Part shown: positions 1 to 37,473 of the stretch, piece after piece
Position numbering within the stretch: position 1 is the first letter of the stretch
Layout of the letters: each line of letters opens with the position of its first letter
NCBI GenBank assembly: GCA_027365485.1
Contig: DAHXNH010000177.1
Span: 1-37,473, forward strand
Source: Clostridiales bacterium
GTDB lineage: Bacteria > Bacillota > Sulfobacillia > Sulfobacillales > Sulfobacillaceae
DNA length: 37,473 nucleotides
Direction of reading: 5' to 3'
The notes under the pieces: model-generated
What the model was told of the DNA's origin: nothing
What the model saw: only the letters and a program-made list of their open reading frames with translations
The model's database searches: none
Program-made: the position numbers and the translations under genes

Positions 1-178
1 TCTTGCGCATCGACTGATATTGGTGCCGACTGATAGGTTACTTTGGTAGCGCATGAAGGTTTCCGGTCGCTGTGGTGCTGTTCGGCCTTGGATATATACC
101 CTCCCAATGCTTCTGTAAGCCAAGACTTCTTAAACCAACAACAACCCGTTGTGGGCGTCCATCAGTCGATGCGCAAGA
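1..178. repeat. Short element bounded by 18-bp inverted repeats
   Basis: Positions 1-18 (TCTTGCGCATCGACTGAT) are the exact reverse complement of 161-178. The matching arm continues to 180 and probably continues left of the window. Inside lie a near-direct repeat of CGACTGATA and a small hairpin around 143-152 (ACAACCCGTTGT). No protein is supported. It could be a miniature transposable element or the end of an insertion sequence cut by the window edge. The pairing is seen directly; its nature is inference. Confidence 0.5.
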
Positions 179-534
179 GCCCTAAGCTCTGCCGCGGATT
201 CTTGCCGTGTTCTTTTTAAAGATGCCGTTTGACCAACAGCCAATCAAGCCATTGCCCCAATGCTCGTAACCTATGCGCTCAATGCATCGTTATATCGGTA
301 GACTGATCGCGAATAAGCCAGGGTTGAGCCTAAGTGGGAGCGGAGAAAAAGCCGTGCGCAATCAGCTATCAGTAAAGAGAGGTGCGTGCCAAAGGTCGTG
401 AATGGTTGAATAAACCGCTCGATTGCGGAGGTTTCGGGAGGCGGGGGGGCGCCAGGTTTCATATTCCAGAGATTTGGGCGTGCTAGACTAAGAGCGTAGT
501 GGATAGTCGAGGGTTTAGAGAGGTTCATTGGATG
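179..534. other. Non-coding stretch upstream of the PBP gene
   Basis: No convincing gene is seen. A 91-codon frame on the minus strand (271-546) covers most of this stretch but has no recognisable motif and no good ribosome site, so I do not call it. The promoter of the downstream penicillin-binding protein should lie here, but no clear -35/-10 pair was found. Confidence 0.4.
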
Positions 535-544
535 GGAGGAACTC

Positions 545-2413
545 ATGCGTCAATTTGAGAGAAGGGCACTGGCCCTGGTTGTCGCTACCGGTCTTGCCTT
601 TAGCATCGTTGGCACCCGGTTGTATTATCTGCAGATGGTACGCGGTAAATACTATTCGAAGTTGCAGCAACAAGACTATGAACGCGTCCTGCCCGTTTTG
701 GCTCCCCGTGGAAATATCGTCAGTGCGAACGGCGTCACGATTGCCACCTCCAAGCCGTCATGGACCCTGTATGACTTGAGTCCCGAGACGCCGTTGCCAA
801 AGGCTGAATTATTGCATATTGCGGACCTGCTCGAGGTCCCAGCGGCGTCGCTGACCGCCGAGATGGATAGTGAAAAGACGGAACTTACCGCCTACGATCC
901 CATACCGTTGGCGTCTAACTTAACTGCGCAACAAATTACCCGAATTGATGTCAACCAGGCTTCATTGCCCAACATAAGGATTCAGCCCGTGGCCGAACGC
1001 GACTATCCGTACGGGTCGGTAATGGGCAACATCATTGGGTATATCAGCCAATCGTCGCCAGGTCAGACGGTCGGCAGCTCCGGGCTGGAAGAAGAGTATC
1101 AGTCCTATCTGGCCGGTCACAGCGGTGGGGAAGAGGCGGAGGTAACCAGCACCGGCAATCTCGTCAAGATTGTCGGACAGGCTGCGGCGAAACCGGGAGA
1201 CACCGTCCATCTGACCATTAATTGGAGGCTTGAAGAGACCGCGACCAAGGCATTAGCCGATGTCCTTAAAGAAATGCAGAAGCCGGGCGACATCGGCTAT
1301 TCCCCAGGGGCGCATTCGGGCGGAGTGATCGCCATTGATCCCAATAACGGACACATTTTGGCCATGGCCAGCTATCCCTCGTATAACCCGCAACAGTTAA
1401 TTCCCAGTAATCCAACCGAGCGCGATTCGTATTTCACCAGCCTGTCCAAAAACCCCAATGATCCGTTTAGCATTATTCCCATTCAAGCGCTCATCGCCCC
1501 CGCGTCGACCTTTAAACCGATCATGGCGGCGGCTGCATTAGCGACGAAAACGATTACCCCTTCTTCGGAAATTTACGACCCGGGATATTTTCCTCTGATT
1601 CCTAGTTTTCACAGTTGGGAGTATCCGGATGCGTTCGGCTGGCTCAATCTCAAACAGGCGATTGGTTTGTCCGACGATACCTTTTTCTATACGTTAGGGT
1701 ATCGGATGGGGATTCATGTCATCGACGAGTGGCTTAAACGGTTCATGGTAAATCAATTGACCGGCATTGCCCTGCCCGGTGAGGTGAAGTCGCGCATTCC
1801 CACACCGGCTTTGCTGGAAAAGGAAGAAAATACGCCCTGGACGGTCGGTTGGACGCTCAACACGGTCATCGGTCAAGGCATTTCGCAGTACACCATGATT
1901 GCCTTGGTCCGCGCGTATGCCGCGATTGCCAATGGAGGCACTCTCTACCAACCGCAACTGGTTTCATCCATCACGACTCCCTCGGGCAAGTTGGTGAAAC
2001 GCTTTAAGCCGGTCATACAAGGAAAGATCAACCTTCCGGCCTCGATTTGGGAAGCCGTGCATCAGGGAATGGAGCTGTCGGCCCAAGATCCTGACATCGC
2101 CCATACCGGGACCTCGGGGACAGGATACCCTACGCTTGAGGGATTCCCGTTGCCCCTGGCTTCCAAAACCGGAACCGGACAAAAGACGGATAGCTACAAC
2201 AACGCTTTCTTCCTGAGCGAAGGGCCCATGCCCCACCCCAGTATTCTTATCTATACCTACATCGACAACGGAACCTGGGGTGCCTATTCTGGGTACGTAG
2301 CTCGCGCCATTTTCGATCAGTATTTTAAGGTTAAGGACCCGGCCGCCAAGGCCGCCTTTGATTACGTATTCACCAACGCGCCGTGGCCCTTCGGGTATAC
2401 CGGATCTCAGTGA
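545..2413 (+). CDS. Penicillin-binding protein 2-type transpeptidase (class B PBP)
   Basis: A 622-residue class B penicillin-binding protein, a membrane-anchored D,D-transpeptidase that cross-links peptidoglycan outside the cell. Residues ~8-30 form the single N-terminal membrane anchor. Residues ~50-210 match the PBP dimerisation region, starting with the APRGNI segment typical of the PBP2/MrdA group. The transpeptidase domain carries the nucleophile motif STFK (S321, K324), a second motif SDD at 376-378 (S-x-D, as in elongation-type PBP2) and the KTGTG motif at 541-545. The ATG follows GGGAGG at a 5-nt spacing. It stands alone, without the mreBCD or rodA neighbours often seen with mrdA, so a role in elongation or in spore cortex synthesis cannot be separated here. 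The family call is firm; the precise role is inference. Confidence 0.93.
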   Translation: MRQFERRALALVVATGLAFSIVGTRLYYLQMVRGKYYSKLQQQDYERVLPVLAPRGNIVSANGVTIATSKPSWTLYDLSPETPLPKAELLHIADLLEVPAASLTAEMDSEKTELTAYDPIPLASNLTAQQITRIDVNQASLPNIRIQPVAERDYPYGSVMGNIIGYISQSSPGQTVGSSGLEEEYQSYLAGHSGGEEAEVTSTGNLVKIVGQAAAKPGDTVHLTINWRLEETATKALADVLKEMQKPGDIGYSPGAHSGGVIAIDPNNGHILAMASYPSYNPQQLIPSNPTERDSYFTSLSKNPNDPFSIIPIQALIAPASTFKPIMAAAALATKTITPSSEIYDPGYFPLIPSFHSWEYPDAFGWLNLKQAIGLSDDTFFYTLGYRMGIHVIDEWLKRFMVNQLTGIALPGEVKSRIPTPALLEKEENTPWTVGWTLNTVIGQGISQYTMIALVRAYAAIANGGTLYQPQLVSSITTPSGKLVKRFKPVIQGKINLPASIWEAVHQGMELSAQDPDIAHTGTSGTGYPTLEGFPLPLASKTGTGQKTDSYNNAFFLSEGPMPHPSILIYTYIDNGTWGAYSGYVARAIFDQYFKVKDPAAKAAFDYVFTNAPWPFGYTGSQ

Positions 2414-2840
2414 TCTTTGCCCTACAATGCCCCGGCATGGCCTGAGTTTCACGCGTTCGGTTCACTGACCGCGATCCCAAATGGACCATGGCTGAGGTGC
2501 TTGGAGATCACAAGATTTGCCCACCAGGGCATGTGAGGCAAAATAGCCGATTGCCCCCACCCGCCACGCTCCTTCGTCCTTGGAAGGGAGCTATCAGGAT
2601 AGTTGACGCTCACCTGACCGCTAGCAGTACGGTATGGCGCTACGCCTGGGGCGGATGCGCATACGGCATGCGAGCCCACGAAGGTCACGTGTGCGGTGGC
2701 GATGAGTTTCGCATGCACATAGGGGTAGCCAGGGTGCCCCGGACTGCATCAGCTCGACCGCTTCGGCGCGGTCGCTGGGCGATAACGTCGATGGCCCAAG
2801 AGGCGGACCGAGCGATGGGCAGCGTGTAACGCGTCGTATA
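2414..2840. other. Intergenic stretch, probably decayed transposase DNA
   Basis: No intact gene is seen. Frames on both strands run for 80-110 codons but show no start context or family motif. On the minus strand, the DDADA reading of the IS4-like remnant at 2841-3172 carries on into this region for some distance. Part of it is therefore probably the ruined 3' half of that transposase. It lies beyond the part that matches the opposite copy at 8927-9345. Confidence 0.35.
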
Positions 2841-3165
2841 GCGTCGGCATCGTCGGACAACACGACGGGGATGCGCTGGTCCTTCGAGAGGCCAAAAGCG
2901 ACGCTCGTATTGACCGGATAGGCCTCCTATGAGCGAGGAGTATCGCGTGCGACATTGGGTAGATGGTGATCGCAAAAAGCGCTGGATCTCGACCGCAGAC
3001 GTCTGTCCACGCGATTCAAACCCATCGTGAGTGAGGATGGCCCTGAAGCCGACTTTGCGCCCAATGCGCTGTCGCGAAAAGTCTTGGCCGTTGCCTATGG
3101 GCCGGGCGAAACTCAGAAGATTTCAGTCGATCGATAATCGGTGGAAAAATGCGCCGGGCTTTAGT
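2841..3165 (-). pseudogene. IS4-like transposase N-terminal remnant, copy A
   Basis: Read on the minus strand from an ATG at about 3165, the start reads MFTKARRIFPPI. It is followed by DRLKSSEFRPAHRQRP and then, after a shift of frame, by FRAIL and NRVDRRL, and finally VEIQRFLR-type words. These fit the N-terminal part of an IS4-type transposase as I remember that family. At least two frameshifts and the missing DDE region make it a pseudogene. The same gene fragment in the opposite orientation is at 9016. The family label is moderate; the pseudogene status is clear. Confidence 0.55.
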
Positions 3166-3265
3166 GAACATCTGACAACCTCTCCTCGAATGTGAGATTG
3201 CAGACTACCATACCAAACGCCGTCAAAAACGTTCGTGTTGTGCTTGATCAGATTAGCAATAGCCA
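2841..3265 (-). repeat. Inverted repeat arm A (IS4-like remnant)
   Basis: The reverse complement of this segment matches 8927-9345 at well over 90 % by eye. The differences are single bases and one short CTCA duplication near 3025. It begins with an IS end-like sequence (around 3240-3262, containing AATCTGATCAAGCACAAC), then a ribosome site and an ATG, then transposase-like sequence. The two arms point in opposite directions with about 5.66 kb between them. Confidence 0.85.
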
Positions 3266-3309
3266 TTCCGTAGATTCCCACTATTAATGGGGGCCCTTAA
3301 CTTGACACC

Positions 3310-4058
3310 ATGGATCCCCAAGGGGGATGCCCGCTGCACCATGGCCGAGTCTATCGGGCGAAAATCGGAGCAGTGAAAATTACGCGCCATGATCCAGTTT
3401 CGGAACGGTCAAAACGGGTACGATGGTCGTCTAGCATGGACGCTGCGACGCGGGGGTTTCCGGGGAGGTCGATCCCCACGGTCTCCCCTGGAGTGAAGCC
3501 GCGGTTGGGATTGATGTCAGGTTGCAAGCACTCGCCGCCACTTCGGATGAAGCGTTTTTCGGGGCGATACCGTTTTCGCGGAAATCGGCGCGAAAACTCA
3601 ACAACACACAACACCCCCTGGATAAGAGCCGGCAGGAGTCGAAGCGCCGCAAGACACGGGTCTGGGAACTCGCTAGAATGCATGAGCACGTGGCCAATCA
3701 ACGTCCGCATTACGCCTGTCAGATTTCTCACTGACTGGACCCGTACGGTACGATTACCTTTGAAGGGCTGAACATCGCGGGGATGTTGGAGCACCACCCT
3801 CTTACTAAGAGTATTAGTGAGGCGAGATGGGACCCAATCCTCCAATTTGCGAAAGAGAAGGCTGAAAGCGCCGGTCGAGGCGTGAATGCGGTGGGAACCG
3901 ATGATACCAGCCAAGAGTGCTCCACTCCGAGTGGCTCGTCCCGCCATACGGATTTGACGTGGGCCAGACGTCCGGAGCCAGGGCCACCGTGTAGCGTCCT
4001 GCCTGATCGAGATAGCAATGCGGCCGTCAATTGTCGGGAGCGCGGGTTAGCGGGGTAA
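3310..4058 (+). pseudogene. tnpB: Decayed tnpB (IS200/IS605-type RNA-guided nuclease)
   Basis: TnpB proteins are RuvC-like, RNA-guided nucleases carried by IS200/IS605 and IS607 elements. The frame from ~3435 to 4058 keeps the family landmarks in order. They are VGIDV with the first RuvC Asp (3513-3515), a basic RKSARKLNNTQ helix, the LARMHEHVANQRPHYACQISH segment, ITFEGLNIAGM with the RuvC Glu (3762-3764), ISEARW, TSQECS and the final DRDSNAA (4005-4022). It is broken by a TAG at 3432, a TGA at 3732-3734 and a frameshift from the upstream part (RAKIGAVKI, ~3357). Of the zinc-ribbon cysteines, only two candidates remain. No tnpA is nearby. All three acidic residues survive although the gene cannot give a full-length protein. 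Confidence 0.8.
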
Positions 4059-4137
4059 GGAAAAAGGGCTCGGACGAAGTCTTCGGGAACTAGTCGGTGC
4101 CGTCAGGCCCCTAGCTTTAGCCGTGGGCAGCCGTCAC
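4059..4137 (+). mobile_element. IS605-type right end and possible guide-RNA scaffold
   Basis: Directly after the tnpB remnant comes sequence ending in TTTAGCCGTGGGCAG followed by CCGTCAC (4116-4137), typical of the right end of IS200/IS605-type elements. In intact TnpB systems this 3' region is transcribed into the guide (omega/re) RNA. A very similar end, TTAAGCCATGGGGGGAATGTCAC-like, occurs at 28692-28714. The end assignment rests on memory of the family pattern and on this internal match. A functioning RNA is not implied. Confidence 0.5.
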
Positions 4138-4890
4138 CGGTTCCCAACATCCACTCAGATTTCGGGTACCGCCAACCGTAGGACACCCTGTTGCCTGTTG
4201 ACACCAAAGGTCTCATCCAATCAAGCCCATCGCTGCCAAACAAGACAACCTGGCGTTTAGCTTTTCGGTGAGGTTGGTGGTTGAGTAATCGGTTGGACCA
4301 AACCCAGGTGATTAGATATGAAGCTATGAGGTGAAAGGCGTGGCCGCGTTGTCGCCTGATGGCGTCCTGTCGAACTGGGGCGAAATCCCGACGAATCCGG
4401 GTGCCACACCAGTCAGACTGCCCGTGCTAATTATTTCACCGGAGGCGGAACGTTGGTAGGGAGCATGCCACAGATCGAAGCGGCTTTTCACCTCTACTCC
4501 TCGCGGACAACAATTGACGAAATTTCGTAACGATGGGCGACACTTCTGCGAGCGAATTCGGTGGGTTTGCTCCTCAACTTAAACCATCAATTGCGATCCG
4601 CGAAAAGTATACATATAGGAAGACATGCTAGCGCGCGGTGGGGGGCTGATTCTTACGAGGATGGTTCGGCGTGGCCTGGCGATAAGATCGCGCCATCAAA
4701 CGATGAAACAATGGTTCAACGAATAATCCCTCGGGTATCAACTTAGTAAATGACCCCCCGCTTTTTCAAAATAGTTGCGAATCTATTAAGTGAAGGGTCG
4801 TATTGGACCCTCACAAAGCTGGTTCCAAACGGTACCCCGATGTTTATGGTCTGGGATTTTGGATGCAAGGAAATCGCCTGCGGAAATTAA
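4138..4890. other. Long non-coding stretch with hairpins
   Basis: No gene is supported. A 61-codon frame (4561-4746) lacks a ribosome site and any motif. Segment 4328-4440 could fold as one closed domain: GGTGAAA (4330-4336) pairs with TTTCACC (4434-4440), with several internal complementary pairs including CAGTCAGACTG. A second hairpin lies at 4790-4817 (AGGGTC pairing with GACCCT around GTATTG). The promoter of the surface protein should be in the last 100 bases, but I cannot name its boxes with confidence. Confidence 0.35.
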
Positions 4891-4911
4891 GGCGTATAAG
4901 GAGTGATTGAT

Positions 4912-7900
4912 TTGTCCATAAAACATTCGAGATTGGCTCTGCTTGGTGCCATTGCCGCCACCGGTAGCTTACTGGCGATGGGCGCGCTGCCCTTAAGCCA
5001 GACTTTTGCTGCCAATCCCCCGCATCTCGTGATGTCTGGGCCTTCCGGAGCTCTCTCCGTCGGTGCCAATGCTGCGTTCTCGGCCCAGGTAGCTGGTGCG
5101 ACGGGTACCCCGATGTACCAGTTCCGGGAGGGCAACCGTATTATTCAGCGATACTCTACCAATAATCACTTGATACTCGATCATTTGAGTGCGGGTCAAT
5201 ATACGATCACCGTGCGGTCCTTGGGCATGGATCAGGAGCGACGAGGTCAGTGGAATGCCTTTCGGTCGACTCAACTGCATTTCACGGTTGGTAACCCTCA
5301 TTTGACTGTTACCGGGCCCGCCAATGGCGTGGCCAAAAACGGCACAGCGACCGTATCAGCGCAAGTGGTCGATGCGTTGGCGACGCCATATTATCAGTTC
5401 GTGATTGACGGTAAGACGGTGCAAGCGTATTCCACCAAGAATACCTACACCGCGACCAATTTGCAGCCAGGTACCTACCAGGTCTTGGTGGAATCCCTGG
5501 GACCTGCCCAGTACCATAACCACGAGTATTATTTCGCTCGAAAGCAGACGCTGACCTTGAACGTGCCGACCCCACCCGTGAGCCCACAATTGACAGTCAC
5601 AGGACCGACCAACGACGTGGCCACGAATGGGCAGGCCACGCTGACCGCCCAGGTCATCCACGCAACGACCAGCGCTCCGTACTTCCAGTTCGAAATCAAC
5701 GGGTCCGTGGTGCAAGCCTTTTCGACCAAAGACACGTACACCGCGACCAATTTGCAGCCTGGCACCTATCAGGTCTTAGTAGAGTCCTTGGGTCCGGCTC
5801 AGTATCAACGGGGACAATATGGCCTGGCTCGCAAGCAAAGCTTGACTTTGACCGTGCCCACGCCCGCAGTGCCGGCGACGATTACGGCAGCGCAGGCTGA
5901 CGTCGCCACTGGGGCGTCGGACACCTTAACTTTGAGTGGAGTGCCTGCCAGTGCTCCCGTGACCTGGTCCGTGGTGAGTAGCAACAGTTCGACCGGGCTC
6001 GTCTCTGGTACCACGGACACGGCTACCTTTGTCGGCACGGCCGGTGGAACATACACTGTGCAGGCATCTGTCGATGGCGAGACCACGACTACGCACGTGG
6101 TGGTCTACGGTCAGGCGGCTGGGGTGACGCTTGCGCCGGCAGCCACTACGGTGATTGCTGATGGTCAAGCCAGCGACGCAGTTACCGTCAACGTGGTCGA
6201 CCAAAATGGCAATCCGGTTGGGGGCTTCAACGGCAGCGTGAATATTAGTGCGATGTCGGGGGTGACCTACAGTCAAAACGGCACCACCTTGACTCCGGCC
6301 AATGGGCAAGTCACGGTAGCGGTGACTAACGGCACGGCTACCGTCGACGTGGGTCAAGTCTCGGTGCCTGGAATCTCCATCGCGCTGACTTCGAGTGGGC
6401 TGACTAGCAGCAATGGGCAGACGATTGCCAGCACGCCCAGTTATGGCACTACGACGATTAGCAGTGCGGCGCAACAGGCCACCAGCTTGAAGATTGTCAA
6501 CGCCCCTACCTATCTGGATGCCAACACCCAGGGCACTCAAACCTCCCCGATTGCGGTGGTCGTCGAAGATCAAGCAGGGTATCCGATGTTGACTGGTACG
6601 GACAGCATCAACATTAGTGTGTCCGGTCCGGCTGGGCTAGTCGACAGTAGCACCGACCAGACGACCTTGGCTTACGACGGCGGCGCAGCACCCGCAGGCA
6701 GTACCAATACCTCGGCTACGTTTGAATTGGCCAGCGAACAGGGCAAGACCGGTGCGGTGACCATCACCGCCACGAGTTCCGGCTTGACCACGGCGACATC
6801 GACGGTGCAATCTGTGATTGCCGGAGTGCCTTCGCAGATGGAGGCGTCGTTGTCGGCGAATACATTCGCCGAGGGCAGCTCCGGGGTAACCTTGAATCTC
6901 CAAGCCGAAGACAGCCAGGGGGCGCCGGTCAACTACACGTCGCCCGTGTCGATCTTGGTGACCAAGCAAGGATCGACGACGCCAGCGAGTAACATCTTGG
7001 TTAACGGCCAGGCGGATAGTAGTTCGACTCAAGTGTCCCTCAACAGTAGTGGCGCCGCTTCCGTGACGTTGGCGGATAGTGGGCATGGGGCCAACGCAGG
7101 CGTCTACACGGTGACTGTAACTTCGGTATCAGGCGCCCAGTACAGTTTTTCGGCCAAGACCCTCACCTTGACGGAAACCGCAGCAGCCTTGGCCGGTGCG
7201 AAATTCACCAGTCCCAGCAGTACGCTGACGGTGCCGATTACGGACCCTAAAGCGCAGTACACCCTACAACTCGAGGACGCGTTTGGCAATCCCTTAAGCC
7301 AAAGCGGGGTGAAGGTGGAAATCTACGCCGCAGGATCGTCGAGTGACAATTCATCGTACGGGCAAGCTACAGTCAACGGTACCGCGACCAGTTCGAGCAC
7401 GCCAATTACGGTGACGACCAACAGTAGCGGGCAGGCTACGGTCACGTTGGCTGCCGAGGGATTCCAAGGAGCCCAGTGGGTGCTCGACGCCACGGTCCCG
7501 GAGCAAACGGGAGTCAATGCGGCTCTGCAAACGACACCTTCGGCGGCCATGGTCGTCTCGTCCACGGTGGCCCAAAGTCTTGGGGTGACCCTGCAGGATC
7601 AGAGCACTGGGGCCGACTACCAGTCCTCGGGATATGCGCTGGCCGGTGACACCGTGGATGCGACCGTGACCGTGCAAAACCAATATGGTGCACCGATGAC
7701 CGGCAGCCAGACCGTCCAACTGACGATTCCGGCAGGATTAAGCGGGATGGAGCCCACTGGGGCCAGCGACAGTTCGACTTGGACTCAAGGAGCCACCAAT
7801 ACCGTCAATCTGACTGTGAACTTGAGTGCCAATGGGACCGCGACTATTCCCTTAGAAGCGTGGTCGGAGGGGTCCACGACGTTGCAAGCTTCCGTTCCTG

Positions 7901-8553
7901 GGGTCAGTAGCCCAGTTACTGGGCAGGCTTCCATCTTCATCCAGGCGGGTACGGTCAGCAATGTCGGTCTCTTCCAAAATGGGACTATGATCAGTGGCAG
8001 CAATAAGCTTACGGTGAGTGCGAATACGCCAGTGGCCTTGACTTTAGAGTCTACCGATCTGGCCGGGAATCCAGTTCCTGCAACCGGTAGTGAAGTCGTA
8101 GCCCTGACCGATAACAACGGAGGCTCGTTCCGTATGAGTGCCACCGGCGCCCCCACCAACACAGTGACCATTCCCGCCGGTCAAACCTCGGTGACCATCT
8201 ACTACGTCAACGCGGCCGCAGGGAGCTATGTCCCGCAAGCCAGCTTGGGCGCGGACAAACTGAGCGTGGTGGGACCATCGAGCTACACAGTGAGCCCGGG
8301 GGCGACACAGACGATTAACGTTCTCGTCGCCGACAGTTCTGGAAATCCTGTCGCCGGGCAGGCCGTGACGGCGTCGGTGCCTAACAGTCAAGGAACAGTG
8401 ACTCCATCGACGACGACTGGATCTAATGGCACCGCCAGCTTCAGCTACACGGCGCCCTCATCGGGATCGGGCACGGCGACGGTGACATTGACGGTACCAG
8501 GTCAAGGAGCTACGGGTTCGAGTTTGACTCAGACCGTAACCATTAACTACTAA
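4912..8553 (+). CDS. Large secreted Ig-like surface protein
   Basis: A 1213-residue exported protein. The start is taken as TTG 4912, which lies 8 nt after AAGGAG (4898-4903). The upstream in-frame GTG at 4903 overlaps that site and is unlikely. Residues ~1-31 form a signal peptide (basic MSIKHSR, hydrophobic core, LSQTFAA cleavage region). Three related ~90-residue modules follow (about 37-315), each with a TGPxxxV opening, a YxFxxxG core, QPGTYQV and LGPAQY. The rest is a chain of Ig-like/invasin-type beta domains rich in Thr, Ser, Gly and Ala with repeated VxDxxGNPV words, ending in a typical Big_1-like domain. No cell-wall anchor or S-layer homology motif is visible. It is probably an adhesin, S-layer component or extracellular scaffold, which is inference. 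It is monocistronic, with a terminator at 8623, and is flanked by inverted IS4-like remnants. Confidence 0.85.
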   Translation: MSIKHSRLALLGAIAATGSLLAMGALPLSQTFAANPPHLVMSGPSGALSVGANAAFSAQVAGATGTPMYQFREGNRIIQRYSTNNHLILDHLSAGQYTITVRSLGMDQERRGQWNAFRSTQLHFTVGNPHLTVTGPANGVAKNGTATVSAQVVDALATPYYQFVIDGKTVQAYSTKNTYTATNLQPGTYQVLVESLGPAQYHNHEYYFARKQTLTLNVPTPPVSPQLTVTGPTNDVATNGQATLTAQVIHATTSAPYFQFEINGSVVQAFSTKDTYTATNLQPGTYQVLVESLGPAQYQRGQYGLARKQSLTLTVPTPAVPATITAAQADVATGASDTLTLSGVPASAPVTWSVVSSNSSTGLVSGTTDTATFVGTAGGTYTVQASVDGETTTTHVVVYGQAAGVTLAPAATTVIADGQASDAVTVNVVDQNGNPVGGFNGSVNISAMSGVTYSQNGTTLTPANGQVTVAVTNGTATVDVGQVSVPGISIALTSSGLTSSNGQTIASTPSYGTTTISSAAQQATSLKIVNAPTYLDANTQGTQTSPIAVVVEDQAGYPMLTGTDSINISVSGPAGLVDSSTDQTTLAYDGGAAPAGSTNTSATFELASEQGKTGAVTITATSSGLTTATSTVQSVIAGVPSQMEASLSANTFAEGSSGVTLNLQAEDSQGAPVNYTSPVSILVTKQGSTTPASNILVNGQADSSSTQVSLNSSGAASVTLADSGHGANAGVYTVTVTSVSGAQYSFSAKTLTLTETAAALAGAKFTSPSSTLTVPITDPKAQYTLQLEDAFGNPLSQSGVKVEIYAAGSSSDNSSYGQATVNGTATSSSTPITVTTNSSGQATVTLAAEGFQGAQWVLDATVPEQTGVNAALQTTPSAAMVVSSTVAQSLGVTLQDQSTGADYQSSGYALAGDTVDATVTVQNQYGAPMTGSQTVQLTIPAGLSGMEPTGASDSSTWTQGATNTVNLTVNLSANGTATIPLEAWSEGSTTLQASVPGVSSPVTGQASIFIQAGTVSNVGLFQNGTMISGSNKLTVSANTPVALTLESTDLAGNPVPATGSEVVALTDNNGGSFRMSATGAPTNTVTIPAGQTSVTIYYVNAAAGSYVPQASLGADKLSVVGPSSYTVSPGATQTINVLVADSSGNPVAGQAVTASVPNSQGTVTPSTTTGSNGTASFSYTAPSSGSGTATVTLTVPGQGATGSSLTQTVTINY
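5023..5865 (+). repeat. Three tandem ~90-codon modules in the surface protein
   Basis: Modules start at about 5023, 5299 and 5587. The second and third are close copies at DNA level: ACCGCGACCAATTTGCAGCC occurs at ~5450 and again at ~5740, and the segment encoding TYQVLVESLGPAQY is shared. The first is more diverged (TITVRSLGMDQ). This shows recent duplication of module 2/3 and an older duplication for module 1. In the protein it produces a repetitive N-terminal stalk before the Ig-like chain. Confidence 0.8.
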
Positions 8554-8622
8554 CAATAGCCACTGTATTAGAGGATAGGCGATAATCAAGGACTCGGATT
8601 AGCCGAATCTCGAATCGCAAAG

Positions 8623-8656
8623 AGCCAGGGCCTTCAGCGAGAGGGCCCTGGCTTTC
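8623..8656 (+). terminator. Intrinsic terminator after the surface protein gene
   Basis: AGCCAGGGCC (8623-8632) pairs perfectly with GGCCCTGGCT (8644-8653) around an 11-nt loop and is followed by a short T-run (TTTCGT). It lies 70 nt after the stop codon and fits a rho-independent terminator. Confidence 0.8.
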
Positions 8657-8926
8657 GTCTATGCAGTGTGGGGCCATGGATCGCAAAACCTCTGGGGCGG
8701 ACGACTTTGCAGCGGCCTCGGTCGACCGGTTTCATGGCACAGTCGGCGGTGGTGTGCCGAGCGATGCCTATACTATGGCGGCCAGTGTGTTCCGATGGCA
8801 TTGCCGGTATGGACTGGGCGTCTTCAAATATACGGGCAGCGGATTTGCGTGATCGTGAGAACGTTCTTCAAGAGTGCGGTATGATAGCCACTAAATGGTC
8901 GTGGGGGACGCTAAATCCAGTGAGCA
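8657..8926. other. Intergenic stretch, no supported gene
   Basis: Three overlapping plus-strand frames of 60-90 codons run through here. One reads smoothly (WASSNIRAADLRDRENVLQE at ~8815-8873), which hints at decayed coding DNA. I do not recognise the family and no start site supports it. Confidence 0.3.
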
Positions 8927-9345
8927 ATAGCTAATCTGATCAAGCACAACATGAACGTTTTTAACAGCGTTTGGTATGGTAGTCTGCAATCTCACATTCG
9001 AGGAGGGGTTGTCAGATGTTCACTAAAGCCCAGCGCATTTTTCCACAGATTGCCGATCGACTGAAATCTTCTGAGTTTCGCCCGGCCCATAGTCAACGGC
9101 CAAGACTTTTCGCGACAGCGCAAAGGGCGCAAAGTCGGCTTCAGGGCCATCCTCACGATGGGTTTGAATCGCGTGGACAGACGTCTGCGGTCGAGATCCA
9201 GCGCTTTTTGCGATCACCATCTACCCAATGTCGCACGGGATACTCCTCGCTCATACGAGGCCTATCCGGTCAATACGAGCGTCGCTTTTGGCCTCTAGAA
9301 GGACCAGGGTACCCCGTCGTGTTAGCCGACGATGCCGACGTTCGA
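8927..9345 (+). repeat. Inverted repeat arm B (IS4-like remnant)
   Basis: This is the plus-strand counterpart of 2841-3265, with over 90 % identity by eye. It starts at the shared AATCTGATCAAGCACAAC end sequence and runs to the GACGATGCCGACG word. Beyond 9345 the two copies diverge. Confidence 0.85.
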
Positions 9346-9510
9346 GAACACGCGTTTTGGATGTTGGTCGACTCATGCGCCGGGAAGGGACCCCCATTCG
9401 TCTGGGAGGCCCTACCCACCCACCAAAGCCCCGCGGCCAATCGTTATGCTGCGAAACGGCGAAGATCCGTCAAACCCCAGCCCGCCCGTCCGCGAAGGTC
9501 CGCAGAGTGA
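9016..9510 (+). pseudogene. IS4-like transposase N-terminal remnant, copy B
   Basis: The ATG at 9016 is preceded by GAGGAGGGG, so the original start context survives. The protein opens MFTKAQRIFPQIADRLKSSE and then leaves the true frame near codon 33. The transposase words FRAIL, NRVDRRL and later VEIQRFLRS are found in shifted frames. The DDE core is missing or unreadable. After 9345 the open frame continues with low-complexity, Pro/Arg-rich sequence, probably out of frame. It is a twin of the remnant at 2841-3165 in reverse orientation. Confidence 0.55.
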
Positions 9511-9858
9511 CACGATGACTCCATGTTCGGAAACTCACAAGTTTCTGGGGTAAATTTCTTGCGCCCACGATCGTGGGTGCGTTCGGCGGCGCAACGCGAT
9601 TCTCGGAAATCCTTGAACTCCGTCGACACTCTGAGCATGCCGCCCTGTCACAGGCACGGGTTATCGCTCCTGCCACTGTTCACACCCTGTGGCACCGCGA
9701 ATACCGCGAATCAATCAAACATTACGTCATCGTTAACTTGACACCATTGGCCGATTGCCGAGTCCAGTCGGCGGCAAACACAGTAGTCAACGCGTGCACG
9801 ATGGCGGGATTGGTGGTGCGTAAGGCCGTTTCGGCATTGGTGCCATCCTCCTAAGCCC
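9511..9858 (+). other. Unrecognised decayed coding stretch
   Basis: A plus-strand frame (9573-9854) reads smoothly in places (TRFSEILELRRHSEHAALSQ) and ends LVVRKAVSALVPSS before a stop. No family is recognised and there is no ribosome site. A short sequence TTAACTTGACACCAT at ~9732-9746 recurs at ~3298-3312, beside the tnpB remnant. It is probably mobile-element debris. Confidence 0.25.
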
Positions 9859-10175
9859 CTAAATTACCATCGAACGCGCTGGTCGTCCCATTGGCCGAGT
9901 CGAGGATCGCCGAAACGTGGGCGGTCTGCGGACCAAAGATCCAGTATTTCGAGGGATCATAGGCATAGGCATAGGCGCCGGTAAAGCGAGGGGGAGCCAA
10001 GCACAAATGGACGTGACTGCCGCGAAATGCGGCTTAGGTGGCCCCGCGGGCGGCGGCGGTCCGGAGCGAAGTGATGAGCGTGGAATCGGTGAGAAGATAC
10101 TGTACCCGGTTTGTCGGCGCAAGCCAACGAATTGACTGGCTAGGGCTGCCATTGGACGATTACTCGCGAGCTTAA
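9859..10175 (-). pseudogene. C-terminal end of an unrecognised broken gene
   Basis: On the minus strand the frame that ends at the TAG near 9853 reads FTGAYAYAYDPSKYWIFG and then PQTAHVSAILDSANGTTS, which looks like genuine protein. Upstream in the same frame there is a TAA after RTAAARGAT, and then the reading degenerates. The AYAYAY comes from a 6-bp tandem repeat (GGCATA units at ~9961-9974). I do not recognise the family. A secreted or envelope protein fragment is possible, but that is only an impression. Confidence 0.3.
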
Positions 10176-10251
10176 AGCCAGGTGGTGGATGCCCCCATCG
10201 GGGCGATGGGGAGCCCGAGCTTTTGGGGTGCTAGCCTTCGTCGATCCCGGG

Positions 10252-11310
10252 CTAACGCTTTTGCAGAAAAGCAGTGACCTCACTTCGGTTATGGAAGAGT
10301 TTGCGGACGCCACCGACTCGGTACGATTGAGACAACACCGACAGAGTGTTCCTGATTCGCCGGCGCTGGTGTTTCGCTGGAAGTTTCAGCGTCATCAGCG
10401 CGAACTGGTCGCGCTTAAGAAGTTTAGAGGCCTCGCACATCAGGCGCGCACTGCGGGTGGTATCGATTCGCATGTCATTGACGATGAGATCGAATATTTC
10501 GGATCCCGAGGTTTTTTTTAGGTAGGTCTCGGCCGTGCTCGGGACGTGAGTTACTCCTCGGTCTTTGGTCAGGCGCGCGTCTAGCATCGCCGGATCGACT
10601 GCTACGACGGTTAGGCCCCTTTCGCGAAAAACACGCGTCCAACCTCCCGGGGCAGCGCCCAAATCGAGGACCGTGCCTTGGTAGGGAAGATCCAAGGGGA
10701 ACACCTCGAGCGCTTCCAATAGCTTGAACTCGGCTCGACTCAACTGATTGGCGTCTCGGGCAAAACGTCTCATCCCGCCAGCCCAGTCGCTTAAGTTATG
10801 AGCGATGGAAGAGGCTCCTAAATACACCGCAAAATCCGTGCAGACGATGGAGATGGCTTGGTCGGGATGCTTTACATCCAACCGAAATCCTAAGGCCATA
10901 AAAGCATTGGAGACGAGGGTATTCACCTCGAAATTGCCGGGGCCGTCTTGGCTTAAAGTCCGCGTTTGGACTGAAAAGGATTGGGCTGGATTTAGGTGTC
11001 TACGAAGACCGATGCTGACGTCGACAATTTTGGGCAAGCATTCATGACCATAACGCTGGACAATCACGTCGAGCAGCAAAAAAAGATGGCGAACAAAAAT
11101 CCCTGATGTTCGCAACTGCTGGGCTAAGTCGACGGACCGCAACGCCGAGTCGACGACAAATATTCCCGGGCTGAGACTGGCGATAATTCTTGCCGAGGCA
11201 TCCACGTTGATAATGTCTTGAAATGCCAACTCCCAGGATTCGGGAGCGGCGGTGACAACGTATTGCCACCGAAGAGGAAGAAGATGGTCCCGAAGGTTCT
11301 GATCGTTCAT
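10252..11310 (-). CDS. THUMP/FtsJ-type RNA 2'-O-methyltransferase
   Basis: A 352-residue SAM-dependent methyltransferase of the FtsJ/RrmJ fold, probably acting on rRNA or tRNA. Residues ~50-170 look like a THUMP-type RNA-binding region, leading into NLSDWAGGMRRFARD. The catalytic domain holds the SAM motif VLDLGAAPGGW (214-224). It also has a complete K-D-K-E tetrad as in 2'-O-methyltransferases: K196 in SRAEFKLLEA, D279 in VNDM, K309 in LKLP and E344 in NRSEV. The ATG at 11310 is chosen because family similarity begins there. The frame stays open to 11574, but the extra 88 residues are low in family character and overlap a dispersed repeat. The start is uncertain because no strong ribosome site precedes it. 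It resembles the RlmM-like group; the substrate is unknown. Confidence 0.8.
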   Translation of the reverse strand: MNDQNLRDHLLPLRWQYVVTAAPESWELAFQDIINVDASARIIASLSPGIFVVDSALRSVDLAQQLRTSGIFVRHLFLLLDVIVQRYGHECLPKIVDVSIGLRRHLNPAQSFSVQTRTLSQDGPGNFEVNTLVSNAFMALGFRLDVKHPDQAISIVCTDFAVYLGASSIAHNLSDWAGGMRRFARDANQLSRAEFKLLEALEVFPLDLPYQGTVLDLGAAPGGWTRVFRERGLTVVAVDPAMLDARLTKDRGVTHVPSTAETYLKKTSGSEIFDLIVNDMRIDTTRSARLMCEASKLLKRDQFALMTLKLPAKHQRRRIRNTLSVLSQSYRVGGVRKLFHNRSEVTAFLQKR

Positions 11311-11532
11311 GTTTTCAGTGTGGGATGGTCTTTGGTGAAAGTCAAGAGAATGAAAGGCAATCGCAAGATCCATTTCCCTGGCACGGTGGCTGACCTGCAC
11401 AGCGATTAGCAGCCTATCGATGGATGCAGGTAACGATGGGTTAACCATGGGGTATTTCTGTTGGCGCTTCCCGCCTTTTTGACTCGAAGGGGGCGGCTTT
11501 GGCAGGGATCGAGATTCACGGAGGGAGACCGG

Positions 11533-11625
11533 GTGTTGGGAACCCATTATGCAGCCAGGAGTTGAGACGCCCACTGCTTTGGACGCAGACGGTCACAGTT
11601 GACCCGTGGGCAGTATGAAGCCTTG
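11533..11625 (+). repeat. Dispersed repeat copy 1, mobile-element debris
   Basis: GTGTTGGGAACCCATTATG at 11533 and the sequence after it (GACGCCCACTGCTTTGG, then GTTGACCCG and GAGTATGAAG-like words) recur at 28788-28882 in the same orientation. About four of five bases match over the first 50. The second copy lies among IS605-type remnants. The repeat may therefore be the 3' non-coding end of a tnpB-type element, which is inference. Confidence 0.5.
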
Positions 11626-11735
11626 GAAGCGGGCGGGAGAATGAAGCCATGTGCTGAAATTGCCGAGGTCTTGGTGCGTTGGCAAATTTTATATCGTTTC
11701 CATTGCCAACCCTTGGCATTGTTTCCGACCATTTC

Positions 11736-11764
11736 ACATATCTTGCTAATGTCATTCATAGGGT
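11736..11764 (+). promoter_or_regulatory. Possible sigma-E promoter of spoIVA
   Basis: ACATATC (11736-11742) and CATAGGGT (11757-11764) are separated by 14 nt. They partly match the sigma-E -35 (KMATATT) and -10 (CATACAMT) consensus. spoIVA is sigma-E controlled in Bacillus, so the position, 62 nt before the start codon, is sensible. The match is incomplete. Confidence 0.35.
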
Positions 11765-11826
11765 GATCCCGGGACAGGCGAGGACCGGCGCCAACCCAGC
11801 AAAAGAAAAGGGAGGGTAACCAACGG

Positions 11827-13305
11827 ATGGAGAAGTTTGATCTCTTTAAGGATCTAGCCGAGCGCACTGGAGGAGATATTTATATCGGTGTCGTAGGCCC
11901 GGTCCGCACCGGCAAATCCACGTTTATTAAACGATTCATGGAGCGTATGGTGCTGCCCGTCATCGATGACCCCAATGAGCGAGAACGGGCCATCGATTCT
12001 TTGCCGCAAAGTGGTACGGGAAAGACGGTGATGACCACCGAACCAAAGTTCATCCCGGACGACGGCGTGGAAATCCACCTAAACGAGGCGATTTCCTTTC
12101 GCGCGCGCTTGGTTGATTGTGTCGGCTACAGTGTTCCCGGTGCCCTCGGATATACCGAAGACGAAGGCACCCGAATGGTTCGGACGCCGTGGTCGGATGA
12201 GGAAATGACGTTTGAACAGGCCGCCGAAATTGGCACCCGCAAGGTCATCGCCGACCACTCGACCATCGGTTTAGTGGTGACCACCGATGGTAGTTTTGGA
12301 GAAATTCCTCGCGAGGCGTATGTCGACGCCGAAGAACAGGTAATTGCTGAACTACGTGAGTTAGGCAAGCCCTTCGTGATGATCCTGAACTCGATCACTC
12401 CGTACGATGAGCGTGCGATGGCGTTAGCCACGGACCTGGCTGACCGTTATGATGTGCCCGTCATTCCGGTCAACTGCCTCGAACTGCGCCAAGAGGACCT
12501 GGTAGATATCTTAGAGCAAGTACTGTATGAGTTTCCTGTGAGCGCTGTGGAGTTTCACCTGGTCGACTGGATCGAAGCACTGCCTCCACAACACTGGCTT
12601 CGGGCCAAGTTTGACGAAGCGACGACCGAAGTAGAAAGTCAGGTGCAGCGGCTTCGCGACGTCGATGGGGCTATTCAGGTGTTGGCGGCTCACGAGTATA
12701 TTAGTGACGTGCATTTGGAGAAAATGGAGTTGGGCACTGGGTTGGCGGAAATTGGCTTGGATGCCCCCAACGCATTGTTCTATCGGGCTCTGGCAGAGAT
12801 GGCCGACCGACATGTTGGTGGACAGGGTGACATTGTTCGTCTGTGGCGAGAATACGTGGACGCCAAACGAGAATGGGATCGGGTCGAAGAGGCGGTGATA
12901 GACGTCAGAGCGACTGGGTACGGCATGGTGCCGCCGCAACTTCTGGATCTCAACTTGGAAGAGCCGGAACCCATCCGTCGAGGGGCGCAATTTGGAGTTC
13001 GGCTCAAGGCGTCTGCGCCGTCGATACACATGATTCGGGCGGATATTGAAACCGAGATTACCCCGATTATTGGCACTGAGCGGCAGGCGGAAGAATTGAT
13101 CCAATACCTGATGGAACAGTTTGAAGACGACCCGAAGCGCCTATGGGAAACGAATCTGTTTGGCAAGTCGTTGCATGACCTCGTGCGCGAAGGCATTCAG
13201 TCGAAGTTGTTTAAAATGCCCGAAAACGCGCAGGAGAAGCTGCAAGAAACCCTACAGCGGATTATTAATGAGGGCTCGGGCGGGCTTATCTGCATCATTA
13301 TCTGA
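11827..13305 (+). CDS. spoIVA: Stage IV sporulation protein A, spore coat ATPase
   Basis: SpoIVA is the ATPase that polymerises on the outer forespore membrane and forms the basement layer of the spore coat. The 492-residue length equals that of the Bacillus protein. The Walker A motif GPVRTGKST is at 24-32. TGKTVMTTEPKF and the DCVGY segment follow, and NSITPYDE gives the nucleotide-base recognition region. The long helical middle and the C-terminal GSGGLICIII tail are typical of the family, the tail being the membrane-targeting end. The ATG follows GGGAGGG by 10 nt. It is monocistronic, bounded by a possible sigma-E promoter and a strong terminator. This gene is the best proof that the organism forms endospores. 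Confidence 0.98.
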   Translation: MEKFDLFKDLAERTGGDIYIGVVGPVRTGKSTFIKRFMERMVLPVIDDPNERERAIDSLPQSGTGKTVMTTEPKFIPDDGVEIHLNEAISFRARLVDCVGYSVPGALGYTEDEGTRMVRTPWSDEEMTFEQAAEIGTRKVIADHSTIGLVVTTDGSFGEIPREAYVDAEEQVIAELRELGKPFVMILNSITPYDERAMALATDLADRYDVPVIPVNCLELRQEDLVDILEQVLYEFPVSAVEFHLVDWIEALPPQHWLRAKFDEATTEVESQVQRLRDVDGAIQVLAAHEYISDVHLEKMELGTGLAEIGLDAPNALFYRALAEMADRHVGGQGDIVRLWREYVDAKREWDRVEEAVIDVRATGYGMVPPQLLDLNLEEPEPIRRGAQFGVRLKASAPSIHMIRADIETEITPIIGTERQAEELIQYLMEQFEDDPKRLWETNLFGKSLHDLVREGIQSKLFKMPENAQEKLQETLQRIINEGSGGLICIII

Positions 13306-13345
13306 TGAGTGGGGCCCGCGCAGGGAGGCGCGGGCCCCACTCATC
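13304..13345 (+). terminator. Strong hairpin terminator overlapping the spoIVA stop
   Basis: GATGAGTGGGGCCCGCGC (13304-13321) pairs perfectly over 18 bp with 13328-13345 around the loop AGGGAG. The stop codon of spoIVA (13303-13305) enters the base of the stem. A T-run is poor on both sides, so it may act as a barrier or transcript-stabilising hairpin as well as a terminator. Confidence 0.75.
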
Positions 13346-13355
13346 CATGAGGTGG

Positions 13356-13384
13356 TTGCTTCTCTCTTCATAATTTGATATTAT
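13356..13384 (+). promoter_or_regulatory. Sigma-A promoter of the tRNA-Pro gene
   Basis: TTGCTT (13356-13361) and TATTAT (13379-13384) have a 17-nt spacer. The tRNA begins 8 nt after the -10 box, as expected for a tRNA promoter. Confidence 0.7.
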
Positions 13385-13391
13385 CAATCCA

Positions 13392-13468
13392 CGGGCTGTG
13401 GCGCAGTTTGGTAGCGCGCTACCTTGGGGTGGTAGAGGTCGTGGGTTCGAATCCCGCCAGTCCGACCA
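13392..13468 (+). tRNA. tRNA-Pro (anticodon GGG)
   Basis: A complete 77-nt cloverleaf. The acceptor arm pairs CGGGCTG with CAGTCCG, with one G-T pair. The D-arm is GCGC...GCGC and the anticodon stem CTACC/GGTAG holds the loop TTGGGGT, giving anticodon GGG. The T-arm has GTTCGAATC, and CCA is encoded at 13466-13468. It is flanked by its own promoter and terminator. Confidence 0.96.
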
Positions 13469-13473
13469 GTTTC

Positions 13474-13503
13474 GTTCGGCCTATGAAGGGCCGAACTTTT
13501 TTT
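13474..13503 (+). terminator. Intrinsic terminator after tRNA-Pro
   Basis: GTTCGGCC (13474-13481) pairs with GGCCGAAC (13489-13496) and is followed by seven T (13497-13503). It is a textbook rho-independent terminator, 5 nt after the tRNA CCA end. Confidence 0.93.
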
Positions 13504-13552
13504 GGGGCACACTCTCTTTGTGACATTCAGAGGCGAGAGAGGTGAGCGGATC

Positions 13553-14524
13553 GTGGAGGCGGAGGGGTTTACCCTGGGGTTTAACGACAGGGGGCTCGCG
13601 GGGTCGAATGATTGGGCCTACGTCGACGGGTTTCAATGGATCCACCTCTACAGTGACGATTCAGAGCAGATAAGGCAAGCACTTCAAGAACAACTAGAAC
13701 GTTGGGGTGTGGGGCTTCCTCATTCCTGGAGCCACGAAAGCTCACATCTTCGGCACGTGCTGGTGGAAGATTATGGAGACTTCTTTCATTTGCTAACCTA
13801 CCATATGAGGCTCGACGATGCTGAACGGGCCGATGCCGCCCCAACCCTTACCGCTAAGGCGCTGCATTTGGTGGTTCATCGGCGCGGAGTGATTTCTTGG
13901 AGCGCGCGCTCAGTGACCCATATCGAGCTCTTGCAACGAAAGATTCTCGCTCATCCGCAATGGATTAGTGATTGCTCAGGCTTAGTGTTTGCCATATTAG
14001 ACGGCCTGTTTCATGCCTTGTTTCCGCTTCTCGACGAGCTTAACGAATATATTGTGCAGCTCGAACAGCATGCGCTGACCACGATGGAACGCAAAGTGTT
14101 GGAAAGTCGAGTGCTGGCCTATAAGCACCTGATAATGGTTATCCGCAGTGTCCTCGTATCCTCCCGCGACATGGCCCATGGCCTGTCCCGGCGATTTAAA
14201 GGGCCATCCGTTCCCTACTATTTTGATCTCTATGATCATGTGTTGCGGTTAGTGGAACTAGTGGACGGCTATCGGGCGATGTTGGACACGGTCATGGACT
14301 TGCATCTGTCGGCGGTGTCAAATCGGATGAACGAAATCGTCAAGACTCTAACCTTGGTGACCACCGTGATGTTGCCCGCCTCATTAGTAGCGGCGCTGTA
14401 TGGGATGAATTTTGACCATGCTCCCGGCATCCATTGGTCCTATGGGTTCTACTGCGTGCTGGGGTTCGTCGGTTTGGTTTCTGCTGGGCTCTTGGTTTGG
14501 TTCAAGCGCCAAGCGTGGATATAA
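13553..14524 (+). CDS. CorA-type divalent cation transporter
   Basis: A 323-residue CorA/MgtE-class magnesium or other divalent cation channel of the inner membrane. The first ~200 residues form the cytoplasmic alpha/beta domain, followed by a long helix. Two C-terminal membrane helices close the protein (LTLVTTVMLPASLVAALYG and the last ~25 residues). The signature YGMNF sits at the end of the first, as in CorA. GTG 13553 is chosen because AGAGAGGTGA precedes it at a good distance. Earlier in-frame TTG 13502 lies inside the tRNA terminator. Mg, Co, Ni or Zn specificity cannot be told from sequence. Confidence 0.88.
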   Translation: MEAEGFTLGFNDRGLAGSNDWAYVDGFQWIHLYSDDSEQIRQALQEQLERWGVGLPHSWSHESSHLRHVLVEDYGDFFHLLTYHMRLDDAERADAAPTLTAKALHLVVHRRGVISWSARSVTHIELLQRKILAHPQWISDCSGLVFAILDGLFHALFPLLDELNEYIVQLEQHALTTMERKVLESRVLAYKHLIMVIRSVLVSSRDMAHGLSRRFKGPSVPYYFDLYDHVLRLVELVDGYRAMLDTVMDLHLSAVSNRMNEIVKTLTLVTTVMLPASLVAALYGMNFDHAPGIHWSYGFYCVLGFVGLVSAGLLVWFKRQAWI

Positions 14525-14580
14525 CGTGTACAATAAGGGATAGTATCGAGTACTTTTAATCGAATCCCGGGAGGACACCT

Positions 14581-15855
14581 GTGGAAAATGTGGCTGAGTC
14601 TGATCCCATGATGGCGATGGATTTGCTAACGCGTTACGAGCGTTCGGTAAATCCTGGGTTGGCGCGCGTGTTTCGTTTCATGGGACTGGAGAGCGCGGAG
14701 GCGACGGGTGATGGCGCGCTCTTGATAGATGAAAACGGAACCGAGTACATCGATTTAGCCGGCGGATATGGAGTGATGGTGCATGGCTATCGCCATCCTC
14801 GATTACTCCAAGCCGCGCATCGGCAATTAGAAAAGTTGGCCCAGTCTTCGCGGGTATTACTGAATCGACCGATGGTGGAATTGGCCGAGGAATTACAGCA
14901 GGTAACACCCGGCGATCTGACCTACTCGTTTTTTTGCAATAGTGGGGCGGAGGCCGTGGAGGCGGCGCTCAAACTGGCTCGCGCGGCGACGGGGCGATCA
15001 GAGTGGATTAGTACCGTAGGGGCCTTTCACGGGAAGACGATGGGAGCGTTAACAGTGTCGGGACGAGATACTTATCGCGATCCCTTTCAGCCGTTGGTTC
15101 CCGGAGTGACGCATGTCCCTTACGGGGATGCCTCGGCGGTTCGCCGTGCCCTGCACTCTCAAGTGGCCGCAGTCATCGTTGAACCGATCCAGGGTGAGGG
15201 AGGGATCATCGTTCCTCCCGGCGACTATTTGGCCGAAGTCCGTGAGGCTTGCGATCAGGCGGGTACGCTCTTGATTGTCGACGAGGTGCAGACCGGAATG
15301 GGCCGGACCGGACGATTGTTTGCGATTGAACACAGCGGGGTGGTGCCCGACTTTTTGTGTCTCGCCAAAGCATTGGGGGGAGGCATTATGCCCATCGGGG
15401 CAGTGGTGGGTCGGCCTTCGGCATGGGACATCTTTTCAGTACAACCGCTTATCCACACCTCCACCTTTGGCGGAGCGCCCTTGGCCGCCGCTGTGGCTTT
15501 AGAGGCTATACGAGTGACCATCGAAGAGCGTTTGCCGGAACGGGCAGAGATGCTGGGGAATATTGCGCGAACGCGTCTTGACCAAATGCGAGCTCGTTAT
15601 CCCGGAGTAATTCAGGAAGTCCGGGGCATGGGCCTGATGCTCGGATTAGAGTTTGCCAATGCCGGAGTCGCAGGAGCACTGATGGCGGAACTGTTTCAAC
15701 GGCACGTCTTGGCGGTCTACACGCTGAATAATGACCGAGTGATCCGCTTGATCCCGCCGCTGGTGATTACGGAAGACCAATTAGACACCGCCTTGACCGA
15801 GATGGAAGCAGCCATGGCTGCGGTGGATCAATATTTGGATGAATTGGGGGAATAG
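14581..15855 (+). CDS. Class III aminotransferase, putrescine aminotransferase-like
   Basis: A 424-residue PLP-dependent class III aminotransferase. Visible motifs are FFCNSGAEAVEAALKLA (118-134), GAFHGKTMGAL, EPIQGEGG, the cofactor-binding IVDEVQTGMGRTG (D234), and AKALGGGIMPIG with the Schiff-base lysine K263. The whole central part is strikingly like E. coli putrescine aminotransferase PatA, including YSFFCNSG, LCLAKALGGG and TLNN near the end. Ornithine or GABA aminotransferase activity is not excluded. GTG 14581 follows GGGAGGACACCT. The stop is 3 nt before the next start, so the gene is translationally coupled to the SRPBCC gene. The nearby speD suggests a role in polyamine metabolism, which is inference. 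Confidence 0.85.
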   Translation: MENVAESDPMMAMDLLTRYERSVNPGLARVFRFMGLESAEATGDGALLIDENGTEYIDLAGGYGVMVHGYRHPRLLQAAHRQLEKLAQSSRVLLNRPMVELAEELQQVTPGDLTYSFFCNSGAEAVEAALKLARAATGRSEWISTVGAFHGKTMGALTVSGRDTYRDPFQPLVPGVTHVPYGDASAVRRALHSQVAAVIVEPIQGEGGIIVPPGDYLAEVREACDQAGTLLIVDEVQTGMGRTGRLFAIEHSGVVPDFLCLAKALGGGIMPIGAVVGRPSAWDIFSVQPLIHTSTFGGAPLAAAVALEAIRVTIEERLPERAEMLGNIARTRLDQMRARYPGVIQEVRGMGLMLGLEFANAGVAGALMAELFQRHVLAVYTLNNDRVIRLIPPLVITEDQLDTALTEMEAAMAAVDQYLDELGE

Positions 15856-15857
15856 AT

Positions 15858-16301
15858 ATGCCTGTGGTTGAAGTGACCGAATGGATTGACTCTGACCCGG
15901 ATCAGGTTTACGCAAAAATATCACGGATGGAGGATTTTCCCGCGATTATGGCCAATGTACAATCCGTGACCATTAAGGAAACTGGGGACGGCTATACTCT
16001 GTCCGAGTGGGTGGCGAAATTGCAAGGCGCACGCTTTCGCTGGGTGGAACGTGACGAGTTCTTTCCCGAACATCGCCGCATCACCTTTCGCCAGACGGAG
16101 GGCGACTTGAAGGTGTTTCAAGGAGAGTGGCGCGTGGTCAGCGATGGCCAGCGGTCGCAGGTGACCTTCGTCACCGAGTTTGAATTCGGCATGCCCATGT
16201 TGTCGAATTTATTAAATCCGGTAGCCCGTTATGCACTTCGGCAAAACGCCCGGAGTATGGTTCAGGGGATTCAACAAGCGCTAGCCGCAGACAGCGGCTA
16301 G
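15858..16301 (+). CDS. SRPBCC / polyketide cyclase-like (COQ10-type) protein
   Basis: A 147-residue START/Bet v1-like fold protein. The opening VVEVTEWIDSDPDQVYAKI and then MEDFPAIM match the family pattern of a first strand and helix, and the C-terminal long helix (RYALRQNARSMVQGIQQAL) closes the pocket. Such proteins bind small hydrophobic ligands. The ligand here is unknown. It follows the aminotransferase by 2 nt, so it is co-translated. No catalytic residues are identifiable. Confidence 0.75.
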   Translation: MPVVEVTEWIDSDPDQVYAKISRMEDFPAIMANVQSVTIKETGDGYTLSEWVAKLQGARFRWVERDEFFPEHRRITFRQTEGDLKVFQGEWRVVSDGQRSQVTFVTEFEFGMPMLSNLLNPVARYALRQNARSMVQGIQQALAADSG

Positions 16302-16408
16302 CTGTTAGTAGGTGCGATAGTAAATCGGCAAAAGACAGAGATTTACCGAGTGTGCGATAGGAAGGATAGGAGAACTCGCGACTGGTGAACGCTAAACCGA
16401 TTATTTTG

Positions 16409-16436
16409 TTGACATATGGCGCTTTTTTGGTACAAT
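16409..16436 (+). promoter_or_regulatory. speD: Sigma-A promoter of speD
   Basis: TTGACA (16409-16414), a 16-nt spacer and TACAAT (16431-16436). The first base of the transcript should be near 16443, giving a ~60-nt leader. The leader contains a small hairpin, CGGAC/GTCCG, at about 16449-16462. Confidence 0.8.
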
Positions 16437-16502
16437 AAGTCCTGGCCTTCGGACTTGGGTCCGCAGGAATTTACTCGGGGGACAAAGGGGGTTGGTAATG
16501 CG

Positions 16503-16880
16503 ATGAATGCATTGGGCCGCCACATCCTGGCGGAAATTCATGGGTGTGATGCCAACGTGCTTAACGATAGCGTGGGCGTCGAGCGAATTATGGTAGAAGC
16601 CGCTTTGAAAGCGGGAGCCGAAGTCCGTGAGGTGGCTTTCCATAAGTTTAGTCCGCAGGGCGTAAGTGGTGTGGTGGTCATTTCGGAATCGCATTTGGCC
16701 GTGCATACTTGGCCCGAACACAGATATGCTGCGGTTGATGTATTCACCTGCGGTGACTCTGTTGACCCCTGGGATGCCTGTGATTACATCGTCGAACAGT
16801 TCCGCGCCCAAAATTTTACCGCCTCGGAGACCCTCCGTGGTGTTTTGGTAGAGGCTGCTGACCAAAAGGCTGCGGTTTAG
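16503..16880 (+). CDS. speD: S-adenosylmethionine decarboxylase proenzyme
   Basis: A 125-residue class 1B AdoMet decarboxylase (Thermotoga/Bacillus type). It makes decarboxylated SAM, the aminopropyl donor for spermidine. The self-cleavage site [12 protein letters not shown] places the pyruvoyl-forming serine at 63, with the helper residues H68 and C83 present. ATG 16503 is chosen because [16 protein letters not shown] is the standard N-terminus. The frame opens at 16416, but that lies within the promoter. No spermidine synthase (speE) lies in the window. It has its own promoter, and ndk follows 22 nt after its stop. Confidence 0.96.
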
Positions 16881-16902
16881 ACGACAGGAAGGGGACCTTG
16901 AG

Positions 16903-17313
16903 GTGGCAGAGACTTTTGTGATGGTTAAACCCGACGGCGTACGCCGCGGGCTGGTCGGCCAGATTGTGAGCCGACTGGAAAACAAGGGATTAACTTTAAC
17001 CGCGATGCGGATGATGGTCATCGATCCAGAGTTGGCTAGCGAGCATTATCGTGAGCATCGAGACAAGGGGTTTTACGGGGAGCTTATTCAATTTATCACC
17101 TCGGGCCCGGTGGTAGCGATGGTGTGGGAAGGTCGAGAAGCTCCGAGCGTGGTTCGTTTATTGATGGGTGCCACCGATCCGGCTAAAGCCCAACCGGGAA
17201 CGATTCGTGGCGATTTGGCGTTGGATCTGAGTCAGAATGTGGTTCATGGCTCCGACAGCCAAGAATCCGCCGAGCGCGAAATCGCGCTCTATTTTCCTTC
17301 GAGAGATCGCTAG
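16903..17313 (+). CDS. ndk: Nucleoside diphosphate kinase
   Basis: A 136-residue NDK, which moves the terminal phosphate of ATP to other NDPs through a phosphohistidine. The motifs are [15 protein letters not shown] (5-19), the [17 protein letters not shown] nucleotide loop (88-104) and the active-site NVVHGSDS with H115. The GTG start is preceded by AGGAAGGGG. The length is slightly short of the usual ~140-150 residues but complete. It is probably co-transcribed from the speD promoter. Confidence 0.97.
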
Positions 17314-17319
17314 TCGTCG

Positions 17320-18147
17320 ATGTGGATAGGGTTGGTGACGCTTTTAGTTTTGGCCGCAGTCTACGGGATTTTGGAGTCTCGTTGGATTAGACCGGTGACC
17401 TATCAGGTGGCGATTGCCAACTTGCCACAGGAATTTAATGGGTTGAGCATTCTCCACTTGTCCGATTTGCACGGACGGGTGGAGATTTTTTCTCATCGGA
17501 CGTTTCGTCAGTGGGCCGATGAGGCGGATATGATTGCGGTGACCGGGGATTTGTACCAACCGGGATTGGGGCGAACACGCCTGGCCGCCGAGCTCGATCG
17601 CCTGCGCCAGGATCATACCGCGTTTTTGGTCAGCGGCAACCATGATTATCATCACGGGCATTTGTTTATGGATCCGTTGCCGACGGACCGCTGGCTCATT
17701 GACAACCAGGGGATAGCGCTGATACGCGGTGAAGCGCGCTTATGGATTGCCGGGCTGCCCGACTTAGTCCTAGGTGCACCGGATTGGACGAAGATGCTGT
17801 CCCAAATTGGCGAGGGCCCCGCCATTTTACTGAGCCACCGCCCCGATGCTGCGATTAGGCCCGAAGCTAAACGCTTTCAACTGGTGTTGTCAGGGCACAC
17901 CCATGGGGGACAAATTGTCTTTCCGTTGGTTGGTGCACTGCTGAAGCATAACCATGTTGGCGGCGGCTACGTCGCCGGCCGCCACCAAGTCGAGCAGGGG
18001 CCGTTGTTAATTACGTCGAGGGGGCTCGGTACTTCGGAATTGCCGATGCGCTTTTTATGTCGACCGGAGTTGGTGAGAGTCGTACTGAGATCCGCGGACG
18101 CTAAGCCCGAAGCCGTTCCCGTGGACCTCGGGCAGCGAGAGGTTTAG
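17320..18147 (+). CDS. Membrane-anchored metallophosphoesterase (YkuE-like)
   Basis: A 275-residue calcineurin-like metallophosphoesterase with an N-terminal membrane segment (2-18). All family blocks are visible: HLSDLHG (D49, H51), TGDLYQ (D77), SGNHDY (N107, H108), LLSHRPD and LSGHTHGGQ. The end GLGTSELPMRFLCRPEL is typical of the YkuE/YaeI branch, whose likely substrates are UDP-sugars or lipid pyrophosphates. The true substrate is unknown. It starts 6 nt after ndk and probably belongs to the same transcript. Confidence 0.87.
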   Translation: MWIGLVTLLVLAAVYGILESRWIRPVTYQVAIANLPQEFNGLSILHLSDLHGRVEIFSHRTFRQWADEADMIAVTGDLYQPGLGRTRLAAELDRLRQDHTAFLVSGNHDYHHGHLFMDPLPTDRWLIDNQGIALIRGEARLWIAGLPDLVLGAPDWTKMLSQIGEGPAILLSHRPDAAIRPEAKRFQLVLSGHTHGGQIVFPLVGALLKHNHVGGGYVAGRHQVEQGPLLITSRGLGTSELPMRFLCRPELVRVVLRSADAKPEAVPVDLGQREV

Positions 18148-18371
18148 CGCCGGTTCCGCGCGAATTCGAAAGTTATCAGGGCAACCGAGGGAGGAGGCCC
18201 GCCTGCGGCACCAAGGATGGTTAGATCACGTGAGTTTCGTGTCGGCGGCATCGAGACCATGCTGGGTATCGGGGTTGGCCCGGGTTCTTTGGCCAGCTGG
18301 GCTGCAACTCAGAACCGTCGGGGATGCTTCCCTTCACGTTCAATCCTCTCATCGAGAAAAGGGGCAATAAG
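18148..18371. other. Leader region before the nucleoside phosphorylase
   Basis: 224 nt without a gene. It contains several short complementary segments, for example GGTTCT (18283-18288) with AGAACC (18312-18317) around a GC-rich loop. No known riboswitch class could be matched. SAM- or SAH-type motifs were searched by eye because of the downstream genes and not found. Confidence 0.35.
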
Positions 18372-19139
18372 ATGACGATAGCAGTGATTGGCGGCAGTGG
18401 AATTTATCATCCGGTATGGTTGTCTCAGGTGACGACCGAGACCGTGACGACGCCTTTCGGCGCCGTGTCGGTGAATCGAGGCTGGCTTTCGGACGAGCAT
18501 TCGACCAGTCTTTTTATTAATCGCCATGGAGTGGACCACCACATTCCTCCCCACCGTGTAAACTACCGAGCAAATATTTGGGCATTAAAAGAGCTGGGAG
18601 CCGATATGATTGTGGCTACCGCCGCGGTGGGTTCGATGAACCAGGCCATGGCACCCGGCACCCTCGTGCTTCCTGACCAGTTCATAGATTTCACCAAAAA
18701 TCGGGAGTCCACGTACTTCGATGGCGGAGGGGGACTGGGTCAAGGCGTGGTCCATACCGATATGACCCATCCGTTTTCTTCTGCATTGCGCAGGGCCCTG
18801 GTTGCCGCGGCCGAGCGTATCGATATTGCGCGGCCGATTGAAGGAGGCACTTACGTTTGTACGGAAGGCCCGAGGTTTGAGACTCCGGCAGAGATTCGGG
18901 CCTATCGCCTGCTTGGGGGCGACTTAGTCGGGATGACGGCGGTGCCCGAAGTGGTCTTAGCCGGAGAACTGGCAATGGGGTATCAAACCTTGGCCTTGGT
19001 CACGAATTGGGCGGCTGGGCTGACGGATGCTGACTTAAGCCACCAAGAGGTATTAGACTTGATGGCAGCGAATAGTCAACGTACCACGCGATTGCTGGCG
19101 GCGATGTTGCATGCCGGGCGAAGAGAACGTAGCGATTAG
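18372..19139 (+). CDS. mtnP: MTA/MTI phosphorylase family enzyme
   Basis: A 255-residue PNP/MTAP family phosphorylase. It splits the purine from 5'-methylthionucleosides and yields methylthioribose-1-phosphate. Visible motifs are GGSGIY (7-12), RHGVDHHIPPHRVNYRAN (51-68), TEGPRFETPAEIR (164-176) and GMTAVPE (187-193). The base-recognition position has N212 (VTNWAAG), whereas human MTA phosphorylase has D220-D222. Asn here is the mark of 6-oxopurine enzymes such as PNP and bacterial MTI phosphorylase. With the deaminase two genes downstream, methylthioinosine is the better-supported substrate. ATG 18372 is chosen as it starts MTIAVIGGSG after AAAAGGGG. SAHase follows 62 nt downstream. Confidence 0.88.
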   Translation: MTIAVIGGSGIYHPVWLSQVTTETVTTPFGAVSVNRGWLSDEHSTSLFINRHGVDHHIPPHRVNYRANIWALKELGADMIVATAAVGSMNQAMAPGTLVLPDQFIDFTKNRESTYFDGGGGLGQGVVHTDMTHPFSSALRRALVAAAERIDIARPIEGGTYVCTEGPRFETPAEIRAYRLLGGDLVGMTAVPEVVLAGELAMGYQTLALVTNWAAGLTDADLSHQEVLDLMAANSQRTTRLLAAMLHAGRRERSD

Positions 19140-19201
19140 CGAAGGCCACCCGAGATTTTCGGGTTTGAATGGAGAAAATGCAGAGGAAGGCGGGTTCAAA
19201 A

Positions 19202-20437
19202 ATGTCAACAGTACGGAATCAGGCTCTAGCCAGTTCGGGTCGAGCGAAATTGGATTGGGTGCGTCCACGGATGCCAGTCCTCGAAGCGATTCGACAGCGT
19301 TATTTGCAAGACAGGCCGTTGGCGGGGCAGCGTGTGGCTATTTCTTTGCATTTGGAAGCCAAGACCGCGATTTTGGCGGAGTTGCTCCACCAGGGGGGCG
19401 CCACCGTCAGCGTGACCAGTTCGAATCCCTTGACCGCGCAAGACGACGTGGCGGCGGCGCTTGCGGAAACCGGAGTCGAGGTGCATGCGTACGCTGAGGC
19501 AACACCAGAAGAATTTGAATGGTTGCATCAGCAGGTTTTGGACATCGAGCCCACGTTGATCGTCGATGACGGCGGCGAGTTGACTCAACGCCTCCACGGC
19601 AATCGTCAGAGCCTGGCGGACCAGGTGCTGGGAGGGGCAGAAGAGACGACGACGGGGATTACTCGACTCAAAGCCCTGGCGGCTTCCGGGAACCTTCGCT
19701 ATCCGATGATCGCTGTCAATGACGCGGATATGAAGCATTTATTTGACAATCGCTACGGCACCGGGCAATCCACCTGGGATGCGATTATGCGCAGCACCAA
19801 TGTGGTCATTGCGGGCAAGAGCGTAGTCGTGGCGGGCTATGGATGGTGTGGCAAGGGAGTCGCCGAAAGGGCTCGAGGCCTGGGTGCCCGGGTGATTGTG
19901 ACTGAGGTCAACCCGGTGCGGGCGAATGAGGCGTGGATGGATGGCTATCAGGTCATGCCAATGGACCGGGCGGCGGAATTGGGAGAAATTTTTGTGACCG
20001 TGACGGGCAATCGAGATGTGATTGGAGCCCGGCATTTTAGCCGAATGAAAGATGGCGCCATCTTGGCCAATGCGGGTCACTTCGACGTAGAAATTGATGT
20101 CAAAGCCTTAAAAGAGGGTGCCGTGGGGCAGGTTCCGGGCCGAAGCGCGGCGGTCGTAGGCTACCTTTGGCCCAACGGTCCTCGGCTCTGGCTGTTAGCG
20201 GAAGGCAGGCTGGTCAATCTGGCTGCGGGGGATGGCCATCCGGTGGAAATCATGGATTTAACGTTTGGACTGCAGGCGTTGGCTTTGGAGCAGCTCCTTC
20301 AACAGCGAATGAGTCCAGGGGTATATCCGGTTCCCGCTGAGGTGGATCGTTGGGTGGCGGATATCCGACTGCAAGCATTGGGGATTGGAATCGACCAACT
20401 GTCGGCCGATCAAGTGCGCTACTTGGCGAGCTTCTGA
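19202..20437 (+). CDS. ahcY: S-adenosylhomocysteine hydrolase, short type
   Basis: A 411-residue NAD-dependent enzyme that splits S-adenosylhomocysteine (or a deaminated analogue) into homocysteine and the nucleoside. Landmarks are SLHLEAKTA (48-56), GGAEETTTG (144-152), NDADMKHLFDNRYGTGQS (173-190) with the catalytic K178/D182, and the NAD loop VAGYGWCGKG (210-219). The C-terminus (VRYLASF) lacks the KPDHYRY-type NAD-clasp tail of the ~430-470-residue enzymes. The length matches the short archaeal/Thermotoga type. ATG 19202 follows AGAGGAAGG at 11 nt; an upstream ATG (19169) is less well placed. It is encoded between the phosphorylase and the deaminase. Confidence 0.95.
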   Translation: MSTVRNQALASSGRAKLDWVRPRMPVLEAIRQRYLQDRPLAGQRVAISLHLEAKTAILAELLHQGGATVSVTSSNPLTAQDDVAAALAETGVEVHAYAEATPEEFEWLHQQVLDIEPTLIVDDGGELTQRLHGNRQSLADQVLGGAEETTTGITRLKALAASGNLRYPMIAVNDADMKHLFDNRYGTGQSTWDAIMRSTNVVIAGKSVVVAGYGWCGKGVAERARGLGARVIVTEVNPVRANEAWMDGYQVMPMDRAAELGEIFVTVTGNRDVIGARHFSRMKDGAILANAGHFDVEIDVKALKEGAVGQVPGRSAAVVGYLWPNGPRLWLLAEGRLVNLAAGDGHPVEIMDLTFGLQALALEQLLQQRMSPGVYPVPAEVDRWVADIRLQALGIGIDQLSADQVRYLASF

Positions 20438-20501
20438 TTCTAAAGCCCCGGTGGCAAGACAGAACGACGGAACCCAGGGAACAACCGAAAGGAGGGACTT
20501 T

Positions 20502-21776
20502 GTGCGCTATCGTATGGAAGGGGCATCCATTCTGACCCTCAACGCTCAAGGAGACCAGTTTGAGAACGGTCAACTGACCTGGGAAGATGGAACGATCGTT
20601 TCCGTAGGGCCCATCGATTCGGATTTACAGCCCGTCGATCAAGTGATTCATGTGTCGCACGGGTATATTTTGCCAGGATTGCTCAATGGACACAATCACG
20701 CGGCGATGGCCTTGTTTCGGGGGTTGGCGGACGACAGTCCGCTAAACGAATGGTTGACTCAGTACATTTTTCCGATGGAGGCCAAATTAAGTCCCGAGGA
20801 TATTTATATAGGCACGTTGTTAGCGTGCAGCGAAATGATTCATTCCGGGACCGTGGGGTTTGTCGATATGTACTTTGCCGTGGAGCAGGTGGCGAAGGCA
20901 GTGGTGCAGTCTGGATTGCGTGGATGGATAGCTCGCGGCATTACCGGAGACCGGTCAAGCGGTAATGGGGCGTTAGAGGATGGTCTTGGGTTCGCTGAAC
21001 GCTGGGGGGGACACCGCCTGATCACTCCGATGCTCGGGCCCCATGCTCCCTACACGCTGAGTCCAGAGATGGCTCGAACGATTGGCGAAGCGGCCCAGGC
21101 GAATCATCTGGGGATTCACATTCACTTGGCGGAAAGTCTAAAGGAGGTCGATGATTTAAAGGCTCTGGGACTGTCCCCAGTGTCCTGGGCAAAATCGTCG
21201 GGCTTGTTGGAGACTTGGGCTGTCATTGCCCATGGCGTACATTTGAGCGATGAGGATATCGCGGTGCTGCAGCACATCCCCGGCGGGATTATCGCCTGCC
21301 CTATTTCCAATGCCAAGTTAGGCAACGGCATCATGCCCTACCCGTTGCTCAGGAAGGCTGGTGTGGCCGTCGGGTTGGGAACGGATGGAGCAGCCTCTAC
21401 CAATACCCTCGATATGTTTTTAGAGATGAAAGCCATGGCCTGGTTCCAGAAACTGCGGGAAGGGCGGCCCGATCAGTTTCGCGCACTCGATTCCTTGCTC
21501 ATGGCCACCCAAGGCACGGCCAAGGTGTTGGCGCATGCCGGTGGGGTGTTGGCGGTCGGCTGCCCGGCCGATTTCATCATGGTGGAGGCGCGATCGGCGC
21601 ATATGACCCCTGAACAGGATGCGATAGCCAACTTGGTATACGCGGCCTCCGGCCATGACGTGCGTTATACCGTGGTCGACGGTCAAATCCTGATGGCCGA
21701 GGGCATGATTTCGGTTTTTGATGAGCGTGAAGTGATGGCCGAGGCAACGCTGAGAGCGCAGCATCTCATAGGCTAA
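20502..21776 (+). CDS. mtaD: 5'-Methylthioadenosine / S-adenosylhomocysteine deaminase
   Basis: A 424-residue amidohydrolase that converts MTA, SAH or adenosine to the inosine form, releasing ammonia. The metal-binding motifs are NGHNHAAMALFRG (H64, H66), HIHLAES (H208, E211), AHGVH (H244) and GLGTDGAAS (D295), the order of the TM0936-type deaminase. GTG 20502 is chosen because AAAGGAGGG stands 5 nt before it; the frame opens at 20385 inside ahcY. The position beside ahcY and the phosphorylase supports MTA/SAH rather than chlorinated triazines or guanine as substrate. Confidence 0.9.
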   Translation: MRYRMEGASILTLNAQGDQFENGQLTWEDGTIVSVGPIDSDLQPVDQVIHVSHGYILPGLLNGHNHAAMALFRGLADDSPLNEWLTQYIFPMEAKLSPEDIYIGTLLACSEMIHSGTVGFVDMYFAVEQVAKAVVQSGLRGWIARGITGDRSSGNGALEDGLGFAERWGGHRLITPMLGPHAPYTLSPEMARTIGEAAQANHLGIHIHLAESLKEVDDLKALGLSPVSWAKSSGLLETWAVIAHGVHLSDEDIAVLQHIPGGIIACPISNAKLGNGIMPYPLLRKAGVAVGLGTDGAASTNTLDMFLEMKAMAWFQKLREGRPDQFRALDSLLMATQGTAKVLAHAGGVLAVGCPADFIMVEARSAHMTPEQDAIANLVYAASGHDVRYTVVDGQILMAEGMISVFDEREVMAEATLRAQHLIG

Positions 21777-21796
21777 TCGAATCCGAGGAGGCAATC

Positions 21797-22249
21797 ATGC
21801 CAAAAGTTCCACCATTTGATGTCCGCACCAGCCAGTGTATTATCTGCGGCGATGTCAATCCGATCGGAATGCGCGTCAGCTTTATCGCCAACCAACAGGG
21901 GGTTCAGGCATCGCTGAGCGTATCCGAAGAGTGGCAAGGCTATGAAGCCATTGTCCACGGCGGCATCGTCGCCGGGATGTTAGACGATGCCATGTGGCAC
22001 GCTATTTATCAACGCACTCAACGTTGGACAGTGACTGCCGAAATACGCATCCGATACAAACGTCCGGTAGAGATTGAACAGCCGATCTGGGTTTTTGGCT
22101 GGGTGGACCGGGTGGATCAGCGGTTAATCCGAGCTCAGGCAGAAATCCGTCAGGCCAATGCCGAGGGTCAGATTCTGGCCGCTGGCGAAGGCCGATTCAT
22201 GCCCGCTCCGGAGGGCATTCTTAGAGAAACCCGCCATGATGTCGGATGA
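21797..22249 (+). CDS. PaaI-type hotdog thioesterase
   Basis: A 150-residue hotdog-fold acyl-CoA thioesterase family protein. The N-terminal CIICGDVNPIGM is followed by the core YEAIVHGGIVAGMLDDAM (HGG loop and helix), as in PaaI/4HBT proteins. The substrate is not predictable. It starts 20 nt after mtaD with a good site (CGAGGAGGCAATC), so it is probably the last gene of that operon. Its 3' end overlaps the convergent 22221 gene by 29 bp. Confidence 0.85.
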   Translation: MPKVPPFDVRTSQCIICGDVNPIGMRVSFIANQQGVQASLSVSEEWQGYEAIVHGGIVAGMLDDAMWHAIYQRTQRWTVTAEIRIRYKRPVEIEQPIWVFGWVDRVDQRLIRAQAEIRQANAEGQILAAGEGRFMPAPEGILRETRHDVG

Positions 22250-22556
22250 TCGTCCTGACCTCTTCAACTGCATCGGTTTCGACCACGGCGGTTAACAGCC
22301 ACGCCTCGCTGTCCATGAGGTCTGCCGACTCGTTCTCCAAGGTCGTCTGCGTCCACTTGTCATCGACAATATCGGGTTGATAGGCATAGCGTCCCCATTC
22401 GGCGATGGAAGAGGGGGGTTCGAGCGTGCTCATCTGAGGGGACCGCACCCGGTCAATTTGGATCACATCAAACCCCTCATCGCGAAGCGCCTCTGCGCAA
22501 GCCTCGGCGCGCTCGGGCAGTGTGAATTGTGCTGATAGGTTCACTTCGTCAGACAT
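22221..22556 (-). CDS. Hypothetical small acidic protein
   Basis: A 111-residue acidic protein from the ATG at 22556, which has GGAGGG 7 nt upstream (an alternative ATG is at 22559). The pattern FTLPERAEACAEALRDEGFDVIQIDRV near the start and TAVVETDAVEEVRTIIRHHGG at the end is a beta-alpha-beta plus C-terminal helix layout. It resembles general-stress-17M-like or ferredoxin-like small domains. I do not recognise a specific family. It is convergent with, and overlaps, the thioesterase gene. Confidence 0.65.
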   Translation of the reverse strand: MSDEVNLSAQFTLPERAEACAEALRDEGFDVIQIDRVRSPQMSTLEPPSSIAEWGRYAYQPDIVDDKWTQTTLENESADLMDSEAWLLTAVVETDAVEEVRTIIRHHGGFL

Positions 22557-22682
22557 CATCCATCCCTCCACTCCCAGGATGTACGGACTCTGAGATTTTC
22601 ATACCCGGACGATGGGGTGGTTAAACCTGGAAGGCAAGACATGATAAGATGGTACCACTGGAATTTTGGGCAGGAGTGATGG

Positions 22683-25403
22683 GTGGTGTTGGCGCCGTGG
22701 GTGGTGGTCGACGTAGAGACGACCGGAATGGATGCGTTTCGTGATGCGGTAATTCAAGTCGCCGCCGCCCGCAGCGAAGAGGACGGAAGTCTGTCCGTAG
22801 CCAACTGGTTTGTGGACCCCGGGCGTCCCATTCCGGCGGCGATCGGGAGACTGACCGGCTTTGTGGACGTCGACTTCTCGCAATATCCGCGTTTGCATCA
22901 AATTCACGCTGACATCAAAAGTTTTTTGGCTGACCGCTGGGTGGTTGGTCATAACATTACATTTGATCAGGAATTTTTGGAACGAGCGGGCATTTCATGG
23001 TCTCAGGGGGTGGATACCCTCGAATGGGCACGGATTGCATTTCCGGGCGAGCGCAGTTACCGTCTCTCCGATTTAATGGCCGAAAGGGGCTTTCGGTTTC
23101 ATGATGCGCGCGACGATGTCCAGGCCACCGTCGCCTTGATGCAACGCATTCAGCGGCGGTTATCTCGTCTGCCGTCCTCGGTCAAACGGGATTTAGCCAG
23201 GATTTTGGGCTCGGAGTGGGATTGGTGGCAAGCGGGAGAACATGACGCTCATGTGCCGGAAGCGCCGTTATATCGCCCTCAAGCCGAACCTCAACCCTCT
23301 GATCGGCGCTTAGCCCGTTTCGAAGCGGTTCCTTCGCCCGAGCAGTATCTGTCGCCTGAAGGGGCCATTGCTCAAAGTGTGCCCAATTTTGAAGTCAGGC
23401 CGGCTCAGACGCAGATGGCGGCGGCAGTCTTGGCCAATTGGCGGGCTCATGGAATTTTAATGGTCGAGGCGGGAACCGGAACCGGCAAGAGCTTGGCGTA
23501 TTTGGTGCCGGCCACGTTGGAAAGCGCGAGGGCGGGAGAACGGGTGGTGGTGGCCACCAATACCTTGGCCCTGCAAGAGCAACTGTGGCATAAGGATTGG
23601 CCAACTGCAGGCGCGGGGCTTCCCGTTCAGGCGACGATGCTCAAGGGCAAGGGGCGATATCTATGCCTGTTAAAGTTGGACGAAGTGGTCAACACCGCCA
23701 GTCCTATGGTCGATGAACGAGCTTGGCGATTAGCGATAGCCGAGGCGCTCGTCTACCAAGCGACCACCGAACGCGGGGATGTCGAAGAGTGGAATCCTCG
23801 AGGGGATGAGGCTCGTCGCCTAAAAGACGCCATTATCACCGACCGGAATGCCTGTCGCGGCCCACAGTGCGTTTTTGCTGGCCCCTGTTTTATGCGCCAA
23901 GCGAAACGCAGTGCGGAAAGTTCTCATGTACTGATCGTCAACCATGCGCTGTTAGCCGCTCATTTGGCTCAAGGCGGTGTGCTCCCGGAATTTCAGCATG
24001 TTATTATCGACGAGGCCCATCGCTTTGCGGAAGTGGTGGAGCGCAGCTTTGGGTTCGACTTGACCCTGCGCGAATGGGCTCGCGAAGGCAAAGAGATGGA
24101 TCGGACGTTAATCCCCGTACTCATGGATCAGGCGCGCGCTGGGCATCCTGAATTGGTGGCGGCTTTGGACCGATTACGGATCGAACTCAATCAAACCTTC
24201 ACTGTCGCTTTGGAATTAAGCCGAGTGCTCGCGGAAGAACTCCACTTTGATGACTACCCCCAGCAATCGGTCCGGATTACCGAGGCCGTCTGGACGAAAT
24301 GGGATGCCAACGGCGTTCGTGCGCAACTGACTGCGCTGACTGATGAGGCGCACTTGGTGCTCGCGTTGGGTCGAGATATTCTAGCCGAAGTCGAGGCCAT
24401 TTGGGGAGATGCGTCCGAGGAAGAGGTATCCTGGCTTCGTTACCGCAAATGGCTGGAAGAGATGACAGAACTTGACTACGGGCTGAGCGCGTTTGGAATT
24501 CCCGATTCCGAGTGGGTGTCATGGTTCGAAGGACACTTGCGTAAAGACGAAGTCGCCATCCGACTGCGACGTGGTCCGGTCTCGGTGTCCGACATTATCG
24601 GTGACCGCCTATGGAGTAAGGTCAACAGTGCCGCCTTAACGTCGGCCACATTAAGTGTGGGTGGACGATTTGAGTATCTGGAGGAGATGCTGGGTGTACC
24701 TGCCGACAGAGCTCGTCACTTAGTGCTGCCCTCTCCCTTTGATCTCAAGCGCCAGGCGCGGCTGGTGGTGCCCTCGTCCTTGGCCCCGGTAGACAGCAGC
24801 GAACACTTGCAGCAGATGGCAGATTTTGTGGTCGAGGCCGCAGTGCGTCTAAATGGACGGACCTTAGTGCTGTTGAACTCGTATCGTACGCTGAAACAAT
24901 TGGACCAAAAGGTGCGAGAGCGACTGCAATCCCAAGGAATTGCCAGCTTGGCTCAGGGGATTGATGGCACCGGGCCGGGGTTGGTGGAACGATTTCGCGA
25001 TCATCCCGGCAGCATTCTGTTAGGCGTGGCCAGTCTCTGGGAGGGAGTCGATGTGGCCGGTGACGCACTCTCCCTAGTGATTATTGGCAGGCTGCCATTC
25101 GCCACTCCAGGGGATCCGATTGAAGAGGCGCGACTGGAGCGAATTCGCGCAGAGGGCGGTCTGCCTTTTTATCGAAGGACCTTGCCGCAAGCTGTTTTGA
25201 AGTTTCAGCAGGGATTTGGAAGACTGATTCGTCGGCGCAGCGACCGGGGGGCGGTTGCAGTCCTCGATTCGCGCATCTTGCCTGGTCAGACGCGCTACGG
25301 GCATCAATTCATTCGCGCAGTGCAACCGGTTCCGTTAGTTGTAGGGGACGTTCAATCCATCTTAGCTGAAATTGGAGCCGTGGTTGAAGTGAAAGAGATA
25401 TGA
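22683..25403 (+). CDS. dinG: DinG-type helicase with N-terminal 3'-5' exonuclease domain
   Basis: A 906-residue fusion of a DnaQ-like exonuclease (1-165) with an XPD/DinG superfamily 2 helicase. The exonuclease keeps VVVDVETTG (D10, E12), HNITFDQEF (D95) and DARDD (D144/D145). The helicase has Walker A EAGTGTGKS (262-270), DEAH (443-446) and four cysteines placed for an Fe-S cluster (C328, C391, C396, C402). It acts on structured or damaged DNA in repair. This domain order is standard for Firmicute DinG. GTG 22683 follows AGGAG. The last bases overlap a possible upstream start of surE, so the two are probably co-transcribed. Confidence 0.95.
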   Translation: MVLAPWVVVDVETTGMDAFRDAVIQVAAARSEEDGSLSVANWFVDPGRPIPAAIGRLTGFVDVDFSQYPRLHQIHADIKSFLADRWVVGHNITFDQEFLERAGISWSQGVDTLEWARIAFPGERSYRLSDLMAERGFRFHDARDDVQATVALMQRIQRRLSRLPSSVKRDLARILGSEWDWWQAGEHDAHVPEAPLYRPQAEPQPSDRRLARFEAVPSPEQYLSPEGAIAQSVPNFEVRPAQTQMAAAVLANWRAHGILMVEAGTGTGKSLAYLVPATLESARAGERVVVATNTLALQEQLWHKDWPTAGAGLPVQATMLKGKGRYLCLLKLDEVVNTASPMVDERAWRLAIAEALVYQATTERGDVEEWNPRGDEARRLKDAIITDRNACRGPQCVFAGPCFMRQAKRSAESSHVLIVNHALLAAHLAQGGVLPEFQHVIIDEAHRFAEVVERSFGFDLTLREWAREGKEMDRTLIPVLMDQARAGHPELVAALDRLRIELNQTFTVALELSRVLAEELHFDDYPQQSVRITEAVWTKWDANGVRAQLTALTDEAHLVLALGRDILAEVEAIWGDASEEEVSWLRYRKWLEEMTELDYGLSAFGIPDSEWVSWFEGHLRKDEVAIRLRRGPVSVSDIIGDRLWSKVNSAALTSATLSVGGRFEYLEEMLGVPADRARHLVLPSPFDLKRQARLVVPSSLAPVDSSEHLQQMADFVVEAAVRLNGRTLVLLNSYRTLKQLDQKVRERLQSQGIASLAQGIDGTGPGLVERFRDHPGSILLGVASLWEGVDVAGDALSLVIIGRLPFATPGDPIEEARLERIRAEGGLPFYRRTLPQAVLKFQQGFGRLIRRRSDRGAVAVLDSRILPGQTRYGHQFIRAVQPVPLVVGDVQSILAEIGAVVEVKEI

Positions 25404-25435
25404 TAATTTTAGAACAGATGGGGAGGCCGGAGGCC

Positions 25436-26224
25436 ATGCGCATCCTAGTAACGAACGATGATGGCATCGAGGCAAGCGGCTTAATTACGCTTGCCTCGAT
25501 GCTTGCCGAAGCGCACGAAGTGTACGTGGTGGCGCCTGACCGGGAACGCAGCGCAACCGGGCACGCGATTACCATGCACAAACCGATTTACCCCAAACCG
25601 GTCACCTGGTCGAGCCAGGTGGCGTCGGTGTGGAAGGTGAACGGCACTCCGGCTGATTGTGTGAAGCTTGGCGTCGAAGCGCTGCTGCCCGAGCCTCCAG
25701 AAATGATATGTTCTGGGATTAATCATGGGTCTAATTTGGGCCGCGATGTCTTTTATTCAGGCACGGTGTCGGCTGCCATGGAGGGCATGTTTTTAGGGGT
25801 GGCCTCATTTGCCTTGTCGGCTAAGAGCTATGACCTGGATTCATTGCAGTGGATTGCCCAATTTATGCGACAGTGGGTGGGCTCCGGTCTTTTTCACAAA
25901 CCCCTGGCGGGCGAGCTTTTCAATATCAATTTTCCCGATCTCGTTCAGCAAAAGCCGAGTCAACTGGTATGGGTCGGACTCGGACACCGAGAATACCGAG
26001 ATGAATTCCATCGCTACCAAAACCCGCGAGGTGAGACCTATTTTTGGCTGTCGGGCCAGCCTTGGGATCGACTGGACGGGGTCGCCAGCGACGTGTCAGA
26101 ACTCGAATCGGGCCATATCACGGCGACGCCGCTGAATATGGATGTGACCGCTAGAGACCGATTGAGCAAACTTCCGGGCGTGGATTTAACCACGACTTCG
26201 GTGGGGGCGGATAGCACCGGTTAA
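25436..26224 (+). CDS. surE: 5'/3'-nucleotidase SurE
   Basis: A 262-residue SurE phosphatase, a metal-dependent enzyme that removes phosphate from nucleoside monophosphates and is linked to stationary-phase survival. The N-terminal MRILVTNDDGIEASG gives the metal pair D8/D9. SATGHAITM, VNGTPADCV and SGINHGSNLGRDVFYSG are the other family blocks. ATG 25436 is selected because the family starts exactly here and GGAGGCC precedes it. The frame is open from 25400. Confidence 0.95.
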   Translation: MRILVTNDDGIEASGLITLASMLAEAHEVYVVAPDRERSATGHAITMHKPIYPKPVTWSSQVASVWKVNGTPADCVKLGVEALLPEPPEMICSGINHGSNLGRDVFYSGTVSAAMEGMFLGVASFALSAKSYDLDSLQWIAQFMRQWVGSGLFHKPLAGELFNINFPDLVQQKPSQLVWVGLGHREYRDEFHRYQNPRGETYFWLSGQPWDRLDGVASDVSELESGHITATPLNMDVTARDRLSKLPGVDLTTTSVGADSTG

Positions 26225-26258
26225 AGATGGCCAAGGCTACCTATCGGGGGGTGGCAAG

Positions 26259-26489
26259 ATGGTCAAAGCGAAAGTAGCCGCGGGGTTGGCTCGCCGGCGG
26301 ACGCTGAATCGTCTGAAATATGAAGTGGCCAAGGACTTGGGCCTGGATGATGACATCAGGGACCGCGGATTTGCTGAAATGACTACGTCTGAGGTTGGGC
26401 AAATCGGCGGGAATATGGTGAAACGTTTGGTGGCTCAGGGCGAAGATGCGATGGCGGCTAAGGAATTGCCGGAGTCTGACCCTTCCTAA
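26259..26489 (+). CDS. Alpha/beta-type small acid-soluble spore protein
   Basis: A 76-residue SASP that coats forespore DNA and is broken down by Gpr at germination. The Gpr site region LKYEVAKDLGL is visible at 18-28. The second helix block is IGGNMVKRLV, slightly shorter than the usual IGGxIGGxMVxxMI. GGGGGGTGG precedes the ATG. It follows surE by 34 nt and is closed by a strong terminator. A second SASP gene lies at 33309. Confidence 0.9.
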   Translation: MVKAKVAAGLARRRTLNRLKYEVAKDLGLDDDIRDRGFAEMTTSEVGQIGGNMVKRLVAQGEDAMAAKELPESDPS

Positions 26490-26501
26490 TCGCCGCGAAT
26501 C

Positions 26502-26536
26502 AATGAGCCCGAGGTGTCCGTCACCTCGGGCTCATT
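26502..26536 (+). terminator. Hairpin terminator after the SASP gene
   Basis: AATGAGCCCGAGGTG (26502-26516) pairs perfectly with CACCTCGGGCTCATT (26522-26536) around the loop TCCGT. No long T-run follows. Confidence 0.75.
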
Positions 26537-26728
26537 GTGAAAAGTGTGAAAAGATCGGCGGAATCAAGTTCTAAGAAACCTTATTTGGCGGTTCAGGGCC
26601 GCTCTCAGGACGGCGGCAATTGGGAAGCAAGTCAGTGCCCCGCGCGGCTATTGACGCTTGGTTGTCAAATGCACCGGGCCCCTTCGGCTGTAGTGGCGGA
26701 GAGTGTCAACAACAAAGGAGATCGTGTG

Positions 26729-28120
26729 ATGCGATACATCAGTACGCGAGGAAAGGTAGCCCCGATGGGGTTTATCGATGCCGTGTTAATGGGGATGGCC
26801 GACGACGGTGGCTTGCTGGTGCCCGAGCAGATTCCATCGCTGTCAGCCGAGGACTTGCGGCGATGGGCAGGGTTATCCTACCGAGATCTGGCCGTAGAGA
26901 TTTTCTGGTTATATGCCCACCAAGAGATTTCACGAAAAGACCTCACGCAGCTGGTGGACGATAGCTATCGGCGGTTTCGCGATGCGCAGGTGACGCCGCT
27001 GCGTCGACTCGATGAAAATCGATATGTGGCAGAACTATTTCATGGCCCGACGTTTGCCTTTAAAGACGTCGCATTACAATTTTTAGGGAACCTGTACGCT
27101 TACGTGGCACACCGGACGAACTCTGTCATCAATATCTTGGGGGCCACCTCAGGAGACACCGGAGCATCGGCGGTCGAGGGCGTGCGGGGTAAACCAGGGA
27201 TTCGCATCTGTATTCTCTATCCTCATCAAAAAGTCAGCCGGGTGCAAGAATTGCAGATGACCACGGTGGATGACTCTCACGTGCTCAACTTAGCGGTGCA
27301 AGGGACGTTTGATGATTGTCAGAGAATCATCAAAGAGATTTTTGCTGAAGTTGAGTTTAAACACCGCTATCATCTCCGTGCGGTAAATTCGATTAATATG
27401 GCCAGAATTTTGGCGCAGACGGTATACTACTTTTATGCCTATTTTCGGCTCGTCGAGGCAGAGCCAGGAAGAAAAATAAATTTTAGCGTCCCCACCGGGA
27501 ACTTCGGCAATCTGTTCGCCGGCTATCTGGCCAAGAGAATGGGCCTACCCATCCATCGGTTCATCTTGGCCACGAACGAGAACAACATCTTGGAGCGATA
27601 CGTGCGCGAAGGCGTCTACCAGCCCAGCGAGTTCCATCGAACCTACAGCCCATCGATGGATATTCAAATCGCTAGCAATTTTGAGCGATACTTATATTAT
27701 CTGTACGGAGAAAATCCTGAAACGATAGATTCGATCATGGCGGAATTTCGCGCTCAAGGGCGTATCGTCTCGAGTCCGTCAACGGTGCAACAAGTCCAAA
27801 CGGACTTTTCAGCCTATAGTGTGGGGAACGAAGAGTGCTTAGATACTATCGCCGCCTACCATCAGCAGTATGGGTACGTGGTCGATCCGCATACTGCTTG
27901 TGCGGCGGCTGCCGCTGAAAAGTTAGGATCCGAGAGAGAGGCCACGGTCATTTTGGCGACCGCCCACCCCGCAAAGTTCAACGAGGCGTTGGCCCTGAGA
28001 GGGATTCTTCAGGATTACCCCAAAGAGATAGAACAGTTGTTCGATCTCCCAGAAACCAAGACCGTGGTTGAATGTCGTACTGAGGTCATCAAGGACCGAT
28101 TGGTGCATTTCCTAGCGTGA
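26729..28120 (+). CDS. thrC: Threonine synthase
   Basis: A 463-residue PLP enzyme converting O-phosphohomoserine to threonine. It belongs to the long (E. coli/yeast) type: the N-terminal domain MRYISTRGKVAPMGFIDAVLMG is followed by the PLP-lysine motif HGPTFAFKDVALQF (K112). SGDTGASAVEG and FSVPTGNFGN follow. ATG 26729 has AAAGGAG 8 nt upstream. The open frame begins at 26537, but the added 64 residues lack family character. It is monocistronic in this window; homoserine kinase and dehydrogenase are not adjacent. Confidence 0.95.
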   Translation: MRYISTRGKVAPMGFIDAVLMGMADDGGLLVPEQIPSLSAEDLRRWAGLSYRDLAVEIFWLYAHQEISRKDLTQLVDDSYRRFRDAQVTPLRRLDENRYVAELFHGPTFAFKDVALQFLGNLYAYVAHRTNSVINILGATSGDTGASAVEGVRGKPGIRICILYPHQKVSRVQELQMTTVDDSHVLNLAVQGTFDDCQRIIKEIFAEVEFKHRYHLRAVNSINMARILAQTVYYFYAYFRLVEAEPGRKINFSVPTGNFGNLFAGYLAKRMGLPIHRFILATNENNILERYVREGVYQPSEFHRTYSPSMDIQIASNFERYLYYLYGENPETIDSIMAEFRAQGRIVSSPSTVQQVQTDFSAYSVGNEECLDTIAAYHQQYGYVVDPHTACAAAAAEKLGSEREATVILATAHPAKFNEALALRGILQDYPKEIEQLFDLPETKTVVECRTEVIKDRLVHFLA

Positions 28121-28264
28121 CCGGATCGCTTTCTTGTGGGCCTGGGAAATTTCTTCAGGGTATTGACGCTGCCATGAGGGGATGGGGCTGGCCGTCCCAT
28201 GAAGGTGGTTAACGGGCATATTCGGACGATTGACTGCCTCGCCGTAGGCTTCGTCGAAGGGCAT
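28112..28264 (-). CDS. Possible 50-residue hypothetical protein
   Basis: A short minus-strand frame opening MPFDEAYGEAV and ending EEISQAHKKAIRSR. The codon choice looks protein-like, and the stop overlaps the end of thrC by 9 nt. No strong ribosome site is seen before the ATG at 28264, and no family is recognised. It could be the C-terminal remnant of a longer gene, because a different frame upstream (28316 onwards) also looks coding. Confidence 0.3.
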   Translation of the reverse strand: MPFDEAYGEAVNRPNMPVNHLHGTASPIPSWQRQYPEEISQAHKKAIRSR

Positions 28265-28658
28265 CGTACGATAGGATAAGGCGGTAATTTAAAAATTAGC
28301 CACGACATACTGCTCTCCACAGGTGGTGGCACGGGTTTGGGGCACATCTGGTAGAGGCGGGATCTCCCGATTATCCGCGGGCGCTCGAAGCCTATGCTGC
28401 ACGCAGTGAAGATCTTGGGAATGTGAGAGGTCAGGCTCAACATCGAGGCAAGGATGTGCATCGCAGATATCGGATATTGGTGAGGGCTACCTTCACCCCC
28501 CTCGGTTCAGGGCGAAACCCAATTTTTTACCGAAAGTTGTCGGAGTGAAGTCATGAGCCGTCAGCCGGATATTCGGCTTCCCATTTTGAAAGGTGGTCAC
28601 GAGTTGTCGCACGGCGATCGGGGATTTTTTCGATGATTGGCCGTGTCTGAGCGAATGG
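28265..28658. other. Decayed stretch, no supported gene
   Basis: Frames on both strands are broken. Since an IS605-type right end in plus orientation lies just downstream, this is probably the ruined body of that element. I could not find tnpB words in it. Confidence 0.3.
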
Positions 28659-28714
28659 CCCCATGGCTTAAGCCCCGCACGTCAACGGGGGTTAAGCCAT
28701 GGGGGGAATGTCAC
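28659..28714 (+). mobile_element. IS605-type right end with long hairpin
   Basis: CCCCATGGCTTAA (28659-28671) pairs perfectly with 28692-28704, and four more G-C pairs lie inside after one mismatch. The 3' side, TTAAGCCATGGGG followed by GGAATGTCAC, matches the motif after the tnpB remnant at 4116-4137. It could also serve as a transcription terminator, but the resemblance to that end favours a mobile-element origin. Confidence 0.5.
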
Positions 28715-28787
28715 GCGGACTTTGGTACAAAATAGGGGTACGTATACTGCGCGCGGATCATATTTTCCTGTTTAGGAGAAGGCCATA

Positions 28788-28882
28788 GTGTTAGGAAACC
28801 ATTATGAAGGAAGGTGTTGGGACGCCCACAACTTTGGCATCAGACCGTTAAATTTGACCCGCTCGGAGTATACATGGTTGAT
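28788..28882 (+). repeat. Dispersed repeat copy 2
   Basis: It matches 11533-11625 in the same orientation. The shared words include AACCATTATG-like, GGGACGCCCAC, CTTTGG and TTGACCCG. A plus-strand frame of 128 codons starts inside it at 28788 (GTG after AGGAGAAGG), but the protein has no recognisable domain. Confidence 0.5.
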
Positions 28883-28947
28883 GCTTGACCGGCAGATGCT
28901 GATACTGGCGGGCACCGGTGCCTGCACGATGGTTGGCGGTGCGATAG

Positions 28948-29220
28948 TCATCGTGTTCGGTCAGTCATTTCCTGACCTTCCGAATAAAGACGGAGCGGAT
29001 CGAGGTCAAGGCAGTGTTCGGGGTCGAAATCACGACTCCAAGCGACCGTGCCATTCAGAACGGTCAAGTCATCGACAAACACCCGATCATCCCGAAGCTT
29101 GGCAAAGACTCCGCCAGACGTTCGCAATCCCTGGGCATCCCAATGGACGATCTTGCCGTCGTCAAATTGAATGATGAGCACATTTTGCGCCGGATATACT
29201 TGTACGACCGTTGGTAACAT
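28948..29220 (-). CDS. DUF2442 domain protein
   Basis: A 90-residue protein with the DUF2442 layout. It opens VVQVYPAQNVLIIQFDDGK, continues with VHWDAQGL and VFAKLRDDRVF, and ends GTVAWSRDFDPEHCLDLDPLRLY. DUF2442 proteins are small, often next to toxin-antitoxin or mobile genes, and of unknown function. No partner such as DUF4160 is seen next to it. It lies just past the right end of the minus-strand tnpB remnant. The ribosome site is weak. Confidence 0.7.
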   Translation of the reverse strand: MLPTVVQVYPAQNVLIIQFDDGKIVHWDAQGLRTSGGVFAKLRDDRVFVDDLTVLNGTVAWSRDFDPEHCLDLDPLRLYSEGQEMTDRTR

Positions 29221-29264
29221 GGAACCGTTCTGATGGACTTATCCAAGTCTGATCATCACTGATC

Positions 29265-29398
29265 AACTGTGGCCATCTTCTTGCTTCCTCATGCCACCGC
29301 TTCTTAGGGCTAGCGCCGGTCGTCCACGGGAGGGCACTCCACAAGCTGTCACCGAGCAGGTCTGCCGTTAGGCAGACACGGATGGACAGCTGTCCATC
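29265..29398 (-). ncRNA. Candidate guide-RNA scaffold and right end of the tnpB remnant
   Basis: On the minus strand, two adjacent hairpins span the tnpB stop. They are the perfect palindrome GATGGACAGCTGTCCATC (29398-29381) and GTCTGCC-TAAC-GGCAGAC (29377-29360). They are followed downstream by CGGCGCTAGCCCTAAGAAGC (near 29319-29300), a sequence I associate with IS605-type right ends. TnpB guide RNAs come from exactly this place. Whether it is transcribed is unknown. Confidence 0.45.
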
Positions 29399-29622
29399 GA
29401 ACTCTCGGCCACTTTCCGTAAATTGATCGCCGCGTTGATGTCGCGGTCGTGGTATGTGTGACATTCTGGGCACGTCCACTCCCGTACCGAGAGCGGCATG
29501 CTCGGCATTTTGTATCCACACTGGGAGCAGATCTTGCTGCTCGGATACCAACGGTTCACTACGATGCAACCCGGCTGGATCGGCGTCATATCGCGGATGA
29601 ATCCGTCACTCCTTCGATTCAC
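29368..29622 (-). pseudogene. tnpB: C-terminal remnant of tnpB
   Basis: The C-terminal 84 residues of a TnpB nuclease. NRWYPSSKICSQCG and WTCPECHTYHDRDINAAINL keep all four zinc-ribbon cysteines and the RuvC DRD motif. The N-terminal RuvC half is gone. Upstream (29623-29640) it abuts a different transposase remnant, so the gene was cut by another element or a deletion. Unlike the plus-strand copy at 3310, the zinc ribbon is intact here. Confidence 0.85.
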
Positions 29623-29639
29623 TTGGCTATCAATTTCGT

Positions 29640-31300
29640 GGCGCTCGCGCTACCACACCAAACATGGTTTGTGAGTGCGCTCGCCGAGGCGAGCGATCCG
29701 GGCTTTGTCCACGCCGAAATCCCGTGCTGCTTCCAGGAGTTTTTTCATCGTCCCTCGCATGGTGATGCGCAGAACCCTGGGCCACCACGACGTTTGGTGG
29801 AGCCCCAAGATGTGGATGAGAGGTGGGATATGCGTCAGATGATGAAAACCTTGCATCGCATTCCAATCACGGGAATCGAGGGGCTTGTACGCATACCCGT
29901 GGTGCTTTTCGACGAGAATATACTTTTCGATATCCCAGCGATGACGCGCCATACGATGGCACCGTTCCAACCCATGGACCCGAGTGAACGGCTTTTCGGA
30001 CACCAAGGTCCGAAGGCTCTGATGGTCTCCGTCGGCATCGATCCAGGTTTCGACGCACTGCACGAAATGGAACACGGTCTTTGGCCACTAATCGGTTTTA
30101 GGATCTTTCCCTTCGTAGGGCACGTGATGGGCCCACCACACCGCATGCGATCGGTCTCCCCACCAAGCCGCCACGGTGTGTTCGGGCTCGAGTTTGTGCG
30201 TGCGCCGCGCATCGTCCTGCCAGGTCGGCAGATTCCCCTCTTTGAGAACGATCATAAAATCCCATCGGTACGGCCGGAGCACGGCAAACAGCGGCCCATT
30301 CGGATACAAGCCATCGGTCAGAATGGTGAATCGCAGCTTCGGAAAGAGCTCCTTCAGCCGTTTCGCCAACCAGCGGAAGGCTTTGAGTTCCGAACCTTGC
30401 TGGGTTGTTTTGGCTAACTCCTTTTGTCTATGGTTTGGCTAAGTCAGTGGTCATCAGTTCTAGCCTAATTCCGAGGGTGCACTGGTGGTCGGGGAACTCC
30501 CCCCGATGGTATTCCCAGCATTCGCTGATTGGCGTAGGCAGTGGGTTTTCTGGTGAGCTGTACAGCGAATACTGGTGGTGCGTCAATCAGCGAATCCCAG
30601 CCCTTTGGGCTGATCTCGACTTTACGTCTCGCCCTGATCCGTGGGGTATCTGATGGCACGAAAGTTAGTGGAAGTGATGACAAAACCAGTTAGCGCCAAC
30701 ACTTGGTATCGGCGGTTTGCTCCTCGGAATTCGCACAAAATTCCGGGAGGAAGCGGATGGCCATCCCTTGGGGGCCAACGAGCACGGCTTCGACCCCGTA
30801 TACCGGATCGATCGTTTTGTCGCGGTCGAGTGTTTTTCCAGCATTTCCTTGGCATGTTGCACGGTGTCACTCCATTTCAGGGTGCCATCAATGGCGACCA
30901 GATACTGATGCTGGACCATCCAATGTGCTAACCGCCGGGTTGCGCACCAACCGTTGAATGATGCCCGTGAGGCCGCCTTCACCTCGCTCGGCGGAATCTC
31001 TTCCATGCATGAGCCCCGCCACCCTATCCCTGTGGAGCAGACTATCCGATTGCCGAAAGGCGGGCTGGAGGGCCGTTCACCATTTCGGCTCGGTGGGCTC
31101 GCGATTGCCCTCTCGCCAGGACTGACAGTGCGTTAAAAACAACATGACCCCGAAGACCAGGGGCACGGCGATCTTGAGTTTGATTCGCTTCGGATTTCGA
31201 GGATCGGCAATCCGAGCAAGGTCCTGGGTGTAGTCCAAGGGAAGCAGGCTATTACGGGACCCAACCCGACGAGGCGGCCGGTGAACCAGGCATCGAGCGC
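29640..31300 (-). pseudogene. Broken DDE transposase of unassigned family
   Basis: Reading on the minus strand from about 31300, scattered frames hold one transposase. The N-terminal part is ARIADPRNPKRIKLKIAVPL, then YLVAIDGTLKWSDTVQHAKE (first catalytic Asp) and VEAVLVGPQGMAIRFLPEFC. After a ~270-bp interruption come ELKAFRWLAKRLKELFPKL, TILTDGLYPN (second Asp), RMARHRWDIEKY and VEKHHGYAY (Glu helix). At least four frameshifts are present. The pattern matches a widespread clostridial transposase group, but I cannot name the IS family. Confidence 0.65.
30430..30695. other. Insertion inside the broken transposase
   Basis: The transposase reading stops near 30700 and resumes near 30445. The segment between holds a 12-bp inverted repeat, ATTCGCTGATTG (30520-30531) and CAATCAGCGAAT (30584-30595). 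It also carries the word GAGCTGTACAGCGAATACTGG, similar to a word at ~35880 in the group II intron. It is probably an inserted fragment, perhaps of intron origin. Confidence 0.35.
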
Positions 31301-31680
31301 GTCCGCGTCCGCTGCCATTTGTTCTTCGACGGTGTGAGAAGCACTTTTGGGATTGGGATAGGTATCGGCCTGCTATTTTTCGGGATTGGCCACCCCGCCA
31401 GAATGGCGGGCACTGGGGTATATCACAAAGTACGTAAGAGCCACACTAATGACCACCTAGCGTTGGGCAGCATATGGGTTGAACCATCACCGAATGGAGC
31501 TCCATGCGTTGGGTGGAATTGCGACGTGATAGCCGGTGACAGGCTAGAGATCGTACACTATGGAGAAGCTCAGGCGGTGCTCGCGGCCGCACCAGGCATA
31601 ATCTTGGACTAGAAGGAGGCCCTTCTGGGATAAATGAAATTTCTTTGAATAGGATCGCCTTAAAGGCGGTGGGATGAGCA
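31301..31680. other. Non-coding stretch, mobile-element debris
   Basis: One plus-strand frame (31319-31612) has a smooth end (GDRLEIVHYGEAQAVLAAA) but no recognised family. Near 31653-31674, CGCCTTAAAGGCG makes a small hairpin followed by GTGGGATGAGC, a pattern common at IS605/IS607-type right ends. It lies directly before the next gene's start. Confidence 0.3.
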
Positions 31681-32034
31681 ATGCAAATATCGGCGATTAT
31701 CCGCGGAACCCTGGGTGGAATGGCTCTCGCAGTGGTCATGGCCGTGATTTTGGGTTGGCTCGACTATCAAGGATGGGTCGCTGGCACGATATTGACTGTG
31801 CTGTTTTGGATTGGAGCAGGCATGGTTTTTTTGCTTGCTGGTCTAACCGCGGGGCACTGGGCTAAACGAGGATTTTGGCTCCACGGCGCCTTGGCCGCCT
31901 TACTACTGAATCTCATCGGCAGCGTCGTGGCCGAAAATTTGGGGCAAATGGATGGGCATTTATGGCTGGATTTAGGATTTGCTGCCGTGGTCGGCTTAGC
32001 CGGTGGGGTATGGGGGCGTATGCTGGAGATCTGA
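31681..32034 (+). CDS. TIGR04086-type small membrane protein
   Basis: A 117-residue integral membrane protein with four predicted helices (about 5-25, 33-56, 64-85 and 95-115). The length, the four-helix plan with GMVFLLAGLTAGHWAKRG in the middle, and the glycine-rich end AGGVWGRML match the TIGR04086/YrzE family of endospore formers. Its function is unknown. The start context GGTGGGATGAGCA is weak. The hairpin and IS605-end-like sequence just upstream may supply or disturb its promoter. Confidence 0.75.
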   Translation: MQISAIIRGTLGGMALAVVMAVILGWLDYQGWVAGTILTVLFWIGAGMVFLLAGLTAGHWAKRGFWLHGALAALLLNLIGSVVAENLGQMDGHLWLDLGFAAVVGLAGGVWGRMLEI

Positions 32035-32088
32035 GATCAGGTATGAAAGGAAGAAGAATGGGTTAAACCAAGGTTTAGGTGAAATTCA

Positions 32089-33312
32089 ATGAGCATAGGT
32101 GCAACACTGGCAGCGATGATGTTATCGGGATTGTTAAACGGGAGTCCGACACCCACTGCCTTAGGTCGTGAGGCGCAGGCAGAACTCAAAAGTCTACTCG
32201 TCGACGCCGGATTATCCCCGCAGTTGAAGTGGGATTCGGCGATATCACTAAAATTAGCTCAGGTTGAGTTTTTGTCGGTGACTGGGCAACCAGCCACAAT
32301 TGCAGCTCTTAGGGATTATGATAGCCGCCGAAGGCCATCTGCGCCGTTTCGGCGGATGGCGGATGGGTGGCTTCAAACCTGGTATCCTCATGACTCGGCA
32401 GCGAAGGCTTTGGACGCCTTGGAACGCCGTTTGGGGGTAGCCAAAGGCCCGTTAAACGGACGACTTGCGGTGACTTTGATACATCTGTGGGGTATTCGCC
32501 AGGCGTATCTTCACCACTGGCGCTACCGAGCCGAACCCAATGACACCGTGACTGACTTGTCGGTCGCCAGTGGACTCTCGTTGGCAGAAGTTGCCAAAGA
32601 CAATCCCCTGCATCTTCCGTACCTGTGGATCGGTCAGGTGATCGCTTGGAGACCACCACCGACGCCCGCTCAGCCTGCACGACCGGAAGTAGCTTCGGTT
32701 CCCTCAAACTTAGGCAATTCTGCGCCAACCACGCCGTTAGCGACAACCGGAGTGTTGGCGGGGCTTCGCCCGGTCGCGGGTTTAGCGATCATCCATCCGA
32801 CGGCCGAAGCGCTGGCCGCCCTGTTGACGGTCCAGCCCTTAGGACAGTCGGTGACGATTGTGGTGGAGGCAGAGTGGGCGCTTTTGCACCCTAAGTTGAT
32901 CGATCAAGCGATGAGGCAAGACGATACCATAACGTTTGATGGCTACAGTACCGAACGACTCGACGTCCTACCCCAAGCTGGCGTTCGTCAGGAATTGAGA
33001 TGGAGTCGGTCCATCGCGCATACCATCTTCAAGCAATCTCTCGTCTACTTGGTGGATGTGCCAACAAGGTCGAATGCGATGGTGGTCCATACGGCAGAAT
33101 CGCTGAACTTCCGGATCATTTCGGCCGTGTTTTGGGCGCTGCCCGCAGGGGGATGGGCAACGACCGCCAGTCGCCTCTTAGTGCAGCATCCCAATCAGCT
33201 GGCGGTCATTGCTCCACCCGCATCGGAGCGAGTGTGGAAGGACTTCTTTGCCGAAGTGGCTCGTGAACACACTACATTGGAAACGCTCACTCAATTGTGG
33301 TCGAGCAGTTAA
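32089..33312 (+). CDS. LysM plus inactive deacetylase-like protein
   Basis: A 407-residue protein. Residues 1-20 are a weak signal or anchor. An alpha-helical domain spans about 24-145. A single LysM-like repeat (YRAEPNDTVTDLSVASGLSL, 146-165, to LWIGQVIAW) would bind peptidoglycan, and a Pro-rich linker runs to ~220. The C-terminal ~180 residues follow the order of a NodB polysaccharide deacetylase: VTIVVEAEWALLHPKLIDQA is the strand with the hP motif, and TITFDGYS stands where EIgnHty would be. The metal His pair and the catalytic Asp are not seen, so it is probably a non-enzymatic wall protein, which is inference. ATG 32089 has AGGTGA 7 nt upstream. It follows the TIGR04086 gene by 54 nt. 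Confidence 0.6.
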   Translation: MSIGATLAAMMLSGLLNGSPTPTALGREAQAELKSLLVDAGLSPQLKWDSAISLKLAQVEFLSVTGQPATIAALRDYDSRRRPSAPFRRMADGWLQTWYPHDSAAKALDALERRLGVAKGPLNGRLAVTLIHLWGIRQAYLHHWRYRAEPNDTVTDLSVASGLSLAEVAKDNPLHLPYLWIGQVIAWRPPPTPAQPARPEVASVPSNLGNSAPTTPLATTGVLAGLRPVAGLAIIHPTAEALAALLTVQPLGQSVTIVVEAEWALLHPKLIDQAMRQDDTITFDGYSTERLDVLPQAGVRQELRWSRSIAHTIFKQSLVYLVDVPTRSNAMVVHTAESLNFRIISAVFWALPAGGWATTASRLLVQHPNQLAVIAPPASERVWKDFFAEVAREHTTLETLTQLWSSS

Positions 33313-33545
33313 GAGAGGGGCTTCTCTGTAGAATCGGGAGCATCGGATAAACTAGCCTCGGCGTGACGAATCATCACCTTAACCATATTGCCGCCGATCG
33401 TCCCTCCGATTCTTCCCAAGTCCTTGGTCGGCATGTCCGCCCAGCCCTTATTCTCAATGGCGGAAGTCAACCCTAAACCCTCAGCTACTTCATACTTAAA
33501 TCGATCGCGCAAGGACGCGTTTAGAAGATTTCGTTGTTTCGCCAT
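33309..33545 (-). CDS. Alpha/beta-type small acid-soluble spore protein
   Basis: A 78-residue SASP. It has FKYEVAEGLGL (Gpr cleavage region), ENKGWADMPTKDLGRIGGTI and then GGNMVKVMI, the complete two-helix signature. AAGGAGGG precedes the ATG at 33545. It differs from the SASP at 26259 in having the full IGGTIGGNMV block. The stop overlaps the end of the convergent 32089 gene by 4 bp. Confidence 0.93.
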   Translation of the reverse strand: MAKQRNLLNASLRDRFKYEVAEGLGLTSAIENKGWADMPTKDLGRIGGTIGGNMVKVMIRHAEASLSDAPDSTEKPLS

Positions 33546-33549
33546 GTCC

Positions 33550-33875
33550 TATCCCTCCTTCGCCGATAGTTTGACCCAGCTTGGGGGATGTTCATGTTAG
33601 GATTGGTTGTCAACCTGATGGAATTTTGGCACCAAAGCCTTTTTCGATGTGCAGGTCCTCTGCTCGTGAGCAAAACGGAGCTACTCCTTGGGGTCACATT
33701 AGGGCCTATCAATAAAGATGGAGAAATCATGGGAGTGAAGTGGATAGATGGATCATGCGGAAAAATCCCACATCAGTTACCTGGAAATATCGACCGTAAG
33801 CGGGTCAAGCATCTAGGTCGTAAGGTTCGAGGTGTGGGCGACAAGTAATCATTTGACCCGGCGAACATTTTCGAC
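33550..33875. other. Intergenic stretch, no supported gene
   Basis: An 86-codon plus-strand frame (33588-33848) and a minus-strand frame (33521-33730) are open but carry no motif. istB, which should follow istA in an IS21 element on the minus strand here, is absent. Confidence 0.3.
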
Positions 33876-33879
33876 CGAA

Positions 33880-35295
33880 TCAGGCTGCCGTCGGGCGGTC
33901 GTAGGTGGCGACCACTCGATGGTCCCATTGAATTTCGATCCCTGAGGGAGTGCGCCGCACTTCCACATGGTGACCAGCCGCCTCCCACGGCATGGCGAAG
34001 CGGTGCCCCTCCCAGTGTACGAAGGCGTCGGTGGTGACTTTCCGATCCCAAGGTTCTCCAAAGGCCCAGAGGTGGCTGAGGCCATAGGGGGTCGCCCCAG
34101 CAGAATCGGCCGCCCACCGGTCGGCCGGCTTCGCAAAGGTGGTGCCATGAATCCGTTGGTCGCGCTCTTCGGTCCAGCGCGCGACCAGGCTGTTCAGGCC
34201 CGCGAGCGTGATGGCGTCGGGCACGCGAGGCCAAAAGTTTTGGCGGACATAGGACACCGTCCGTTCGACCTTTCCCTTGTTACGTAAAGATTTACGTAAC
34301 AAGGGTTACGTTAAGACTTTCGTTATGTAAAGTTCACGCCAAGAATGGCGGCCCATCAACGAAAACATGCTCAAAGACTATACATAACAATCGGCACAAC
34401 GACCCCGTGATCTGCAGGTAGAGCCCTCCACACGAGCATTCCGAGGGCAACATCGTGTCAAATCCTGTCGAACATTCGACGAACGTCGCAAAATAGGTCT
34501 CGGGAATCGAATGTGTTATGTTAAGAGATTCTCTGGCCAAATGGCGATATAGCGCCGTTTGGTGTCTTAACTTTACATAACGAAAGTCTTAACGTAACCC
34601 TTGGTCCGGGCGCGATAGGGCTTGGCGGCTTTGGGCCGAAACCCATGAAAGTCCGCAAACGCTTTAAACCGGGGGTTCCACACCACCTCGCCATCATACG
34701 GATGGCTGACCACCATGGGCGTCATGTTGTCCGACAAGATCTGGGTCGGGACACAGCCGAACCAGGCGAACGCGTGCTCCAAACACTGGAACAACGTGTC
34801 TTGGCGTTGATCATGGACGAACTCGATATACATCCGACGCGAATAGCCCATCGTGTAGGCGAAGATATAAAGTTTCCGCGGCCCGTCTGGATACACCAAC
34901 GTCCCAAAGTCCGCCCAATCACACTGCGCCTGCTCGCCTGGCGCCGTTTCAAAGCGGGGCGTCGGTTCCACTCCCCGCTGCGACCGCAGCGGCGCCACAG
35001 ACTGCTTCACTAAACTCAAGCTGCCGGTAAAGCCTCGCTGGTGCAGTTCTTCCCACAGTACTTGGGCGTTATGACACCCCTGATCCCATCGCTCGGCCAG
35101 ATACGATTCATAGGGATCCAGTTTGCTGCCCCGAGCCCGTCGAGGTCGAGTGCTCTGTGGGGTCGGGTCCGTCACGACCTTCCGAATGGTCTTCGGATCC
35201 CGCCCCGTCGCGACACTAATGGCCTGAATGGATTCCTTGTTGCCAAATTGCGTCATAATGGCTTGCGCCTCCTCGCGCGAAAGATAATATGCCAT
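33880..35295 (-). pseudogene. istA: IS21-family transposase IstA, interrupted
   Basis: The N-terminal part (35295-34600) has the helix-turn-helix MAYYLSREEAQ with ATGRDPKTIRKV. Two DDE aspartates follow, in QCDWADFG and ILSDNM. The reading PYRARTKG breaks at ~34603 and continues at ~34274 with GKVERTVSYVRQNFWPR, containing the final Glu. A 318-bp miniature element plus its target duplication lies between, so DD and E are separated. Removing it restores TKGKVER exactly. The C-terminus ends at 33880. istB is missing, so this is an immobile remnant, though the left end repeats survive. Confidence 0.93.
34280..34597. mobile_element. 318-bp miniature inverted-repeat element inside istA
   Basis: It is flanked by direct repeats CCCTTG (34274-34279 and 34598-34603), a 6-bp target duplication; the original istA site contains the word once. 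Perfect 32-bp inverted repeats lie at 34303-34334 and 34569-34600 (GGGTTACGTTAAGACTTTCG... at the left). The left tip additionally has the palindrome TTACGTAAAG-AT-TTACGTAA-like (34280-34296). Similar TTAYGTWA words recur inside. A 68-codon minus-strand frame (34334-34540) has a CSCGG word but no recognised family. It encodes no transposase and would need to move in trans. Confidence 0.85.
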
Positions 35296-35379
35296 GGGTT
35301 CATCCCCTCATCCTCAGCAAGTCACCGCCCGGATCGGCCGACGGTGCCTTGCTTCATTCCCTTTCACCACGGCCTAATC

Positions 35380-35507
35380 CTGCCGAAAATAGGGAATTTC
35401 AGTTGTCGTTTTTAGGGAAAGTTATCTGGCATTTTTAGGGACATTCCCCTGTCGTTTTCAGGGAAATTAAATTGTCCTTATTAGGGATTTTAAACCTGTC
35501 GTTGACA
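35380..35507 (-). repeat. IS21 left end with repeated transposase-binding sites
   Basis: On the plus strand, four or five imperfect copies of a TGTCGTTTTTAGGGA-like word occur. They lie near 35386 (AAAATAGGGAA), 35404, 35427, 35451 and 35475 (TCCTTATTAGGGA). The last CCTGTCGTTGACA (35495-35507) is the outer tip; IS21 ends usually start TGT and carry such multiple sites. Confidence 0.7.
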
Positions 35508-35718
35508 CATTCTTTGAGGGGAAGAACCTGCGACGTTCAATGGCCCATTCAGCGTTAAGCCCAGTGGACATCTCGGGTGGGCGACCCTCGGGATGAAAGC
35601 TCCACGGGACAGGTCCTGGCCGCCGTGAGGTGGGGTCCACCAAGAGGGCTAGCCATCGACTGGGCCGTAGCATGAAGCGAATCCTGCCGCCTCGTCAATA
35701 GACCCGCATGCAGGGGAT
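35508..35718 (-). other. Short gene fragment between two mobile elements
   Basis: A minus-strand frame reads MLRPSRWLALLVDPTSRR and later AEWAIERRRFFPSK, and ends where IS21 begins. Upstream it is cut by the group II intron. It looks like a piece of a real protein caught between the elements; I do not recognise the family. Confidence 0.3.
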
Positions 35719-36330
35719 GTGCGGACCAATCAGGACGCCGAGCCTGGTGCCGAAGGGCGAAGGCAGTTTCTCTGGGTCAAGAATGGGTGGAAGCAGCCCA
35801 GAGGTCCTGCGGGGTATGGGGAGCCGCACGGTCGAAACCGGAGGACGAGTCAAGCGAGGAACGACTTCGCCCCCGCCGGTGAGCTATACAGCGAATCCTG
35901 GGAAAACACCCGTGAACAGCAAGGCCCCGCGTATAAGCGCGAACCGTGAAGTCGAGGGGTGAGACGAAGCCGGGCCGATCGGGTCGTAGTACTGAGGACA
36001 CGAAGGACCACAGAACCTTCGTCGAGGAAAGGACCCGTGGACGTCCCAAGCTCAGCCGGAGGTCACGGAGAGGACTCTGAACCTCGTGGCCGTGTCACCC
36101 TCGCGGACTGGTGCTGTATGTCGGAGCAAACTCGGGGTCATGCAGGAGTATGGGCCGGTGCCTTTACCTGGAACGGACCGACGAGGCAGGCTCCGGGAGG
36201 AGTGGACGTTTGAAGCCGTACTGTGGGAAAACCCTACGTACGGAATTTTAGAGGGGTTGCTGGAACCCGAGCATGGGGGCGTACTGAGGCACCGTCAACC
36301 GAAAGGGACGGCCAACTGAGCGACAGACCT
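35719..36330 (+). mobile_element. Group II intron lacking a reverse transcriptase gene
   Basis: The 5' end GTGCGGACC (35719) matches the group II GUGYG consensus. Domain I-like sequence follows (GAGCCGCACGGTCGAAACCG at ~35820, GTGAGCTATACAGCGAATCC). Domain V is clear at 36212-36248. Its distal stem GTGGG/CCCTAC closes an AAAA tetraloop, its proximal stem is CCGTAC/GTACGG, and the AGC triad is present. Only about 100 nt separate a possible ORF start (ATG 36119) from domain V, so the reverse transcriptase/maturase is deleted. Domain VI and the 3' splice site could not be placed surely. If it still folds, it would need a maturase in trans. Confidence 0.7.
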
Positions 36331-36479
36331 CCTACACCACGGCACCAGCTTCCTACTCGATAACCCGGGGTGGGCCATGAATCAGGCGAGGACATCTTGG
36401 CGTCAAAACTGTTCCGAGTCAGAAAGACATCGCCGTCAAGGACGCGGGGGGATCTAGAGCAGAAATCACCACGAGAAGG

Positions 36480-36945
36480 CCGCATTCGGTCGGCCCCCGC
36501 TCTGAAGGGAGAGGGCTCCTGAGTGGGAGCAGATCCGCGGCCGATTTTGAGCGGTACCGCCGACGGCGATGCAGCCGGTAGAACTCGTGAATGCTTTGAA
36601 GTCAGGCGAGGCTCCACGCAGCGTACGTGGCATCGGCCTTGCCCACGTCGAAAAAATTCGGCGAATATGTGCCCAACACCACGCATGGAGGAACTCTTCG
36701 AGCATGGCCCGATAGCCCGAATAATAGTCCGTAATCAGCAATTTGTTTAGCCACTCGGGGAGATCGTCCCCGTCGGGCAAAGCTTGCAAATGATCGCGGG
36801 GCACTTGCCCGCTCCGGGTTGGACTGAGCAGAAATCCGTCGACTGCGGGCCCCGAAAGACCCATAACCACCCAACGCTCCACGATAAATCCTGTGGGGGT
36901 CGACGCACTAGTTGGCCCGACGGTCCGTAAAGCAACCAAAAAGCC
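36480..36945 (-). pseudogene. IS66-type transposase remnant
   Basis: On the minus strand the reading FIVERWVVMGLSGP or, in the next frame, WLWVFRGP, then FLLSPTRSGQVPRDHL, ITDYYSGYRAM, LHAWCWAHIRRIF and, after another shift, SIHEFYRLHRRR follows the IS66 (TnpC) core. This is the DGY-like turn, the C-AH-RR-F motif and the LY helix. Frameshifts and the missing N-terminus make it a pseudogene. It sits directly downstream of the Uma2 gene. Confidence 0.65.
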
Positions 36946-36949
36946 GAGA

Positions 36950-37473
36950 TTACCTATCGAAAAGGTCCGCGACAGCCAGCGACACACCAGGAAACAGGGT
37001 GCTTTCGACAACCTCGCTCTTACGGAAGGGCCCTGTCACCTGGTAACCGTCCGGAGTCAAGCGGTATATGGCCATGGTCTGCATGTCGGGATCCACGATC
37101 CAATATTCTGCTATCCCAAAACGGCGGTAAATTTGCGCCTTAATTCCGAGATCTCGAACGCGTGTGCTGGGGGACAAAACTTCGACCAACAAATCGGGGC
37201 GGCTTTGGACGTTCGCATCGGTAATGATGTTCAGCCGCTCCGAACGGATGAAGATTACATCGGGCTCGACAACATTGTATGCGTCCAATATCACGTCAAA
37301 CGGAGCCACGTACACTTGTCCATGTCCCTGAGCCTCCAAACCGTGAAACCAACGATATAATGCCTGCACGATGCGTTGATGCTTGCGAAGCGGTGACGGA
37401 CTCGCCTCTAAGTCTCCTTCCAGAATTTCGTAGCGCTTGCCGTCGTCGGGCACCCCCGCCAAATCGGCTACCG
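36950..37473 (-). CDS. Uma2-family (DUF820) protein, start outside window
   Basis: At least 170 residues of a Uma2/DUF820 putative restriction-like nuclease. The opening VADLAGVPDDGKRYEILEG is typical, so the true start is probably a few codons beyond the right edge. Key residues are EPDVIFI (D), DLLVEVLSPSTR (E) and IKAQIYRRFGIAEYWIVD (K/Y), the PD-(D/E)XK-like core. The C-terminus is complete (VADLFDR). These genes are common in multicopy families in thermophilic Firmicutes and cyanobacteria; the biological role is unknown. Confidence 0.9.
   Translation of the reverse strand, partial: VADLAGVPDDGKRYEILEGDLEASPSPLRKHQRIVQALYRWFHGLEAQGHGQVYVAPFDVILDAYNVVEPDVIFIRSERLNIITDANVQSRPDLLVEVLSPSTRVRDLGIKAQIYRRFGIAEYWIVDPDMQTMAIYRLTPDGYQVTGPFRKSEVVESTLFPGVSLAVADLFDR

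Follow-up and report, generated by a model that had tools for sequence, protein, structure and literature searches.

A gene-less miniature element within an IS21 istA gene that is very probably moved in trans by RIT tyrosine recombinases

An IS21 istA gene in a Clostridiales bacterium is split by a 330-bp element at positions 34274-34603 of the window (the whole 37,473-nucleotide stretch of DNA that was analysed). Judging from sequence comparison, this element is very probably a RIT-dependent MITE, a gene-less element with both complete RIT ends that RitA, RitB, and RitC would move in trans, the mobilisation being suggested by its matching ends and targets. RIT elements have been known since 2009. 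They are about 3.5 kb long, and ritA and ritC are flanked by a 28-9 bp inverted repeat together with a palindrome that overlaps it (PMC3414803). In terminal arms, sub-terminal sites, one-sided palindrome, and target the window element agrees with these elements; it differs from them in being without genes. Its features and those of the interrupted gene, in the order of the istA coding strand, are as follows.

34604..35295, minus strand: 5' part of the interrupted IS21 istA (NCBIfam transpos_IS21; Pfam rve)
34274..34603, minus strand: whole element with its 6-bp cores, 330 bp (insert proper, 324 bp), read on the minus strand, which is the istA coding strand
34598..34603, minus strand: O1, 6-bp core at the simple end on the istA 5' side; CAAGGG on the istA strand, the same 6-mer being native in the empty paralogue
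34306..34597, minus strand: non-coding body P...P', 292 bp, identical in length to the body of the G008 mini-element
34569..34597, minus strand: terminal arm P, 29 bp, with site 1 at 34588-34597 and site 2 at 34571-34580 (offset +17)
34516..34525, strand not given: inverted site 3, at offset 72 from the 34597 end, an offset that also peaks in 50 RIT bodies
34378..34387, strand not given: inverted site 3, at offset 72 from the 34306 end
34306..34334, minus strand: terminal arm P', 29 bp, with site 1 at 34306-34315 and site 2 at 34323-34332
34300..34305, strand not given: O2, inverted copy of the 6-bp core, CAAGGG
34280..34299, strand not given: N20, palindromic 20-bp spacer TTACGTAAAGATTTACGTAA between O2 and O3
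34274..34279, minus strand: O3, 6-bp core on the istA 3' side
33880..34273, minus strand: 3' part of istA, which resumes in KGKVER

On the istA strand the arrangement reads istA5'-(CAAGGG)-TTACGTTAAGACTTTCGTTATGTAAAGTT...292-bp body...GTCTTAACGTAA-(CCCTTG)-TTACGTAAATCTTTACGTAA-(CAAGGG)-AAAGGTCGAA-istA3', so that the 6-mer occurs three times, as O1, as the inverted O2, and as O3. The perfect inverted repeats, put at 32 bp in the original prediction, measure 35 bp (34300-34334 and 34569-34603) and combine the 29-bp arm with the 6-bp core; the longest such repeat in 300 shuffles of the region was 12 bp, which excludes a chance origin. The CCCTTG flanks reported earlier are present at 34274-34279 and 34598-34603, and the recurrent TTAYGTWA words were seen again. 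The left-only palindrome near the terminus is likewise real, spanning 34274-34305 as an almost perfect 32-bp palindrome with 15-bp arms and a 2-bp centre. It is one-sided because of the third, inverted copy of the 6-mer (CAAGGG, 34300-34305), and what had been taken for an asymmetric terminal palindrome is a second core with a 20-bp spacer, found on the same side of the target in every case. Both ends of the element carry recombinase-type sites at offsets 0, +17, and inverted +72. No recombinase gene was found within 34274-34603 in the open reading frame listing, and ritA-ritB-ritC, the three adjacent and overlapping genes by which a RIT is recognised, are absent; as in a MITE, the element is short and non-coding and has inverted repeats in common with autonomous RIT relatives.

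Deletion of 34280-34603 joins the flanks into an open istA frame (...RARTKGKVERTV...), as had been predicted, and the genome of the window also holds an uninterrupted istA paralogue (G000:C437:39977-40276) that is 97% identical, has CAAGGG once at the site, and matches the window istA at every position over the 60 bp spanning the insertion. An assembly artefact is ruled out by this empty paralogue together with the copies in other genomes. Since all three cores of the window copy equal the native target 6-mer, that copy alone cannot separate donor from target. On the minus strand after the interrupted istA (window 33312-33880) there is no istB-sized open reading frame, and this IS21 copy was therefore probably incomplete already. 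A further open reading frame at window 36466-37011 (minus strand) contains CWAHIRR, the motif of IS66 into which RITs insert elsewhere, and is probably an uninterrupted IS66 fragment.

Longer relatives with the same ends and enzyme genes of their own, which the original prediction had proposed should be looked for, were found. The full RIT L079 of Paenibacillus alkaliterrae has ends identical to those of the window element over 27/27 bp and occupies the same istA codons. In G026, a genome of the same family, the same palindromic end (L008) sits in the same codons of a diverged istA and leads into tyrosine-recombinase genes; L008 carries ritC and part of ritB, and its RIT end shares the arm of the window element. 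The insertion codons common to the window element, L079, and L008 are those of IstA K-G-x-V-E. A full ritA-ritB-ritC trio, with Pfam Phage_integrase in each gene, is present at L060 6307-9747, and gene order and size identify these relatives as RIT elements. Elements with window-type ends encode only tyrosine recombinases. The end identity and the shared target thus support the earlier view that the element is non-autonomous and needs an enzyme in trans, although that enzyme is most likely the RitABC tyrosine-recombinase trio and not a DDE transposase. The exact end pattern had no match in viral_contigs.

The layout O1-P...P'-O2'-N20-O3 recurs in RITs of many phyla. A sample of 135 further RitC loci was assembled, picked by RitC similarity and so non-random, and the ends were located by a scan blind to the 6-mers; in another scan, which required matching cores and is biased for that reason, N20 was 20 bp in nearly all RITs. 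Among 50 non-redundant sites, which include the window element, offsets 0, +17, and inverted +72 form peaks across the RIT bodies. All three cores were equal at 18 of these sites, two were equal at 20, and all differed at 12, with a mean of about 1 mismatch in 6 positions within an element versus 4.4 between elements. Because O1 and O3 are often unequal, the flanking 6-mers are not a gap-filled duplication, and the 6-bp target duplication of the original prediction is better described as a recombination core, sister elements having unequal 6-mers on their two sides. Copies without target duplications, which that prediction had equated with random rearrangement, carry no such meaning for a core-based mechanism. 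By analogy, the flanking 6-mers appear to act like the 6-bp crossover cores or footprints of SE and Tn554 (PMC10214605).

A lesser but appreciable possibility retains the RIT reading and supposes that the 6-mers match because donor and target cores must be homologous for crossover to occur, in place of an SE-like, homology-free transfer. The 18 of 50 sites with three equal cores, the low within-element mismatch of about 1/6, and the identity of all three window cores with the native target are consistent with this explanation. However, the cores of L181, L183, and L114 are unequal at at least 3/6 positions, and core similarity would be expected in any case, the targets being the same conserved codon stretch.

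N20 lay on the istA 3' side in 12/12 joined istA sites, while the orientation of the body varied; L059 and L060, for example, have inverted bodies at the same target with the same flanks. The palindrome was also considered as a part of the ritC end, and this was rejected, since inversion of the body leaves it on the target side. In 100%-identical bodies with an asymmetric N20 (three G328 copies; L180/L184), N20 and body invert together. These recent copies are consistent with a circular intermediate in which either of two cores can be used. In the proposed scheme, recombination of O1 with O3 would yield a circle with the near-symmetric junction P'-O2'-N20-O-P, offering two usable 6-bp crossover cores, and integration would join either of these to a 6-bp target site. 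Use of either core would place N20 always on the same side of the target with the body facing either way, and co-inversion of N20 and body is what such a circle predicts. By analogy with SE, the target 6-mer would end up at O1 and the donor 6-mer at O3. If the SE rule holds, by which the circle retains O1 and integration puts the target 6-mer at O1 and the donor 6-mer at O3, the 6-mers of the G328 copies (TAAAGG x3; CAAGGG, TAAAGG, TAAAGG; TAAAGG, CAAGGG, TAAAGG) could be arranged as a series of two jumps, and the three-copy core pattern is compatible with a strand-biased, SE-like circle carrying the left 6-mer; a search for an uninterrupted target of G328 copy C, as a check on the native 6-mer, found none.

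Alternatively, the opposite body orientations may have arisen after integration, through inversion by O1 x O2 recombination, which we regard as unlikely. In favour of such inversion, O1 and O2 are inverted cores that are equal or similar, and the L169/L172 pair, which is more diverged (97%), has N20 inverted without the body; this pair resembles an N20-only inversion and counts against the circle scheme. A flip of the body alone would spare N20, yet in G328 and L180/L184 both are inverted. Also counting against our main reading, target arms show almost no likeness to RIT arms; a proposed mimicry of the RIT arm by the target arm was rejected, with 2.9/10 matches at the junction versus about 2.5 elsewhere.

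Copies in related genomes, which the original prediction had proposed as a check, were found as mini-elements, related or analogous, in about seven other genomes of the family (G008, G033, G019, G018, G030, G012, G025, G005). The G008 element (G008:C106, L260), which lies in istA after ...GWEKG, has a body of 292 bp, homologous to and colinear with that of the window element but inverted, with agreement at 106/232 core positions against a shuffled mean of 59 and maximum of 85 (5000 shuffles). Further mini-elements in this bacterial family were found with a sequence model built from the window and G008 elements; this sequence-only model (R1) also matches RIT ends, and weak matches were inspected by eye. 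The G033 and G019 copies are 97% identical over 283 bp with different flanks, G018 has a fragment in istA (92-93%), the G030 element is at about 70%, G025 has one in istA, and G012 yielded a further one through the model. A 293-bp element of G019 (L299) lies in a group II intron-type reverse transcriptase with O1 CCCGCC and O2 and O3 both CGACCC, the mini-element L297 has the unequal 6-mers GACAGG/GAAGGG, and in G005 a 404-bp element carrying TCGCAA x3 lies in IS66. Several of these elements have one end decayed or missing, and different RITs may have given rise to some of them independently.

About 215 bp from the 404-bp element, L261 ~2597-2628 (G005:C1:586096-586127) holds a solo O-N20-O palindrome without a body beside an IS66 remnant, apparently a RIT relic. 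A relative of the 404-bp element occurs in the same IS66 motif at L278 ~6006-6124 (G015:C14:198006-198124), where O2 retains the donor 6-mer TCGCAA and CCGGAA lies beyond N20, followed by a tnpB-like gene. Two RITs inserted in IS66 (L061 / L062, G005:C1 ~482-516 kb) have exchanged flanks, one with two 3' halves and the other with two 5' halves of IS66, indicating a ~30-kb inversion between the copies. Like L061, a RIT in IS66 on a Bacteroidetes MAG contig (L098) has N20 palindromes on both sides, with 6-mers GTTGGG / ACTGGG, a state that is possibly the product of recombination between copies.

Three mini-elements could be paired with RITs by ends and target: the window element with L079/L008 in istA (0/27 mismatches for L079), the G008 element with L059/L060 in istA (2/27), and G019 L299 with L067 in a reverse transcriptase (2/27). 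These pairs suggest that the ends set which recombinases act and hence the landing site. It is quite improbable that the window element is instead the dead remnant of a full RIT that entered istA, lost its genes in place, and is not mobile. The identity of its ends and target with those of full RITs and its single copy in the genome would fit such a remnant; but the G008 element equals it exactly in body length, with a core colinear beyond the shuffled maximum, and the near-identical G033 and G019 elements occur at different flanks.

Complete recombinase trios are present in the window's own genome at L232 (G000:C262) 4332-7572 and L233 (G000:C413) 5496-8766. Their arms (TTATCCCGA, TTATCCGAG) are unlike the arm of the mini-element (TTACGTTAAG), and these two RITs were therefore rejected as partners, which implies that the helper is absent from the assembly. 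The single copy in its own genome and the lack of an active partner in the assembly count against the RIT-dependent MITE reading; several copies at different sites, as is usual for MITEs, occur in the wider group but not within this genome. A GC-rich hairpin, TTGGACTAAACCGCTTCGCGGTGGTTAA, adjoins both the G008 mini-element (L260 ~2990-3030) and an own-genome RIT (L232 ~7690). In L260 it truncates the mini-element at the O2 core and is followed by a tyrosine recombinase and an IS91-like gene.

Conventional MITEs moved by DDE transposases are likewise non-coding elements of about 300 bp with inverted repeats that borrow their enzyme from an autonomous relative, whereas the window element is putatively moved by tyrosine recombinases, has no true target duplication, and is highly site-specific. 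That it is itself such a MITE with a 6-bp target-site duplication, as its shortness, lack of coding capacity, perfect inverted repeats, 6-bp direct repeat, and interrupted gene might indicate, is very improbable and appears largely refuted by copies in which O1 and O3 differ, since gap filling cannot produce unequal flanking 6-mers, same-end elements encode only tyrosine recombinases, and the inverted third 6-mer is left unexplained.

Integron cassettes and CALIN also depend on a tyrosine recombinase that moves them in trans; the window element differs in having no noted attC-like site, in occupying transposase codons and not attI, and in its RIT-type ends. SE, GInt, and Tn554 have tyrosine recombinases and target specificity in common with it, and SE and Tn554 have donor-footprint 6-bp cores (PMC10214605), but they carry two or three recombinase-type genes with accessory genes and have two junction cores versus three here. 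In the literature searched, neither an N20 palindrome nor miniature derivatives were found for SE, GInt, or Tn554. The partner elements of the window element carry ritA-ritB-ritC and occur in many phyla, in place of the intA, tfp, intB, and srap genes and Gammaproteobacterial host of SE.

RITs have been reported inside IS66 tnpA and radC (PMC2864759), and RIT transposition has had no laboratory reproduction, with target specificity listed as untested (PMC10214605). We translated 20 joined sites and checked them against Pfam. Targets were IstA-type rve at K-G-x-[VI]-E, IstB at Walker A, IS66 at conserved A-H-A-R-R or G-R-K-N stretches, IS4-type transposases at the Y-R-E region, group II intron-type reverse transcriptases at P-Q-G-G, a tyrosine recombinase at H-x-L-R-H, RadC, amidoligases, and methyltransferases (the NPPF case without a Pfam match). 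The motif names are assumed from general knowledge, and IstA K-G-x-V-E is presumably the position of the catalytic glutamate. By eye, and tallied after seeing the data, about two thirds of the 50 sites fall in recognisable catalytic or nucleotide-binding motifs, mostly those of other mobile elements. The insertion site would be set by the recombinases reading the ends, here at the codons x-AAR-GG of IstA K-G-x-V-E.

A broader reading, which we advance tentatively and rate a little short of even, is that RITs and their gene-less satellites represent three-core tyrosine-recombinase transposition through a pseudo-symmetric junction P'-O'-N20-O-P, with recombinases specialised for the catalytic-motif codons of other mobile elements' enzymes (the IstA catalytic Glu, IstB Walker A, IS66, IS4-type YREK, and the group II intron reverse transcriptase), disabling competitors, and that the satellites form the first tyrosine-recombinase-dependent MITE family. 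As part of this reading, inteins and homing elements would be comparable in exploiting conserved active-site codons. In the RIT literature consulted we found no description of gene-less RIT derivatives, three 6-bp cores, or active-site-codon targeting, in line with the earlier suggestion that the element may be undescribed; parts of the RIT anatomy (the palindrome's core) or targets may already have been published.

In sum, the exact ends, 6-bp crossover core, predicted circle junction, gene-less minimal substrate of ~330 bp, and precise target make transposition in trans directly testable. The RIT-dependent MITE reading would extend MITE-type parasitism from DDE transposases to tyrosine recombinases, and it points to a group of elements that may choose active-site codons as landing sites.
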